From: a bacterium
Lineage (GTDB): Bacteria > Eisenbacteria > RBG-16-71-46 > CAIMUX01
NCBI GenBank assembly: GCA_030431975.1
Contig: JAUIHP010000010.1
Coordinates: forward strand, 124,001-188,000
Reading direction: 5' to 3'
Length of the DNA: 64,000 bases
Shown here: piece after piece, positions 1 to 64,000 of the stretch
How the letters are laid out: each line of letters begins with the position of its first letter
Numbering within the stretch: position 1 is the stretch's first letter
Made by a program: the position numbers and the translations under genes
Notes under the pieces: generated by a model
What the model saw: the letters and a program-made list of their open reading frames with translations, nothing else
Told to the model about the DNA's origin: nothing
Database searches by the model: none

Positions 1-1318
1 CCTTGCGCTCGAGAGCGACCGCGTGGCGGTACATCAGGGAAATGTCCTCCGGCGACTCATCAAGGTAGTTCCGGAGAATGGTCTCCGATTTCTCGAAGCT
101 CTCCCGGGCCATGAGGATGCTGGTCGCCAGCATGACGCCGCGTCGATGGCCGGGCGAGCGCCGAAGCAGATCGGACAGCGTCTCGAGACAGGCGTCGTCC
201 CGCCCGAGTTCCGACTGTGAGACCGCCCGAAACCAGCGCCCCTCCAGATCATCGGGAGCCCGAACCAGGATCGAATCGGCCCGGGACAGTGACTCATTCC
301 ACTCGGCCCTGTCGGTGGAGACCCTCCAAAGCCATCGGTAGGGATCCGGATCCTCCGGTCTGACAGCGGCGGCCACCATCAGGTGCCCCTCGGCCTCGTC
401 GAGCCCTCCGGACCGTAGCGAAAGCAATGCGGCCTGCATCCGGACGTTGGCATCGTTGGGATAACTCCCCAAGTAGGCCTCGAGATGAGGTTTGGCTTCT
501 TCCCAGCGATCCGACGTCGACAGAATCCCGATGACCGCACGGCGCGTCGGGACCAGGTCCGTGTGTAGATCCAGGACGGACGTCAACGCCGGAACGGCCT
601 CCAACGGATCCTCGAGGCGGGCCAGGGTTCGAATCAGTTCTTCTTCGGCTCCGGGGTAGTCCGGGTCTTTCTCCAACGCGGTGGCAAGATCGGCCACGGC
701 ATCGAGGTGTCGGCCGACCTGAGATCGCAGAGAAGCCCGCCGGGTGTAGACATGGGCCGTCGCCATGTTCTCGGGAATGGCCGGCTCGACCAGCTCGAGG
801 GCCTCCTCGGGCTTTCCGATTCGCTGCAGCAGGGCCAGTAGATTGAGAAGTGTCCACCGGTCGTCCGGGTCGATGTTGTAGGAGGCGCGAAGTTCGGCGA
901 TGGCATTGCCCGCATCACCCTGCTTCATGCGGCATCGGGCCACCAGGCGCCGCGGCTCCGGGTCGTCCGGCGCTGCGATCGCGACCCGCTGCGCGTGCAC
1001 GAGAGCGCTATCCACGGCTCCCATCTCGTAAAAGGACCAGGCCATGGGCAACTCGATCGTGCGATCGTCAGGAGCCAAGGCCAGGGCCGTCCGGAACTGC
1101 TCGATCGCTTCTCCGTATCGAGCCTTCTCATGCAGGAGTCCGCCACGAATGAAGTGGGTGAAAGCACGCTCCTGCGCTTCCTCGGAGGCCACAGAGACTT
1201 CTGACTCGACCGAGCGTGCCGCTTCCTTCGGTGGAGTGTTCGGAACTCCGGCCTCGGCCGAAGAGTAGGAGACAAGGAAGACGATCAGGACCCAGGATTT
1301 CTGAAGAAACAAACGCAT
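1..1318 (-). CDS. Exported TPR-repeat protein (3' end beyond window)
   Basis: Reading the minus strand from ATG at 1318 gives an open frame with no stop to the window edge (439 codons visible). It begins MRLFLQKSWVLIVFLVSYSS, a hydrophobic signal peptide, then repeated helical pairs typical of tetratricopeptide repeats (for example a block with YGEAIEQFRTALALAPDD, and others with DPDDRW and DPDYPGAEEE). TPR proteins are protein-interaction scaffolds; the signal peptide puts this one in the periplasm or envelope. The gene diverges from the lipoprotein at 1438 across 119 nt. The precise function cannot be told, and the C-terminus is missing. Confidence is high that it is coding because codon use is strongly GC-third-position and the frame is long. 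Confidence 0.85.
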   Translation of the reverse strand, partial: MRLFLQKSWVLIVFLVSYSSAEAGVPNTPPKEAARSVESEVSVASEEAQERAFTHFIRGGLLHEKARYGEAIEQFRTALALAPDDRTIELPMAWSFYEMGAVDSALVHAQRVAIAAPDDPEPRRLVARCRMKQGDAGNAIAELRASYNIDPDDRWTLLNLLALLQRIGKPEEALELVEPAIPENMATAHVYTRRASLRSQVGRHLDAVADLATALEKDPDYPGAEEELIRTLARLEDPLEAVPALTSVLDLHTDLVPTRRAVIGILSTSDRWEEAKPHLEAYLGSYPNDANVRMQAALLSLRSGGLDEAEGHLMVAAAVRPEDPDPYRWLWRVSTDRAEWNESLSRADSILVRAPDDLEGRWFRAVSQSELGRDDACLETLSDLLRRSPGHRRGVMLATSILMARESFEKSETILRNYLDESPEDISLMYRHAVALERK

Positions 1319-1437
1319 CGGGCGAAACCTATCCTATACTGACGGCAGCGGCTACAAATGACAGCTACGCGAAACCAAATGGATCAGAACGGCAAACGGA
1401 TCGGAACGGCTAACCGGCCAGGGAGAATGGAGACAGA

Positions 1438-1944
1438 ATGAATCGCCTCAAGCTCCTGATCGGAGTCGCTCTCGTCACCGCGACGGTGGCTCTCTCCGGG
1501 TGCTACACGAAACTTGGGGTCCAGGATCCCTACGGATTCGACGACGGGTACGGAGACTACTACGACAGTTCCGGAGCCGACTGGACGGAAGTCTATTACG
1601 TCTACGTCCCCTATGTGCCCTGGAGGGCATACGCCGGCCACGACTGGTGGTACCACGACTACCATCGGTACTGGGACGGCCCTCGGCATCACTACGATGA
1701 CTACGACGAGTACGATGAGGTCGGCGGACGCTACGGATGGGATCGGGGCCCCGGCGCACCCAATCCGCCGCGGGTCGGTGTCGGCTCTGTCTCCGGCGGC
1801 GGCAGCGGCGGCGCAACTCCGACTGAGACTGCGCAGCCCCAGTCCAAGAACCCTGCCCGGGAGGGAAAGTCGACTCCCAAGCCCGAAGAAGAAAAGAAGC
1901 CCGACGAGTCCCAGAAAAAGAACCGTCGGGGCTGGCGCCGGTAA
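1438..1944 (+). CDS. Small Tyr/Asp/His-rich lipoprotein
   Basis: This 168-residue protein starts MNRLKLLIGVALVTATVALS followed by Gly-Cys, a type II signal peptide with lipobox L-S-G-C. A GGAGA sequence sits just before the ATG. Residues about 25-85 are crowded with Tyr, Asp, His and Trp (DYYDSSG, WWYHDYHRYWDG, HHYDDYDEYDE), and the C-terminus is a low-complexity Gly/Ser then Lys/Glu/Pro tail ending NRRGWRR. Nothing resembles a catalytic domain. The mature part is likely a membrane-anchored, mostly disordered envelope protein, possibly metal-binding because of the His/Asp density (inference). I do not recognise a family. Confidence 0.8.
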   Translation: MNRLKLLIGVALVTATVALSGCYTKLGVQDPYGFDDGYGDYYDSSGADWTEVYYVYVPYVPWRAYAGHDWWYHDYHRYWDGPRHHYDDYDEYDEVGGRYGWDRGPGAPNPPRVGVGSVSGGGSGGATPTETAQPQSKNPAREGKSTPKPEEEKKPDESQKKNRRGWRR

Positions 1945-1989
1945 CCAAAGTCGAGTCCGCCGGCATCGGACCCGTTGGCGGGTCATTCC

Positions 1990-2020
1990 TTCGCCTCCCA
2001 CGACCAACGTGGGGGGCGAA
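1990..2020. terminator. Strong hairpin between lipoprotein and barrel gene
   Basis: TTCGCCTCCCACG (1990-2002) pairs with CGTGGGGGGCGAA (2008-2020) over 13 positions with one G-T pair and a 5-nt loop. It lies 46 nt after the lipoprotein stop and 109 nt before the next start. There is no clear T-run after it, so it may be a weak terminator, an RNA-stability hairpin or part of the leader of the downstream gene. Confidence 0.45.
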
Positions 2021-2128
2021 TCCATTCTGTCGAACAACTCTCGCCCGTGCGGTGTATCGAAGATGGAGTAAGGTTTCTTCGTGCCCGGACCAGGCACGTT
2101 CCCGGGGCGAAGGCCCAGGAGGATTCGA

Positions 2129-3445
2129 ATGCATATGGAACCGCGCTTTGGCCGGTCCGGATGGACGGCTGCGATCGCGACCTTGTCTTTGGTTCTGCCA
2201 CTCACAGCAACCGCACAGTTTCCACCCGAGCTTCCGATGACCTACGTCCCGACCACAGGCGTCAGGGCTTCGGCGATGGGCGGCGCGTACACCGCAATCG
2301 CAGACGATATCTCTGCGTTGGATCACAACCCGGCCGGTCTCGCCCAGATTCGCCGAAGCGCCTTTTCCATCTCGATGGACCGGCGAAACAAGGATCAGGA
2401 CGCGACCTATCTGGGCCGCGATGAGTCCACGTCCCTGAGTAAGACCTACTTCCACAATGCCGGCTTCGCCTATCCGTTCCCGACCTATCAGGGCAGCCTG
2501 GTTCTCGGGGGTAGCTATCAGCAGTGGACACCGCTCGACAGCGAGTATCTACGTTCCGGCGCCGGCTCCGGCGTCCTCAGCGAACGGGAAGAGATCACGG
2601 AGACCGGGAACATCGGCGCCTGGCAGGTCGGTCTGGCCTGGGACCTCTCCCCTACTTTGTCGCTGGGTGGGAGTGCTGTCTACCTCAGCGGAGACAGTGA
2701 CCGCTTCCGTTCCTTCGAGTACGAGGGCCGGGACAGCGAGGACTTCGAGAGCACGATTACGGAGACCACCTCGGACATCCGCGGCTACACCGGACGCCTT
2801 GGGGTCCTTTACCGCGGGGACCGCGGCGTCCAGGCCGGCTTCGTCGTCCACCTTCCGCAGGACTACACGATCGACGGAGAGATCCTTGACGATGTGATTC
2901 GGTACCAGGAGAACCCGGCGGACACTCTCGACTACATCGACGAATTCACATTCGAAGACAAGCTGACGCTTCCGGCCCGTTTCTCTGTCGGACTCGCCTA
3001 CGAGAACCGGCGGATGACCCTGACCGGCGACGCCACCTTCGCGGATTGGACCGAGATTGACTACGACGGTCCCATTCGATTCACGGATGAGTCCGGCCGC
3101 AGGGACTTCGCCTACCGGTCCACGGTTTCACTCCGGATCGGCGCGGAGTACCGGCTGCCCAACGCGCCGCTTGACCTGCGGGCGGGATTCGCCTCCAACC
3201 CAGTCCCCTACGATGTCATCGGGGTCAACATCTTCGATGGGCTCGCCAATCGGGCCAACTTCGATTCGGAACTGACCTCGTTCTCACTCGGGGCGGGCTA
3301 CGATCTCGACGCCAGCCTCACCGCGGACCTGGCATACGTGCACAGCTCCTTCGAACGCTCGGGACGGGAAGCCGGAATCGAGACGGTCGAAAGCCTGACC
3401 GAGGATCGGTTTCTATTTGGGGTGACGTTCCGTCAGACCCGGTGA
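2129..3445 (+). CDS. Outer-membrane beta-barrel, FadL/PorV (UPF0164)-like
   Basis: The 438-residue protein has a signal peptide ending near LPLTATAQF, then the signature seen in FadL/OmpP1- and PorV-type barrels: a G-R-A-S-A-M-G-G-A-type block (here VRASAMGGAYTAIADD) and ALDHNPAGLAQ. The rest is alternating amphipathic strands ending in a short FGVTFRQTR strand, as expected for an outer-membrane barrel. AGGAGG at 2117-2122 lies 6 nt before the ATG at 2129, so I use this start; an ATG two codons later is also possible and the frame is open further upstream. Family members transport hydrophobic compounds or act as shuttle proteins for type IX secretion; which applies here is unknown. Its last 13 nt overlap the convergent rnc gene. 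Confidence 0.85.
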   Translation: MHMEPRFGRSGWTAAIATLSLVLPLTATAQFPPELPMTYVPTTGVRASAMGGAYTAIADDISALDHNPAGLAQIRRSAFSISMDRRNKDQDATYLGRDESTSLSKTYFHNAGFAYPFPTYQGSLVLGGSYQQWTPLDSEYLRSGAGSGVLSEREEITETGNIGAWQVGLAWDLSPTLSLGGSAVYLSGDSDRFRSFEYEGRDSEDFESTITETTSDIRGYTGRLGVLYRGDRGVQAGFVVHLPQDYTIDGEILDDVIRYQENPADTLDYIDEFTFEDKLTLPARFSVGLAYENRRMTLTGDATFADWTEIDYDGPIRFTDESGRRDFAYRSTVSLRIGAEYRLPNAPLDLRAGFASNPVPYDVIGVNIFDGLANRANFDSELTSFSLGAGYDLDASLTADLAYVHSSFERSGREAGIETVESLTEDRFLFGVTFRQTR

Positions 3446-4545
3446 TCACCGGGCGGAATCCCGGCGCTCGGCGAGGTGGGCGACGGTGACAGGGCTGATG
3501 CCGCCACGTTGGAGCGGCTCTTGGGCGGCTCATGGGACGGCCGGGTGGACGAGGGATCCACAGGCGTCGGCGGGGTTGACGAGGGATCTGCAGCGGCCGG
3601 CGTCGGTGCGTTGGATGGCACTGACGAGGCCGCGGCGTCGTCTTGCGATGCCGACGAAGGCGATGCGGACGCAGGCACCGAGTTTGGAATCGTTGGGACG
3701 GACTCCGGCGGGGATGTCGAATCCGCGCCGGAACTCTCGAACTCGGCGCCGGCGTCCTCTCCGATTTTCTCTCGACTCGCCTCGCGTTTCAGTCGAAGCA
3801 TGGCGTTGCGAGCCGCACTCTGCTGGGCTTCCTTCTTGTTGTAGCCCTGTCCGCGACCGAGCAGCCGGCCACGAACCATCACCTCGACGGTGAACAGCTT
3901 CCGATGATCCGGCCCAACCTCCGTCACGACCCGGTAGCGCGGATGCGTCTTGAACTGGGCTTGAACATGCTCTTGAAGCTGGCTCTTGAAGTTGGCCTTG
4001 GAGAGGTCCTTGAAGATGCGGTCGGCGTGGACGAGCAGACGGTTCTCGACAAAGTCCCGGGCGCCCGGTAGTCCCTGATCGAGATAGATCGCGCCGATCA
4101 CGGCCTCCATGGTGTCGGCTAGGATCGAGCTACGTGCCGTCCCTCCCGACTCGCGCTCCGCGTCCGACAACAGGATGAACTCTCCCAAACGCATCCAGTC
4201 GGCAGAGCTGGCCAGGACCTTTCTCGAAACGAGAAGTCCCTTTCGTTTGGTCAGCGCACCCTCGCGGTCGTCCGGGTACATGCGGTAGAGAAACTCGATG
4301 ACGATGAGCTCGAGAACGGCATCGCCCAGAAACTCCATTCGCTCATTGGAAAGGTTGGGATCGCCGCCGGTGCACCCGAGGAAGGAACGGTGCGTCAGCG
4401 CCTGCGCGAGCAAGTCGCGGTTGTGGAAGGTCACGCCCAGCTCGGACTCGAACGCATAGAGGCGGGATTCGACCTCGGGGGGTCGCTCATCTTCGGTTTG
4501 CGTTCCCGAGAAGAAGGAGCGGATCTTAGTTAACCAACTATCCAT
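3433..4545 (-). CDS. rnc: Ribonuclease III with long disordered C-terminal tail
   Basis: RNase III cleaves double-stranded RNA during rRNA processing. Residues 67-77 carry the signature NERMEFLGDAV with metal ligands Glu71 and Asp75; the second acidic pair is Asp144 and Glu147 in ADTMEAVIGAIYLDQG. A double-stranded RNA-binding domain spans about 185-253, including GRGQGYNKKEAQQSAA. The typical enzyme ends about here (225-250 residues), but this one continues about 110 more residues rich in Ser, Pro, Ala and Thr. The tail is intrinsically disordered by composition. The gene is the last of the rpmF-plsX-fab-acpP-rnc cluster, a widely conserved order. Its 3' end overlaps the convergent barrel gene by 13 nt. 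Confidence 0.97.
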   Translation of the reverse strand: MDSWLTKIRSFFSGTQTEDERPPEVESRLYAFESELGVTFHNRDLLAQALTHRSFLGCTGGDPNLSNERMEFLGDAVLELIVIEFLYRMYPDDREGALTKRKGLLVSRKVLASSADWMRLGEFILLSDAERESGGTARSSILADTMEAVIGAIYLDQGLPGARDFVENRLLVHADRIFKDLSKANFKSQLQEHVQAQFKTHPRYRVVTEVGPDHRKLFTVEVMVRGRLLGRGQGYNKKEAQQSAARNAMLRLKREASREKIGEDAGAEFESSGADSTSPPESVPTIPNSVPASASPSSASQDDAAASSVPSNAPTPAAADPSSTPPTPVDPSSTRPSHEPPKSRSNVAASALSPSPTSPSAGIPPGDHRV

Positions 4546-4582
4546 GTACTCCGCTGCCGGCTCTTCCGCGGTCCGCCCTTCT

Positions 4583-4614
4583 TAAGCGAGCGGTGTCTCG
4601 ACTCCCCTCGCTTA
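4583..4614 (-). other. Hairpin covering the fabF stop codon
   Basis: TAAGCGAG (4583-4590 on plus) pairs with CTCGCTTA (4607-4614), 8 bp with a 16-nt loop; the fabF stop codon is part of the stem. No T-run follows on the minus strand, so this is more likely an RNA processing or partial attenuation site between fabF and rnc than a full terminator. Confidence 0.35.
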
Positions 4615-5850
4615 GTCGATCCGGCGGAAGGCCAGGGTTACGTTGTGCCCTCCGAATCCCAGTGAGTTCGAGAGAGCAGCTCGGATCGGCTGTTTCTGCG
4701 GCTCATTGGGCACGTAGTCCAGATCGCAGTCGGGATCCGGAGTCGTATAGTTCATGGTCGGCGGAATGACGCCATTTCTTACGGCAAAAACGGATGCCAC
4801 CGCCTCGATTGCGCCGGCCGCCCCCAGAAGATGTCCGGTCATCGACTTCGTGGAGCTGACCTTGAGCCGGTCAACCTCCCCGCCGAAAACGCCTTTGATC
4901 GCTTGCGTTTCGAAGCGGTCATTGAGAGGCGTCGACGTCCCGTGGGCGTTGATGTAGTCCACGTCTGCCGCCGACATACCGGATCTTTCCAGAGCAAGCT
5001 TCATCGCACGGGAAGCGCCTTCTCCCTCGGGAGCCGGTGCCGTTAGATGGTGCGCGTCCGCGGTCGCTCCGTAACCCGCCAGCTCGGCCAACGGTTCGGC
5101 TCCGCGAGCCCTGGCGTGCGCCTCGGACTCCAGAACCAGCATACCCGCACCCTCGCCCATGACGAAGCCATCCCGATCCTTGTCGAAGGGCCGACTCGCC
5201 CCTTCCGGGTCGTCGTTTCGCTCGCTCAGGGCCTTCATGGAAGAGAACCCGGCCATGGCCAATGGCGTGACCGGCGCCTCGGTGCCCCCGGCGAAAACCG
5301 CGTCGAGCTGACCGCGCCGGATCATCTCGTAAGCCTCACCAATGGCGTGGGCACCGGACGAACAGGCACTGACCGTCGCGAAGTTCGAACCCCGGGCTCC
5401 CAGCATGATCGAAACCATTCCGGAAGCCATATCCGCGATCATCATGGGAATGAAGAATGGGGAAACCCGGGCGGGCCCCTTCTCCATCAAGGTTCGGTGA
5501 TTGGCTTCCCAGGTCGTGGTTCCACCGATTCCCGAACCGATGATCACACCGATTCGGCGACCATCGTTTTCCGTACAGTCGATACCACTGGCTTCGTGAG
5601 CCTGCCGGGACGCGGCGATGGCGTACTGGATGAAAGGGTCTGCGCGTCGCGCTTCCTTCTTGTCCATGTACTCGCCCGGATCGAAGTCCCGGACTTCGCC
5701 GGCAAAGCTCGTCCCGATTCCGGTCGTATCGAAACGGGTCACGGTGTGAATGCCGGAACGCCCCTCGAGAAGGCCGTTCCAGAATCGGCCCGGGTCGTTC
5801 CCGAGCGGTGTCACCGCACCCATCCCTGTAATGAAAACCCGATCGCTCAT
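4612..5850 (-). CDS. fabF: 3-oxoacyl-ACP synthase II (KAS II)
   Basis: FabF condenses malonyl-ACP with a growing acyl-ACP in type II fatty-acid synthesis. The 412-residue length is standard. The catalytic triad is visible: Cys163 in VSACSSGAHA, His303 in NAHGTSTPLND and His340 in MTGHLLGAAGAIEA. The C-terminal SNSLGFGGHN block is also conserved. It lies 30 nt after acpP in the fab operon, so enzyme and carrier protein are made together. No irregularities seen. Confidence 0.98.
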   Translation of the reverse strand: MSDRVFITGMGAVTPLGNDPGRFWNGLLEGRSGIHTVTRFDTTGIGTSFAGEVRDFDPGEYMDKKEARRADPFIQYAIAASRQAHEASGIDCTENDGRRIGVIIGSGIGGTTTWEANHRTLMEKGPARVSPFFIPMMIADMASGMVSIMLGARGSNFATVSACSSGAHAIGEAYEMIRRGQLDAVFAGGTEAPVTPLAMAGFSSMKALSERNDDPEGASRPFDKDRDGFVMGEGAGMLVLESEAHARARGAEPLAELAGYGATADAHHLTAPAPEGEGASRAMKLALERSGMSAADVDYINAHGTSTPLNDRFETQAIKGVFGGEVDRLKVSSTKSMTGHLLGAAGAIEAVASVFAVRNGVIPPTMNYTTPDPDCDLDYVPNEPQKQPIRAALSNSLGFGGHNVTLAFRRID

Positions 5851-5880
5851 GAGAAGAATCTTCCTTTGGCCAATGCCAAC

Positions 5881-6126
5881 TTACTTGGCGGCTTCGAGGT
5901 GCTTCTTCAGATAGTCCATGGCATCGCCGACCTTGTTCATCTGCTCTGCAGCCTCATCCGGGATCTCGATGTCGAAGGCCTCTTCGAGAGCCATGACGAG
6001 TTCCACGGTATCGAGAGAGTCCGCACCCAGATCGTCAATGAAGGACGCCTCGGGAACGACCTTCTCCGGGGCGACCCCCAACTGGTCGACGATGATGTCC
6101 TTGATCTTCTGTTCGTAGTTGTCCAT
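5881..6126 (-). CDS. acpP: Acyl carrier protein
   Basis: The 81-residue acidic protein carries the 4'-phosphopantetheine attachment site at Ser37 in DDLGADSLD, followed by the usual helix [19 protein letters not shown]. It shuttles acyl chains between the Fab enzymes. I start it at the ATG at 6126 because GGAGG lies 5 nt upstream and MDNYEQKIK matches family N-termini; an in-frame TTG four codons earlier overlaps that ribosome site and is unlikely. It sits between fabG and fabF as in most bacteria. Confidence 0.98.
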
Positions 6127-6168
6127 TCCAACCTCCAATTTGATTTGGAATTGCCACTCGCAAGCGAG

Positions 6169-6930
6169 TTAGGCCATCAGCATCCCGCCGTCCACGCGAA
6201 TCACCTGGCCGGTTATGTAGCTCGCTCCTTCGGAAGCAAGGAACGAAACGGCTCCTGCCACATCCTCGGGCTCGCCGAAACGAGCCACAGGAATCTGCGA
6301 CAGGAGGCTTTCCCGAACGGCCTCGGGAAGTTCTCCCGTCATGTCTGTCGTGATGAATCCGGGCGCAACGGCGTTGACGGTGACGTTGCGCTCAGCCAGC
6401 TCACGCGCAAGGGAGAAGGTTAGCCCGATCAGACCAGCCTTGGAAGCAGCATAGTTGGCCTGCCCCTTGTTCCCCATTTGCCCTACGACGGATGAAACAT
6501 TGATGACTCGCCCCCAGCGGGCCTTGAGCATCGCACGGGCAAACGATTTCGCGCAGTGAAAGGCTCCCTTGAGGTTGACGGAAAGCACCGCATCCCATGC
6601 GGCGTCGTCGAGTCGGAGAAAGACGTTGTCGCGAGTCAGGCCCGCGTTGTTCACCAAGATGGATACCGCGCCGACCTCTTCGGTTACGCGGCCCGCCAGT
6701 TCTTTGACCTGCTCAGCGTCCGCGACGTCACATCGAAAATGGTGGCATCTTCGCCCCATCTCCCGGATCTCCATGACCGTCGGCCCCTCTGGATCGCCAC
6801 TGCGGTCGACGAGAATGACGTCCGCACCGTCACGGGCCAACTGCAGACTGACGGCTCGACCGATCCCTCGGCTTCCTCCCGTGACCAGCGCAACCTTACC
6901 TTCGTGGAGTGGGGCTCTCTCGTCGCTCAT
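6169..6930 (-). CDS. fabG: 3-oxoacyl-ACP reductase
   Basis: FabG is the NADPH-dependent short-chain dehydrogenase that reduces the keto group in the fatty-acid elongation cycle. The 253-residue protein has the nucleotide-binding TGGSRGIG near residue 17, NNAG around residue 92, the catalytic Ser in INVSSVVGQ and the Tyr-x-x-x-Lys in NYAASKAGLIG. The start ATG overlaps the fabD stop by 4 nt (ATGA), indicating translational coupling. Confidence 0.97.
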   Translation of the reverse strand: MSDERAPLHEGKVALVTGGSRGIGRAVSLQLARDGADVILVDRSGDPEGPTVMEIREMGRRCHHFRCDVADAEQVKELAGRVTEEVGAVSILVNNAGLTRDNVFLRLDDAAWDAVLSVNLKGAFHCAKSFARAMLKARWGRVINVSSVVGQMGNKGQANYAASKAGLIGLTFSLARELAERNVTVNAVAPGFITTDMTGELPEAVRESLLSQIPVARFGEPEDVAGAVSFLASEGASYITGQVIRVDGGMLMA

Positions 6931-7859
6931 CGCGGTTCCTCCGCTGCGTTCAGGCGTGCTTCGATCTGTTCGAGAGTGCCCACGGCCTCAAAGTCGAGGC
7001 TCTTGTCGACCGCGCGAACCAGACCACAGAGAACCTTACCTGGTCCGACCTCGACGAAACGTGTGACGCCGCTGTCGATCATGTTTCGAATGGTCTCCTC
7101 CCACCGGACCGGGGAGAGAAGTTGCTTCTCCAGGGACGTCCGGATCTCGGAGGGATCCGTGACCGGCCGGGCGGACTCATTGGCAAAGACCGCGGCCCGT
7201 GGCTTCCGGACCTCGGCGGACGCCAGGGCCTCCCGCAGGCCGACCGCAGCGCTTTCCAGAAGAGGTGAGTGAAACGCTCCACTGACCTCGAGCCGAACGA
7301 CACGTTTCGCGCCCGCGTCCTTCAGCGCCTCCATCGCTTCCTCGACGGCGCCGACCTCGCCGGAAATGACGATCTGGGTCGGAGAGTTCAGGTTCGCCGG
7401 CACGACGACTCCCAGGATCCGTTCGAGAACCTCGGAAAGCGGCTCGGCGCCCAGTCCGAGGATGGCCGCCATCGCTCCCGGCTTTTCCTTGCCGGAGTCC
7501 CACATGAGTTCTCCCCGTTTCCGGACGAGACGGAGGGCGTCGGCGAAACTGAGAGCCCCCGCCGCGTAGTAAGCGGAGTACTCACCGAGCGAGTGCCCGG
7601 CCGCACAGTCGTTGCCACCGACGTTCCAGTCCAGGGCGGCGAGAACGGCGGCGCTGTGGACGAAGATAGCGGGCTGGGTGTTACGCGTCTCCCGAAGCTC
7701 GTCTTCAGGCCCCTCAAAACAGAGGTGCGCGAGATCGAATCCCAAAACCTCGTTGGCTTCGTCGAAGACTTTCCGAGCGGCCGCGTGTCCGTCATAGAGG
7801 TCACGCCCCATTCCGACGAACTGTGATCCCTGTCCCGGAAACAAAAAAGCGGTGGTCAA
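6927..7859 (-). CDS. fabD: Malonyl-CoA:ACP transacylase
   Basis: FabD loads malonate from CoA onto ACP. The protein shows FLFPGQGSQ at the N-terminus, the nucleophile Ser90 in GHSLGEYSA and the catalytic His in SGAFHSPLL. I use the TTG at 7859 because AGGAG lies 8 nt upstream and the resulting MTTAFLFPGQ matches the family; an in-frame TTG at 7877 would add six residues and overlap the ribosome site. It ends in a 4-nt overlap with fabG and begins 40 nt after fabH. Confidence 0.96.
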   Translation of the reverse strand: MTTAFLFPGQGSQFVGMGRDLYDGHAAARKVFDEANEVLGFDLAHLCFEGPEDELRETRNTQPAIFVHSAAVLAALDWNVGGNDCAAGHSLGEYSAYYAAGALSFADALRLVRKRGELMWDSGKEKPGAMAAILGLGAEPLSEVLERILGVVVPANLNSPTQIVISGEVGAVEEAMEALKDAGAKRVVRLEVSGAFHSPLLESAAVGLREALASAEVRKPRAAVFANESARPVTDPSEIRTSLEKQLLSPVRWEETIRNMIDSGVTRFVEVGPGKVLCGLVRAVDKSLDFEAVGTLEQIEARLNAAEEPR

Positions 7860-7899
7860 AGAAATGGCTCCTTCCAAGAAAACTCGGGGGACGTTGCGA

Positions 7900-8907
7900 T
7901 CACCAACGAACGAGCATCGCTCCCCAGGTCAGGCCCCCACCGAAGACGACGAAGAGCACGAGATCTCCGGGTTTGAGCCGGCCCGAGCGTACCGCTTCGT
8001 CCATCGCGATGGGCACGGATGCTGCCGAGGTGTTTCCGTACTTGTCGATGTTGACGAAGACGCGATCCGACTCGATTTCGAGACGTTTGGCGGTGGCATC
8101 GATGATTCGGATGTTGGCCTGATGTGGGATGAGGATGTCGACATCGTTGGCCCCGATTCCCGCCTTGTCCAGAACCCGAAGGCAGGTTTCGGCCATTCCC
8201 CGGACGCCGTGCTTGAAGACTTCGTTGCCCTTGACGCGCAGGTAGTGGAGCCGCTCCTCCATCACTTCGGCGGTGATCGGAAGTCGCGAACCGCCGGCCG
8301 GCAACTCGATGAGTGAACCGTACCGTCCGTCCGAGCCCAGATCACTGTCGACAATGTAGTGATCGTCGTCGCCGACACCGAGCACAGCCGCGCCGCAACC
8401 GTCGCCGAAGAGGACGCACGTGTTGCGGTCGGTGAAGTCGGTGAACTTGGAAAGGATCTCCACGCCGATAACCAGAACCTTGTCGGCGGATCCGTTCCCA
8501 ATGAACCCTCGGGCCACTTCACAGCCGTAGAGGAATCCGGAGCAGGCAGCCGAGACGTCCATACAAAACGCGTTGGTCGCTCCGAGCTTGGCTTGAACGA
8601 GACAGGCGGTACTGGGAAAGAGATGGTCGCCGGTCACGGTACCGACGATGATGGCATCAAGTTCTTCCGGCCGGACACCGGCCGTTTCCAGCGCATGGCG
8701 GGCTGCCACCTCAGCCACATCGGAGGCCGCCTCTCCGTCGGCGACGAAACGGCGCTCTTTGATTCCGGTCCGCGTGGTGATCCACTCGTCCGAGGTTTCG
8801 ACCATCTTCTCGAGGTCCTGGTTCGTCACCACCCGCTCGGGAAGGTGTGACCCTGTCCCGAGAAAACGAACCTCTCTAACCGGTCGCTTCTTCCCTGAAC
8901 TGCTCAC
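7900..8907 (-). CDS. fabH: 3-oxoacyl-ACP synthase III
   Basis: FabH starts fatty-acid synthesis by condensing acetyl-CoA (or a branched primer) with malonyl-ACP. The product is 335 residues, with Cys122 in MDVSAACSGF, the catalytic His in IPHQANIRII and Asn in DKYGNTSAAS. I set the start at the GTG at 8907: GAGGA lies about 8 nt upstream and family similarity begins at REVRFLGTGSHLPERVV. This start lies inside the 3' end of plsX (32-nt overlap). A much longer frame upstream (to 9051) has no family similarity. Confidence 0.95.
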   Translation of the reverse strand: MSSSGKKRPVREVRFLGTGSHLPERVVTNQDLEKMVETSDEWITTRTGIKERRFVADGEAASDVAEVAARHALETAGVRPEELDAIIVGTVTGDHLFPSTACLVQAKLGATNAFCMDVSAACSGFLYGCEVARGFIGNGSADKVLVIGVEILSKFTDFTDRNTCVLFGDGCGAAVLGVGDDDHYIVDSDLGSDGRYGSLIELPAGGSRLPITAEVMEERLHYLRVKGNEVFKHGVRGMAETCLRVLDKAGIGANDVDILIPHQANIRIIDATAKRLEIESDRVFVNIDKYGNTSAASVPIAMDEAVRSGRLKPGDLVLFVVFGGGLTWGAMLVRW

Positions 8908-9922
8908 GCGAGAATTCCTCTCCGATCTTTGTGACGAGGCCCTCGTGGGCCATCCTGGCCCCTTGCCGGACGGCGTTTCGAATCGCTTTGGCCGAGGAGC
9001 TGCCGTGTGAAATGACGACGACACCCCCCACGCCGAGAAGCGGAGCCCCACCCACTTCCTCGTAACTGAGCCGCTGTTTCAGCGTGCCGAACACCGGCTT
9101 CATAAAAAGAGCGCCCAGCTTTGCTGTCGGACTCTTCCGAATCTCCTCACGGAGCGTACCGGTGACGACGCCGATGATACTCTCCGCAAACTTCAAAAGA
9201 ACGTTTCCGGTGAACCCGTCACAGACGACGACGTCGACGTTGCCTCCGAGGACATCACGTCCCTCGACGTTTCCGACGAAGTTGATCTCCGCGGTCCGCT
9301 CTTCGAGTAGACGGTACACCTGCTTGTAGAGGTCAGATCCCTTTTCCGGCTCTTCCCCGATATTGAGCAGGCCCACCCGGGGCTTGACGACGTCCAGAAC
9401 CGAATGGGAGTAGATGCGGCCCATGAGGGCGAACTGACAGAGGTTCAGCGGTTTGGCGTCTGCGACAGCCCCCACGTCCAGCAGGACGCAGTACCCACCG
9501 TTGACGGTGGGAATCGCAGTGGCGATGGCGGGGCGAAGAACCCCTTTCGTGCGGCCCAGGCCGAGAAGAGCGGCCGTGACCACGGCGCCGGTGTTCCCGG
9601 CCGAAACGACGGCGTCGGCGGAATTGTCCCGCATCAGCCGGAGGGCCACTCCGATGGAGGAATCGGGTTTCTTGCGAGCGGACGAGGCCGCCGACTCACC
9701 CATGCCCACGGACTCCGAAGCATGAACGACCTCGATGCCGAGAGAATTCAGCGCTCCACGTCCATCGCAGGCTCGGATCGCCGCCTCGTCCCCGGTGAGG
9801 ACCACGGAGCACTCGTCACCGAAGCGCTCCACGGCTTCAATCGCGCCTTCGACGATCGTCTCGGGAGCGTGGTCGCCGCCCATGGCGTCCAGGGCGACTC
9901 GCGGACAAGGCGATGGGCTCAA
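8876..9922 (-). CDS. plsX: Phosphate acyltransferase PlsX
   Basis: PlsX converts acyl-ACP to acyl-phosphate for the first step of phospholipid synthesis (with PlsY/PlsC). The 348-residue protein shows the family start VALDAMGGDHAPE, SAGNTGA, and the conserved DVGAVADAKP and VCDGFTGNVLLK blocks. The start is a TTG at 9922 with GAGG 5 nt upstream. It follows rpmF by 33 nt and overlaps fabH, the usual order in fatty-acid/phospholipid operons. Confidence 0.96.
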   Translation of the reverse strand: MSPSPCPRVALDAMGGDHAPETIVEGAIEAVERFGDECSVVLTGDEAAIRACDGRGALNSLGIEVVHASESVGMGESAASSARKKPDSSIGVALRLMRDNSADAVVSAGNTGAVVTAALLGLGRTKGVLRPAIATAIPTVNGGYCVLLDVGAVADAKPLNLCQFALMGRIYSHSVLDVVKPRVGLLNIGEEPEKGSDLYKQVYRLLEERTAEINFVGNVEGRDVLGGNVDVVVCDGFTGNVLLKFAESIIGVVTGTLREEIRKSPTAKLGALFMKPVFGTLKQRLSYEEVGGAPLLGVGGVVVISHGSSSAKAIRNAVRQGARMAHEGLVTKIGEEFSREQFREEATG

Positions 9923-9955
9923 TCGAACCTCAGATTCTGATTGCGTGCGGCGGGC

Positions 9956-10135
9956 CTAGGTCTCGGTCTCGATCCGCTTCTCGCTTCCGTATTGACCGCA
10001 GGAGGGGCAGATGAAATGGGGACGTTTGGCGGCTCCACAGTCCTGACAACGCGTGGACGCCGGCGCGGCCAGCTTCCATTGGGCGCGTCGCTTGTCGCGG
10101 CGGGTGGAGGAATGACGCCTCTTTGGCAGTGCCAT
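9956..10135 (-). CDS. rpmF: 50S ribosomal protein L32 (59 residues)
   Basis: A short frame beginning MALPKRRHSSTRRDKRRAQW is clear L32, a small protein of the large ribosomal subunit. It contains the four-Cys zinc motif, CQDC and CPSC, and ends KRIETET. The gene sits between the DUF177 gene and plsX, the classic yceD-rpmF-plsX arrangement. It is only 59 residues, so simple length filters miss it; other frames in the same stretch are not coding. Confidence 0.97.
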   Translation of the reverse strand: MALPKRRHSSTRRDKRRAQWKLAAPASTRCQDCGAAKRPHFICPSCGQYGSEKRIETET

Positions 10136-10172
10136 TGAACTTGTTCTCCGTCAACGGTTTAAGGGTCGAACT

Positions 10173-10781
10173 TCACTCGGGCTCTGAATCTTCGGACTTT
10201 GAATCTATGGACTCTGAAGCCTTGGACTCTGGAGTCTTGGACTCTGGAGCCTTGTGATCCATGAGCGCCTGCCACCGGGGATCGACCCGATCCCTGGGAC
10301 AAGTACACGCATCTTCCTCGTTTCGGTCAGCCCCGCATCGAGGACAGAGCCCCTGACAATCCGGTCGACAGACAGGGTGCCAAGGGACTTCGATTACGAG
10401 AACCTGACGGATGTCCTCCGTAAGGTCCACAGACTGCCCGTCATGATAGACGATTCCCAGATCGTCTTCACGAACTTCTTTGTTACCACGGGGATCGCGG
10501 GAATCGGGAGGCTCCGCAAAGACCCGGAACTCCGTTTCCACCGGCGCCTCGAACTCCTTCAGGCATCGACCACATTTCAGTCGAGCCCGAGCGACCAGGG
10601 GCCCCCGAATCTCGAGCTTCGCCCCCATCTTGTAGACGGTCGGCCGAAACGAGACACGGCCGTTCGGGTCGAAGACCTCCGGATCCAAGTCCAGATCAGC
10701 GGGAGTCCCAATCAGTTCCCGGTGGCTTTCCCCTTCTTCCAGGACCGAAAGCGGCAGGACGAAGGGGTCCTTCGCCCCCAC
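10173..10781 (-). CDS. yceD: YceD/DUF177 family protein
   Basis: The family is encoded next to rpmF in many bacteria and in some species influences 23S rRNA production. The 202-residue protein has the conserved CGRCLKEFEAPVE zinc-like pair, a DLTEDIRQVLVIEVP stretch and a second Cys cluster (CRPDCQGLCPRCG, then CTCP). The last 25 residues are a repetitive acidic/Ser tail (PESK/SES units) built from a 15-bp tandem repeat. The start is GTG at 10781, only 3 nt after the ndk stop. Confidence 0.9.
   Translation of the reverse strand: MGAKDPFVLPLSVLEEGESHRELIGTPADLDLDPEVFDPNGRVSFRPTVYKMGAKLEIRGPLVARARLKCGRCLKEFEAPVETEFRVFAEPPDSRDPRGNKEVREDDLGIVYHDGQSVDLTEDIRQVLVIEVPWHPVCRPDCQGLCPRCGADRNEEDACTCPRDRVDPRWQALMDHKAPESKTPESKASESIDSKSEDSEPE
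10194..10253. repeat. 15-bp tandem repeat, about four copies, inside yceD
   Basis: Units at 10209-10223, 10224-10238 and 10239-10253 are near-identical versions of GGACTCTGGAGCCTT, with a more diverged fourth at 10194-10208. The period is a multiple of 3, so the array adds pentapeptides (PESKA/T type) to the C-terminus of YceD without breaking the frame. Confidence 0.85.
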
Positions 10782-10784
10782 CGC

Positions 10785-11201
10785 TCACGCCCGAACAGCG
10801 TGCGAAAGACCGTAGAACGCGATTTCCTCGGCAGCCGTTTCCGGAGCATCGGAGCCGTGAACGGAGTTCCGCTCCAGGCTCTCCGCCAGATCCTTGCGGA
10901 TGGTCCCGGGCTCGGCGTTCTCCGGATTGGTCGCTCCCATGAGGTCGCGCCACCGCTTGATCGCGTCCTCACCTTCGAGAACGCCGACGACGATAGGGCC
11001 AGAACTCATGAACGTACACAGGGAGTCGAAAAACGGTCGCTCCTTGTGGACCGCGTAGAAGCCCTGCGCATCATCCTTGGAAAGATGGACCATCCGGAGT
11101 TGGGCGATTCGGAGACCGGCCTTCTCGACGCGGGAGAGGATCTCTCCAACGAGGTTCCGAGCCGTAGCGTCCGGCTTGATCATCATCAGTGTCTGTTCCA
11201 T
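10785..11201 (-). CDS. ndk: Nucleoside diphosphate kinase
   Basis: Ndk transfers the gamma phosphate between nucleoside tri- and diphosphates. The 138-residue protein begins [20 protein letters not shown] and has the phospho-accepting His115 in NSVHGSDAP, with the expected [13 protein letters not shown] loop. The ATG at 11201 is chosen because GGAACAGAG precedes it and the family starts here; an open frame extends 18 codons further upstream without similarity. It lies 96 nt after sucD and 3 nt before yceD. Confidence 0.97.
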
Positions 11202-11297
11202 CTCTGTTCCTTCTCTCCTTCTTGCACTCTCGCTCGGTCTCTGGATCCTGATCACCTCAAGGATCCGATCGCCAATCGGACGGACCTGACTTCCTGG

Positions 11298-12164
11298 TTA
11301 GAGAAGGTCGCGAATCATTCCTCCGACCTCGGAGGGAATTCGGGCGACCTGAATACCATGACCTTCCAACGTCTTCGTCTTGTCCTCGGCCGTACCCTGT
11401 CCGCCGGAGATGATGGCGCCGGCATGACCCATGCGCTTCCCTGGAGGAGCGGTCCGCCCGGCAATGAAACCAACGACGGGCTTGCTCATGTTCTTGGAGA
11501 TGTAGGCGGCGGCTTCTTCTTCGGCCGTTCCACCGATCTCACCAATCATGACCACGGCCTTCGTCTCCGGGTCGGCTTCAAAGAGTTCCAGCGTATCGAT
11601 GAACTGCGTCCCGATGACGGGGTCTCCCCCAATGCCGATGCAGGTCGACTGTCCGATTCCGTTGCGGGTCAGCTGATACACCATTTCGTAGGTCAGCGTT
11701 CCGCTTCGTGAGACCACGCCGACGTTGCCCGGCGTATGGATCTCGCCGGGAAGGATTCCGACCTTGCTCTTGCCCGGTGAGATCAGCCCCGGACAGTTGG
11801 GTCCGATGAGCCGGACTCCCATCTCCTTCAGCTCGTGCACGACAGGAATCATGTCGAGAACGGGAATGCCCTCGGTGATGGCAACGACCAGCTTGACCCC
11901 GGCGTGCGCCGCTTCCAGTACAGCGTCGGCGGCGAATGCCGGCGGAACGTAGATGACCGATGTGTTCGCGCCCGTCTCCTGGACGGCCTCCGACACGAGG
12001 TTGAACACGGGGATTCCGTGCTCTTCCTGTCCGCCCTTGCCGGGCGTCACTCCGGCCACGACCTTGGTTCCGTAGTCCTTCATACCCTTGGCATGAAAGG
12101 AGCCGTCCCGCCCGGTGATTCCGCTTACTACGACCTTGGTGGTCTCATCGATGAGAATAGCCAC
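11298..12164 (-). CDS. sucD: Succinyl-CoA synthetase alpha subunit
   Basis: SucD with SucC converts succinyl-CoA to succinate with substrate-level phosphorylation in the TCA cycle. The 288-residue protein has the CoA-binding Rossmann start, [20 protein letters not shown] and the phospho-His247 in [12 protein letters not shown]. The start is a GTG at 12164 with a purine-rich AGAGGGGGA upstream. It lies 15 nt after sucC, so the two subunits are co-translated. Confidence 0.97.
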
Positions 12165-12179
12165 GCGTCATCCCCCTCT

Positions 12180-13319
12180 TTACGCCTGAGCGAGTTCGAC
12201 GACCTTCTTCACGGCCTCGTCCATGGTTTCTGCCGGATGGAGACCGGACACTTCCTCGAGAATCTTGCGTCCCTCCGCTTCGTTCGTTCCGACGAGACGA
12301 ATGACGATGGGCAGCTTCACTCCGGTCTGTTGGATCCCTTGGATCAAACCGCGGGCGACGTCGTCGCAGCGGGTGATCCCACCGAAGATGTTGAAGAGAA
12401 TCGCCTTCACCTTGGGATCCGACGTGATGATCCGAATCGCGGTCACCACCTTCTCCGGCTTGGAGGATCCACCGATGTCGAGGAAGTTGGCCGGCTCTCC
12501 CCCGAAGTGTTTGACCAGGTCCATCGTGGCCATGGCCAGTCCGGCCCCGTTGACCACGCATCCGATCGAGCCGTCGAGCTTGATGAACGAAAGCCCGATG
12601 TTGCGCGCGTCACGATCGGCGTCCGTCTCCGTATCCGGATCGCGCATCGCTTCCAGATCTGCATGCCGGAAGAGCGCGTTGTCATCGAGATTGATCTTGG
12701 CGTCGAGCGCGATGATGTCTCCGTCCGGGGTCTGCACGAGCGGGTTGATCTCCGCCAGCGAGGCGTCGACGGACGCAAACGCGGCCACCAGTTTCTCGAT
12801 GACCCGGGCGATCTTGCCGGCGAGCTTTCCGTTCGGTTCGACCTTGGCCGCGAGCATCCTCGCTTCGTATGGACGCAGTCCGCGCTCGGGATCGAAGTGC
12901 TGTTTGGAGAGAGCCTCGGGCTTGGTCCGGGCGACTTCCTCGATATCGACCCCACCTTCGCGAGAGATCATGATCGCGGGCAGCTTGGCTGCCCGGTCCA
13001 GAACAATGCCCAGGTAGTATTCGTGGGCAATGTCGAGCGCCGGCGCGACCAGGACGCGGCGAACCGGTAGCCCCTGGATTTGCAGCTGGAGAATAGCCTC
13101 CGCCTTCTGCCGGGCATCTTCCGGGTTGTCGGCGAGCTTGACTCCGCCCGCCTTTCCCCGCCCTCCGGAATGAACCTGAGCCTTCACGACAACCTGTCCG
13201 CCGATCGCCTCTGCGATGGCTTTGGCCGCTTCCGGCGTACTGGCGACATCACCACCCGGCGGGACCGGAATCCCGTGTTTACGAAAGACTTCCTTGGCCT
13301 GGTACTCGTGGATGTTCAC
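12180..13319 (-). CDS. sucC: Succinyl-CoA synthetase beta subunit
   Basis: The 379-residue beta subunit carries an ATP-grasp nucleotide-binding domain (MNIHEYQAKEVFRKHGIPVP, VVKAQVHSGGRGKAGGVKL) and a C-terminal ligase CoA domain with NIFGGITRCDDVARG. It binds nucleotide and contacts SucD. The start is GTG at 13319 with GAGG about 9 nt upstream. It is the first gene of the long block running to rnc; no convincing promoter was seen in the 196 nt upstream. Confidence 0.97.
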   Translation of the reverse strand: MNIHEYQAKEVFRKHGIPVPPGGDVASTPEAAKAIAEAIGGQVVVKAQVHSGGRGKAGGVKLADNPEDARQKAEAILQLQIQGLPVRRVLVAPALDIAHEYYLGIVLDRAAKLPAIMISREGGVDIEEVARTKPEALSKQHFDPERGLRPYEARMLAAKVEPNGKLAGKIARVIEKLVAAFASVDASLAEINPLVQTPDGDIIALDAKINLDDNALFRHADLEAMRDPDTETDADRDARNIGLSFIKLDGSIGCVVNGAGLAMATMDLVKHFGGEPANFLDIGGSSKPEKVVTAIRIITSDPKVKAILFNIFGGITRCDDVARGLIQGIQQTGVKLPIVIRLVGTNEAEGRKILEEVSGLHPAETMDEAVKKVVELAQA

Positions 13320-13392
13320 TTGGATTTACCTCGCCGATCTGCGGGTCCGGCATCCCTGATCCCGGTCGAACCCACTTTTTGGGGGCAAAGCG

Positions 13393-13425
13393 AAACCCGG
13401 AGTCGGAATCGCTCCTCCGGGCTTT
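13393..13425 (-). terminator. Probable terminator after the hldE genes
   Basis: On the minus strand AAAGCCCGGAG, a 12-nt loop, then CTCCGGGTTT form a stem of at least 7 G/C pairs, followed by CGCTTTG. It lies about 90 nt after the nucleotidyltransferase stop and about 75 nt before sucC, so it would separate the two units. The T-run is weak. Confidence 0.5.
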
Positions 13426-13515
13426 CAAACCAGCCTCGAAGCCTACGTTCGCCGGACCCGGCGGGTCAAGTAGGGTGTCTTCCGAACTCGATGGTTTGTG
13501 GATCGGCGCCGGCTA

Positions 13516-13998
13516 TCAGGACCGCCGTATCTGTTCGATGAGTTTCGATGAGGAGAACCCCTCGACGAACGGGATGAGAACGACGCGTCCCCCATCGGCC
13601 TCCACCGTCTCTCGACCGACAACGTTCTCGATGGAGTAGTCGGCGCCCTTGCAGAGTACGTCCGGCCGAATGGCCTCGATCAACTCCCTGGGAGTGTCTT
13701 CCTCGAAGACGACGACTCGATGGACACTGCGAAGGCCCAGAAGCACTGTGGCTCGGGCGTGCAACGACAGCCAGGGGCGGTTGGAGCCCTTGAGCCTTCG
13801 AACTGAATCGTCGCTGTTCAGCCCGACGAAGAGACGATCTCCGAGCCGTGCCGCATCCTCGAGATAAAGTACGTGCCCTGGGTGCACGAGATCGAAACAA
13901 CCGTTGGTAAAGACGACGGTCCGGCTCTCGCTGCGGAGTTCCCCGGCCAAGGAGGCAGCTTCGGTCGGAGTGAGCAGCCCTTCCGGTCGAGGAAGCAT
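13516..13998 (-). CDS. rfaE2: D-beta-D-heptose 1-phosphate adenylyltransferase (HldE C-terminal half as separate gene)
   Basis: This nucleotidyltransferase activates heptose-1-phosphate to ADP-heptose for LPS inner core. It has the catalytic HxGH block in VVFTNGCFDLVHPGH, the SDDSVRRLKG loop and CKGADYSIENVVG. With the ATG at 13998 it is 160 residues, normal for stand-alone RfaE2. A TTG at 14046 that overlaps the kinase stop (TTGA) is an alternative; the frame is open to 14085. In enterobacteria this domain is fused to the kinase; here the two are adjacent genes. Confidence 0.92.
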   Translation of the reverse strand: MLPRPEGLLTPTEAASLAGELRSESRTVVFTNGCFDLVHPGHVLYLEDAARLGDRLFVGLNSDDSVRRLKGSNRPWLSLHARATVLLGLRSVHRVVVFEEDTPRELIEAIRPDVLCKGADYSIENVVGRETVEADGGRVVLIPFVEGFSSSKLIEQIRRS

Positions 13999-14042
13999 CC
14001 CGCCTTCCGGCGTGGTGAAGAGTCTTCGTTCTTTCGACTCGC

Positions 14043-15077
14043 TCAAGGGCGATCCACCGCGGGCTCCAGAACGGTGGGCTCGCACGGGCCAAGGGCAATG
14101 GAGTCGATCAGCTTGTCGGGCTTGACCGCTCCCGTCCCCACCTCCTGAACGACCAGACCCGCTGCATAGTTGGAGATGGCTGTGGCTTCCGGCAAAGAGG
14201 CGCCCGCCGCCAGCGCAGTGGCGAAAGTCGCAACCACGGTGTCTCCGGCTCCGGTAACGTCAAAGACTTCCCGCGCCACCGCGGGGAAGCTGAGGGGCGC
14301 TTCGCGAGGCCGAAACAGCACCATGCCCTCCGATCCCCTCGTAATGAGAACAGAATCCGAGTCCAACCGATCCAGAAGGGCCTTGCCGGCCTGCAGAAGG
14401 GTGCTCCGGTCTCGGATCTTCCGGCCGAAGGCCACGGAGGCCTCCAACTGATTCGGCGTAATGGTCGCGACGCCCAGGTAGCGGAAGAAATGGTCCTCCT
14501 TGGGATCGACGCAAACGGGAAGCCCCACTTCCCGGGCGGCGGGAAGCACCTTCTCGAGAATCCCGCCGGTGATGACTCCTTTGCCGTAGTCGGAAATGAC
14601 GCAGGCATCACAGGACGCGAGTTCGGCTCGAACGCGGGAGATGACTTCGTCCTCGATGACTTCGCTGAGTTCGCTGCGATCCTCGCGATCGATTCGCAAC
14701 ATCTGTTGGCGGCGAGCCAGGATCCGGGTCTTGGCCGTGGTCCGGCGATCGCTTCGAACGACGACTCCTGTTGGAGTGATCCCGAGATCCTCCAACAAGT
14801 GGAGAAGCTCCCGCCCGTGGATGTCCGCCCCGACCACTCCGACGAGAACGGGTTCGCCACCCAGGGAACGGATGTTCTGAGCGACGTTGGCCGCACCTCC
14901 AAGGCGTTGCGTTTCGTCGCGCGCTTCGACGACAGGGACCGGGGCCTCCGGAGAAATCCGGTCGGTTTCTCCCCAAAGATACTGGTCAAGCATGAGGTCA
15001 CCGAGCACGAGGACTCGACGCCCGCTCAAAGCACGCACCCGCGAGGACAGGTGCTCCGCATTCCAAAGTTGAGACAT
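14043..15077 (-). CDS. rfaE1: D-glycero-beta-D-manno-heptose-7-phosphate kinase (HldE N-terminal half)
   Basis: A PfkB/ribokinase-family kinase of 344 residues that makes heptose 1,7-bisphosphate for LPS core. It shows RLGGAANVAQNIRSLGG near residue 60, SDYGKGV, VDPKEDHFFRYLG and the catalytic anion hole and base in DVTGAGDTVVATFATAL. The next gene downstream is the matching nucleotidyltransferase, confirming the pathway and that the cell has an LPS-type outer membrane. Confidence 0.95.
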   Translation of the reverse strand: MSQLWNAEHLSSRVRALSGRRVLVLGDLMLDQYLWGETDRISPEAPVPVVEARDETQRLGGAANVAQNIRSLGGEPVLVGVVGADIHGRELLHLLEDLGITPTGVVVRSDRRTTAKTRILARRQQMLRIDREDRSELSEVIEDEVISRVRAELASCDACVISDYGKGVITGGILEKVLPAAREVGLPVCVDPKEDHFFRYLGVATITPNQLEASVAFGRKIRDRSTLLQAGKALLDRLDSDSVLITRGSEGMVLFRPREAPLSFPAVAREVFDVTGAGDTVVATFATALAAGASLPEATAISNYAAGLVVQEVGTGAVKPDKLIDSIALGPCEPTVLEPAVDRP

Positions 15078-15236
15078 GGGCGTCAGGTTAGGACAGGTGT
15101 CGGGGTCAATGCTAGGTCACTCCATATCAGTGGACCGTAACCGGCGCCGGCGACCGGCGGCGAATCGGAGACACGCCCACGCAGAACGCGTCTCCGGCGC
15201 CGACCCGGTCTCTAACGATCTCCGCTGCGGACTCGA

Positions 15237-15899
15237 TTACTGGGAGCCCGTCCGGTAGAGCGTCTTGAGCCGACCCCAGGTCTGCGAAACGACCGGACTC
15301 GGTTCATTGTTGCCGTTGGCCCAACCCGGACTTGGATGAAGCCCCGTTCCACCCGGATCGCCCCCGCCTCCGTACGGGTTCAAGGCATCGAACAGTCCCC
15401 ACTCCAGATCGCCGTCCGGCAGTCGGCCACTCGAACGATCATCCTCGGCCTCGTGGTCGCCGAAGCTGTAGCTGTCGACGAGAACCGTGTCGCCCTCCGC
15501 CACTTGCCACAAGGTCACCGTGTCTCCGCTGTTGCCCAGCCGCAGACCGGTCGCAGACTCCCCATTCTCGGACTCCCAGACTTCGGCATCCGAACCATAG
15601 ACGACCACGTGCTGGCCCGAGCCCAGCGTCCCGGAGAATCCGAAGGTGAACGCTCCGGTTTCATCGCCCAGGAAGTAGCCTTCCAAGTCCGTCGCCGATG
15701 TGGCAACGATTTCGACCCACTCGTCGTCCCGGAAGTCGTAGGCGCCGTCGCCGTCCCAATCGGAAGCCGGATCCGCCATGCACTCGTTGAGGAGGACGCT
15801 GCACTGCGCTTCCGTCGAACCGGCCAGGCAGAGCACGGCTGCGAAGCAGACCGTGAGCACTCCCAACACCCAACCACACATACGTTCGGACATAGACAT
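15237..15899 (-). CDS. Secreted lamin-tail-domain protein
   Basis: The 220-residue product has a signal peptide (MCGWVLGVLTVCFAAVLCLA, ending at STEAQC) and then a lamin tail domain: VLLNECMADPASDWDGDGAY, DDEWVEIVATSATDLEGYFL, and the closing DALNPYGGGGDPGGTG and PSPGWANGNN. Lamin tail domains in bacteria are surface-exposed immunoglobulin-like folds, often in secreted nucleases or adhesins; no enzyme domain is seen here. Start options are the ATGs at 15899 or 15893 near an AGAAAGGG sequence; a longer open frame upstream looks non-coding. A promoter for it lies at 16152-16180. Confidence 0.8.
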   Translation of the reverse strand: MSMSERMCGWVLGVLTVCFAAVLCLAGSTEAQCSVLLNECMADPASDWDGDGAYDFRDDEWVEIVATSATDLEGYFLGDETGAFTFGFSGTLGSGQHVVVYGSDAEVWESENGESATGLRLGNSGDTVTLWQVAEGDTVLVDSYSFGDHEAEDDRSSGRLPDGDLEWGLFDALNPYGGGGDPGGTGLHPSPGWANGNNEPSPVVSQTWGRLKTLYRTGSQ

Positions 15900-16151
15900 C
15901 CCTTTCTCGGAGGAACTCCTCCGCGTCCGTGTTTCGTCGTGACGAAGGGAGTGGCTGCGAATCTCGTGCCCAGGCGGGCCGGCGCGGCGACTCGGAATGG
16001 ATTTCGCCCTGAGGCTCATGTGCCAGCGGCATGAATGTCTACATTTGATTCCACCCCAGCTCGGGCCAGTAAGGAATCATCGTATCAAGCGGCCGGGTAC
16101 CCAGCCCGGCCACAGCACGACACCTCGGCCCCGCACCGATCCACTTAAATT

Positions 16152-16180
16152 ATTGTATTTAATTGCGTTACAAGGCTCAA
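16152..16180 (-). promoter_or_regulatory. Sigma-70-type promoter reading toward the lamin-tail gene
   Basis: On the minus strand TTGAGC (16180-16175), a 17-nt spacer and TACAAT (16157-16152) match the housekeeping consensus at 4/6 and 5/6. It sits in a distinctly AT-rich island in otherwise GC-rich DNA. Transcription would start near 16145, about 245 nt before the gene. Confidence 0.55.
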
Positions 16181-16244
16181 ATCAACTCACACCCAAAGGG
16201 TAATTTTCCCTGGAGAGGCGCTAAGTCGGGCGACACGACATCGA

Positions 16245-16256
16245 CAACAATTGTTG
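16245..16256. promoter_or_regulatory. Perfect 12-bp palindrome, possible operator
   Basis: CAACAATTGTTG is its own reverse complement. Its last three bases are the first three of the TTGACA -35 hexamer of the PEP-CTERM gene promoter, so a dimeric regulator bound here would compete with or position RNA polymerase. No regulator gene is adjacent. Confidence 0.45.
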
Positions 16257-16282
16257 ACAAACCCTAAAAAGACAGAGATACT
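16254..16282 (+). promoter_or_regulatory. Sigma-70-type promoter of the PEP-CTERM gene
   Basis: A perfect TTGACA (16254-16259), a 17-nt spacer and GATACT (16277-16282) lead to a start near 16289, about 60 nt before the ATG at 16349. The region 15900-16348 is otherwise gene-free and holds this promoter, the palindrome at 16245 and the divergent promoter at 16152. Confidence 0.65.
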
Positions 16283-16348
16283 GTAAGTGTCGTTGATCGT
16301 AGTCAGCCAGAAGGCGCGGTTCCAAACCGGCCTCAGAACGGAGCAACC

Positions 16349-17191
16349 ATGTCGAATCAACCACTTTGCAGAATGGCCCTCGGATTGGGCCTCGTCGCTC
16401 TGGCAAGCGGCAGCGTCCTGGCCGGCCCCGTCCAGACCTTCCACTGGATGGACGGGGACCCCGGCACCGTCGACCAGCGGGGCGGACGCATCAACTGGAT
16501 CGAAACCGAGTTCGACTCTGACAACCAGACGCTCCGGTGGACGGGGAACTTCGGGAACCACACCCGCCTCCGGACCGACGGCTTCACCCTGGCCATCTCC
16601 GGTGGATCGTCGCCGAAGCACGCCGCCGGTGACGTTGCACTCTTCTACTTCGACTCGAACTACGGACCGGCAAGCAGCCCGCTCGACCAGCCCGTCCTAA
16701 CGGCGTACACCTACAACGGCAATGTCGACATGTACACGGCTACGAGCTACATGGATGGGAGTGGCGCCACCGGAACCCAGGACCCGGATCCGATCGCGTC
16801 TTCAGCAGTTCCCGGCGCCAACGACTGGGTCGAGGATCTCTTCTTCCGCGCGGAAGCCGACGGCTCGCGGACGATGGGATTCGAAATCGATGTGTCTTCG
16901 ATTATCGGGCACACGCCTCTCCACCCCGCCTCGAACTGGACCGGCACCGGGTTCGGCGAAGAGATCGGGATGTGGATGCAGACGTACACGAATCTGAACA
17001 CGGACTACGAAGACGGATACGTCACGGGGTGGAACTCCGGCTTCTCCGGATCCCTGGAACTCGGAAACATGCAGACCGCCGCCGACCCGGTTCCGGAACC
17101 GGCGACGCTGACCCTCTTCGGTCTGGGTGCTGCAGGTTTCTTCGGGAGACGCCTCCGCCGTCGGAAGCAGGACGCTCAAGACCACGCCTAG
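16349..17191 (+). CDS. PEP-CTERM sorting-domain protein
   Basis: The 280-residue exported protein begins with a signal peptide (LGLGLVALASGSVLAGPVQT) and ends with a PEP-CTERM tail: VPEPATLTLFGLGAAGFFGR followed by an Arg/Lys cluster. PEP-CTERM proteins are recognised by an exosortase and released to the surface or biofilm matrix, often with exopolysaccharide. The body is Gly/Asp/Thr-rich beta structure without a recognisable enzyme motif. GGAG lies 6 nt before the ATG. It is a single-gene unit with its own promoter and terminator. No exosortase is in this window. Confidence 0.9.
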   Translation: MSNQPLCRMALGLGLVALASGSVLAGPVQTFHWMDGDPGTVDQRGGRINWIETEFDSDNQTLRWTGNFGNHTRLRTDGFTLAISGGSSPKHAAGDVALFYFDSNYGPASSPLDQPVLTAYTYNGNVDMYTATSYMDGSGATGTQDPDPIASSAVPGANDWVEDLFFRAEADGSRTMGFEIDVSSIIGHTPLHPASNWTGTGFGEEIGMWMQTYTNLNTDYEDGYVTGWNSGFSGSLELGNMQTAADPVPEPATLTLFGLGAAGFFGRRLRRRKQDAQDHA

Positions 17192-17231
17192 GGACCACCA
17201 AGATCGTTCGTTGTCACTCCAGCGGAAGAGA

Positions 17232-17268
17232 CCCTCGCCTAGGCTGACAGGCGGGGGTTTCTTCTTTT
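17232..17268 (+). terminator. Rho-independent terminator of the PEP-CTERM gene
   Basis: CCCTCGCC (17232-17239) pairs with GGCGGGGG (17250-17257) over 8 positions with a 10-nt loop, followed by TTTCTTCTTTT. It lies 40 nt after the stop codon. Confidence 0.85.
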
Positions 17269-17341
17269 CGGCCCGACACGAGGCTGGTCGGAGGCGGGGC
17301 GAGCTTCAACGCCCGCGGCCCACCCGATCGCGGTCGGCGAT

Positions 17342-19219
17342 CTACTGCCGGGCCCGCCCAAGCCACTTCTGAATCTCCGGGTCATGAGGTACGAGCCGGC
17401 TCGCTTGCATCAGGAACCGACGCGCGGTATCTACCTCTCCTTCCTCCAACGCCAGGCGGCCCGTGAGCAGCAGACGCTGGGGAACGACGGGAAAGATCTC
17501 GCAGCTGGTCCGCATTTCGAGAAGGGCCTCGGACCTTCGACCCGCTTTGAAGTGCGCCTCTCCCAAACTGAAGTGGGCCTCGGCCAAATCGACCTCGTCA
17601 TCGAGCACGGCCTGGGCGAGGTCTCCGATCGGACGCGGACGAGACGAGCGAAAACGGGCCTCCCGTTGCTCCGGGTAGGGCCAGCGGTGGGTCAGGTTGA
17701 AGACACGTCGCTCGGCAATCTCCTCATCCAGAGGGGTGATCCCGGCCCGATCGATGACGGCGGCGGAGCCCAAGGCCGGACGTGCGGAGGCGGCCGAGCC
17801 GGGGATCTTGGACAAAACACTCTCCGCCGCTGCCCGCGCGATGAGTTCGGTCCCCGAAGGCTTGAGATGAAGATGCTCGTAGAACCACTCCGTGCCGGGA
17901 ATCCAGTCCGGGCTCAGCTGGCGAGGAGCGGAAACCCGCTCCGCCCGCGTGTCCTCACAAACGCGACCAATGGCGTCGACGATGGCCGACGGCGCGCGGA
18001 ATCGGATCGTGTCCAGGTCCTTGGCTTCGAGAAACGGTTGTGCAACCGAATGCGGCCACGCCGCCGAACGCCCCGTCTCTCTTGCCACGCCTTCTTCCAC
18101 GCCTTCTTGCGCGCTTTCTTGCACGCTGTCTTCCGTGCTGTCTTCCGTGCTGTCTTCCGCGCCCGCTTCGACACCTTCTTCCACGCTCGACAGGTGCGCG
18201 GCGAGCTTCGCCCTGCCGTCGTAGTAGGCGGTTTCCGCGTGCTCCGGTGACTCCGATCGGAGATCGCCAAGCACTTGAGAGGCCACCTCGATCTCGCCGG
18301 AACGAAGTCGTTCTCGAGCTTCGGCAAGGCGGGCATCCATCGCCGCAGCCTGCTCCGCGGAAACGGATTCCGAACGAACGCTTTCGAACGGGATCTGATC
18401 CCTCAGATTGGAAACGACCTCACAAAACAGGATCGGCGTCGGTTCGGTCGCCTCGACGATCGCGCGAAGGTTCGACTCGAAACCTTCCAGCGCCGATGTC
18501 CAGACCTCACTACCCTCGCGAATTTGCGTCTTCCCCACCATGGCGCCCATCAGGGTCTTTCCTTGAACGCGTTCGGGCGGACGAATCTTTCGAACGACCT
18601 CATCCAGAGCGCGCGAGATACGCAGATCCAGAATCCAACGCAACGCTCGAACCCATCCCTGGCTCTTTCCGAATGCAGCCCGACTGGCGGGACCGAGCGC
18701 TCCGTAGAACTCGTTGTGTCCCATGTAGACCAGGAAGAGGTCCGGGTCGTACTCGACCAGCTCGCGTACGAAATCGAGAACGGCATAGCTGTTCAGCGCT
18801 GTGATGCCGCAGTTGATGATCTCGAAGCGTTGCTGCGGAAGGCGGTGCTCCAAGTGGATGCGGAGCATGTTGGAGATCGATCCGTGGGTGTGCAGCGGAA
18901 AGCCCGCGGTCGTCGATCCGCCGAGGACGAAGATCCGAAACGTCTCCGGATCCTTCTCGACGTCGAAGATCTGAAACCCCGGTTTCGGCTGGATCGAAGC
19001 CATCTCGGGAGGGAAGTAGCGAAGACCAATCTCGGGATTGAGTTGGTAGGTCTCGAACTCACCCTGCGTCTCGCGGATGACCAGCGGCGGCGGCGCCGCG
19101 ACTCCGAAGAGGCGGAGGCTGAGTTCGAGAAGGACGACCAGTCCGAGGCCGAAAGCGAGCAGGATGCTGCGAATCAGCCAGAGCCGGGCACCCTGGGGGC
19201 GCGGCGTCGGACGATTCAA
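17342..19219 (-). CDS. Membrane-anchored SGNH/GDSL hydrolase with C-terminal TPR-like region
   Basis: The 625-residue protein has one N-terminal membrane segment (WLIRSILLAFGLGLVVLLEL), then SGNH hydrolase blocks: the Ser nucleophile in VLGGSTTAGFPL, an Asn block in VYMGHNEFYG and the Asp-x-x-His-like HLHLKPSGTELIA. Between them is a helical region and a low-complexity acidic stretch (EDSTEDSTEDSVQ) built on a 12-bp repeat. The last 130 residues look like TPR helices (LAEAHFSLGEAHFKAGRRSE). Such enzymes act on acyl groups of lipids or polysaccharides. Its start overlaps the aminotransferase stop by 4 nt, so it is the second gene of an operon. Confidence 0.8.
   Translation of the reverse strand: MNRPTPRPQGARLWLIRSILLAFGLGLVVLLELSLRLFGVAAPPPLVIRETQGEFETYQLNPEIGLRYFPPEMASIQPKPGFQIFDVEKDPETFRIFVLGGSTTAGFPLHTHGSISNMLRIHLEHRLPQQRFEIINCGITALNSYAVLDFVRELVEYDPDLFLVYMGHNEFYGALGPASRAAFGKSQGWVRALRWILDLRISRALDEVVRKIRPPERVQGKTLMGAMVGKTQIREGSEVWTSALEGFESNLRAIVEATEPTPILFCEVVSNLRDQIPFESVRSESVSAEQAAAMDARLAEARERLRSGEIEVASQVLGDLRSESPEHAETAYYDGRAKLAAHLSSVEEGVEAGAEDSTEDSTEDSVQESAQEGVEEGVARETGRSAAWPHSVAQPFLEAKDLDTIRFRAPSAIVDAIGRVCEDTRAERVSAPRQLSPDWIPGTEWFYEHLHLKPSGTELIARAAAESVLSKIPGSAASARPALGSAAVIDRAGITPLDEEIAERRVFNLTHRWPYPEQREARFRSSRPRPIGDLAQAVLDDEVDLAEAHFSLGEAHFKAGRRSEALLEMRTSCEIFPVVPQRLLLTGRLALEEGEVDTARRFLMQASRLVPHDPEIQKWLGRARQ
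18125..18160. repeat. 12-bp tandem repeat in the SGNH hydrolase gene
   Basis: Three copies of GCTGTCTTCCGT (last base of the third differs) at 18125, 18137 and 18149, with degenerate copies on both sides. The array is in frame and encodes the Ser/Thr/Glu/Asp linker between the hydrolase blocks. Confidence 0.85.
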
Positions 19220-20388
19220 GGACGTAGCCCGGCCTCTTCCAGGTAGTTCCCGATTCGCTCGAGCGCCTTCTCGATGTTCTCGATCGAGTTGGCGTACGAG
19301 AACCGAAGGTAGCCGTCACCACCGGCGCCGAAAGCCGTCCCTGAAAGACACGCCACGCCGGCTTTCTCCAACAGGTCCGAAGCCAGCTGCTTGGAACTGA
19401 TCGGCAGATCGGCAACGCTGGGGAACGCGTAGAACGCACCGCGCGGAGTCTTGCAGCGGAAACCCGGAAGTTGATTCAGTCCTTCCACGATGACATCCCG
19501 ACGGCGACGGAACTCGGCGACCATGGTGTCGACGTCGTCCTGCGGTCCTTCCAGTGCTTTCATTCCCGCCCGCTGTACGAAGACGTTGGTGCAGGAGTTC
19601 GAGTTCGTCATGAGCCGCGTGACGTGGGCCGCCAATTCCGGATTCATGACCCCGTAGCCGAGCCGCCACCCGGTCATTGCATAGGTCTTGGAGAATCCGT
19701 CGAGAATGATCGTCTTCTCTTTCAGTCCGGCGAAGGATGCGATCGAGTGATGGTCCCCTTCGTAGAGGATCCGTGAGTAGATCTCATCGGAAAGGATGTG
19801 GAGGTCGCGATCGCGAACGAGGTCGGCGATGGCCGCAAGCTCGTCCCGACCGATTCCCCCGCCCGTCGGATTGGCCGGAGAGTTGAGAATGAGAAACCGC
19901 GTCTTGTCGGTGATCAGTGAAGCGAGCTCGTCGACATCGACGGAAAAGTCATTCTCTTCACGCAGCCGCAGAGGCACCGGCTTCGCTCCGAGGAAGTCCA
20001 CCATGGACTCGTAGATCGGAAACGCCGGATCCGGGAAGATGACCTCGTCCCCTTCTTCGACACAGGCGAGAAGCGGGAAGAAGATGATCGGCTTGGCGCC
20101 GGGAGTGACGACGACGTTTTCCGGCCCGTAGTCCAAGTCCCGGGTTCGGGAAACGTAGTCGGCGATCGTTTGACGAACTTCGGGAAGTCCGGCCGAAGGA
20201 CCGTAGTGGGTGTACCCACCGCGCAACGCCTCGACGGCGGCGTCACAGATGAACTTTGGTGTGTCGAAATCGGGTTCACCGATTTCCAAGTGAACGACGT
20301 CCTTGCCCTGAGCCTCGAGCGCGCGAGCTCGCGCCAAGACCTCGAAGGCGGTTTCCGTCCCGAGCCGTTCCATGCGTTTTGCGTACAT
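19216..20388 (-). CDS. Class I/II pyridoxal-phosphate aminotransferase (AspC-like)
   Basis: A fold-type I aminotransferase of about 390 residues. Recognisable blocks are HLEIGEPDFDTP, YTHYGPSAGLPEVRQ, NSPANPTGGG, the aspartate that contacts the cofactor in LSDEIYSRILYEG, the Schiff-base Lys in DGFSKTYAMTGWRLGYG, and the substrate Arg in GYLRFSYANS. It most resembles aspartate/aromatic aminotransferases; the exact amino acid cannot be assigned from sequence. The ATG at 20388 is preferred (GGGGGA just upstream); a TTG at 20415 is in frame. It is co-transcribed with the SGNH gene (4-nt overlap). Confidence 0.92.
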   Translation of the reverse strand: MYAKRMERLGTETAFEVLARARALEAQGKDVVHLEIGEPDFDTPKFICDAAVEALRGGYTHYGPSAGLPEVRQTIADYVSRTRDLDYGPENVVVTPGAKPIIFFPLLACVEEGDEVIFPDPAFPIYESMVDFLGAKPVPLRLREENDFSVDVDELASLITDKTRFLILNSPANPTGGGIGRDELAAIADLVRDRDLHILSDEIYSRILYEGDHHSIASFAGLKEKTIILDGFSKTYAMTGWRLGYGVMNPELAAHVTRLMTNSNSCTNVFVQRAGMKALEGPQDDVDTMVAEFRRRRDVIVEGLNQLPGFRCKTPRGAFYAFPSVADLPISSKQLASDLLEKAGVACLSGTAFGAGGDGYLRFSYANSIENIEKALERIGNYLEEAGLRP

Positions 20389-20539
20389 CGTTCCCCCAAA
20401 CGGAAGTAGGTCCAAGCCGAGCGAAGTCTAGCGTGGATGATTCATGAAGGTCTACTGCGGTAACGACTCCACCCCTGCAGGCTTCAGCCGGGTGCACCAA
20501 GGGCTTCCGGGCAAATCGCGGAGATCGGAAGGCAAGACG

Positions 20540-21937
20540 CTATCTTTGGAGCACTCCGTCTCGCGCCTCCGACGCCCGGTCGCGAGCCAATCTGCAGACC
20601 GCCTCCGCTACCCCCGTTGGAGACGTCAGCGACAGAGTATCGATCCGCAGGACACGATCGCGGTGACGGGAAAAGTAACGCAGACAAAGCCAGACCTCAG
20701 CCGGCCGGAGCCGACGTTCCAGGGCATGCTCCGGCGCTGAGTCCGGTTGGTCCGCAAGTTCGGGCTCCATTAGGCGCTGAAGTATGGATTCCACCTCGTC
20801 CGGATGGGTGTTCTCCGCCACAGTGAGCAGGGTGCCTTCATCCGGGCCCATCAGCACGATGACGGAGTGAACCTCGTCTGAGTCGGGCGTGACATAGATC
20901 AAAGGCCAGACCCACTCTGCGGGAAACCGCTCCGGCCGGTGGATCTCTACCTGCACATTCCAGGAAGGGGACTCGTCCGTGATCGTGCGATGTTCGAGGA
21001 CCAGAGCCTCGAGTTCACTGGACAGTTCCTGCCACTCGACGCCGCGGACCTGGGAAAGCATCTCCTCCCGCTTCGTCGGTTCCGGAGGCAGGTCACGGAA
21101 GTGCTCGGAGAGGCGGCGCTTCAAATTGCTGCTCTTTCCAACATACAGAGAGACTCCGTACGAATCGGTGAGACGGTAGACTCCGCTGCACTCCGGAGCG
21201 GAGTCGATATGCGCACGGTCGAAACGGAAATCACTCCAGTCCAGGGCACGGGACTCGAGGAGCTCCACGCGGCGCCTTTCCACTTCGTCCCAGTCCCAGC
21301 GCGGGCAAGTCTCGAGGATGTGATCGAGGAGGCCCGCGAGGGCCCGAAGCGGACCCTCTCCTTCGAGCGAGAGTGGGCCCACGCCCCAACGTTCCACGAG
21401 ACGTTCGAGTTGGCTCTGGTCGTTCACGGCGTCGGGTGTGACTCCCTCCTGCCGGAGCAATACTCGTGACCAGGCCAGAAGATCCAGGAACGGTTCGGGT
21501 GGTTCCCCGCACGCCCAGAGACGATCCATCCGCCGAAGCCAACGGGAGGCAATGGCGGGCTGAACGGAAGCCCAGGGGTGGGACCACAAGCGACCCGGAG
21601 GCGGCGTCTCTTCACTGAGCGCGACAACGTCGGTAAGCCCGCTGCCCTGGGTCCAGAGCGCCGTGTGAACCCGGACTCCCTGGCCGTCATTGGATTTTTC
21701 GAACCACGCCAGTCGAACCGGTTCCCGCAGTGGGGAGTGCACCTCACGTGGACGCAGACTCCAGCCTTCCCCTGTCTCGGAAAAACGCGGGTCGCTTCCA
21801 ACGACAGCTCGGACGAGGTGAGCTGTGGCCGGTCCCTTGGAAGTCAGCTTGAGGGCCTTCTCGGCGATCTCCTCGGGCGTCCAGGGGCGGTCGGAGTCCG
21901 CCATGTTCCTTGCCAGCAAGTCGAGGAGTTCACTCAT
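20540..21937 (-). CDS. HTH (HARE-like) plus GIY-YIG nuclease domain protein
   Basis: The 465-residue protein has two recognisable parts. Residues 18-62 (WTPEEIAEKALKLTSKGPAT, then RAVVGSDPRFSE and GWSLR) look like a winged HARE-HTH of the kind found in restriction enzymes and RNA polymerase delta. Residues 250-330 are a GIY-YIG nuclease: GVY at 252-254, YVG at 265-267, Arg/Lys-rich NLKRRLSEHF, the metal-binding Glu310 in SELEALVLEH and Asn327. All catalytic positions are present. There is no UvrC-type RNase H half, so it is not UvrC. The middle and C-terminal parts are unknown. The ATG at 21937 is chosen; the upstream frame overlaps the neighbour. Role (DNA repair, restriction or defence) is inference. 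Confidence 0.75.
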   Translation of the reverse strand: MSELLDLLARNMADSDRPWTPEEIAEKALKLTSKGPATAHLVRAVVGSDPRFSETGEGWSLRPREVHSPLREPVRLAWFEKSNDGQGVRVHTALWTQGSGLTDVVALSEETPPPGRLWSHPWASVQPAIASRWLRRMDRLWACGEPPEPFLDLLAWSRVLLRQEGVTPDAVNDQSQLERLVERWGVGPLSLEGEGPLRALAGLLDHILETCPRWDWDEVERRRVELLESRALDWSDFRFDRAHIDSAPECSGVYRLTDSYGVSLYVGKSSNLKRRLSEHFRDLPPEPTKREEMLSQVRGVEWQELSSELEALVLEHRTITDESPSWNVQVEIHRPERFPAEWVWPLIYVTPDSDEVHSVIVLMGPDEGTLLTVAENTHPDEVESILQRLMEPELADQPDSAPEHALERRLRPAEVWLCLRYFSRHRDRVLRIDTLSLTSPTGVAEAVCRLARDRASEARDGVLQR

Positions 21938-21980
21938 GCCGCAGAGAGTAGCACGAGGAAGGTCAGCACGGATGTGAGCC

Positions 21981-24494
21981 TCACAACGAAAACCGAACCC
22001 GCGATTCCATGCGCCATCGGCTCTCGGGGGACAGGCTCCACAGGACGTCGCAGTCGACATCCCATCCGTTCCGACGGACTACACCGGAGCCGTGAAGGTG
22101 GAAGCTTCCGCCCGACGCCGAAAAGGGTCGGCCGTCGAATCCCAACGGATCGAGCGAGACCCGCCGATCCTTCGGTCCGCGTACTTCGATCCCGCCGGCA
22201 CGGAGTTCGATGGCGGAGATGTCGACCCGAGTCCAAACCCCGATCCAGGAGTGAAGCCGTTGGCTCTCTCCCCGAACCTGTCCGCGGGCTCCCGCCTCTG
22301 CTCCGGCCACGGACCGGACCCAGTGAAGCCGGCCGTACCACGTGCGCAGCATCGTAAGGTTACCATCGCGGCGACGACCGCTCTTCCGCAGCCGCGCGCG
22401 TACTCCCAACGCGTTCCCTTCACGTCGCGTCAGAACATCCATACCAAGGTCCCGGGACTCGACGGCGTCGGGAAGCTGCAACAGTGAGGACGCCTCGTCC
22501 ATCTTTGACTTCTTCCATCTCCAATTCAGGGAAACGTGGGGCGGCGACCACCCCGAACCCTCGACCATTCGTTCGCGAGTCAAAGTGGCGACGAGACTCC
22601 GGTCGAAGACAAGTGCGCTTCGTTCCCGCAGATCGAGCGATCGCGTCGAGCCCCAACGCTCCGTGGTGCTCATCCGCCAGCGTACCCCTCGGGCTTCGAC
22701 CAGATGCTTTCCGCGGACGAATCGGGACGACTGAAGACTGTCGTGAAAACCGATTTCCGATCCGTTTTGTTGAACGGCAACGAAGCCGCCGGATTCGTCT
22801 CCCATTCTCAGGCCAAGGCGAAGTCGTCCGACCGACCGCACGAGGTCCACGCCTTCGCGGTCCGCGGACCAGCGCCATCGCGCCGTTCGTCCCTGAAGCA
22901 TCCATGCCTTTGAGCGCCGCCTTGACGAAACGGTGCGATCGAGCCACCCCCGGCCCCGGGCGAATCCGTATCGAAACACCCAGGAGTTCTCACCATAACT
23001 CCAAAGCCATTGACCTCTGCCGTCGGTCCATGGGCGGGCTTGATCGACGTCGAGCCGAACCTCGAGCCGCCCGGCTTCGGTTTCCTGGGCGAAGCGCGCC
23101 GACCACTGCGGGGCAACCGTGGAACGGCGGCGAGTCTCGACGAACCCTCTCCCTTCCCCGCGAACGTCTCCATCGATCGGCTCGCGCGTGAACGTTTCGT
23201 CACTTCGAACGACCATGTAAGGAAGGAGAGCTCGCGACCACGAACTTTGCGCAGCCCCTTGCATCGTCAATTGCGCCGGCCCTCGCGTTTCCCCCCCTAC
23301 CTCTTCATCCACCCTCTCACGCTCCGTGCGGCCCAGAGCCTCCGTCCACGCGAGGTACTCCGCCGCAACCTCGGAAGAGTCCACGTCAACGACGGAGCGA
23401 ACCACGATCGGAAGCTGAAGATCTGGGCTGGCGGTGATGGACCGGGCGGTGTCTTGGCTTCGGTCTGGCTCATCGAACGCCGGTTCTTCCTCCCAAACTT
23501 CGAGACTGTCGGGAACGATCCAAGGCTCCTCCTCGAGGTCGAGGGTCCGTTCGTCCGCATCGAGATCGCGGAGTTCCAGATTGTCCAGTTCGCTCTCCCG
23601 TCCGTTCTTGAGTTCCAGTCCGTTCTCCCGTCCGTTCTCCCGTCCGTTCTCCCGTCCGTTTTCCCGTCCGTTCTTCGGCTCGTTCTCCGGCTCCCGGGTC
23701 TTCGACCAGACCAGACCCAGCCCTCGGGAAGGTGGGAGTGAGGCATAGGACTCTTCCCACACCTCCACCCCAATCCCCCGGCCCGAACCCAGCTGGGCTC
23801 GCCAGCGTCGACGCCCGGGTTCCAGAGACAGCCCGAGCTCGAGCCGCCTCCATGGGTTCCACTCCAGTCGGACTCTGCCGGTGGCCGCTTCGGTCCCCTC
23901 CTCCCAAATCCGCAGAAGATGAAGTCGCGTTCGGTGCGACAGCTTCCCGGACCACTCCACCGCAATGGTCCGACCGGACGGGATCCCGATCCCAAGTGCG
24001 TCGCGTTGAAGAACCCGCCCGACTCCGCCCAGGATCGAAAAGCGCCATCCGAGATGGAGCCCGCATCCGTACTGACCCAAAAGACCTTCGGTTGCCGCGC
24101 CCACCGTCGCCGTCGTGATTCGAGCGTCGAGCGCGGCTTCGAACCCGCCGAACCGACGGCCGCCCCCGAGCACAAACTCCTGATACCCACCGGTCGAAAG
24201 CTGACCTGCGTGCACGTGAGTGACGTCTGTGCGATAGCGGACTCGGTCGATGCGAAGTCCCGGCCAGGAAAAGGGTTGCTCGACTTCCAGACGCAGACCG
24301 GGTTGCGCATCGACTTCAGAGGGGCGCCACCACTCGAAGGCCGCAAGTGCGGGACTGACCGTAACCAGCAGCCCAAGGACAAGCAGGCCCGCTACTGTCG
24401 CCGCGGAATTCCGAGGCAGCCAAAGTCGGATCGCGGCCGGGGTTACGGCCGGGGTTACGGCCGCGATCACGGCCGGGATTGCAGCTGGAATCAC
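21981..24494 (-). CDS. Large exported beta-rich protein, possible outer-membrane protein
   Basis: The 837-residue protein overlaps the preceding lamin-tail gene by 4 nt (GTGA). It has a late signal peptide (VAGLLVLGLLVTVSPALAAF) preceded by an Ala/Pro/Val repeat segment. The mature part alternates hydrophobic and charged residues with many Trp, Arg and Gly, suggesting beta-barrel strands (FVLGGGRRFGGFEAALDARI; last strand WRMESRVRFSL). A charged linker near residue 270 contains GREN tetrapeptide repeats. No known family is recognised. The pairing with a surface lamin-tail protein suggests an envelope assembly. Confidence 0.65.
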   Translation of the reverse strand: MIPAAIPAVIAAVTPAVTPAAIRLWLPRNSAATVAGLLVLGLLVTVSPALAAFEWWRPSEVDAQPGLRLEVEQPFSWPGLRIDRVRYRTDVTHVHAGQLSTGGYQEFVLGGGRRFGGFEAALDARITTATVGAATEGLLGQYGCGLHLGWRFSILGGVGRVLQRDALGIGIPSGRTIAVEWSGKLSHRTRLHLLRIWEEGTEAATGRVRLEWNPWRRLELGLSLEPGRRRWRAQLGSGRGIGVEVWEESYASLPPSRGLGLVWSKTREPENEPKNGRENGRENGRENGRENGLELKNGRESELDNLELRDLDADERTLDLEEEPWIVPDSLEVWEEEPAFDEPDRSQDTARSITASPDLQLPIVVRSVVDVDSSEVAAEYLAWTEALGRTERERVDEEVGGETRGPAQLTMQGAAQSSWSRALLPYMVVRSDETFTREPIDGDVRGEGRGFVETRRRSTVAPQWSARFAQETEAGRLEVRLDVDQARPWTDGRGQWLWSYGENSWVFRYGFARGRGWLDRTVSSRRRSKAWMLQGRTARWRWSADREGVDLVRSVGRLRLGLRMGDESGGFVAVQQNGSEIGFHDSLQSSRFVRGKHLVEARGVRWRMSTTERWGSTRSLDLRERSALVFDRSLVATLTRERMVEGSGWSPPHVSLNWRWKKSKMDEASSLLQLPDAVESRDLGMDVLTRREGNALGVRARLRKSGRRRDGNLTMLRTWYGRLHWVRSVAGAEAGARGQVRGESQRLHSWIGVWTRVDISAIELRAGGIEVRGPKDRRVSLDPLGFDGRPFSASGGSFHLHGSGVVRRNGWDVDCDVLWSLSPESRWRMESRVRFSL
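23620..23679. repeat. 12-bp tandem repeat encoding GREN units
   Basis: CCGTTCTCCCGT starts at 23620, 23632, 23644 and 23656 (one mismatch), with a partial copy at 23668. On the minus strand it encodes Gly-Arg-Glu-Asn repeats in the linker of the large exported protein. Confidence 0.95.
24434..24493. repeat. 12-bp tandem repeat at the 5' end of the same gene
   Basis: CGGCCGGGGTTA at 24434 and 24446, followed by CGGCCGCGATCA at 24458, CGGCCGGGATTG at 24470 and a diverged copy at 24482. It encodes the Pro-Ala-Val-Thr/Ile-rich residues 1-20, ahead of the hydrophobic signal segment. Confidence 0.9.
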
Positions 24495-26176
24495 GGTCCG
24501 ACGATGACGGTCTGTCGCTCCGTCCGGCGGCCCGATCCTGACTGCGCTTCCAGCTCGAGAAGGTAGAGGCCCGGATCAACCCAGCTCCCACCCGCGTCCC
24601 GTCCATCCCAACGCACGCGGCTCCCCTGCGTCGGCCTCCGAACCTCCCGGACAAGTCGACCGGAGGCGTCATGCACACGAAGCAGTACACCGTGACTTCC
24701 GGGCGGAATCTCCAACCAGAGCCCGTCCGGATTCTGTCGTAAAGAAAACCAGCGGGAGTCGGGGGCGGCCGGAGCGACCTTCCCGTCGGTGGATCCGGGC
24801 GTTCCGCCCGCATGTTCGTTGTCCAGAACCCAGGCATCGAAAGGATCGGCCGAACCGCCTTGCGGGAGGCGAACCCAGGACTTGCCGGTCTGTGCGGTCC
24901 CGTAGACGGCCCAGTCCCGGAGATGACCTTCCGCATCAAAAAGAAAGAGGGAGTCCGCGACACCGAAAGCGTCGGCCCGGTCGTTGAGCGATAGCCAGCC
25001 CTGCACCGGGAGCGTCGCGACCTCTGCGGCATCGGCCAGCACTTGCAACCCAGGGGGCCGGGAAGCGGTCGAGTCGACGACGACGCGTTGCCCGCCGGCG
25101 TCTTCCATCCACCAGCCGGACAAATCCACTCTGTTATTCAGTCGCAGCTCGACCCACTCCGAACCGCCGGCCGCGGGCTTGGGGTGGATCTCGGTGAGTT
25201 CGACCGGACCGGGAGACCGGGCGACTCGGAGCGTGTCCCGGTTGTTGGCAGGATCTTCGTCCGCACGTCCATCGACGGCAGCGGTGACAAGAGCCCAATC
25301 GGATCCGGAATCGATCGCGGCCGCCACCTCATACGGCCGGATCTCCCCCGCCGGCAAAGGTGACTCCCCCAATGGAACATGGGCGCCATTGACCGAGACC
25401 GCCACCTCGGTAAGGTCCGCGTCTTCCGCTCCCAGGTTGATCAGAATGAGTCGGACCGGTGTTTCCGTATCCGTCCCGGTGAGGGGAAAGAGCCGTCCTG
25501 ATCTCGGCTGCAACTCGACAGCCAGATCGTGCCGTGCAACGTTCCTGCGTCCCGGTGTCGGTAGGCGACCGCCAAAGTCTGCCCGGTTGTCGTCGCGATC
25601 GGTCTCGTCACCCCGTGCCAGTGACCAACCGGAGGGCACCGTCCCGGCAGGATCCCCTTCGTAGAGGCCCTCGGGAAGTCCCTCCCCCCATCCGACCCGG
25701 TCCAGAGTCAGTTCGTACTTCCGAAGCCGCAGGGCATCGGGGCCATTCTGCAGCCCGAGACGCACCTCCTCGTCGACCGCATGGTCTTCCCGTTCGCCAA
25801 TGACCCAAGGAATCCCCGGTTCCAGCCAGGCGCCGGGAGTCCCCGCCCAGATCTCCCGCCACTCTCCACCGTCCGACCCGTTGCCGAAGTCCAGAAACAG
25901 CCCTTCGATGGGTGCAGGCCAGGGGCCGACGTTTAGGAGTTCGACCCACTCCCTGCCGGTATCGGGCCCGTCCGGGTCGTAATGGACTTCGTTGATGAGG
26001 ATCTGCGCCCGAGCCGTCCTACTGTCCCAAACCGCGAGCAGAGACCCGCAGACCAGTCCGACCCAGGCCAATCCGACTAGGGCGCGGATCGCAGCAGAGA
26101 ACGCGAGACCAACGAACACACCGGTGACGTCAGGGCAGCGCAAGAAACGGAGGGGTCGATTTAGGGTCGTCGCCAT
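24491..26176 (-). CDS. Secreted protein with two lamin-tail domains and FlgD-like C-terminus
   Basis: The 561-residue protein has an N-terminal hydrophobic export signal, a first lamin tail domain (QILINEVHYDPDGPDTGREW), a CARDB-like middle (PVRLILINLGAEDADLTEVA), a second lamin-tail-like domain (ELTEIHPKPAAGGSEWVELR) and a C-terminal FlgD Ig-like domain: VLLRVHDASGRLVREV, RVRWDGRDAGGSWVDPGLYL. That last domain is the type used as a sorting or anchoring signal by FCB-group bacteria. It is followed by the barrel-like gene with a 4-nt overlap. Confidence 0.85.
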   Translation of the reverse strand: MATTLNRPLRFLRCPDVTGVFVGLAFSAAIRALVGLAWVGLVCGSLLAVWDSRTARAQILINEVHYDPDGPDTGREWVELLNVGPWPAPIEGLFLDFGNGSDGGEWREIWAGTPGAWLEPGIPWVIGEREDHAVDEEVRLGLQNGPDALRLRKYELTLDRVGWGEGLPEGLYEGDPAGTVPSGWSLARGDETDRDDNRADFGGRLPTPGRRNVARHDLAVELQPRSGRLFPLTGTDTETPVRLILINLGAEDADLTEVAVSVNGAHVPLGESPLPAGEIRPYEVAAAIDSGSDWALVTAAVDGRADEDPANNRDTLRVARSPGPVELTEIHPKPAAGGSEWVELRLNNRVDLSGWWMEDAGGQRVVVDSTASRPPGLQVLADAAEVATLPVQGWLSLNDRADAFGVADSLFLFDAEGHLRDWAVYGTAQTGKSWVRLPQGGSADPFDAWVLDNEHAGGTPGSTDGKVAPAAPDSRWFSLRQNPDGLWLEIPPGSHGVLLRVHDASGRLVREVRRPTQGSRVRWDGRDAGGSWVDPGLYLLELEAQSGSGRRTERQTVIVGP

Positions 26177-26230
26177 ACCCCGAGCATTGCGAGATCCGTG
26201 CCGACGAAGTACGAGCGGACGACTTCACGT

Positions 26231-26307
26231 CGGTTCCGGGTCCTGGACGGTCCACGCGGGTTCCGGGTCAGGGGCGGTCCGCGCGGGTTCCGGGTCAGGC
26301 GTTTCGG
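26231..26307. repeat. 27-bp direct repeat, about 2.8 copies, intergenic
   Basis: Units begin at 26231 (26 bp), 26257 (27 bp) and 26284 (partial), each with CGGGTTCCGGGTCA-type cores and GCGGTCCGCG-type ends. A shorter 10-bp repeat (GTGACGCCGG/GTGACGTCGG) follows at 26327-26346. The stretch lies between the VWA gene stop and the lamin-tail gene start and appears non-coding. Confidence 0.8.
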
Positions 26308-26356
26308 GTTTGGAAGATGACGTCGGGTGACGCCGGGTGACGTCGGATTCCGTGGC

Positions 26357-28558
26357 TCAGGCGAGGCCGCGGCGACGACGAAGGAACCACTCCGTACAAA
26401 GAACGAGGACGAAGAGCGCAAAGAGCACCCAGTGATTCCAGAGTTCGATCTCACGAATGCGTCCGAGCCGCCGAATCGATTCGGGAATGCTCTCCGCGAG
26501 AGAGGTCAGGGAGGCTGCCTGGAAACTCTGTCCAGCGCTCTCTCCGGCAATCTGCCGCATCGTTTCATGGTCGGCAACGATGCGCGCGTATTCGGGCCCC
26601 ATCGGCTCGACCCAAAACGTTCCATCGGAACGTCCCAACTCGGTTCCCTGTTCATCCACGGCAACGGCGCTGTACGCGTACTCGCCCGGAGGAAGGCCTG
26701 GGCCCCGGCCTTCGTAACTGCCGGGTTCCGACGCCGCAGCCATCTCGATTTCCACCGGCGCGGCCGTCGTGTCCGCGGACTGGATCCCGATCTGGATCTC
26801 CGCTCCCTCGACCGGTTGCAAACCGGTGTTCCACAAGTTGGCGGTAAAACTGACGCGCTCACCGTTCGGATAGACCCGACGGCCGGGTTCGACTTGGAAT
26901 CGCTCCCGAATGGCAGGTTCGGCCAACCAGCGGACCGTCCCGACGACGAAGTCGGTGAAGAGATAAGGCGGCAGGTCGGCTCCCGCCGCCGTCAGCTGCC
27001 AGCGCCAGAGTCCGCGGCCGTGGAACCATCCGACCTTGCCCCGGCCCCCGAAGCCGACGACGAATGCAGTCGGACCGGCAGCGTCACCGCGGTATCTGAG
27101 CAAGGACTTCGCGTTGCCCTTGGGGTTCAGAGCGTGACGGGCTTTCCAGATTGGGGGAAGCGAAGCGAAAAGCGCAGCCGTCTGGGACGGATTGTCGCGC
27201 AGAGCGGTGACCGGGTGCCGCATTCCCTGAGCGGTCAGCTCCACCGAAGCGAGAGGGTGACTTCCCCCGGCCCGCTCGACGACCCGCCCGGGAAGAATGC
27301 GTTGGAAAGAGTCGACTGAGGACCACTCGCCGCTGCTTCCGGGGCCCCCGACGACCAGGAGTCCGCCGCCTCGCGAGACGAAGCCGGAAAGGGATTCGAG
27401 GAACGTCTGCGGAAGCCGCGCGCCTCCTGAGGAAACGAGAACGACCGCTGCGTAATCCTCCAGCTCGCTCGACTTCGTGGGAAGATCCTTCGGCGGCTTG
27501 TTCCCGGAGGCCTTGTAGTTTCCGCCGGCCGTTCGAACCAGATAGTCGTACCCAAGCGTCGTGTCCGCTTCGAAAACACGACGCAGGAACCCATAGTCCC
27601 AGTCGACCGCGTCTCCAACGCAAAGAACCCGGGTCTTGCGTTCCATGACCTCGACTGCGACCTGGCGAAGATCGTTTTCCGCGATGACGTCGTTCTCGAT
27701 GAGCGCGCGAACTTCGTAGCGGGACCACCCCGGCTCTTTGGGACGGAACTCGAACTTGACCGACTGCTCCAGCCCCTTGTCCCCGAGGATCTGGAACTCG
27801 CGCTCTTCGATGATCTCTCCGTTCTCGGACACCACGAGCTTCCCGGTTTGGCCGTCCATTCCGTTCGAAGAAAGGGTGACCTCCAGCGGAAGCGGTTCGC
27901 CGGCGAAAGCCCGATTGTTCGTACGAACCTTCCGGATCTCCAAGTCCGGCGGCAAGGTTTCCGGACCGACCGGAAGCGTGAAGAACGGGATGGGCGATCC
28001 CTTGGCCACGCGGACCGGATCCCGCCCGTCCGTGTTGACTCCATCGGAAACGAGGACGACGCCATGCACCGGTCTGGATGACGAGCGGACCAGGACTTCC
28101 TCCAGGGCCGAACCGATCGAGGTCGGTCCTGCCGCAACCAAGGTCGAGTCTCCTTCACCGGACTCCAGGCGGGTTCCGAAGCCGTACCACTCGAGGTCGT
28201 AGTCCCGCCCGAGCCGCTCGGTGATCTGATCCCGGGTCTCCGCGGCCTCAGCCGCGCGGCTTGTATGGACGGAAGGGTCGGTCGCGGGAAGACTCATCGA
28301 GCCGGAGTGATCGACGAGGACGGCGAGGCGTGGCTTTCCGCGGTCCGGTTCCCGATAGGAAACAGTCGGTTGCCAGAGAGCGAAGATGACGAGGAAGAAG
28401 GCCAGCGCCCGAAGGATCCAAAGCGCCCCACGGGCCGGGGCACTGAGCGGGGCCAACAGACGGTAGTAGGCCCAAAAGGCCAGACAGACGGCGGGAATGA
28501 GGACGAGAGCCCACTTCCAAACGTCAGGAGCCAGAAACTGCAGGGACAGATCGTTCAT
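26357..28558 (-). CDS. Membrane VWA / glutamine-amidotransferase-like protein
   Basis: The 733-residue protein has two N-terminal membrane segments (VLIPAVCLAFWAYY and LWILRALAFFLVIFALWQ), a von Willebrand A domain with the MIDAS motif DHSGSMS near residue 84 and VLVSDGVNTDGRDP, a Rossmann-like class-I amidotransferase-type region (VLVSSGGARLPQ, GGGLLVVGGPGSSGEW) and a C-terminal membrane segment before RRRRGLA. This layout is typical of BatA/BatB-like or planctomycete large VWA proteins, probably envelope-stress or assembly factors. It is downstream of ppdK (137 nt). Confidence 0.82.
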   Translation of the reverse strand: MNDLSLQFLAPDVWKWALVLIPAVCLAFWAYYRLLAPLSAPARGALWILRALAFFLVIFALWQPTVSYREPDRGKPRLAVLVDHSGSMSLPATDPSVHTSRAAEAAETRDQITERLGRDYDLEWYGFGTRLESGEGDSTLVAAGPTSIGSALEEVLVRSSSRPVHGVVLVSDGVNTDGRDPVRVAKGSPIPFFTLPVGPETLPPDLEIRKVRTNNRAFAGEPLPLEVTLSSNGMDGQTGKLVVSENGEIIEEREFQILGDKGLEQSVKFEFRPKEPGWSRYEVRALIENDVIAENDLRQVAVEVMERKTRVLCVGDAVDWDYGFLRRVFEADTTLGYDYLVRTAGGNYKASGNKPPKDLPTKSSELEDYAAVVLVSSGGARLPQTFLESLSGFVSRGGGLLVVGGPGSSGEWSSVDSFQRILPGRVVERAGGSHPLASVELTAQGMRHPVTALRDNPSQTAALFASLPPIWKARHALNPKGNAKSLLRYRGDAAGPTAFVVGFGGRGKVGWFHGRGLWRWQLTAAGADLPPYLFTDFVVGTVRWLAEPAIRERFQVEPGRRVYPNGERVSFTANLWNTGLQPVEGAEIQIGIQSADTTAAPVEIEMAAASEPGSYEGRGPGLPPGEYAYSAVAVDEQGTELGRSDGTFWVEPMGPEYARIVADHETMRQIAGESAGQSFQAASLTSLAESIPESIRRLGRIREIELWNHWVLFALFVLVLCTEWFLRRRRGLA

Positions 28559-28695
28559 ATGCGCGCAGGACCACCTCGAGTCTTAGAGCCCGACCCACCG
28601 GGCCTCACACCCCGCACCTCAGTTCCGGTTCCGGGAACGGCCATCCGCGTTACGGGCGGACACCGTGTCCCGGAAGACCATCCATGTCCCGGGCA

Positions 28696-31488
<2,793 letters not shown>

Positions 31489-31525
31489 AGGAACTCCCTA
31501 TCCTTCGGTTTCGAGCGTAGCGGGC

Positions 31526-31554
31526 AGTATATCAGGGCCGTTCTCGACTGTAAC
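31526..31554 (-). promoter_or_regulatory. Sigma-70-type promoter of ppdK
   Basis: On the minus strand GTTACA (31554-31549), a 17-nt spacer and TATACT (31531-31526) match the consensus 4/6 and 5/6. The predicted start near 31519 leaves about 30 nt of leader containing the ribosome site. The -35 lies inside the 3' end of the upstream glycosyltransferase gene. Confidence 0.6.
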
Positions 31555-33877
31555 CCGTCTCCTCTTCTCGAACGTAATGGACGATGAAAGCGGCAGGTCC
31601 GCTTGGATTTTCTTCCGCCTCCCGAACCATCTCGTTCCAGAGCGCCCGCAGCGGCGGGTCGGCCGGAACCCCGGCCCAGGGTTGGGACGAGCGCATCTGC
31701 AGCCATTCTTCCACCCGGCGGGACGTGTTTCTTTGGCCCGCCCAGACACGCTCCGGCCGGCCGGAACCGCGCAAGGCGAGTTCGAGGTAGTAGGCGGCCC
31801 GCCGGTTGCCCGGATCCGCCTCCCAGGCTGCGGTGAGTTCGGCAATCGCGTCCGCCGTCCTCCCCTCCCGCAAAGCCAAGAGACCGGAGTAGTAGTCGAC
31901 GAGTGGACCGGTGTCTTGCAAGCGGGCTCGTTCGGCCCGGGCTTCACCGAGACGGCCGAGAAAGATTTGGGAGATGAAAAGGTTCATTCGGGCTTCGGTG
32001 TCGTCCGGTCGAATGGCCAAAACGCGCGTTGCCGCTTCGAATGCGGAGTCGGGTCGCCCTACCTGAAGATAGAGAAAGGAAAGCGCGGACCCTGCGGCAG
32101 CAGGACGGTACTCCAACTCCAACGTCTCTTCGTACGCAGCGATCGATTCCTCGTAGAGTCCGAGTTGCTGCCGAACCCGAGCCAGATGGAACCAGGCGTC
32201 GCGATGAAGCGGCTGCTCGCGGGTGGCGCGCTCCAGATCCGCCAGCGCTTCCTCGTTTCTGCCGAGGGCGGAAAGGAACCGGCCACGCAGGTTTAGGAGC
32301 TCCGGATTCTCCCGCGCGGCTTCCGGTGCGGACTCCAGTTTCTGCAGCGCATTCTCCGGCCCTTCCTTCTGCACACGCAACTGAAGGAGATTTCGCCAGG
32401 CAAATGCGTTCTCCGGCAGTAGCTCGATGGCCCGTCCGTATGCCGCCTCCGCCTCCGCCAACTCCCCCGCCTGCTCGTGGGCATTTCCCATTTGCAGGTG
32501 CGAGATCGACGCTTGGGACCGGGCCGGCATTCCTACCGGCCGTGAGGCGAAGGCAAAGATGGCCCCACCCAGCAACAACCACAAGGAAAGGCGCCGCCAA
32601 TCGCGCCGTCCCTGAACGAGGTAGACCAGTCCGCTCGCCGCCAGCACCGCCAGAGCGGGAACGGCCTCCATGCGGTAGCGACTGCTGACGAAGAAGGCCA
32701 GGCACCCGAAGACACCCGTCAGTGCGCTCAGGACGACAAGTCGGGACGGACGCCGCCCCCAATCCATACTCGGGATCCCGACGACGGCAAGTGCAAGGAG
32801 CAAACCGAACGGGACGAAGAGAAGACGAAGGACGAAGATTCGGTCCGCTTCCAGGTCGTGCGAGTAGTTGTCCCCGTACTCAAAGGACGAAACGAACCGA
32901 AGCACTTTGTTCCGTTCGAGCGTCAACCAATCGAGAGGACGTTCCGTGACGAACCTCATTCCCTCTTGAAACCAAAAGCGACTGGACTCGGATGGAGAGA
33001 GTTCCCTTCCGGAGAGTTCAGAGGCAACGGACCGTTCGACCTCCTCCTGCCGGTCGGCGCTCCCGAACATCTGAAACCGGGAGATGATCGTAAGAAGTCC
33101 CGACTTGTTCTCGACGTTGTTCCCCTGGAAGAACGTCATACCTCCGTTCGCGGAAATCGGAACGAAGTCGTCGGCCACCACCCAGTTGCGAAGCGTGACC
33201 GGACTGATGACGATCGCAGCCCCGAGAAGAAAGACGGCACTCTTGTGAAGAGACGTGCGTGACCTAAGTTCGCGGCCAAAGAGGACGAATGGAAGGGCGA
33301 CCAACCACAACACCCACAAGGGGCGAACCAGTGCCGCAGCCCCCAGGACAGCCCCAAGTAGGAGGAATCGGGACGTAGGAGACCTCGGCGTCGTGCCCGA
33401 CGCCAGAACGAAGACCGCGACCTGAAGGAAAAGCCCCAAGGTCGTTGAAAGGATCTTCGACTCCGCACTGAGCAAGGGACTGTAGAGCAGAAGCAGGCTG
33501 GCTGCCGCCACGGCCGCCCAATCTCCCGCCACCTGCCGGGCCCACCGAGCCGTCAACCAAATCATCCCGACTCCGAGGAGCGCCTGGAAGACGATCAATC
33601 CCGGATTGGGTCCGGCTCCGGACGTGCTTTGAAACGGAGCAACAAAGTACGGATACAGTGGCGCGCGGTAGAAAACGCCTCGTTCCCGACCAAGCAGGTC
33701 GCCTTGCCGGATCTCCTTCGACCAGAGGTCGTAGATCCGCGCATCGACCATCGGCTGATCGTAGTGTGGAATCTCGGTGACGTACTCGGCTAGGTAGGCC
33801 ACGCGCACGAGCGCCGCGACGATAAGAATGGCCCAGAGAAACACGCGGGCCGACGGTAGGGAGCGCCGCCGGCTCAT
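31532..33877 (-). CDS. Membrane glycosyltransferase (ArnT/PMT-type, GT-C) fused to TPR domain
   Basis: The 781-residue protein begins with a GT-C fold: an early transmembrane helix (VFLWAILIVAALVRVAYLAE), an acidic loop (DARIYDLWS), the YRAPLYPYFVA block, and about ten further hydrophobic segments to residue ~450. The rest is soluble TPR repeats (AEAEAAYGRAIELLPENAFA, EESIAAYEETLELEYRPA). GT-C enzymes move sugars from lipid-phosphate donors to glycans or proteins outside the inner membrane; the TPRs would lie in the periplasm and bind a partner. Acceptor and donor are unknown. Confidence 0.8.
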   Translation of the reverse strand: MSRRRSLPSARVFLWAILIVAALVRVAYLAEYVTEIPHYDQPMVDARIYDLWSKEIRQGDLLGRERGVFYRAPLYPYFVAPFQSTSGAGPNPGLIVFQALLGVGMIWLTARWARQVAGDWAAVAAASLLLLYSPLLSAESKILSTTLGLFLQVAVFVLASGTTPRSPTSRFLLLGAVLGAAALVRPLWVLWLVALPFVLFGRELRSRTSLHKSAVFLLGAAIVISPVTLRNWVVADDFVPISANGGMTFFQGNNVENKSGLLTIISRFQMFGSADRQEEVERSVASELSGRELSPSESSRFWFQEGMRFVTERPLDWLTLERNKVLRFVSSFEYGDNYSHDLEADRIFVLRLLFVPFGLLLALAVVGIPSMDWGRRPSRLVVLSALTGVFGCLAFFVSSRYRMEAVPALAVLAASGLVYLVQGRRDWRRLSLWLLLGGAIFAFASRPVGMPARSQASISHLQMGNAHEQAGELAEAEAAYGRAIELLPENAFAWRNLLQLRVQKEGPENALQKLESAPEAARENPELLNLRGRFLSALGRNEEALADLERATREQPLHRDAWFHLARVRQQLGLYEESIAAYEETLELEYRPAAAGSALSFLYLQVGRPDSAFEAATRVLAIRPDDTEARMNLFISQIFLGRLGEARAERARLQDTGPLVDYYSGLLALREGRTADAIAELTAAWEADPGNRRAAYYLELALRGSGRPERVWAGQRNTSRRVEEWLQMRSSQPWAGVPADPPLRALWNEMVREAEENPSGPAAFIVHYVREEETGYSRERP

Positions 33878-33913
33878 CCGTCGCCCCCGGTAGACTGAGA
33901 GTCCACTAGGGCA

Positions 33914-35701
33914 CTACAGCACGACGATGAAGTAGCCGTTCAGCGCTTCTCCTGAAGACGTTTCGATTCGGTAGGTGTAGACCCCCGAAGTCACGCGCTT
34001 CCCCGCGGAGTTGCGCAGATCCCAGCTGGCGGATGCGCGGCTGGTCCCATATCGATCCCGGTCGTGCTCCAGGATTCGGATCAGATCGCCCGCCACTCCG
34101 TAAATTCGGATCTTTGCTTTCTCCGGAAGGTTTCGGAACTCGACATGTTCCCCTCCCTGGGCGTCCCAAGGGACTTTCCCGGCCTCGTAGGGATTCGGAA
34201 CGACATAGACCTCTCCGAGAAGCGGCAGGTCCGTTCTGCCGTCGGGAGTAGGAACGATAGCGGTCGGCTCGGACTCTCCGGGATCGCGGTAGAACCCTTC
34301 CATGATCGAGTTCACATCGACATCGAAGACCGAGCCATTCAGGAACTGCCGGTCAAAGCGAGTGATGCTGTAGAAATAGGAGACACCGTTGTGAGGGCCG
34401 GCCCGTCGAATCTCGTCGGTGGGGTCACCTTCTTGCGGCGGAGCGACTCGAGCAATGATGGAGTCGGGATCAGAGAACTCCCGCTGTTCGTCGACGAAGC
34501 TCCAGGTCGAGTCTCCGAAACCGTAAACGCGCAGCAGCCTGATCCCTGCAGTATCCGGCACGGTGTTGCGCCAGATCTTGTATCCGCCGAAGCAGACGGG
34601 ATTCGCCAACGACGGAACACAACGTCCAGCCCGCACGAGGTAGAGCCTGCCGTCGTCGTCGCCGACGATGTTGGAGCGGCCGTCCGACGTGGCGGCGTAG
34701 GAAGTGATGCCGTTGTTGCCGATGAGCAGCTCCCGGAAGAACCGACCGGTCGTTCCATCACGAAGTTCGAGGACACCGTCCGGTCGGGCGATGGAGAGAA
34801 CGGATCCGTTTGGATTCGAAAACTCCAGTTCGGGCGTCCCGGCGGAAACATCTACATCGAACTCGGCGAGGACGAGTCCGTTCCGAACCTGAGAAATGAT
34901 CACGCGCCCGGTCTCGTCGACGGACGCAAGTCGGTCGGTAAGCGGACTGACCTCGATGTTGCGGACGGAGCCCTGGTGTTGAACGAAGAAGACGGCCGGC
35001 GCCTGCGGTTGCGAGGTGATGTCCCACTGGCGGATGCGCATGCCGTCGCCACCCGTAAAGAGTAGATTCCCCTGGCGACTCATGGCCAGAGCGCGCGTCG
35101 CCCCGTCGGGAACGTTCATCTGGTAGAGGAGATTCTCGGGTCCGTCGTAGACATAGATGTTCGACGATTGCCCCGCGACGGCGAAGCGCTCGTCGAGCGT
35201 GTCCGAAACACCCTCTGCGAAAACGATGTCTTCAAGAGGAAACTCCGCGGCCTGGAAGACGCTCGACCCTCCATCATCGGCCGTGTCCCAGTACTCGACG
35301 GCTCCGGAGGCGTAGAGAGCAGCGACGAAGCGTCCGGAGGCGTGCACGCCCAGATCAATGATGTCCTCGGAGGATTGAACCGGAAGCTGGCTGACCGTCT
35401 CTCCGGTGTCCATGTTGAAGCGGACGACGGAATTCTCGCCGGTAGCGTACGAGTAGGCATCGCGCGTCAGCCCGATAGGCGAGGCCGCGATCACGCGGTT
35501 TCCGGGCTGATGGACGAACGGATGCTCCTCCAGGATCTGGAGGACTGCGTTCCCGTTGAAGATGGGGTCATCCTCGTCCGGCTGCCACCGCAGGCCAACG
35601 ACCCGATCGCCACGAAGAGGTGGGCTATCAAACTCGGCGGCGTCTCCGTCGGTCCAGATCAGAATCCCAAGTCCGACGACGATGAAACTCCGCAAACCCA
35701 T
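33914..35701 (-). CDS. Secreted beta-propeller protein with FlgD-like C-terminus
   Basis: The 595-residue protein starts MGLRSFIVVGLGILIWTDGD (signal peptide); I choose the ATG at 35701 because GGGAG lies 8 nt upstream. The middle contains WD-like blades (VRFNMDTGETVSQLP, AVEYWDTADDGG, MRIRQWDITSQPQ). The C-terminus has VYVVPNPYEAG and KIRIYGVAGDLIRIL, SASWDLRNSAGKRVTSGVYT, a FlgD/T9SS-A-type sorting domain. It is the last of a run of extracellular genes that begins at 39581; the spacing to the preceding lipoprotein is 90 nt. Likely a surface-attached binding or scaffold protein. Confidence 0.82.
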   Translation of the reverse strand: MGLRSFIVVGLGILIWTDGDAAEFDSPPLRGDRVVGLRWQPDEDDPIFNGNAVLQILEEHPFVHQPGNRVIAASPIGLTRDAYSYATGENSVVRFNMDTGETVSQLPVQSSEDIIDLGVHASGRFVAALYASGAVEYWDTADDGGSSVFQAAEFPLEDIVFAEGVSDTLDERFAVAGQSSNIYVYDGPENLLYQMNVPDGATRALAMSRQGNLLFTGGDGMRIRQWDITSQPQAPAVFFVQHQGSVRNIEVSPLTDRLASVDETGRVIISQVRNGLVLAEFDVDVSAGTPELEFSNPNGSVLSIARPDGVLELRDGTTGRFFRELLIGNNGITSYAATSDGRSNIVGDDDGRLYLVRAGRCVPSLANPVCFGGYKIWRNTVPDTAGIRLLRVYGFGDSTWSFVDEQREFSDPDSIIARVAPPQEGDPTDEIRRAGPHNGVSYFYSITRFDRQFLNGSVFDVDVNSIMEGFYRDPGESEPTAIVPTPDGRTDLPLLGEVYVVPNPYEAGKVPWDAQGGEHVEFRNLPEKAKIRIYGVAGDLIRILEHDRDRYGTSRASASWDLRNSAGKRVTSGVYTYRIETSSGEALNGYFIVVL

Positions 35702-35791
35702 CAATAGGGCTCCCTTCATCCTGAAGAGAATCTCCACTTCCACCCCTCCCGTGGTCCTCAATGTCCGGCCCCACACCGCGTGACGAGCCTG

Positions 35792-37960
35792 CTAGTGATC
35801 CTGTCCGGTTCGCAGCCAGTTGATGGAAGCCGTTCCGGCGTTTCCGACAGCATCGGAGTCGAACCAGTACGGCTGGAAGTCGAGCACAACCGTTCGACCC
35901 TGCTGGGAACCCGCCGCCGTATCGGCAGACGTGGATTCGTAGCGCCACCCAACGACCGCGTCGTCGAAGCCGCCAAAGATCTTACCGAACTGCAAAGTCG
36001 TGTCCATCGTGACCGGCGTATAGATCGTATCGAGTCCGGCCATCTGAAGAATCGGTCGCTGGTTTCCCTGGAACCCTTCCCAATCGACGATTCCACCACG
36101 GAACGAGGTTCCGCCGTTCACTTCGTCCCAAGGATTCCGCTTGTCGAAGTCCAACGGAATGTCCGGGAAGGTAACCAGTTGTGAGCGCAACTCGACCAGG
36201 CCCGAAGCCTGCCGGCGCTGCGTGCTGTTACCGGGCCCGCGGGTAGCGACGGAGACCAACTCATTGCGCATTCGCATGAACTTCCAAACAAAGGAGTCGA
36301 TCTGGAAGTCCGGCTCCCCGGTACCATCCGGGTTGGGAGCCTCCTTCGGATAGGTAAAGTCACCGCGAACATCGACGAGGAAGGACGAGAGGCGGCCACC
36401 TGTCATCAGCAACCTTCCGCCGGCTGCCAGGTAGGAACTCAGGAAACCCTTGTTGGTCTCGACGATCCACAACGGCTGCTGAGACACCGTCGTTGCGACC
36501 TGAGTGTGCCAGACAACGTGCTGGTACTGGGCCAGGTCCTGCAATTCCATGTTGTTCGCGCCAACGGGAGAGCTGCGTTCGGGAGTCCCGTACACCGGGT
36601 ACTCCTTGATGAGGCCGAAGTCCTGGAAGCGACGCAGGAAGACGTTGTTCATGAACTCATCGTGCTGCTGGTCATTCGGCGGCAACGTCGGGAACTTCGA
36701 GTCGTCCACGATGAGGACGAGCCTCTCGAAGGTAAACGGGACGACGAAGATCCGCACCTGACAGATCCGCTCGGATTCCCGGGAGTCACTGATGTCCCGC
36801 ATCTTCACCCAGAAGTTGTGGGTGGTTCCGGCGTCCTCCGGCCCGAAGGAAATCGGGTTCACCGTCTCGGACCAGGTTCCCCAGCCAATCCAACCGCCGA
36901 CACCGTTCGGGTCCCGGATGCTTTCGTTCTCGGGGTCAGGAATATCCAAAGCGTAGTTCGAATTGCCCGCCTCGGAACCGTAGCCGGCGGCGTCACCGAC
37001 CCAGGAGAAGCGCAACTCTCTACCGCTCGGTACCGAGATGTCCCAAACCTCACCGTCCTCCCCGAAGGTAAACGATCCGGCGGTCGGTTCGCCCATGGTG
37101 ACCAGAGGAACCCCGGAACCGGCACGAACGATGAACGGAAGGAAATTCCGATTCCTTTCCAAGAGAGGCTCGACCGCTCCGGCTTCGTCCACGGCCCGAA
37201 CAGCGAATACCAGCTCGTCTCCAGCGGTGAGATTGGAGAGACGAATGGACCGTTCCTCGGACGGAACACGAATCCAGCGCCGCTTGTCCCCCACCCGAAG
37301 GGTGTCGAGCAGGAGATTGTTGGCCAGGGTCAGTGAGTCGATGATCGCCTCGTCCTTATCAAGAACGATGTTACCGATCTGCGTTAGCTTGTACTCCCAC
37401 GCGACCGGCTTTCGGTCCGGATCCGAGCTGTCCAGGTCCTCTCCATCCCAGCGAATGATCAGCGTTCTTTGCAGGCGCGGGATGGAACCTTGGTTGGTCG
37501 GAAAGGTGATCTCGCTCGTCGGGGCGATAGTACGTGCATTGAAGAAACGTTTGTCCGAGGCCGAGACTGCGTTCTCGTTGTCGACCGCCCGAACATAGAA
37601 CGTGTGCCAATCGGTGAAGCGGTCACGCTCCGGATCGCCTTCGTCGATGGTAGAGGCGGTGAACTTGACGAGGGCGGAGAACCCGGTCGTGTCCCTCCAA
37701 GCGCTCTCGCTCACGGTATCGTCAATCGCAAACTGATAGAGAGAGACGATTCCATCCTCGTCGACTCCGTTCCATCGGAACGTCACCTTGTAGTCGACAC
37801 CGAACGTGTCTGCCGTGGCCGCGCCGGCGGTAATGCGGACCGACGGCGGCTTGTTTGCAATCACCTCTCCGTCCCGGGTGTCATCCGGCACCAGGAGGCA
37901 CTGAAGTTGGAAGAAACCCAGGGCCAAAGCAAGAAGCGGAAGAATTCGAGAGTACTTCAT
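35792..37960 (-). CDS. Exported FN3/Ig-like repeat protein, putative lipoprotein
   Basis: The 722-residue product starts MKYSRILPLLALALGFFQLQ followed by Cys, a lipoprotein-like signal although Gln at -1 is unusual. Two to three Ig/FN3-like domains follow (VTFRWNGVDEDGIVSLYQFA, HTFYVRAVDNENAVS, LIIRWDGEDLDSSD), then a Rossmann-like region (ERLVLIVDDSKFP, AAGGRLLMTGGRLSSFLVD) that resembles the amidotransferase-type domain of such surface proteins. It lies 10 nt after the related gene at 37971, so the pair is an operon. Function unknown. Confidence 0.78.
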   Translation of the reverse strand: MKYSRILPLLALALGFFQLQCLLVPDDTRDGEVIANKPPSVRITAGAATADTFGVDYKVTFRWNGVDEDGIVSLYQFAIDDTVSESAWRDTTGFSALVKFTASTIDEGDPERDRFTDWHTFYVRAVDNENAVSASDKRFFNARTIAPTSEITFPTNQGSIPRLQRTLIIRWDGEDLDSSDPDRKPVAWEYKLTQIGNIVLDKDEAIIDSLTLANNLLLDTLRVGDKRRWIRVPSEERSIRLSNLTAGDELVFAVRAVDEAGAVEPLLERNRNFLPFIVRAGSGVPLVTMGEPTAGSFTFGEDGEVWDISVPSGRELRFSWVGDAAGYGSEAGNSNYALDIPDPENESIRDPNGVGGWIGWGTWSETVNPISFGPEDAGTTHNFWVKMRDISDSRESERICQVRIFVVPFTFERLVLIVDDSKFPTLPPNDQQHDEFMNNVFLRRFQDFGLIKEYPVYGTPERSSPVGANNMELQDLAQYQHVVWHTQVATTVSQQPLWIVETNKGFLSSYLAAGGRLLMTGGRLSSFLVDVRGDFTYPKEAPNPDGTGEPDFQIDSFVWKFMRMRNELVSVATRGPGNSTQRRQASGLVELRSQLVTFPDIPLDFDKRNPWDEVNGGTSFRGGIVDWEGFQGNQRPILQMAGLDTIYTPVTMDTTLQFGKIFGGFDDAVVGWRYESTSADTAAGSQQGRTVVLDFQPYWFDSDAVGNAGTASINWLRTGQDH

Positions 37961-37970
37961 GGCTTCCTCC

Positions 37971-39581
37971 TCAGTTGACCAACGTAAAGCGAACGGTCCG
38001 AGTTACGACGCGCTGTCTTGTGCGGTCACCGATTTCGCGAGCACGCACGGTCAGTTGGTACTCGCCCGGGATGAACTGGTTGTCCGGATCCTGAAGAGAG
38101 ACTTCTGCCTCCCACGCCCCGCCCCGGGTCACCGCGTTTCCGTTCTGGTAATCGGAGAAAAACGTTTCCCGGACGATCCCGCCCTGCGCCGCCGGGTAGA
38201 AATCGAACTTCCACGCATACTGCACCAGGTTACGGGTGGCGTTTAGCCGATCCGGATCGATCGCAAGGAAGCGGAGCAACATCGTCGTCGGGTCATCCCC
38301 GATGGCCAGAGTCTCCCCCTCCATCGGTCGCTGGACGAAGTCCACCGCCGGCGCTTCATCCACGAACTTAGCCGCCCTGTTGACGTAGAAGGTCAACTCG
38401 GCCGGAGTTCCATCCGATCGTTCGAGATTGTCGATCGTCCGTCCTTGAATGACGTAGTCGCCCGTTGTCAGACGCTCGTAGAGGAACGTGGGGTCACTGG
38501 AGACCAAGGTTCGGTACCGCGCAGAGACCGAGGGAATCCGCACCTGATACCGGGCGATGAAACCGTCTTTGTCCGCGCCACGGACCCGGCCCATGATGTC
38601 CACGCCCGTTTGGGGAAGCGGCAGCGTATCGCCGTCACGGAGCGGAAGGAACTCCCCGGTTTCTCCCGTCGAGTCGGCGAAGACCACGGCAACAGAGTCG
38701 CCCAGGTCCTTGTCATAGATCCGGTCGAACCAGGAGTTCGGGTCACAGTTCACAACGAAACTACGAACCGTCGGGTCCAACCCACCGAATCCAGCGTCAT
38801 CGATAGCCCGAACCCGCAGGAAGAAAGGTCCGCTGGAAAGTTGGTCGGATTCGTAGCACTGCGTCGTGTCGTTGATCGTTCCCCCGGCGTCCGAGAACTG
38901 CAGCGGGGACAGAGAGTAGAAGTACCGCTGAATGGATCCGATCTGATCCACCGTACCATCCGGATTGAGGATGACGTCGCAATCCTCGCCGCGCCACTCA
39001 AAGCAGGTGGACCAACCTGCCGGCACCGTGTCGGTGATGGAAGGGGCCTGGGTCGCGGTTGAGGTAATGAGGATCGTGTCCTGCAGGTCCGGCGACAGAG
39101 CGAAGGACTTCTCGAAGATGACCTCGGGAGCGCACGTGTTTCGGGACCCGAAGAACGTCCACGCCGGGACCGGGTCACGCCGGCCATCGTCGTCAATGGC
39201 CCGGATATAGAAGCGGTGCGCCAGAATCTCGCGATCCTCTTCGACCTGGAACCGAAAGAGGCTGTCCGTCTTCGTCGTGTAGTTGTATTCGAGGTTCGTC
39301 AGATCCGGCAATGACTCGGTGACGGCGTACTCATACCCCGTGACCTCACCATCCTGATCAAAGCCGCTCCAGAAGAGCCGCACTGCGTAGAAGGCTGTCT
39401 GACTGTCTCCCGGCGCTCCCGTCAGAAACGTTTCCGGTGGAATGTTCCGATCCACGGGAAGCGCGTTCTCTTCACGGCATCCCGGAGCTACGAGCCCGGC
39501 GATGACGATCCATGAGAGAAAGAGCAGTGCAGAAAGTGGGAATAGCGTCCGTACAGGACTACCTGGCCGGTTCCCGTCCAT
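37971..39581 (-). CDS. FN3/Ig-like repeat lipoprotein
   Basis: The 536-residue protein has a type II signal peptide ending at the lipobox Ala-Pro-Gly-Cys and repeated Ig/FN3-like units with phrases shared with its neighbour (RLFWSGFDQDGEVTGYEYAV, HRFYIRAIDDDGRRDPVPAW, FFLRVRAIDDAGFGG). The two genes are therefore likely an ancient tandem duplication. The ATG at 39581 follows GGAG by 11 nt; an open frame runs further upstream across the promoter and is not coding. It is the promoter-proximal gene of a three-gene unit (37971, 35792, 33914). Confidence 0.8.
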   Translation of the reverse strand: MDGNRPGSPVRTLFPLSALLFLSWIVIAGLVAPGCREENALPVDRNIPPETFLTGAPGDSQTAFYAVRLFWSGFDQDGEVTGYEYAVTESLPDLTNLEYNYTTKTDSLFRFQVEEDREILAHRFYIRAIDDDGRRDPVPAWTFFGSRNTCAPEVIFEKSFALSPDLQDTILITSTATQAPSITDTVPAGWSTCFEWRGEDCDVILNPDGTVDQIGSIQRYFYSLSPLQFSDAGGTINDTTQCYESDQLSSGPFFLRVRAIDDAGFGGLDPTVRSFVVNCDPNSWFDRIYDKDLGDSVAVVFADSTGETGEFLPLRDGDTLPLPQTGVDIMGRVRGADKDGFIARYQVRIPSVSARYRTLVSSDPTFLYERLTTGDYVIQGRTIDNLERSDGTPAELTFYVNRAAKFVDEAPAVDFVQRPMEGETLAIGDDPTTMLLRFLAIDPDRLNATRNLVQYAWKFDFYPAAQGGIVRETFFSDYQNGNAVTRGGAWEAEVSLQDPDNQFIPGEYQLTVRAREIGDRTRQRVVTRTVRFTLVN

Positions 39582-39622
39582 GTAAATGCGAACTCCTGAG
39601 CATTGGTTCCCCGGCCACTCGT

Positions 39623-39652
39623 ACCCTACCACCGGGCGAGAAGCGGTGTCAA
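39623..39652 (-). promoter_or_regulatory. Sigma-70-type promoter for the FN3 lipoprotein operon
   Basis: On the minus strand a perfect TTGACA (39652-39647), an 18-nt spacer and TAGGGT (39628-39623). The start near 39616 gives a short leader of about 35 nt to the ATG at 39581. Confidence 0.5.
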
Positions 39653-39740
39653 ATCCCCACCACCTGCGATCAGCCGGACATCGCAGACCCAGCGGGAATC
39701 CTAACGTTTTACGCCGTTTCGTCCTAGCGTGATTCGAACG

Positions 39741-39768
39741 AAAAAGGCGGGTCCGAAGACCCGCCTTT
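39741..39768 (-). terminator. Rho-independent terminator with UUCG tetraloop
   Basis: On the minus strand AAAGGCGGGTC-TTCG-GACCCGCCTTT forms an 11-bp perfect stem closed by a TTCG loop, the very stable C(UUCG)G-type tetraloop, followed by TTCGTTCG. It lies 26 nt after the stop codon of the 1070-residue secreted protein gene. Confidence 0.9.
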
Positions 39769-39794
39769 CTCAAGTAGCGCTATCCGACTGCGGT

Positions 39795-42700
39795 TTAGTG
39801 CAGCTGGACGAGCTTTCCGCTGGACGTCTGGACGCCGTCGAAGACGCGAGCCCAGTAGACACCGGCCGGAAGAGCCTGGCCAGCATCGTTGGTTCCGTCC
39901 CAGATCTTCGAATGCGTACCCGCATCGAGTTCACCATCAACGAGCGTGCGGACCAAACGGCCGCTGGCGTCGTAGATCGTGACCTTGGCCTCGCCGGACT
40001 GGGCCAGCGAGAAGCGGATGTTCGTACGAGCGTTGAACGGGTTCGGCGTGCTCTGGTAGAGCTTCGTCACACCAGAGATCGTATCGAACCGCGGATCGTT
40101 GACATCACCCGGCTGACACGGATCCTCACAGAGGTCCGGGATGTTGCCGACGCCGTAGATCCACTCCAGAGCGGCCTGGATCTCGTTGAAGGCAGCCGTA
40201 ACCGTGTGAGCGGAGTCACCGACGCACTCTTCGACCGCGTCAACCTCGGAGAGGTTGTGGTACGAGACACCGTCGATCACCGTGCGAGCGTTGTTACCGG
40301 CATCGATGTCTTCCTTCACGACCTGGGCCCACTCCGTCTCGGTGACGAGGTCAGCCACGTTCAGGTAGACACGGTTACCGACACCACCCTGGCCCGAAGC
40401 GACGTCAAGAACGTCGAACGAGAACTGGATCGGACACCAGTTACCGTAGGCATCGTACTCGTAGTTACCCGAGGAGTTCGAGGTGCCGTACTCTTCGCCA
40501 CCGCTAACCGGGGCTTCGAGACGGACGCACTCGTTTTCGTCGAAAGCAAAGTCAGAGTACTGGTCGTCCAGGTGAACCGCACCGAGCTGGGTGAGGAGAG
40601 CCGCACCGTTCGTCTTCATGGAGTTGGCGATACCGTTTCCGTTGAAGATGATGCCCTGCTGCGTGGTGATACCTTCGCAGATCTCAGCCGTCAGCCAGTC
40701 CGAGAACAGGAGGTAGTCGAGCGGCCACATCAGCGAGGTGATGTTGCTCGTACCCGTGTTCACGAGGATGCCGCGGTAGCCGAGGAGCTGCGGAAGCGTA
40801 CAACCATTGTTGGCCTGGGAATTGGAGCCACGTGCCATCGGAGCCTTCCAGTTGGAGGATGCGTCCAGATAGTCGTAGCGGTCAGCTTCGATTCCGATGA
40901 CGTCGAAAGCGTTCTCGATGAAGAACTGTGCACCCGCATTGAACGCGTCAATGTAGAGGAGGCACGGGTACTTCAGCGTTCCGCCGTCGTCACGCCAGTT
41001 CGGAAGGATCTCGAACTCGAGAGAGAATCCACCCGCCGTATCCGGGAGGAGGAAGCTCTGCGGGTTGCCGATGAAGTTCGAGCTAACGAAGTAGTTGACC
41101 TGCGTACCCGGGAAGAGAACGCCGTCAGCAATGATTTCGTTGTCGGACGTCAGTTCGCCCGCGCCGCCGTCAAAGTCATCATCGTCCTCACGGAAGTAGG
41201 AGATGAACTTGTTGTTGGCGGTGTTCGTACCGACCTGGAACGAGTCCATGAACGCGAAGGTCCACTCGCCGTTCTCGATGTCGTTTCCGTCCGCAACCGC
41301 GTCACGCCAGTCGGTGTAACGGCTGTCCGCGGAAGGACCGACACGCTCGACGTTGAACCAGAGCTTGGCTTCCCACTGCGTCGCAGGGTCGGAACCGGCG
41401 AGCGGTCCGGAGACGTAGAGGGAGTCACCGAGGATGATCGGCGGGGTCGCACCGAAGTTCCGGTTGCGGGTCACGTCGGCGTTACCCGGCTCGTTCGGAA
41501 CGTTGACCGGAGTGTTCTGCGCGAAGCCGTCCTGGAAACGGAGACCGTTATCGAAGGCGATCGGCGGAGCATCCGGCACCTTGGTGGTGCGGATCGTGAT
41601 GTTGTCGATGATCGGCGTGAAGTTCGTAATGTCCGTACAGACATCTTCGGAGATCGAGAACGCATCGCAAGAGGCGTAGATCTCGTAGACGAAACGAACC
41701 TGCTCAGCCGTCGGCGGAACCGGGACGTCGGTCGAGGTACCGCTGTTGATGTTCTCCGTACAGGCCGGGTCCTCTCCAACGAAGAACCAAGAGTTCTGAC
41801 CGACTCGGCCGGACCAACCCTGAGCTCCGGTGAGGAGACACTCGAACGGGAAGTAATCCCAACCCGGACGGTAGAAGACACCGTTGGCCTGCGGGAGCAC
41901 CGAGTACTGCGACCATCGCGCGAAAATGGACAGGTTTCCGATCCCGTTCGGATCCGTACCGTTCGCGAGATCGGCGATTCCGGAACGAGCGGCGACACGC
42001 TGACCATACGGATGCTCGTTGTTGTCATCATGCATCTCGAGGACGTTACCGGCGAGTTCGCAGGTACAAGGATCCTCGATCAGGTAGCTGTTGATTCCGT
42101 TGATACCGATGAAGGTACCGAAACCCGGGCAAGCCGAGGCCGTCCAGCCGTCCAAACCGGATTCGAAGTCACTGACGTCGCCGTCAATGCTCATATCGTC
42201 GAAACCAGCCGGACCGTACTCGGTCGGGCTCAGGGCGTCGGAGTCGGACCAACCACCATCGGAGGTCATCTCGAAGATGATCCGGTAGCGGGTCTCACCG
42301 GCGAAGTCGGCGGAGTTCAGAACGTCCTGGTCAGCGACGCCGTCCGGCGGACTTGCCGGGTGGTCGCCAGCCAGACCAATCTGGCCCGTGTAACGCTTCA
42401 GGAGCGTTTCATCGGAGCTCGGGAACGTGGCGAGGTAGACGATCGAGTAGTCGAAGTCGACCTCGGTGTCGTTGAAGTGATTCCAGCTGACGATCACGTT
42501 GCTGGAACCGTCGTACGTGAACTCAGGACTGGTCAGACGCTGACACCAGCTGTTGCCATAACCCAGACCGGCTTCCCAGCAAAGGTCGTTGGCCTCAGAG
42601 CCGAAAGCACCGACCCAGGCAGAACCCGTACCGTTCAGAACCGGCGCCGCGACCGTGTTGTTCGGGTCGGCGTTCCAGATGGCATCCGTGACGTGACGCC

Positions 42701-43007
42701 AGTAAGCAGTGGACTGCTGGGTCACATCCGTTGCGTACCAACCCTGCAGGGTCGGCGGGGTATCGAAGTCCCAAACCCCACCTTCAACTGCAAATCCGGA
42801 GCCGTCGTCGTTCCCGAAGGAGATCGTGTCTCCCGGGGCGAAGCGCTGCATACCCTGGGCCTGAACGGCCGCAGCGGGCATGTCGTACTTCATATCGCCG
42901 ACTCTCGGGGCAGCTTCAGCAGGGAGGATTTCGTTCGTTTTGGCCAGCGACTCCGACGCGCTCCCGGCAAGGAGCACGACGGCCATCATCGCAAAGCACT
43001 TCCTCAT
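39795..43007 (-). CDS. Very large secreted protein with FlgD-like C-terminal sorting domain
   Basis: The 1070-residue protein has a signal peptide (MRKCFAMMAVVLLAGSASES, cleaved near LAKTNE) and ends with a FlgD/T9SS-A-type domain: LYQSTPNPFNARTNIRFSL, VTIYDASGRLVRTLVDGEL, DGTNDAGQALPAGVYWARV. The body is acidic, rich in Asn, Asp, Gly and aromatic residues and holds many Cys (for example DPCTCELAG, ENECVRL, NNGCTLPQ, DLCEDPCQPGD), suggesting disulfides and Ca-binding loops; no protease motif was found. Start: GGAGG 6 nt before the ATG. Codon use is strongly biased to preferred codons, suggesting high expression. It is a single-gene unit with a consensus promoter, a 380-nt leader and a strong terminator. 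Confidence 0.92.
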   Translation of the reverse strand: MRKCFAMMAVVLLAGSASESLAKTNEILPAEAAPRVGDMKYDMPAAAVQAQGMQRFAPGDTISFGNDDGSGFAVEGGVWDFDTPPTLQGWYATDVTQQSTAYWRHVTDAIWNADPNNTVAAPVLNGTGSAWVGAFGSEANDLCWEAGLGYGNSWCQRLTSPEFTYDGSSNVIVSWNHFNDTEVDFDYSIVYLATFPSSDETLLKRYTGQIGLAGDHPASPPDGVADQDVLNSADFAGETRYRIIFEMTSDGGWSDSDALSPTEYGPAGFDDMSIDGDVSDFESGLDGWTASACPGFGTFIGINGINSYLIEDPCTCELAGNVLEMHDDNNEHPYGQRVAARSGIADLANGTDPNGIGNLSIFARWSQYSVLPQANGVFYRPGWDYFPFECLLTGAQGWSGRVGQNSWFFVGEDPACTENINSGTSTDVPVPPTAEQVRFVYEIYASCDAFSISEDVCTDITNFTPIIDNITIRTTKVPDAPPIAFDNGLRFQDGFAQNTPVNVPNEPGNADVTRNRNFGATPPIILGDSLYVSGPLAGSDPATQWEAKLWFNVERVGPSADSRYTDWRDAVADGNDIENGEWTFAFMDSFQVGTNTANNKFISYFREDDDDFDGGAGELTSDNEIIADGVLFPGTQVNYFVSSNFIGNPQSFLLPDTAGGFSLEFEILPNWRDDGGTLKYPCLLYIDAFNAGAQFFIENAFDVIGIEADRYDYLDASSNWKAPMARGSNSQANNGCTLPQLLGYRGILVNTGTSNITSLMWPLDYLLFSDWLTAEICEGITTQQGIIFNGNGIANSMKTNGAALLTQLGAVHLDDQYSDFAFDENECVRLEAPVSGGEEYGTSNSSGNYEYDAYGNWCPIQFSFDVLDVASGQGGVGNRVYLNVADLVTETEWAQVVKEDIDAGNNARTVIDGVSYHNLSEVDAVEECVGDSAHTVTAAFNEIQAALEWIYGVGNIPDLCEDPCQPGDVNDPRFDTISGVTKLYQSTPNPFNARTNIRFSLAQSGEAKVTIYDASGRLVRTLVDGELDAGTHSKIWDGTNDAGQALPAGVYWARVFDGVQTSSGKLVQLH

Positions 43008-43388
43008 TGTTTGCCTCCGTCGTGGTTCTTTGTTGTTGCGGACTCGACGACCTCTCGCTGCGGGGCGATCGGAATCCGAGAATCCGCGGGAAATCGATCT
43101 GATCGATGACTCCGAAGAGAAATCGAACTTATCGCACTCGCTGGAGTTTGAGAGACGGAAGGTTTGCCGAACACAGGAAGCTTATCTGCGACCCGATCGG
43201 CCTCCACCCTTCTCCCAGCCCCAATCAATGCCTGAACCAAAGGTACAAGCGGATCGCGAAGACGACAATTGCTGGTGTGCCGACGATGTCTCCTCGGTCG
43301 CTCAGCTACCGCTTCGCCAGGAGGGGGGACCAGACGTCGATGTCTAACCCAGCGATGCCCTGACCCTAAAAGGGCCACTCCTCAGTCT
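43008..43388 (-). other. Long 5' leader of the 1070-residue protein gene
   Basis: Between the promoter at 43396-43424 and the ATG at 43007 lie about 380 nt that would be transcribed but appear untranslated. An open frame of 124 codons (43378-43004) overlaps the start of the main gene, has Arg/Pro-rich composition unlike its neighbours and no family similarity, so I do not call it a gene. I did not find a known riboswitch signature. Confidence 0.5.
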
Positions 43389-43395
43389 GCACTGA

Positions 43396-43424
43396 AACAT
43401 AGCAACGTGCCGAGGGCCTGTCAA
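43396..43424 (-). promoter_or_regulatory. Consensus-like sigma-70 promoter
   Basis: On the minus strand TTGACA (43424-43419), a 17-nt spacer and TATGTT (43401-43396): a perfect -35 and 4/6 at -10. It reads toward the large secreted protein gene, with a predicted start near 43389. Confidence 0.65.
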
Positions 43425-43489
43425 CTAAGTTGGAAGGCCTGGACGGGACTGTGGATAAGTAGGCTCCGTCCTGGGGATAAGTGCCGCCG

Positions 43490-44755
43490 CTACCCATCTC
43501 CCCTTTTCGGGGCCTGAAGGAAGCCATCGATCCGGTCCCGAACGACCGCCACCGAGGTCTCGTGCTCGGCAGCAACACGGGTGAGCTCGTCGAACTCCAC
43601 GCTCCAACGAGTCCCCGCTCCAGCCTCATAGAACTTGATTCGAATCAATCCCCAGGGCGTCGAAACCTCACGGACCTCCCGCCAACGCTCCCACCTTCGC
43701 TCGATCCGACTCCGCACGCCCAAGGTCGAGCTGTGTTCAAAGAGCAGCTGAACCATCGACTCCTCCTGCGGTGGGCGGACGATCGTACGCAGAAGGCTGC
43801 CTGGTCGCCCCTTCTTCATAAGGAGGGGTTCCAACGTCACGTCGAGAGCCCCGGCCCGCCGGAGTCGTTCCGCGAGACCGCCAAGCTCCTCCCCGGTCAG
43901 ATCGTCGACCTGCGTTTCGAGAACGGTGACCGGCTGAACGGACACGCGACCACCACCGGATACCTTGTTGGCTTCCCTGTTGGCTTCCCTTTGGGATTCC
44001 TTGTCGGACTCCGCAGACGGCACGAAGCCGGAAAGTCGAGGAGTCCCCACCCAAAGCCGGGCGAGATTGGGAAGGGTCGGATGAGTCTTGGTCCCGGCCC
44101 CGAGTCCTACTGCCTCGACGTGTAGCGCGGGCATGTTCTCACTCGGCTTCCCCAGTGTCCTTAGAAGCGCCGCCCCCGTGGGGGTGATCCACTCCCCTTC
44201 CCCATCCCCGGCCCGGATCGGCCATCCCTGCAACAGGAATCCGGTAGCTGGGGCCGGAGTCGGCAACGTGCCATGAGCACACTGGACACTCCCGCGATGG
44301 ACGGGAATCGGGTCGGCGGTCAACGTTTCGACCCCCAGGTCATGCAGTGCCTGGACGGCCGCGGTGATATCGACGATCGCATCGAGGGCGCCGACCTCAT
44401 GAAAGTGAATGGAGTTCGGCGTCGATCCGTGGACCCGGGCCTCCGCCTCGGCCAAAGCCTGAAAGACGAGGAGCGCGCGCTCACGGACCGCGGGATCCAA
44501 AGCTGCGGCACCGAGGATGCGCGCGATGTCCTCGAGATGCCGGTGCGGCTGGGGGTCATTGCCTAAAACCTGAATCCCCTTCCCGACGAGAGACCCCTGT
44601 TTTCTCGTCTCAACGCGGACGTGCAGATCCGGGATTCCCAGGTGATTCACCATTTCCTGCAACGAGTGTTCGGGCCAACCGGCATCGAGGCAGGCCCCCA
44701 CGAACATGTCGCCGGAGAGCCCGGTCCAGATTTCGAAGTGGGCACTCCGGCTCAT
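43490..44755 (-). CDS. larC: Nickel-pincer cofactor biosynthesis protein LarC (DUF111)
   Basis: LarC inserts nickel into the pincer nucleotide cofactor of lactate racemase-type enzymes. The 421-residue protein shows FEIWTGLSGDMFVGACLDAG, SIHFHEVGALDAIVDI, PIPVHRGSVQCAHGTLPTPA, VETQVDDLTGEELG-like (here LETQVDDLTGEELGGL) and RPGSLLRTIV. In Lactobacillus the gene is split by a programmed frameshift; here it is one continuous frame. A low-complexity linker (EANREAN, from a 12-bp repeat) joins the two halves. It overlaps larB by 4 nt. No larA or larE is present nearby. Confidence 0.93.
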   Translation of the reverse strand: MSRSAHFEIWTGLSGDMFVGACLDAGWPEHSLQEMVNHLGIPDLHVRVETRKQGSLVGKGIQVLGNDPQPHRHLEDIARILGAAALDPAVRERALLVFQALAEAEARVHGSTPNSIHFHEVGALDAIVDITAAVQALHDLGVETLTADPIPVHRGSVQCAHGTLPTPAPATGFLLQGWPIRAGDGEGEWITPTGAALLRTLGKPSENMPALHVEAVGLGAGTKTHPTLPNLARLWVGTPRLSGFVPSAESDKESQREANREANKVSGGGRVSVQPVTVLETQVDDLTGEELGGLAERLRRAGALDVTLEPLLMKKGRPGSLLRTIVRPPQEESMVQLLFEHSSTLGVRSRIERRWERWREVREVSTPWGLIRIKFYEAGAGTRWSVEFDELTRVAAEHETSVAVVRDRIDGFLQAPKRGDG

Positions 44756-45522
44756 GAATCGCGGCCTCCCAGACTGCTGTAGTGACGATGAAGCTTGGCT
44801 GCGGCCACCCCCGCACCCAGTCCGTTGTCGACGTTGGTGACCAGAACACCGGGAGCACAGCTGTTGAGCATGGCGAGAAACGGAGTCACCCCGTCCAGGT
44901 GAAGTCCGTAGCCGACCGAGGTCGGTACGGCGATGACCAGCCCTGGTACGAGACCGGCCAGGACCGAGGGCATCGCACCCTCCATTCCGGCCACGGCAAT
45001 GACGACGCCGGCATCGGCAAGTCGATCACGCTCGCCCAAGAGCCGGTGGATGCCCGCAACTCCCACGTCGTAGACCCGGTCCACGGTCAGACCGAGGAAC
45101 TCCGCCGTGACGGCCGCTTCCTCGGCGACGCGGGAATCGCTGGTCCCTGCACACGCCACCGCGATTCGGCCGGGGAGAGACCTGACGGGTTGCTCCGAGA
45201 TGACGAAGAGCCTGGGGCCCTCATGCCATCTGCCACGAGGAAACTCTGCGGCAAGAATAGTCGCCTGTTCCGGCGTCACGCGGCTGACGAGCGCCCGCCC
45301 CGATCCCTTCCACAGAGAGCCGACCGCTTCAAGCAGCTGACTGTCGCTCTTCCCCTCTGCCCAGACGAGTTCCGGCACGCCGGTTCGGTCTTCCCGATCG
45401 TGATCGACTCGCACGTCCAAACGGGTTTCGGAGGAAACCGCGTCGACCGCCTGATCCAGACCCAGCTCACCGCGCTGAAACGCTTCGAGGATTCGAGTGA
45501 TTCGATTGGTTGCGGCGTCCAC
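44752..45522 (-). CDS. larB: Pyridinium-3,5-biscarboxylic acid mononucleotide synthase LarB
   Basis: LarB carboxylates nicotinic acid adenine dinucleotide, the first step in nickel-pincer cofactor synthesis. The 256-residue protein has the AIR-carboxylase (PurE-like) fold signature: VACAGTSDSRVAEEAAVTAE, VYDVGVAGIHRL, VVIAVAGMEGAMPSVLAGLV and IAVPTSVGYG. The start is a GTG at 45522; it follows tmk by 16 nt and overlaps larC by 4 nt. Confidence 0.93.
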   Translation of the reverse strand: MDAATNRITRILEAFQRGELGLDQAVDAVSSETRLDVRVDHDREDRTGVPELVWAEGKSDSQLLEAVGSLWKGSGRALVSRVTPEQATILAAEFPRGRWHEGPRLFVISEQPVRSLPGRIAVACAGTSDSRVAEEAAVTAEFLGLTVDRVYDVGVAGIHRLLGERDRLADAGVVIAVAGMEGAMPSVLAGLVPGLVIAVPTSVGYGLHLDGVTPFLAMLNSCAPGVLVTNVDNGLGAGVAAAKLHRHYSSLGGRDS

Positions 45523-45538
45523 GAGTTCCCCGACGGTC

Positions 45539-46168
45539 TTATAGGTCGTTGAGAAGCGTCCGAACCTGTTGGATCAGTTCCGTCTGAATGTCGTCGGGAG
45601 ATTGCCCGGCATCGAGCACGACGAATCGCTCCGGCTCCGTCGCGGACAGATCGATGTAGCCGCGATGTACGTCCTGATGGAAACGCAAAGACTCCGACTC
45701 CATGCGGTCCATACTTCCGCGACGACGGGAACGTTCCAAACCGACTTCCGGCGTGACGTCAAAGAAGAACGTTCGGGTTGGCATCAGGTCGGATGTCGCC
45801 CACCCGATCAACGTCCGCACTCTCTGCGTTCCGAGTCCGCGAGCCATACCTTGATAGACGAGTGACGAATCCAGATAGCGATCGGCGAGGACCACCACAC
45901 CGCGCTCCAAACTGGGAATGATCACATCCTGAACCAGCTGGGCTCGCGCCGCGACGTAGAGACAGAGTTCGGCCCAGGGACTCACCTCTTCTTCCCGGGG
46001 ACGGAGAAGCACCTCTCGAATCTCTTCGGAAAGCGGCGTTCCTCCGGGTTCCCGCACGACGACGACTTCACGCCCCTCTCGTTGGAGCCACTCCTCTAGT
46101 CGGGCGACCTGCGTGGACTTGCCGGAGCCTTCTCCTCCCTCGAAAGAAAGGAACAACCCCTTAGGCAC
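45539..46168 (-). CDS. tmk: Thymidylate kinase
   Basis: Tmk phosphorylates dTMP to dTDP. The 209-residue protein has the P-loop FEGGEGSGKST near residue 9, the VREPGGTPLSEEIR block, ADRYLDSSLVYQG and a lid region RRRGSMDRME. It overlaps the upstream phosphatidyltransferase gene by 8 nt and begins with GTG. Typical length and complete motifs. Confidence 0.96.
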   Translation of the reverse strand: MPKGLFLSFEGGEGSGKSTQVARLEEWLQREGREVVVVREPGGTPLSEEIREVLLRPREEEVSPWAELCLYVAARAQLVQDVIIPSLERGVVVLADRYLDSSLVYQGMARGLGTQRVRTLIGWATSDLMPTRTFFFDVTPEVGLERSRRRGSMDRMESESLRFHQDVHRGYIDLSATEPERFVVLDAGQSPDDIQTELIQQVRTLLNDL

Positions 46169-46793
46169 GCCGTGACTCCTCGGCGTCCAGACTCGACTCC
46201 AAAGGCTGCGAAGCCGTCAGTCGATGGACGTGATGCAGCCGCTGTAGGAACGTGATGTGGGCGAGGACCGCAATGATGCCGAGCACCCATGGCATGGCTG
46301 GACTTCCGACCAGTCCAAGAATCAAAAGGAGAACGACTCGCTCGGGTCGTTCGAGGATACCGACCTCGCAAGAGAGCCCCAGTCCTTCCGCTCGCGCGCG
46401 GACATAGGAGACGAGAAACGAGGCCACTCCGGCGAGAAGCGCCGTAGCCAACAACAGAAGCGACGCATCGCTTCGGGCGAGACCGAGGAGAATGCCTCCG
46501 AAGACGACGCCTTCGCCGTATCGATCGAGGGTCGAGTCCAGTGCCGCGCCGAACTTCGTTCCACCCCCACCCCGGGCACGCGCGACGGCACCGTCCAACA
46601 TGTCGCAGAGGCCGCTGCCGAGCATGAAGAAGAAGGCGAGGTGGAAGCGGCCTTCGTAGAAACCCCAGGCGGCGGGAAACGCGAGGAGGACGCCGATGAC
46701 ACTGATCGCATTTGCGGTCAGGCCGATGGCGCCGAGGGCGTTCCCAATGGGGAGCATGGCACTACGTGCGAAATCTTTGATTCTTTGTTTCAC
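46161..46793 (-). CDS. CDP-alcohol phosphatidyltransferase
   Basis: This 210-residue membrane enzyme carries the family motif D-x2-D-G-x2-A-R-x8-G-x3-D-x3-D in the stretch DMLDGAVARARGGGGTKFGA continuing to LDSTLDR. About five hydrophobic segments follow. Such enzymes join a CDP-diacylglycerol to an alcohol (glycerol phosphate, inositol phosphate or similar) to make phospholipids. PgsA-like or phosphatidylinositol-phosphate-synthase-like; the acceptor cannot be fixed from sequence. A triple repeat lies directly upstream. Confidence 0.88.
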   Translation of the reverse strand: MKQRIKDFARSAMLPIGNALGAIGLTANAISVIGVLLAFPAAWGFYEGRFHLAFFFMLGSGLCDMLDGAVARARGGGGTKFGAALDSTLDRYGEGVVFGGILLGLARSDASLLLLATALLAGVASFLVSYVRARAEGLGLSCEVGILERPERVVLLLILGLVGSPAMPWVLGIIAVLAHITFLQRLHHVHRLTASQPLESSLDAEESRRA

Positions 46794-46801
46794 TGTTTTG
46801 A

Positions 46802-47052
46802 TTTCGACTCGCCGCTTTCGCGGACTCGTCGGCGGAGGGCTTCGCTTTGCGAAGCCTTCGGTGCTTGATCCTTGTCTTGCCTTTTTTCGACTCGCCGCTT
46901 TCGCGGACTCGTCGGCGGAGGGCTTCGCTTCGGCGAAGCCTTCGGTGCTTGGTCCTTGTTCTTGCCTTTTTCGACTCGCCGCTTTCGCGGACTCGTCGGT
47001 GGGGGGCTTCGTTTTGCGAAGCCTTTGTGCTTGGTTCTGGTCTTGGCTTTTA
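46802..47052. repeat. Three tandem 83-84 bp copies, each with two hairpins
   Basis: Copies begin at 46802, 46885 and 46969 with TTTCGACTCGCCGCTTTCGC. Each has a first imperfect hairpin (CGAC...CCGC-TTTC-GCGG...GTCG) and a second, GGCTTCGC-loop-GCGAAGCC, with an 8-bp stem. The loop is TTT in copy 1 and TTCG in copy 2; copy 3 keeps the stem by a G-T pair. The block fills the 256 nt between the rsmI stop and the phosphatidyltransferase start. It is not protein-coding: frames across it show arginine-rich shadow repeats. It resembles REP-type or mobile hairpin elements rather than CRISPR (no spacers). Confidence 0.9.
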
Positions 47053-47739
47053 CTTTGTCTTTCTGGGGGTTGGGGACAGGACTAGGACCATTTCTCCTTT
47101 GGGCTTTTCGGGGAGCGTGGCCAGGACTTGGCTGGCGGTTCCTCGAATGGCCTCTTCGTGGATCTTCGTCAGTTCGCGCAACAGGGCGACGGGGCGTTCC
47201 TGCCAGATTTCCTCGGCGGCCTGCAGCGTCTTGCGAATTCGGTGCGGGACTTCGAAGACCACAGAGGTTCTGGGGTCGTCTGCCATCTCGCGGAGCAATC
47301 TTAGCCTGCGGCCGGCGGTTGTGGGGACGAAGCCGAGGAAAAGAAACGGTTCGGGGGGAAATCCGGAGGCGACGACGGCTGTGGTCACGGCCGATGGCCC
47401 GGGGAGCACTTCGACTTCGGCCCCGGCGAGGCGGGCCTCGCGGGCCAGTAGGAAGCCGGGATCGGCGATTCCAGGCATGCCGGCGTCGCTGATCAGCGCT
47501 CCGGTTTCACCATCCAACAATCGTTCGACCAGCTTGGGAGTCTGCGCGTGCTCGTTGTGGGCATGATGCGGAACGGGGCGCGTTCCGATGTCGTAATGCT
47601 GGAGGAGGACTCTCGCCCGCCGCGTGTCCTCCGCAGCAATCCAGTCGGCTTCGCGCAGGACGCGAAGCGCGCGCAGGGTGATGTCTTCCAGATTGCCGAT
47701 AGGGGTGGGAACGAGATAGAGCCTAGAGGCCACCGTCAA
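47050..47739 (-). CDS. rsmI: 16S rRNA (cytidine-2'-O)-methyltransferase
   Basis: RsmI methylates the ribose of C1402 in 16S rRNA. The 229-residue protein has the tetrapyrrole-methylase fold: LYLVPTPIGNLEDITLRALR, AEDTRRARVLLQHYDI, HAHNE, LISDAGMPGIADPGFLL and LPGPSAVTTAVVASG. It overlaps the upstream HU-family gene by 17 nt. The start is TTG 47739 or the GTG two codons later; neither has a strong ribosome site, suggesting translational coupling. Confidence 0.95.
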   Translation of the reverse strand: MTVASRLYLVPTPIGNLEDITLRALRVLREADWIAAEDTRRARVLLQHYDIGTRPVPHHAHNEHAQTPKLVERLLDGETGALISDAGMPGIADPGFLLAREARLAGAEVEVLPGPSAVTTAVVASGFPPEPFLFLGFVPTTAGRRLRLLREMADDPRTSVVFEVPHRIRKTLQAAEEIWQERPVALLRELTKIHEEAIRGTASQVLATLPEKPKGEMVLVLSPTPRKTK

Positions 47740-48022
47740 CCGGTGCGGCAGCCGCGACCTTCTCCTTCAGCTCCTTCGAAACCTTGAACACGGGGACCCG
47801 ACGCGGTGGGACGGGAACCTGCTCACCGGTGCGAGGATTCCTGGCCATCCGGGCCTTCCGCTCTTTGACCTTGAACGTTCCGAAGCCGCGGATCTCGATG
47901 TGCTTCCCAGCGATCAGAGCCCGGCAAATGCCGTCCAGCAGCTCGTCGACGGTCTCGGCGACATCTTTCTTCGTCAGCCCCGTGCGTTGAGCGATTTCAT
48001 CGACAAGATCTGCCTTGGTCAT
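47723..48022 (-). CDS. HU/IHF-family DNA-bending protein
   Basis: The 99-residue protein begins MTKADLVDEIAQRTGLTKKD and contains the family core: IEIRGFGTFKVKERKARMAR, RNPRTGEQVPVPPRRVPVFK. It binds and bends DNA as a nucleoid protein; IHF versus HU cannot be decided by eye, although the RNPRTGE arm is shared by both. It has a candidate promoter at 48124-48153 and heads a unit with rsmI. Confidence 0.94.
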   Translation of the reverse strand: MTKADLVDEIAQRTGLTKKDVAETVDELLDGICRALIAGKHIEIRGFGTFKVKERKARMARNPRTGEQVPVPPRRVPVFKVSKELKEKVAAAAPVDGGL

Positions 48023-48123
48023 GCATTTCCTCCCTCGAATCCCGTCGCCAGGTTCGTCCCTGGACGGGCGCCCCGGCTGGGTTCGCCGGAACTAAAACTG
48101 CCCCTATCACTTAGAGCAGCGGC

Positions 48124-48153
48124 ACCGTAACACCGGTTCTCGGACTATGTCAA
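48124..48153 (-). promoter_or_regulatory. Candidate promoter of the HU/IHF gene
   Basis: On the minus strand a perfect TTGACA (48153-48148), an 18-nt spacer and TACGGT (48129-48124). The -10 is weak, but spacing and shape match the promoter at 39623-39652. It gives a leader of about 95 nt. Confidence 0.4.
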
Positions 48154-48203
48154 ACACAAAATCCGCGGGACGGAGCCACTAACCACATCCAACAGAACGA
48201 GTT

Positions 48204-48413
48204 CTAGCGATCCCTTCGGTCGTCGAGGCAGCGCGCGATGTTGAAGAGATCGAACTCGACCATCCGGAACACGCAACGGTGCTCCTTCTGGTGCCAGAAC
48301 GCGCAAAAGACCAGATCCGACTTTGCCTCGAGATCTGCAAAGACCTTGCCCTGCTGGCACTTTTGCTTCGTAAACGGGCAATACGGGTGTTCGACGACGG
48401 TCGGCTGGCTCAC
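48204..48413 (-). CDS. Small Cys-rich protein (69 residues), unknown
   Basis: The frame starts with GTG preceded by AAGGAGG 7 nt away, a near-perfect ribosome site, which argues that it is translated. It contains five Cys plus His residues in two pairs (YCPFTKQKC and FCAFWHQKEHRC) and a further Cys near the C-terminus (NIARCLDD), a spacing that could hold zinc or an iron-sulfur cluster. There is no signal peptide. It lies 50 nt after the YbbR-domain gene, so may be co-transcribed with it. I do not recognise the family. Confidence 0.7.
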   Translation of the reverse strand: MSQPTVVEHPYCPFTKQKCQQGKVFADLEAKSDLVFCAFWHQKEHRCVFRMVEFDLFNIARCLDDRRDR

Positions 48414-48463
48414 TTCCGGACCTCCTTGTCACTGGGAGCCCGCCCGACCGATGTCCGTTTCGA

Positions 48464-49405
48464 TCAGGGCGTGCGGCGAACCAACAAAACGGTCTCCGGC
48501 TCCGGAGAAACCGCTCGAATGTGCTCATCCAAATCCGCACTCAGATTCAAACTGAGCGCGACACTCTCCTGCTCCCCGCGAATGGGAGGGCGGAGCTCCG
48601 CCCGCACCACCACATCGGTGGGAGACACTTCCTGAAGGATGGGTGACGGGCCTTCCAGGACGACCTGGACACTTTCCGGTTGAGTCGTCCAGCCTCCACC
48701 CAGCGTGGCCGGAAGGCTTACGCTGAGCGGCCCCAAGGTCCGCCGCTCGATAGCCACGATGGGTACGTGAATCCGGGCCGACTCCACCTCGAGGTCCAGC
48801 TCCTCGAAAGCCACGAGGACCACCTCTTCCTCCAGGGTTTCTTTTCGGCCAGAAAGATCCACTTCTTCGGTTCGAATTGCTATCAATGGGGATACGACGC
48901 TTTCCGGCCCCTGGACCTGGACCGACTCCGGAATGGCCGTGATGTCCCCGAAGCGGACGGCCGAGGGATCCGGCTCACCCACGATCCTCGGCAGCACGGC
49001 CAGGGTCTTGGAAATGACGTTCTCCACCTGCAAAGAGAGGGAAATCGGTTTGACCACGCTCTTGACCTGAGCGCCGGAGCCATTGGCGAGGGCGACGTCC
49101 TCGGTCGTGACCGGGCGTTGAAGAAGGCCCGGCCGGGCTTCACTCAGGTCGATGCGAATCTCCGGAGCCTGAGCGCGCAGCCTCCAGATCTCGAGTCCCT
49201 GGGCTTCGACGAGAACGGGTACCCCGTTCGGAACTTCACCCTGGTAGGTCAGCCCTTCCGGAAGTCCGGAGAGAATGATGGGGGCAAAGACTTCGACGTC
49301 CCGTTTCTGCGAGGAAAGAACGTGCGCATAGACGGCCAGAGCCAAGACCAGCGAAGCGATCTTGATCCCCAGATTGTTCATCACGATCTCTCTCAACCGT
49401 GGCAC
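48464..49405 (-). CDS. YbbR-domain membrane protein (CdaR-like)
   Basis: The 313-residue protein has the classic N-terminal anchor (NNLGIKIASLVLALAVYAHV) followed by repeated YbbR modules (LPEGLTYQGEVPNGVPVLVE, PDPSAVRFGDITAIPESVQV, PATLGGGWTTQPESVQVVLE). In Firmicutes YbbR proteins (CdaR) regulate the c-di-AMP cyclase CdaA and are encoded next to it; here no cyclase is adjacent. Start GTG at 49405 with GGGAG 9 nt away; an ATG at 49381 is an alternative. Confidence 0.85.
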   Translation of the reverse strand: MPRLREIVMNNLGIKIASLVLALAVYAHVLSSQKRDVEVFAPIILSGLPEGLTYQGEVPNGVPVLVEAQGLEIWRLRAQAPEIRIDLSEARPGLLQRPVTTEDVALANGSGAQVKSVVKPISLSLQVENVISKTLAVLPRIVGEPDPSAVRFGDITAIPESVQVQGPESVVSPLIAIRTEEVDLSGRKETLEEEVVLVAFEELDLEVESARIHVPIVAIERRTLGPLSVSLPATLGGGWTTQPESVQVVLEGPSPILQEVSPTDVVVRAELRPPIRGEQESVALSLNLSADLDEHIRAVSPEPETVLLVRRTP

Positions 49406-49530
49406 GTTCGTACGCTCCCTCTTCCCTGGGATGGCGAGTCTTCATTCATAGTAACGGCATGTGCTGCCGTTGTAACCAGCGCGAGATCGAGAAACGCACG
49501 AAAGACACGGGCAACACGGCGCGTCATCCT

Positions 49531-51177
49531 CTAGAACGCGCGAACGACGGACACGTTCACGATCCAAAGTCGGAAGTCGTCCGCGTCGTCATCGTGAAGT
49601 TCCTGCTCGAACTGAATGAACCCGTCGATCGAGAAGGCCGCCGGCAGACGTAACTCCGACAGCACGGACAGTTCGAAAAGCGTGTAGTCGGTTCCGGAAA
49701 GAGCAAAGTCGAGGCCCTCGTAGGACACTCCGGTGCTTCCGAAATCGGACCGGTAGTCTCGACGACCGACGGCCGAGGTCAGATCCAACCAGAGACGGTC
49801 CCCCTGCCGGCTCAGCCCGAGCAGTCCGGCCCACTCCGAGAAGTCTCCCCGATCGTCAGACTCTCCCCGAACGGCACGACCGCGGAGTCCGATGGACGGC
49901 CGCCAACGTGGTCGGGCCGTACCGACTTGAATGTCCTCGCGGCGGCTTGGCGAAAAGGCAGAGATGCCGGGAACTGCCGGCGGCAGCCACACTCCGTCAG
50001 AATCGAATGTGCCCGCAGAGTCGAGCGAGCCGGCGGAATCGACCGAGGAGCTGGGTTCCGTCGGTCCCTCAGCGGAATCACCCCCGCCCTGACCCGTCTC
50101 GTGGACTTCCCACTCCTCAAGCTCCGCCAGAGCCCAGTCCAGTCGGGCCAATGCGTCTTCCGTCGTCGCCGGGGCCTCGACGGACTCCGGAACGGCAAGG
50201 GAGAATGGATCGGCATCAGACAACCCCGACGCTCCAAGTTCGAGTTCGAGCCGCCACTCGCCGTCCCACTCCTGGTGGTCTCGAAAGAGGGAAGAGTCGA
50301 TCGCGTACTGAAGGACCTGGAGTCCCGCTGACAAAGTCGAGCGCGCTCGGCTTCCGACCGGAGTGGCCCAACGTCCGGTCCACTCGACCTCCTGAAAGGA
50401 AGGCGTCAGGGAATCCGCCTCCGCGTAGGCCCGGTGGTCGAGTCGGACCTCGGTACTCAGCCGCCGGCTGCGGCCCAGCTCAAGGCGCATGCCGACACCG
50501 GTCTCGTCGTAGTTCCGATCTTCGTCGACACGGAATCGTTTGTGTGCGCTTTCCAGACCGAAACGTGCCCGACCGCCGGGGAAGGATCGGCTCCACCCCA
50601 AGCCGGGACGAAGCAGTTGGTAGTCGAAAACGGTCGAGAGCGTGTCGTCCCCGCCGTCGGAGTACTCGTGCCCCAGCGAAATCCGCGTATCGACGAAGCC
50701 GCTGGGGATTCTCACGTCCGAATCCCAGGTGTTGAGAAAACCTCCCCGGGCTTCCCCACCGGCCTCGGTGTAGATTCGGTCCTGGATCGAGACCATGTTG
50801 CCGGCGAAAGGAACGCCGCCGTAGACCGCGAGTTCTCCACGTGTCCGGTCGGGGTGGGATCGCAATCGGAGTGAGCCGCGCCAGAGTCGCTGGTCCGTTT
50901 CCCGGAGGCTCAGGCGAAGGAGACCACTCGGCCGGGTCGTCTCGTCGCGAAATCGCACCGAGTCCGTAAGGTCATCGAGAGGATCGTCGGTATCGGTTCG
51001 CACATCCAGGAGCGTGCCGCTACCGAACTCCTCTCCCACGGAATCGAGCTCGGCTCCGACCTCACCACTCCACTCCCAGCCCGCGGCCTGCACGGACGAG
51101 GCGGAGAAGAAAAGTGCAATCGAACCGATCAGGAGCTGCGCCCGGAGGCGCGCGCCGCCCCGATATTCGTACACCAA
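49531..51177 (-). CDS. Exported outer-membrane beta-barrel protein
   Basis: The 548-residue protein has a signal peptide (LLIGSIALFFSASSVQAAGW) and long amphipathic strands separated by acidic turns (SGLLRLSLRETDQRLWRGSL, ARFGLESAHKRFRVDEDRNY), ending with a hydrophobic aromatic C-terminus, VNVSVVRAF, the hallmark of BAM-assembled barrels. A Ser/Asp-rich insert (SSSVDSAGSLDSAGTFDSDG) around residue 380 is likely an exposed loop. It begins 3 nt after the next upstream gene and is controlled with the two-component genes. No family assigned. Confidence 0.78.
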   Translation of the reverse strand: MVYEYRGGARLRAQLLIGSIALFFSASSVQAAGWEWSGEVGAELDSVGEEFGSGTLLDVRTDTDDPLDDLTDSVRFRDETTRPSGLLRLSLRETDQRLWRGSLRLRSHPDRTRGELAVYGGVPFAGNMVSIQDRIYTEAGGEARGGFLNTWDSDVRIPSGFVDTRISLGHEYSDGGDDTLSTVFDYQLLRPGLGWSRSFPGGRARFGLESAHKRFRVDEDRNYDETGVGMRLELGRSRRLSTEVRLDHRAYAEADSLTPSFQEVEWTGRWATPVGSRARSTLSAGLQVLQYAIDSSLFRDHQEWDGEWRLELELGASGLSDADPFSLAVPESVEAPATTEDALARLDWALAELEEWEVHETGQGGGDSAEGPTEPSSSVDSAGSLDSAGTFDSDGVWLPPAVPGISAFSPSRREDIQVGTARPRWRPSIGLRGRAVRGESDDRGDFSEWAGLLGLSRQGDRLWLDLTSAVGRRDYRSDFGSTGVSYEGLDFALSGTDYTLFELSVLSELRLPAAFSIDGFIQFEQELHDDDADDFRLWIVNVSVVRAF

Positions 51178-51180
51178 CCG

Positions 51181-52224
51181 CTACCTCACGCCGGCCGCTT
51201 CCACGGCCCGACGCAGAAGTGATCCGGCGCGGCGCGCATGCCGAGCGGCGGGCACGAGTTTTCCAAGGTTGAATTGCTCCCGGCTTCGGTCGAGAGCTTC
51301 GGTCGCTTCATCGAGTAAACGGAGCGCAGCTTCGTCCCCGGAGGACCGGATCTCCGGAGCGAGTTCCGTCAACGACTGCCCCACCACCTCGATGGCCCTT
51401 GCCACTCGCGTGCCTTCTCCACCCGTCCGACGGTCGCGGAGAAGGCCGCCGGCACTGCGTCGGGCGGCCAGCGTGAACTCGACAGCCTGGATGAGGCGTC
51501 CTTCCCGCAATGCTCCGCGAGCCCGCTCCTGGATGGACACGGCTTGCTCTAACAGTTTGAGCTGCGCCCCGCTCAATGACTCGGAGCGCAGTTCGGCGAG
51601 GACCTCCTCCGTCCGTTCGACTTCGCGAGAAGCTGCCTCCGGATCCGTGTCCGGGGTGGTGTCATCGTCGAAAGCCTGGCGAGCGCGGTCGATGAGTTTT
51701 CTTGCGTAGTCCAGATGCCGTGCGGCGAGAGCGTAGTCCTCGGAACGGTAGGCCTCCTCCGCCTGTTCCAATTGACGAACAGCTGCTTCGAGCAGACGTT
51801 GTTTCTCTGGAGTGTCGTTCGGAGACACGAGCGAACGAAGCTGCCGAATCTCCTCCCGCGCACTCTCGTAGAGAACCTGCAACTCGTCCGCAGCCTGCAG
51901 TTCGACCTGACAGACCTGAACGGCCTCGGTGACCAGACGGCGCGCCCGCAGCGTTCGGGTGACGGCCAGGCGTCGGCTTCCGACGATTCCATCGGCGAAC
52001 GCATTTCGCGCCAGATTCTGGACATCCTGAGCACGTTCGAAGAGTGCCAGTCCTCGTTCACACTGACGATCACCCAGCTGTTTCCGGGCCCGGGTCAGGG
52101 CCTCCTCGGTCTTGGCGAGTTCCCGTTCCACTTCGTCCCGCGTCTGGGCATGGACGGTCCCGGTGACGGTCGCGAGCAGGACCGCAAAAAGGAAGGTGAC
52201 GATGTGGGTGCGAATGCGCTGCAT
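51181..52224 (-). CDS. Exported coiled-coil / helical protein
   Basis: The 347-residue product has a signal peptide (IVTFLFAVLLATVTGTVHAQ) and then almost continuous alpha-helix rich in Arg, Glu and Leu (ELAKTEEALTRARKQLGDRQ, RQLEQAEEAYRSEDYALAAR). It has TPR-like or coiled-coil character and would act in the periplasm. It is sandwiched between a barrel gene (3 nt downstream) and the response regulator (45 nt upstream), which suggests a periplasmic partner of the barrel. The ATG at 52224 gives the best signal peptide; a GTG at 52266 is in frame. Confidence 0.75.
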   Translation of the reverse strand: MQRIRTHIVTFLFAVLLATVTGTVHAQTRDEVERELAKTEEALTRARKQLGDRQCERGLALFERAQDVQNLARNAFADGIVGSRRLAVTRTLRARRLVTEAVQVCQVELQAADELQVLYESAREEIRQLRSLVSPNDTPEKQRLLEAAVRQLEQAEEAYRSEDYALAARHLDYARKLIDRARQAFDDDTTPDTDPEAASREVERTEEVLAELRSESLSGAQLKLLEQAVSIQERARGALREGRLIQAVEFTLAARRSAGGLLRDRRTGGEGTRVARAIEVVGQSLTELAPEIRSSGDEAALRLLDEATEALDRSREQFNLGKLVPAARHARRAGSLLRRAVEAAGVR

Positions 52225-52269
52225 GACTGTTCCGTTCGGTGCGTTGAGGTGGACCCTTGGGTACACCCG

Positions 52270-53640
52270 TCAGACGGGGATCCCGTGCCGCTCCATCCTC
52301 GAATAGAGAGTCCTTCGAGTCATCCCGAGCAGCTCGGCGGCCCGGCTCTTGTTTCCGCCCGACTTCTCCAGGGCGGCAATGATGTACTTTTTTTCCTGTT
52401 CCTCGAGAGAGATCCCTCCGTCCGGGATCGTCGGAAGCCCTTGATCAGCCTTACTTTGGGTCTGGCCCAAACTTGGAAAGTGCTCCGTCCGGAGAGTGCC
52501 CTCGCCGGCCAGGATGAGCGCCCTCTCCAGAAGGTTCTCCATCTCCCGGATGTTACCGGGGAAGCTGTACGCCTGGATTGCGGTCATGGCCTCTTTCTCC
52601 ATCTTGTCGAGAGAACACCCTCGTTGTTTCAAGAAGTGTTCCACAAGCCCGGGAATATCGGCGGAACGCTCTCGTAGCGGAGGGATGGTCAGGGGAAACA
52701 CATTCAGCCGGTAGAAGAGGTCTTCGCGAAAGTCCTCCGCCTGGATCGCCGCTTCCAGATCGCGGTGGGTCGCCGCGACCAACCGAACGTCGCAGTCGAT
52801 CCGCGCGGTCCCACCGACGCGGTGGAACGACTTGTCCTCGATGACTTCGAGCAGCTTCACCTGGACAGGCAGGGAGATGTCCCCGATCTCGTCGAGAAAG
52901 AGCGTACCTGTGTCAGCGACTTCGAAGAGCCCGGCCTTCTGGCGGATGGCGCCGGTGAACGCTCCCTTCTCGTGCCCGAAGAGCTCACTCTCCAGAAGAT
53001 TCTCGGGAATGGCGCCGCAGTTGACTTTGACGAACGGGCGATCCCGGCGCGAAGAAAGGTTGTGGATGGCGCGCGCCAACACACTCTTCCCCGTTCCGCT
53101 CTCCCCTCGAACGAGGACCGTGGCGTCCGTCGCAGCGACCCGACGGGCCAAATCAAAGACGGACTGCATGGAGTCGCTTTGACCAACCAGGTGTTCGAGA
53201 GCCGCGTTCTCTTCGTCACCGGTCAAATGGGCGACGTAGCGTTCCAGCTTCTTCTTCTCTTCTCGGAGGTCCCATCGTTCTTTCACCCTTCGCACACGGA
53301 GGAGAAGTTCGAAGGTGTTCCACGGCTTCGTCACGTAATCGAAAGCTCCGGCCAGGATGGCTTCACGTGCCAAGTCCGGATCGGCGTGCGCGGTCAGCAG
53401 GATGACAGGAACTCCGGGCGGGCTTTCCTGAATCCATCGCAGCAGGGCGAGACCGTCTGGGGGGGGCATTCGGACGTCGCTGAGTACGAGGTCGAACTCG
53501 CCGGCCTTCAGCGCCTCCTGCGCCTCGGCGCCGCTGTTGGCGCCTTCGGTGACATAACCTTCGTCGCCAAGAAGGTCGCGCAGGTCTCGGACGAGTTCGA
53601 CTTCGTCGTCGACGACGAGAATGCGAAAGTCGTCGGGCAC
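52270..53640 (-). CDS. NtrC-family sigma-54-dependent response regulator
   Basis: The 456-residue protein has a receiver domain with phospho-acceptor Asp55 (LVLSDVRMPPP), a central AAA+ domain with Walker A GESGTGKS, the sigma-54-contacting loop EKGAFTGAI, Walker B LFLDEIGD and R-finger region FREDLFYRLNVFPLTIPPLR, and a C-terminal Fis-type helix-turn-helix (NKSRAAELLGMTRRTLYSRM). It activates sigma-54 promoters when phosphorylated. GTG start with AAGGAG 5 nt upstream; it shares one base with the kinase stop. The partner sensor is the adjacent gene. Confidence 0.97.
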   Translation of the reverse strand: MPDDFRILVVDDEVELVRDLRDLLGDEGYVTEGANSGAEAQEALKAGEFDLVLSDVRMPPPDGLALLRWIQESPPGVPVILLTAHADPDLAREAILAGAFDYVTKPWNTFELLLRVRRVKERWDLREEKKKLERYVAHLTGDEENAALEHLVGQSDSMQSVFDLARRVAATDATVLVRGESGTGKSVLARAIHNLSSRRDRPFVKVNCGAIPENLLESELFGHEKGAFTGAIRQKAGLFEVADTGTLFLDEIGDISLPVQVKLLEVIEDKSFHRVGGTARIDCDVRLVAATHRDLEAAIQAEDFREDLFYRLNVFPLTIPPLRERSADIPGLVEHFLKQRGCSLDKMEKEAMTAIQAYSFPGNIREMENLLERALILAGEGTLRTEHFPSLGQTQSKADQGLPTIPDGGISLEEQEKKYIIAALEKSGGNKSRAAELLGMTRRTLYSRMERHGIPV

Positions 53641-55031
53641 TATGACTCCTTCGGGGGATCGGTCCGGTTCGGCTCCACGGTAGGTAGAAAGATCCGAACC
53701 TCGGTTCCCGCTCCCGGTTGCGATTTGATTTCCACTTTGCCCTGGCGAGCACGCACCAACGAGTGAACCAGGGTCAACCCGAGGCCGGAACCCGTCGGTT
53801 TCGTCGTAAAGAAGGGCTCGGCCACGCGGCGACGTTCCTCATCCGTCATGCCTCTTCCCGTGTCCCGAATCGAGAGCACGGCCCACTTCTTCGACTTCAG
53901 CTCCCCGTCGACCACCACTTCACCCTGCTCGTCGATGGCCTGTGCTGCGTTGAGAATGAGGTTGAGGAGGATCTGCTTCAAGGAGCGACTTCCGATCCCG
54001 ATCTCCCAATCACCTTCCAACTCGGAGCGAAGCTGAATGCCCTTCTTCTCCAGATCGTGTGAGAGAAGTTGCACCGTCTCTTCGACCACGGCACGAAGAC
54101 GACACCGTCCTTCGCCCTGTGCTTCCGGACGAGCCAAGGAAAGATAATTGGTCACGATCTCGTTCAGTCGATCGACCTCGGAGGGAATGACGTCGAACCA
54201 TTCGAGGATTTCTTCGGCGTCCTTGCCTGCGACGATCTTGCTGCGGACACGCTCGGACCTGGAACGGATGATGGCGAGCGGATTCTTGATCTCGTGGGCT
54301 ACGACCGAGGAAATCTGACCGATCGCGGCCAGGGCCGCCGTGCTCTTGAGAGAGTCTTCGAGGCGAATGAGTGACCGTAAAGTGAAGAAGAAGATTCCGC
54401 CGAGGGCCGAGGTCGCCAGCAGCCCGAGAAGCGCTGAGAAGAGCAAACGAGATCGGAGTCGGGGAAGCACGGAAAAGAAATCACGACCTCCCTCCGCGAT
54501 GACCGCGCCGACCACGATCCCATCCGGATCCATGACCGGAGCGAAGCCCGTCTTCAGATATTGCGGCGGGAGTCCGGGGACGTCGACGGGTTCCAGCGCG
54601 GTCGTCAGTGGCTCGCCTTCGACGAAGAGCCGCGGCAATTCGGCCTGCAACTCGAGGACAGGGTCGACCTCACCCAAGGACAAAGACTTCCCTTCTCCGA
54701 CCAGAAAGCGGTAATCGCTGTCGATGAGAAAGAGGGCGGCCAGATCGTTCTGTCGCGCGATCTCATCAAGTTCACGGGCGACCAAACTGTATTCCGCACT
54801 CGATTCCGAGCCGATGGAGAGTTCGAGGACGCCGTCCCAGCCGATGGTGCGGGCGACGGTCGTTCCGATGGCGAGAAGTCGCTCTCCCATCTGTTCGTCC
54901 AATTGATCTCGGACGGACTGGTAGAGCAGCCAGTTCGTGGCGAAGGACACGACGAGGACCAGAGCCAGGATTAGCCCGAGCAAAGATAGATAGCGCCCAC
55001 GGCGCGGTTGCCGATCGGGACCGGAACTCAA
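53640..55031 (-). CDS. Membrane sensor histidine kinase
   Basis: The 463-residue kinase has an N-terminal membrane helix (YLSLLGLILALVLVVSFATN), a periplasmic double-Cache/PAS-like sensor region to residue ~195, a second membrane helix (LLFSALLGLLATSALGGIFF), a phospho-acceptor His in VVAHEIKNPLAIIRS, and HATPase blocks (NLILNAAQAIDEQGE, SIRDTGRGMTDEERRR, TKPTGSGLGLTLVHS). It phosphorylates the NtrC-type regulator encoded immediately downstream. The start is TTG at 55031 with AGGAGG 5 nt upstream. The ligand is unknown; the operon suggests envelope or substrate sensing. Confidence 0.96.
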   Translation of the reverse strand: MSSGPDRQPRRGRYLSLLGLILALVLVVSFATNWLLYQSVRDQLDEQMGERLLAIGTTVARTIGWDGVLELSIGSESSAEYSLVARELDEIARQNDLAALFLIDSDYRFLVGEGKSLSLGEVDPVLELQAELPRLFVEGEPLTTALEPVDVPGLPPQYLKTGFAPVMDPDGIVVGAVIAEGGRDFFSVLPRLRSRLLFSALLGLLATSALGGIFFFTLRSLIRLEDSLKSTAALAAIGQISSVVAHEIKNPLAIIRSRSERVRSKIVAGKDAEEILEWFDVIPSEVDRLNEIVTNYLSLARPEAQGEGRCRLRAVVEETVQLLSHDLEKKGIQLRSELEGDWEIGIGSRSLKQILLNLILNAAQAIDEQGEVVVDGELKSKKWAVLSIRDTGRGMTDEERRRVAEPFFTTKPTGSGLGLTLVHSLVRARQGKVEIKSQPGAGTEVRIFLPTVEPNRTDPPKES

Positions 55032-55181
55032 CTCGGCCTCCTCCCTGTGGCCAGAAGTGGATCAAATCCTATGCTAAACTCATCGGATGGAGGTTGCCGA
55101 AACCACCCTCGATTCGCCGTTCTTCATCTGCGGGCGGTTCCACGCCTGCTGTTCTCTCGTCTCCGAGAAAGAGGAAGCTTG

Positions 55182-57350
55182 ATGTCATTCCACCGCAGTC
55201 GCCGGGGTCTGTTGGTCTATTTCACCCTTTTTCTGCTGGGCTCCCTAGGACTGGGAAGCGCCGCCGCGGAAGGTCCCTCCAAGGTCGTCGTCCTCGGTTT
55301 CGACGGAGCGGACGCTGAGATGGTCGCGGACTGGATGGACGCCGGACATCTGCCGAACCTGGATCGACTTCGCAAAGAGGGAACTTTCTCGGATCTTTTG
55401 CCGACGAATCCGCCCCAAACTCCGGTCTCCTGGTCGGCCTTCGCCACGGGAAGGGATCCCGGCGGGACGCGAATCTTTGACTTCCTGAAGCGGGACCTCG
55501 ACACCTACACCCCGACCTTCGCGATGACGATTCCCTCGGAGGAGCAGTTTCTCTTTGGGGCGAGTAATCCCCTCTACCTGGCGGGCGCGGTCGCTGCGGC
55601 GGCCTTTCTGCTTCTCGCGCTCATTCTGGGAGGTGTAACTCGGAAGCCCTGGTTGGGCCTCGCCGTGGGACTCATCGCGGGAGCGGGAGCGTTTTTTCCC
55701 GTTCGGGGCTTCGTCGCCGAGAACGTTCCGGAAACACGCCCCATCGCACTCAACCAAAGGGAAGGAACTCCATTTTGGCAGGTCCTCGCTGACGAAGGAA
55801 TTCATTCCACGGTCATTCGCGTCCCACAGACGTTTCCGCCGGACGACAATCCCGGTGGCAAGCTTCTCTCCGGCTTGGGTGTTCCGGACGTCCGCGGGAC
55901 TTTCGGTACCTACACGTTGTATACGAGCGAAGTCTTCGCCGACACCGGCGAGGACACGGAGATGGGCGGCAAGGTCATCCTTCTCGATGTCGAGCCGGGT
56001 GACGAAAAGATCGAGACGTTCATCAACGGTCCTTTCAACAAGCTCTTCGACGAGCCGCCGGAGATTCACCTCCCACTGGGCATCCAGATGGACTGGCAGA
56101 AGAAGACCGTGCGTCTGAGCTACGGGAATCAGGAAGTCGAGATCGCCGAGGGCGAGTGGAGTGACTTCGTCCGTTTCGTGTTCCCCATTCGCAAGCTGGT
56201 CAAGATTCACGGAATGGCACGGTTCCACCTCTTGGAAATGGACGACCATCTCAAGCTGTACCTCAGCGCGATCAATCTCGACCCGATCGAACCCATCGTC
56301 CCCGTGAGCTACCCGCCCGAGTTCTCCAAGGACATTCAAGAAGCCATCGGTGACTACAAGACGCTGGGATGGGCGCACGATACCTGGGCCTTGAACGAGA
56401 ACGTGACCTCCGAAGCGGTCTTCGCAGAAGACATGTACGCAACGGTCGAGTCGTTCGAAAAGATCATGGAAGAGTTTCTCGTCAATCCGAACGAGCGACT
56501 CTATTGTCAGATCTTTGCCTTTACCGATCGGGTCGGACACTGCTTCTACCGTTTCCTCGATCCGACTCACCCCGCGTACGATCCGGCCCTCGCCGACGAA
56601 TGGGCGGACTTCCTCCTCGAAAGCTACAAGCGGATGGACAAGATCGTCGGCCGTACGCTCGAACTGATGCCGGACGACGGGGTGCTTCTCATTTGTTCCG
56701 ACCACGGCTTCGCCAACTGGAAACGTTCGTTCAACATGAATACGTGGTTGGTTCGTAACGGGTATCTCGCCCTCGAAGGAGATCAAAGCAAGGCTCTGAC
56801 TTTGGATGACCTCTTCGTCGACGGACTCTTCTGGGAAGGCGTCGATTGGGAGAGGAGCAAGGCCTACGCCGTCGGGCTCGGTGCGATCTACATCAATCTA
56901 CTGGGTCGGGAGAAGTACGGCATCGTCACCCCCGGTCGGGAGTACGACGAACTCTGTCGCGAGATTGCCGAGAAGATGGAAGCATTCGTCGACCCGGAAA
57001 CCGGGGAGCACCCAGTCTCCAAGGTCTATCACCGGGACGAAATGTACGAGACCTACGACCCCGATCTCATCCCGGATCTCCGCGCGGCGAACGGTCAGAA
57101 CTATCGCGTCTCTTGGCAGACCTCACTCGGCGGGATTCCCAAAGAGTACTTCGAAGTCAACGAGGACAAGTGGAGTGGAGACCACTGCAGCATGGATCCC
57201 GAGATCGTCAAAGGGATTCTGTTTTGCAACAAGCCGCTGACTTTGAACGGACAGCCGGAGATCCCGGATCTGTTTCCCACGATTCTCGAGCTCTTCGGCG
57301 TGGCCGTGCCGGCCGGAACAACGGGAAAATCGCTGAAGCCGCAGCTCTAA
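55182..57350 (+). CDS. Membrane-associated alkaline-phosphatase-fold phosphodiesterase
   Basis: The 722-residue protein is a type I phosphodiesterase/nucleotide pyrophosphatase-like member of the alkaline phosphatase superfamily. It has a signal or anchor helix (GLLVYFTLFLLGSLGLGSAA), the first metal ligand Asp in VVVLGFDGADAEMV, a Thr nucleophile in PPQTPVSWSAFATG, and later ligands in LLICSDHGFANWK and GDHCSMDPE. Two membrane segments (LAGAVAAAAFLLLALILGG and GLAVGLIAGAGAFFPVRG) are inserted early in the domain, which is unusual. The substrate may be a nucleotide, lipid head group or phosphoglycan. ATG at 55182 has GAGG 7 nt away. It is divergent from the kinase gene. Confidence 0.88.
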   Translation: MSFHRSRRGLLVYFTLFLLGSLGLGSAAAEGPSKVVVLGFDGADAEMVADWMDAGHLPNLDRLRKEGTFSDLLPTNPPQTPVSWSAFATGRDPGGTRIFDFLKRDLDTYTPTFAMTIPSEEQFLFGASNPLYLAGAVAAAAFLLLALILGGVTRKPWLGLAVGLIAGAGAFFPVRGFVAENVPETRPIALNQREGTPFWQVLADEGIHSTVIRVPQTFPPDDNPGGKLLSGLGVPDVRGTFGTYTLYTSEVFADTGEDTEMGGKVILLDVEPGDEKIETFINGPFNKLFDEPPEIHLPLGIQMDWQKKTVRLSYGNQEVEIAEGEWSDFVRFVFPIRKLVKIHGMARFHLLEMDDHLKLYLSAINLDPIEPIVPVSYPPEFSKDIQEAIGDYKTLGWAHDTWALNENVTSEAVFAEDMYATVESFEKIMEEFLVNPNERLYCQIFAFTDRVGHCFYRFLDPTHPAYDPALADEWADFLLESYKRMDKIVGRTLELMPDDGVLLICSDHGFANWKRSFNMNTWLVRNGYLALEGDQSKALTLDDLFVDGLFWEGVDWERSKAYAVGLGAIYINLLGREKYGIVTPGREYDELCREIAEKMEAFVDPETGEHPVSKVYHRDEMYETYDPDLIPDLRAANGQNYRVSWQTSLGGIPKEYFEVNEDKWSGDHCSMDPEIVKGILFCNKPLTLNGQPEIPDLFPTILELFGVAVPAGTTGKSLKPQL

Positions 57351-57375
57351 GAGCGATAGGGCAAAAACAATGACA

Positions 57376-57404
57376 GGCCGGAGGATGTCTCGCATCCTTC
57401 CGGC
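57376..57404 (-). terminator. Hairpin between convergent genes, T-run on the minus strand
   Basis: GGCCGGAGGATG (57376-57387) pairs with CATCCTTCCGGCC (57392-57404), 12 bp with one bulge. On the minus strand it is followed by TGTCATTGTTTTT, so it fits a terminator for the candidate selenoprotein gene; it may also stop the phosphodiesterase transcript. Confidence 0.65.
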
Positions 57405-57443
57405 CCGTCCCGTCGCCCAGACCCCGGCGGCTGGGCGAACCAG

Positions 57444-58160
57444 CTAGCCGGTCGCCGCCGATGACGTCCCGTTGCTCTTCCCACTCGGAGTCCCCGCAGT
57501 ATCCGGCGCCTTGGGCTTCATCGAATAGGCCGGCGCAAGGAAGCTGTCCGGCATCGCCGCAAACAAAGTCTCCGTCGAATCGCTGACGAAGAACCACGGC
57601 TGACCGGCGAACCGCCTCATCGGCGCATCCGTGCCTGGTCGGAATCGTTGTTTGCTCACAGGGTCGGTAACGATTCCACAGTGCTTCCGCGGGTCCTGGT
57701 TGAACCTGTTCCGCTCCTTGTCCGAGGCGAAGTAGTACAGCTCGTAGTTGACACGCGACTGGTGTTCTTCATCGATCTGGGCACGCAGCCGTTCGTTGAC
57801 GGCACACTCCAGGTCGACTTCCAGATCCTTCAGGTAGGGCACAGGGTCTTTCACGAAGACCGCAACACACGGGCTTCAGCAAAAGCCCACCGGATGTTGG
57901 TTGACGTAGATGGCGGGCATTCTCGTGTTGAGCCGAACTCTTCGCACCGGACACTGATCGTTCAAGGTGAGTTGGCCGTCCGGATAGCGAAGCTTGGAAA
58001 GATCGGCGGTCGTATCGACACGGACGGCGAGGCCGCTGTCGTCGACCAACACGGTAGGCTCCTGGCTGCAGGAGAGGACGGCCAATGGAATGAACAGGGT
58101 CCAAAGAGCGAACTGACGTTTGAGGGGGCGGTAACGCCCCAAGCGATCCAATGAAATCAT
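57444..58160 (-). CDS. Candidate selenocysteine-containing YHS-domain lipoprotein (in-frame TGA at codon 95)
   Basis: The gene is a single 239-codon frame interrupted by one TGA at 57878-57876. It starts at ATG 58160 (GGGGGA just before), with a lipoprotein signal ending in VLSC (Cys31). Residues 70-110 are a YHS-type metal-binding domain: CPVRRVRL, then VNQHPVGFC94, TGA95, Ser-Pro-Cys98, then VAVFVKDPVPYL. In typical YHS proteins this reads Phe-Cys-Cys-x-x-Cys followed by a Phe, Asp-Pro and Tyr-Leu, so the TGA takes the place of the second Cys. Two more degenerate YHS-like units follow (YYFASDKERNRFNQDP; VTDPVSKQRFRPG), then a Pro/Ser/Thr tail. Homology continues across the TGA and a SECIS-like hairpin follows it. 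If TGA is a stop, the product is a 94-residue fragment and the rest a pseudogene remnant. The Sec reading is an inference from sequence. Confidence 0.75.
57845..57878 (-). promoter_or_regulatory. Candidate bacterial SECIS element
   Basis: The TGA (57878-57876) is followed, 14 nt later, by GGTCTT (57861-57856), a 5-nt loop CGTGA (57855-57851) and AAGACC (57850-57845), a perfect 6-bp stem. The apical loop begins 20 nt after the TGA and has G at its second position. Bacterial SECIS elements known from SelB-dependent genes have a short stem-loop with the apical loop about 16-37 nt after the TGA and a G in the first two loop positions, so the fit is good. The stem lies within the coding sequence, as required in bacteria. 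Confidence 0.65.
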
Positions 58161-58251
58161 TGTTCCCCCGGCGATGAACTGACTGAAACAAACAACGCTG
58201 TCCGTCAGTACCCGTCGGGGGAAACGAAGTTCCCAACAAGATCGAAGCGAA

Positions 58252-59559
58252 CTACCGAAGTCGAACCACGTGTCCCCGGTGCGTCGCCGACTCTGTTTCG
58301 ATGATCCAACGGTAAACGCCGGCGGGAACACCTTCCGTACCTCCGCCCACATCCCATCCGACGGTCACCTCGCCGGTTCGGGCATTCTCGATGGTCCGGC
58401 TCATCACTTCTCGCCCGCCGGAATCAAAGACCCTGAGGCGAGCTGCGTCCTGACCGAGTGGTGGGATTCGGAACTCGACATAGTCGGAAAACGGGTTTGG
58501 AGAACAGCTCGGAAGGGCGGCGTCCAAGGCCATCCCTCCGGGAGCGCCGGTGATATCCCCGCACCCCACAGGCAGTGCACCGACGAGTCCGCACTCAGAG
58601 TTGCCCGGGGCGCACGGTGAGTCGCTGTCGAGAGTGTAGTCACCCGCGGAGGCGTCGCAAAAGTCCGGCGAATCCGAGAAGTTTCCGTCTACCGTCCCCC
58701 ATCCGGACAGGCACCCGCCCCAGTTCACCGCGTTCCCGTAGACGTTCGAGCAATTCGGGAAGACAGCACCTCCCTGGGAACACACGGCGGCAGAGGAGTT
58801 CTCGTGGCCGGCAATGATCGTGTTGGTCGCCTCGATCTCTCCACCATTGATGGCCCAGAGAACACTCGCGCCGAGATTGTCGGCGAACGTGCTGTTGGTC
58901 ACCCGAGTCAGGCAGGCGTTGCTGACCAAGCCGCCGCCATGTCCCAAACTCTCATTGCCATAGACCAGAACGCGGTCCAGATGAACATCGGCTTCTGTCG
59001 TGCAATAGATGGCTCCTCCGTTCGCCGTTCCTTTACAACCGCGGACAATGACATCGGTGACCGTCGAACTGGAGTTCCAGAACAGCAGCCCGGGACCCCA
59101 TCCCGCTTCACAGTCGATGAAGGCACAATTGCGAACCGTCGGCGACGAGTCGATGGCAAGGAACCCGGCGCCCCAACTCGCCGGCTCACTCGGAGCCCTT
59201 GCCCCGATCACCGTGAGTCCCTCGATGACAGAGTCAGGCCCCTCCCCCGACTGGCAGAGGAAACCACGTCGTACAACCGGTTCAGCGACCGTACAGTCGA
59301 TCACGCATGCATCACGATTGCCGCTCTCCGACCGCACGGAAACGCGCTTGCCCAACAGATCGATGTCGTAGTTTCCGAACCCTTCGAAAACACCGTCGGC
59401 GAGAATCACGACATCGCCATCTTCCGCGGCGTTGAGCGCGGCCTGAATCGTTGGATGGTCGCCGTTGCCGTCCGGCAGGACGTACCAGTCAGTGGCGAGC
59501 ACAGAAGACGCAGAACAGAGGGTGGCAGAGAGCAGAGCGACGGACACGAGTCGGGACAT
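58252..59559 (-). CDS. Secreted right-handed beta-helix protein with FlgD-like C-terminus
   Basis: The 435-residue protein has a signal peptide (SVALLSATLCSASSVLATDW), then the polysaccharide-lyase-like beta-helix entry WYVLPDGNGDHPTIQAALNA followed by repeated short turns (VIEGLTVIGARA, PTVRNCAFIDCE, TRVTNSTFADNLG). It ends with a FlgD/T9SS-A-type domain (LRVFDSGGREVMS, GVPAGVYRWIIETES). Such proteins bind or cut polysaccharide; no lyase catalytic residues could be identified. The ribosome site is excellent (GGAGGTGATCT just before ATG). It is the gene directly upstream of the candidate selenoprotein, 91 nt apart. Confidence 0.85.
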   Translation of the reverse strand: MSRLVSVALLSATLCSASSVLATDWYVLPDGNGDHPTIQAALNAAEDGDVVILADGVFEGFGNYDIDLLGKRVSVRSESGNRDACVIDCTVAEPVVRRGFLCQSGEGPDSVIEGLTVIGARAPSEPASWGAGFLAIDSSPTVRNCAFIDCEAGWGPGLLFWNSSSTVTDVIVRGCKGTANGGAIYCTTEADVHLDRVLVYGNESLGHGGGLVSNACLTRVTNSTFADNLGASVLWAINGGEIEATNTIIAGHENSSAAVCSQGGAVFPNCSNVYGNAVNWGGCLSGWGTVDGNFSDSPDFCDASAGDYTLDSDSPCAPGNSECGLVGALPVGCGDITGAPGGMALDAALPSCSPNPFSDYVEFRIPPLGQDAARLRVFDSGGREVMSRTIENARTGEVTVGWDVGGGTEGVPAGVYRWIIETESATHRGHVVRLR

Positions 59560-59738
59560 AGATCACCTCCCGGGCGCTTGCTTTGCAGGTTACAAGGGTA
59601 TGTGTGTCGGAAACGTGGCGAGCCTAGCGCAGCCGGCGCCGTACGAGCAAACAGGGTGGGACAACGCAAGAAAATGGACGCGGCCGATGGATCAGCCGCG
59701 CCCGTCTTCGGAGGCTCCGTTCGAGGTCGAGAGATGGA

Positions 59739-60563
59739 TCAGGAGTCGTACACCGGAATGACGGTGTCTTCCGGCATGGCTCCCTTCTCGAATTCGAATC
59801 CCACACTGACCAGATGCTCGATCGATGGATGAATGTCTTCCGGAGCGACGTCCAAGGTAATCGATCCGGAGCAGTCCGCTGCCTTCATCGCTTCGAACAC
59901 ACCGTCATATCCGACGAAGCCGCGTCCACAGGCCAGGTGCTCATCTTCCAGACCTTCGTTGTCGTGGAAGTTGTAACAAATAGAGTAGTCCTTCATGGCC
60001 GTGACCCACTCTTCCGGAGCCACGCGGGAGAAGCAGGCGGCGTGGCCCAGGTCCGCACAGAAGCGCAGCCACGGGCTTTGAACGGCCTCGAGAATCTCCA
60101 GGAGAACTTCGTTGTCCGGCTCGAAGGAGTTCTTCACGGCCAGAACGATTTCTTCGTCCTCAGCGACGGCCACCAACTCCTTCAAGCTGTCGATGAATCG
60201 CTCTTTCCACTCGTGAACCATGTTCGGACGGATGTGGTTGGAGAAACCCGACTGGAGAATGGCGACTTTGGCTCCAAGGATCTGGCCGATCTCCAGACCT
60301 TCCAGGACCACTTCGCGTGAATAGGCCATGACTCGGGAATCCGGACAGGAAAGCGCCAGACCGTGATACGGAAGAGTGCACGTCACCGAGAGCTTCCGGT
60401 CCCGGATTTCGCGTTCCATGTTCTCGAGCTCACGAACGGAAACCTCACGGTTGTAGTCCGCGTCGGTCAGGCGAACGGTCAGGTTCATGCTGTGTTCTTC
60501 GCAGAACGGCAGCACGCCTTTCAGCGTCTGCAACGGCTCACTTCGCGACAGCCACAACTTCAT
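59739..60563 (-). CDS. Sugar phosphate isomerase/epimerase-like TIM barrel
   Basis: The 274-residue protein belongs to the xylose-isomerase-like TIM-barrel superfamily. Visible features: KLWLSRSEPLQTL start, IGQILGAKVAILQSGFS, the likely metal ligands in CADLGHAACFSR and ICYNFHDNEGLEDEHLACG, and a final ITLDVAPEDIHPSIEHL. The ATG at 60563 follows GGGAG by 9 nt; the frame upstream runs into the hydratase gene and is not coding. Substrate unknown. It is the last gene of the fatty-acid/ETF group (52 nt after the hydratase). Confidence 0.82.
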   Translation of the reverse strand: MKLWLSRSEPLQTLKGVLPFCEEHSMNLTVRLTDADYNREVSVRELENMEREIRDRKLSVTCTLPYHGLALSCPDSRVMAYSREVVLEGLEIGQILGAKVAILQSGFSNHIRPNMVHEWKERFIDSLKELVAVAEDEEIVLAVKNSFEPDNEVLLEILEAVQSPWLRFCADLGHAACFSRVAPEEWVTAMKDYSICYNFHDNEGLEDEHLACGRGFVGYDGVFEAMKAADCSGSITLDVAPEDIHPSIEHLVSVGFEFEKGAMPEDTVIPVYDS

Positions 60564-60615
60564 AGCGCTGATCTCCCTTCCGCCAGAGGACGGTCTGTTT
60601 CCCGCGATCGGTTCA

Positions 60616-61377
60616 TCATCGGTGACTCCAGGCCGGCGGTCGCTTCTCCATGAAGGCATCGAGACCTTCGCGTGCGTCCGCCGTATTCATCAAGGACTCG
60701 AGATAGTGGCGCTCAACGGCGTCCAATGCCGCTCCGGGCTCGGCCCGCCGGGCCAGCCGAAGTGCCTCTTTCGTTTCGCGCAAACTCGAGCGGCTGTGTC
60801 TCAGAAGGGTCGAGACCAGCGCTTCGGTCCGCAGCTCCAATTCGGAAGAGTCGACGACATCGGTGATGAGCCCGATCCGCGCGGCTTCCACGGCCGGAAT
60901 CGGGTCGCCGGTCAAAATCATCTGCTCGGCCCGCCGCCTTCCGACCAGATCGGAGAAGTGCGCGACGGCAACCGGTGGGTACACTCCGAGGCGAATCTCC
61001 GGAAGGGCGAAAACGGCTCGCTCCGTGGCGAGGACGAAGTCGCAGGAGAGCGCCAACTCACACCCCCCACCCAGTGCGGGGCCGTCAACGACGGCCACCG
61101 TTGCGTACGGCGCGGCTTCCAAACGACGGACGACTCCATGAACGACGTCGAGCATCCGCGAGGCGCGATCTTCCTTATGGTCCGCCACATCGACACCAGC
61201 GCTGAAGGTTCGCTCCAATTCTGATTCGATGAGTAGGACCGAGGTCGATCCAGTGTCCAAGCCATCCAGCTTTTCCGCGATGACCTCGAGCGTGGGAATG
61301 TCGAGCACGTTGAGCGGCTCGCGTCCCAGTCGAAGTGTCGCCCGCGGGCCGGAGACCTGTAAGGAAACGCCGCTCAC
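60616..61377 (-). CDS. Enoyl-CoA hydratase/isomerase family protein
   Basis: A crotonase-fold protein of 253 residues. It shows the CoA-binding and oxyanion-hole region ELERTFSAGVDVADHK and AVVDGPALGGGCELALSCDF, and the following ATERAVFALPEIRLGVYPP. The usual catalytic Glu position in LPEIRLGV is retained. It hydrates or isomerises acyl-CoAs, matching the neighbouring ETF and thioesterase. The start is GTG at 61377, overlapping the thioesterase stop by 4 nt (GTGA); a long upstream extension to 61776 is shadow. Confidence 0.9.
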   Translation of the reverse strand: MSGVSLQVSGPRATLRLGREPLNVLDIPTLEVIAEKLDGLDTGSTSVLLIESELERTFSAGVDVADHKEDRASRMLDVVHGVVRRLEAAPYATVAVVDGPALGGGCELALSCDFVLATERAVFALPEIRLGVYPPVAVAHFSDLVGRRRAEQMILTGDPIPAVEAARIGLITDVVDSSELELRTEALVSTLLRHSRSSLRETKEALRLARRAEPGAALDAVERHYLESLMNTADAREGLDAFMEKRPPAWSHR

Positions 61378-61892
61378 GACTTGCCTGCTTCCCGCGCTGT
61401 TTTCTCCGCCGCTCGACGGCGAATCTCGGCCAGACGCTGTTCGCGGCGGGCCTTGCCCTCTTCGAAACGGCGTCGGTCCTCGTCGGTCTCCAACTCGAGA
61501 GGTGGAACCGGAGTCGGATGCCCAAGGTCGTCCAACGCGACGAATGTCGTATAGGCGGACGCTGTGTGCCGACGTTCCCCGGTCAGCAGGTTCTCCGACT
61601 CGGCTTTGACTCCAACCTCCATCGAGGTCCGCGAGACGTGGTTGACCCGGGCCCGGACGCAGATGACCTGGCCCACGCGGACCGGGTGAAGGAAGTCGAC
61701 GCGGTCGACGGACGCGGTTACGACCTGGCGACGGCAGTGCCGCGCCGCAGCCAAAGCCGCCGCGATATCGATCCAATGCATGACCCTTCCACCGAGAGCG
61801 TTGCCCAATGTATTCGCATCGTTGGGCAGCACGAGTTCGGTCATTTCGACCTCGGACTCACGCATGGTTCTCGGTGTATTGCGGTCGATCAC
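61374..61892 (-). CDS. Acyl-CoA thioesterase (hotdog fold)
   Basis: The 172-residue protein is a YciA/BACH-like acyl-CoA thioesterase: MTELVLPNDANTLGNALGGR and VMHWIDIAAALAAARHCRRQ with the family Asn/Asp positions, then VDRVDFLHPVRVGQVICVRA. The C-terminus is a charged helix (RRRFEEGKARREQRLAEIRR). It releases CoA from fatty acyl-CoAs. It is translationally coupled to the enoyl-CoA hydratase and lies 28 nt after etfA. Confidence 0.92.
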   Translation of the reverse strand: MIDRNTPRTMRESEVEMTELVLPNDANTLGNALGGRVMHWIDIAAALAAARHCRRQVVTASVDRVDFLHPVRVGQVICVRARVNHVSRTSMEVGVKAESENLLTGERRHTASAYTTFVALDDLGHPTPVPPLELETDEDRRRFEEGKARREQRLAEIRRRAAEKTAREAGKS

Positions 61893-61920
61893 GAACGACC
61901 TCCGTCAGAGGTGGAGAACA

Positions 61921-62880
61921 CTAGGACGTGGCCTTCTTCAGTTCTTCTGCCAGAAGCGGCGCGACCTCAAAGACGTCGCCGACGATTCCGTAGTCCGCGA
62001 CCTTGAAGATCGGAGCTTCGGGATCTTTGTTGACGGCAACGATGCAGCCGGACGTACGCATTCCGGCCAGGTGCTGGATGGCGCCGCTGATCCCCATCGC
62101 GATGTACAACTTGGGGCTGACCGTCGTTCCGGTCTGGCCGACCTGGTAGTGATGCGGAACCCAACCGGCATCGACGATGGCGCGAGAGGCTCCGACGGCG
62201 GCGCCCAACGGAGCCGCCACGTCTTCGACGAGCTTGAAGTGCTCGGCCTCTTTCAGCCCGCGTCCGCCGGCGACGATCGTATCGGCCTCGCCCAGATCCG
62301 GTCGATCGGACGCAATCTGCTCGACGGCTGTGACCGTGGCCCCGACGTTGTCCGGAGCTGACCATGACAACGGCTGGACCGCACCCCCGCCTGCAGTCTC
62401 CGCAGCCGGATAGGCGCCCGGCTTGATCGTCGCGACGAGCTTAGCGCCGGACTTGACGGAAACCTGGGCAAACGCCTTGCCGCCGTACATCGACTTGCGG
62501 GCCTTGAACCCGTCCCCATCCGCCTCGAGAGACAGACACTCGGAGACGAAGCCCGCACCGTTACGGGCGGCGATGCGAGGAGCGAGATCCCGCCCCATCG
62601 CACTGGCCGAGAAGAGAACGACGTCGGCCCCGGTCGCATCGACCGCAGCCTGGATGGCGGAGACATAGAGTTCGGGCGACGGATACTCGAGGGAAGCGTC
62701 ATCGGCGGCGTGAACCGGCACTCCCGTTCCGGCCAGAGTTTCGGCAACACCGGAAATGCCGCTGCCGATCACAATGACTTCGGCATCTCCCAGCGACTTG
62801 GCCAACCCGACGCATTCCATCGTCGGCTTCTTCAGCGCTCCACCGCGCTGTTCTCCAAAGACAAGAATCTTGCGTGACAA
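61921..62880 (-). CDS. etfA: Electron transfer flavoprotein alpha subunit
   Basis: EtfA binds FAD and passes electrons from acyl-CoA dehydrogenases to the quinone pool. The 319-residue protein has the FAD signature in [40 protein letters not shown] and the [20 protein letters not shown] block. It lies 43 nt after etfB in the same operon, as usual. Confidence 0.97.
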
Positions 62881-62923
62881 CTTTCGATCTCCTTTGAGAA
62901 ACCGGTTTCGGCTGCGAGGTCCG

Positions 62924-63712
62924 TTAGAGGACCTTGGCCTCGTCCTTGAGGAGACGAACCAGCTCCGTCACCTGCTGCTGGGGATCGCCGTCGATGAGCC
63001 GACCTGCGGACCGCTCTGCCGGCGGCTGCATCGATTCGGTCGTAGTCATGGCGCCGGCCGCTCCGACCGTTCCCGCATCGATTCCCAACGCGGCCGCATC
63101 CTTGACGTCCATCGGCTTCTTCTTCGCCATCATGATGCCCTTGAGGTTCGCGTAGCGGGGCTCGTTGAGGCCCTTGTTCGCGGCGAGGACTGCAGGCAAC
63201 TTCACCGACAGCGTTTCGGAGCCGCCTTCGATCTCGCGGACGACCGTGGCGGAGGACTCATCATTGAACTCGAGAGAGGAGACGACGGAAGCATGGGGCC
63301 AGCCCATCAGCTCGGCCACCATGACACCCACCGCAGAGTTGTCATGGTCGATGCCCAGCTTTCCGCAGAAGACGACGTCCGGTCCGACTTCCTTGACCGC
63401 GGCGGTCAGGGCTCTGGCCACGCCGAGCGAGTCCGAACCTTCGAAAGCCGCATCCCGGAGGACCATGGCCTTGTCTGCGCCCAGGGCCAGACACTGGCGC
63501 AACGCCTCTTCGACCTTGTCCCCTCCCAGTCCGATGACGGTGACTTCACCGCTAAACTTCTCTTTGGCCTGTAGTGCCGCTTCCATGGCGAACTCGTCAT
63601 ACGGATTGACGACCCACTCGACTTCCGCGGTATCGATCGACTTTCCATCCGCACCGATCCGGATCTTTGCCTCGGAACTCGGTACCTGCTTGACCAGAAC
63701 CGCAATCTTCAA
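62924..63712 (-). CDS. etfB: Electron transfer flavoprotein beta subunit
   Basis: EtfB partners with EtfA. It shows KIAVLVKQVP, VVNPYDEFAMEAALQAKEK, the ETF beta signature around GADKAMVLRDAAFEG, DVVFCGKLGIDHDNSAVGVM and the MMAKKKPMDVKDAAALGID motif. I start at TTG 63712 because AGGAGG lies 9 nt upstream and the product then begins MKIAVLVKQVP as in the family; an ATG three codons earlier (63721) overlaps the ribosome site, and a much longer open frame upstream is not coding. Length 262 residues. Confidence 0.95.
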   Translation of the reverse strand: MKIAVLVKQVPSSEAKIRIGADGKSIDTAEVEWVVNPYDEFAMEAALQAKEKFSGEVTVIGLGGDKVEEALRQCLALGADKAMVLRDAAFEGSDSLGVARALTAAVKEVGPDVVFCGKLGIDHDNSAVGVMVAELMGWPHASVVSSLEFNDESSATVVREIEGGSETLSVKLPAVLAANKGLNEPRYANLKGIMMAKKKPMDVKDAAALGIDAGTVGAAGAMTTTESMQPPAERSAGRLIDGDPQQQVTELVRLLKDEAKVL

Positions 63713-63878
63713 CGCCGGCATCCTCCTGGGACCTGGTGCCCAATGGGACCGGGTTCCCACACTGCTGGGGCCGTTGGCCCCAAACAAAGACAGGCTCCGC
63801 CCAGACTCCCCCTCGGAAGCGAGAGCGAGTGGACGGAGCAAAGTTCGGGGGGAAGCTAGCAGAAGTCCGGGGCAGACG

Positions 63879-64000
63879 CTACCGGGAAGGCTCTTCCACT
63901 TCGGGAACGCTTAGACGCAGGTCCATCACCTCACGCCAGTTGGGTGGGCGGACCAGGCCCTTGCCCTCGAACTCGCCGCGGTCGATTTCGCTCGGTCCGA
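63879..64000 (-). CDS. C-terminal end of a gene entering from the right
   Basis: The minus strand is open from the window edge to a TAG at 63881-63879, giving 39 residues ending VMDLRLSVPEVEEPSR. It is too short to identify. The other two minus-strand frames close or have poorer composition. It lies about 166 nt upstream of etfB, so may belong to the same operon (for example an acyl-CoA-related enzyme), but this is a guess. Confidence 0.6.
   Translation of the reverse strand, partial: GPSEIDRGEFEGKGLVRPPNWREVMDLRLSVPEVEEPSR

Follow-up and report, generated by a model that had tools for sequence, protein, structure and literature searches.

Among the closest described relatives of the protein reported here are the YHS/TRASH domains (PF04945) of Cu-ATPases, of the M. 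phlei adenylyl cyclase (PMC4626032), and of ribosomal eL24, which have the same fold, the same FC-x-x-x-C signature, and a spacing of D/N-x2-C, about 23 residues, C-x3-C. In the copper-responsive YHS domain of the M. phlei cyclase, D178, C181, C204, and C208 are the proposed ligands (PMC4626032). A YHS (seleno)protein family with the motif GxU, NF041384, is already listed in Table 1 of a selenoprotein review (PMC13188914) and is the "YHS domain protein (OS)" of PMC2398784. Selenocysteine (Sec) forms of the SO_0444 Cu/Zn efflux transporter, NF033936, have also been reported (PMC13188914). The original prediction that no Sec-containing YHS protein had been described is therefore incorrect in general, NF041384 being known, but stands for the family to which the present gene belongs.

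The gene lies on the minus strand of the window, a 64,000-nucleotide stretch of a contig from an Eisenbacteria genome, and runs from an ATG at 58160 to a TAG at 57446-57444. A TGA at 57878-57876 is the sole interruption of the frame, which comprises 238 codons when the TGA is read: MISLDRLGR...VLSC31...NDQC70PV...VGFC94-U95-SPC98VAVFVKDP.... The TGA is the codon next to Cys94, in the context FC-TGA-xxC. GC3 is 0.71 upstream of it and 0.76 downstream, and both flanks have the codon-position composition of coding sequence, in agreement with the proposal of one frame split by a TGA, with GC-rich codon use continuing past it. A standard gene caller would cut the frame at the TGA, and the family is thus easily missed. 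From the frame, the homologues, and the structural model, 57444-58160 was annotated as a selenoprotein of 238 residues, with the TGA assigned to Sec95 by the alternation of TGA and Cys codons in homologues. Judged by sequence comparison, this is almost certainly a genuine selenoprotein gene.

A single protein used as the query against genome contigs recovered no relative; relatives came with an alignment query. A protein search of 146 relatives yielded 13 full-length loci, including that of the window. At the aligned codon, nine of the 13 have TGA (the window's gene, L018, L019, L020, and L024-L028) and four have TGC (L021, L022, L023, and L029); no other codon occurs at the site in these loci. 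When one genome per species was scanned with an alignment as the query, 24 loci turned up in named metagenome-assembled genomes (MAGs), 23 of them with TGA. The pattern used for the scan, YVN[GRQ]xP[IV][GA]FC, ends one codon short of the Sec95 site, so the predominance of TGA is not a selection effect; some genomes found earlier recur among the 24 loci (L060, L066, L068, L070, L071, L072, and L074). After removal of same-genome copies from the two collections, 27 distinct full-length sequences, the window's included, carry TGA (the 26 sequences of the hairpin set below and L110) and four carry Cys (TGC), with neither TAA nor TAG at this codon in any of the 31; chance does not account for such agreement. 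In a phylogenetic tree, the Cys forms fall on four separate branches, with four changes of Sec/Cys label, three of them forced by well-supported branches.

The genomes bear the labels Eisenbacteria, Planctomycetota, Krumholzibacteriota, Zixibacteria, Gemmatimonadota, Acidobacteria, and Proteobacteria. Most homologues are on contigs of MAGs, and not all phylum labels are secure; the family appears to span about six bacterial phyla. It is rare in the Planctomycetota sample (six of 392 genomes), each member there having one in-frame TGA.

Were the in-frame stop confined to one MAG, it would point to a pseudogene, a sequencing error, or a frameshift in this assembly. The identical TGA in many independent assemblies, with the frame intact on both sides, leaves this explanation with a negligible probability. 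Ordinary termination, giving a 94-residue secreted peptide followed by dead sequence or a separate gene, draws some support from the normal use of TGA as a stop in these genomes; several family members themselves end in TGA, so TGA still serves as a stop, in line with the standard code assumed in the original prediction. Termination at codon 95 is nevertheless very improbable. TGA is found at exactly this codon across phyla and is followed by a covarying SECIS hairpin, described below. Every homologue conserves the downstream half, in which F153, D166, P167, F173, F191, and F200 are invariant, and in the four Cys forms the two halves run on without a break. The relatives do not stop at this position, and the downstream half is part of the same gene, as had been proposed.

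The host genome has the means to decode UGA as Sec. All four genes, selA, selB, selC, and selD, are present: the tRNA-Sec scores 70.7 bits and has the anticodon TCA, SelA scores 493.7 bits, SelB is over the cut-off, and SelD scores 373 bits. The SelD gene (L048, C52:182266-183189) has an in-frame TGA within CAG-U-ASK, which makes host SelD itself a probable selenoprotein. The internal TGA is the only point in favor of a genome-wide recoding of TGA, for example to Trp or Gly, or of a near-cognate suppressor. Against it stand the tRNA-Sec and the SelA/SelB/SelD set, the termination of some of the same genes at TGA, and the restriction of alternatives at the site to Cys, never Trp or Gly; such recoding is extremely unlikely.

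Across the Eisenbacteria phylum, a selA match was obtained in every TGA-form genome tested except G042, although in G034 it consists of two sub-threshold pieces. In three genomes with TGA forms (G027, G030, and G034), no tRNA-Sec scored above 60 bits; selA is present in all three, so assembly gaps are the likely reason. In G042, the long form is Cys (L021), and the gene of a short sister form (L046; see below) has the TGA and an extra TAG. Neither selA nor tRNA-Sec was detected over the cut-off in this MAG; it is 80% complete, and the absence is therefore only suggestive. It looks as if the selenium trait has been lost in G042 and the short gene is decaying. In Planctomycetota, selA occurs anyway in 239 of 392 genomes, and co-occurrence with SelA is thus uninformative there.

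Comparison makes a strong case that Sec is inserted at UGA 57878-57876 through the usual bacterial machinery of SelA, SelB, SelD, and tRNA-Sec, aided by a SECIS hairpin 20 nt downstream. In the published bacterial model, a bSECIS has a loop of 3-9 nt, a stem of 4-16 bp, a G in the first two loop positions, and a spacing of 16-37 nt between the UGA and the loop (PMC13188914). The candidate in the window, GGUCUU-CGUGA-AAGACC (57845-57861, minus strand), begins 14 nt past the TGA and has a stem of 6 bp, a 5-nt loop (CGUGA) with G at the second position, and a UGA-to-loop spacing of 20 nt, all within the published ranges for loop, stem, G position, and spacing.

Comparison across the family provides the main argument for the hairpin. 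The six pairs are kept in 26 of 26 distinct Sec sequences, against 6.1 expected under a synonymous-codon null. Compensatory two-sided changes amount to 25 cells versus 9.8 (SD 2.3) in shuffles, with none of 500 shuffles reaching 25, and controls in which the position was slid gave one to three such cells. Pairing-preserving two-sided changes occur at five of eight pairs, and the encoded residues swap in step with the stem (VFV(Q/K)D, TFV(Q/K)G, IFVKG, and AFVQS). By itself, the hairpin of the window reaches -6.5 kcal/mol versus a guideline of -7.5 kcal/mol, and the optimum of the 45-nt segment (-9.2 kcal/mol) is a different fold; most homologues reach -7.5 kcal/mol with the stem formed. The case for a SECIS element in the window is therefore comparative, its own hairpin being modest. 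With this qualification, a bSECIS-like hairpin is present after the TGA, as anticipated, and covaries across Sec sequences. The family also provides covarying SECIS sets from these lineages.

Among the Cys forms, the six pairs are kept in one of four. This sequence, L022 (TGC), also retains a CGUGC loop; its hairpin may be left over from a recent replacement of Sec by Cys.

A second RNA structure was noted in the 5' leader (58152-58240, fold energy -32.6 kcal/mol, z -2.5). A candidate hairpin at 58160-58230 on the minus strand would enclose the putative ribosome-binding site (CGGGGGAACA-AUG), and translational control through it is possible. An Rfam search of the window region returned nothing relevant, only chance miRNA and sRNA matches.

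The encoded protein begins with a signal peptide, read by eye (58068-58160), that ends in the lipobox-like VLSC (Cys31). Three YHS units follow in the model, all on the minus strand. Unit 1 (residues about 59-112; 57825-57986) contains C70, C94, Sec95, and C98. Unit 2 (residues about 130-161; 57678-57773) and unit 3 (residues about 164-208; 57537-57671) are YHS-like and have no Cys pair; unit 3 has the conserved pattern DPV...RF.P...F...F. The AlphaFold2 model, calculated with 30 sequences, has a mean pLDDT of 86.3 and a pTM of 0.76 and consists of three successive beta-beta-alpha-alpha units, the modeled elements of unit 1 being strands 84-86 and 89-91 and helices 96-104 and 106-112. The nearest solved structures in Foldseek are the YHS part of methane/toluene monooxygenase hydroxylases and ribosomal eL24, all with weak E-values; in a sequence search of the PDB, the only matches were weak ones to YHS-like repeats of cilia proteins. 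Against Pfam YHS (PF04945; gathering score 30.3 bits), the window protein scores 29.3 bits at residues 141-159, while two homologues (36.7 and 41.6 bits) and the short form (33.8 bits) exceed the gathering score. A thioredoxin-like fold was considered and rejected, the beta-beta-alpha-alpha units of the model matching YHS and eL24.

The window protein is probably an exported, predicted lipoprotein. Signal peptides ending in Cys were also recognized by eye in L051, L052, L061, L064, L065, L067, and L069, whereas those of L018-L029 are of the ordinary kind; a lipobox is thus predicted for the window protein and some members but not for others.

C70, C94, C/U95, and C98 are invariant in the 30 sequences. 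The spacing of N67, C70, C94, and C98 matches the YHS/TRASH arrangement D-x2-C, C-x3-C (PMC4626032), which places Sec95 beside the metal site and not in place of a ligand. It had been thought that the TGA replaces a metal-site cysteine; by spacing, the ligands are C70, C94, and C98, and the TGA follows a ligand. Sec95 is therefore probably an extra chalcogen adjacent to a candidate metal site and not a canonical ligand.

A sister group of short exported proteins, with one in-frame TGA each, was found at 16 loci (L030-L041, L044-L046, and L103) in genomes of one taxonomic family within the same class. A signal peptide and the residues FT, or a near match to them, immediately precede the TGA (SRFT-U-xxxxPSGP...). 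The Sec of the short form aligns with Sec95; C70, C94, and C98 are all lost, and the TGA is kept at 16 of 16 loci. A near-invariant Cys is present elsewhere (C104, in 10 of 11), and the model of the short form keeps units 2 and 3. Read from stop to stop, the short form is a frame of only 120 residues. Its hairpin has 7 bp and a GUC or GUU loop and is 97.4% paired over 11 distinct sequences, with two covarying pairs; this exact hairpin was not found in a divergent subgroup (L030, L033, and L035). Retention of the TGA suggests, from alignment, a selenium function independent of the three cysteines. We propose tentatively, with somewhat less than even confidence, that the two related groups of exported YHS/treble-clef selenoproteins represent a new class of extracytoplasmic selenium chemistry and that in the short form one selenolate suffices. 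A lone Sec might, for example, trap a soft metal or an organometal, or form a mixed selenylsulfide with a partner. Forms with three Cys plus Sec, with a lone Sec, and with Cys offer a natural series for studying the role of selenium at an extracytoplasmic metal-type site.

Taken together, it is very probable that the gene encodes an exported, probably lipid-anchored selenoprotein of three YHS units, for which we infer a soft-metal/redox mechanism. In the model, the mature protein consists of the three tandem units, with C70, C94, Sec95, and C98 held by unit 1 and with units 2 and 3 presumably structural or for docking. A metal site of the YHS/TRASH type would be made up of C70, C94, and C98. 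Outside the cytoplasm, the adjacent selenolate with its UxxC motif would capture or redox-handle either a soft thiophilic metal or a thiol/disulfide; selenium would keep the site reactive and reversibly oxidizable.

Soft-metal handling with redox activity outside the cytoplasm is favored over a pure redox enzyme, and we give it about an even chance of being the function. Handling of Cu, Hg, or Ag, as put forward in the original prediction, is a possible form of it. The chief competitor, with an appreciable but lesser likelihood, is an extracytoplasmic oxidoreductase that acts on thiols/disulfides or on peroxide, with Sec95 as its catalytic residue; the Cys3 site would then be structural and no metal would be trafficked. 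UxxC is a common redox motif of selenoproteins (PMC13188914). The short group retains the TGA in the absence of the three cysteines, so the role of Sec is separable from the Cys3 metal site, and C104 could resolve the Sec there. In the long form, however, none of the three cysteines placed at YHS ligand spacing varies, while C161, the candidate resolving residue, is not invariant; the fold, moreover, is that of YHS and not of thioredoxin.

The neighbors of the window gene are unrelated and indicate no function, and no conserved gene neighbors of the family were found beyond close Eisenbacteria. In one Krumholzibacteriota MAG (L054), an SO_0444 Cu/Zn exporter and a CusA/CzcA-type efflux operon (3-1307 and 6162-11643) flank the gene, which is convergent with the operon; the exporter, which scores over the cut-off, is about 4 kb away. 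This single case is the sole heavy-metal neighborhood.

How, then, does the family relate to those already described? Like NF041384, it is bacterial, has a YHS-type domain, and exists in Sec or Cys forms. NF041384, however, is a single-domain model of 113 positions, compared with three units here. The window protein scores 21.8 bits against it (cut-off 70), with three homologues at 15-22 bits, and the aligned part is unit 2, away from the Sec. The Sec motif is FC-U-xxC in the present family and GxU in the table entry for NF041384; in L118, the one NF041384 member that was read, the GxC motif takes the form GGYC and lies N-terminally, ahead of the YHS hairpin. The Sec site thus appears, from these motifs, to differ between the two families. 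NF041384 is absent from the host genome; in G024 and G033 both families occur, at different loci. Identity of the two families was rejected on the score below cut-off and on the different location of the Sec.

Other NCBIfam models (June 2026) gave no match to the window protein, and no such family is listed in the 2026 inventory of 119 selenoprotein families and subfamilies. In the open-access published literature that was searched, no paper was found that pairs selenoproteins with Eisenbacteria or Krumholzibacteriota or that combines selenocysteine, YHS, and lipoprotein; a Planctomycetes genome paper lists selenoproteins, with YHS unmentioned in its main text. Selenoproteins and the NF041384 YHS family being already known, the present one is apparently an undescribed selenoprotein family. 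It adds to the curated models and to the 2026 inventory and spans several poorly studied phyla.

A vicinal Cys-Sec or UxxC is also found, according to entries in the review's table (PMC13188914), in SaoL, HgcA, SaoC, MbdU, and CopZ-like form 2, several of which are linked to soft metals. Motifs were compared through that table, and these proteins were set apart by their NCBIfam models, none of which matched the window protein at E 1. NF033936 is a membrane transporter, unlike the present family. In contrast to the PF04945 YHS/TRASH domains, the present family is exported, contains three tandem units, and has Sec directly after the FC ligand.
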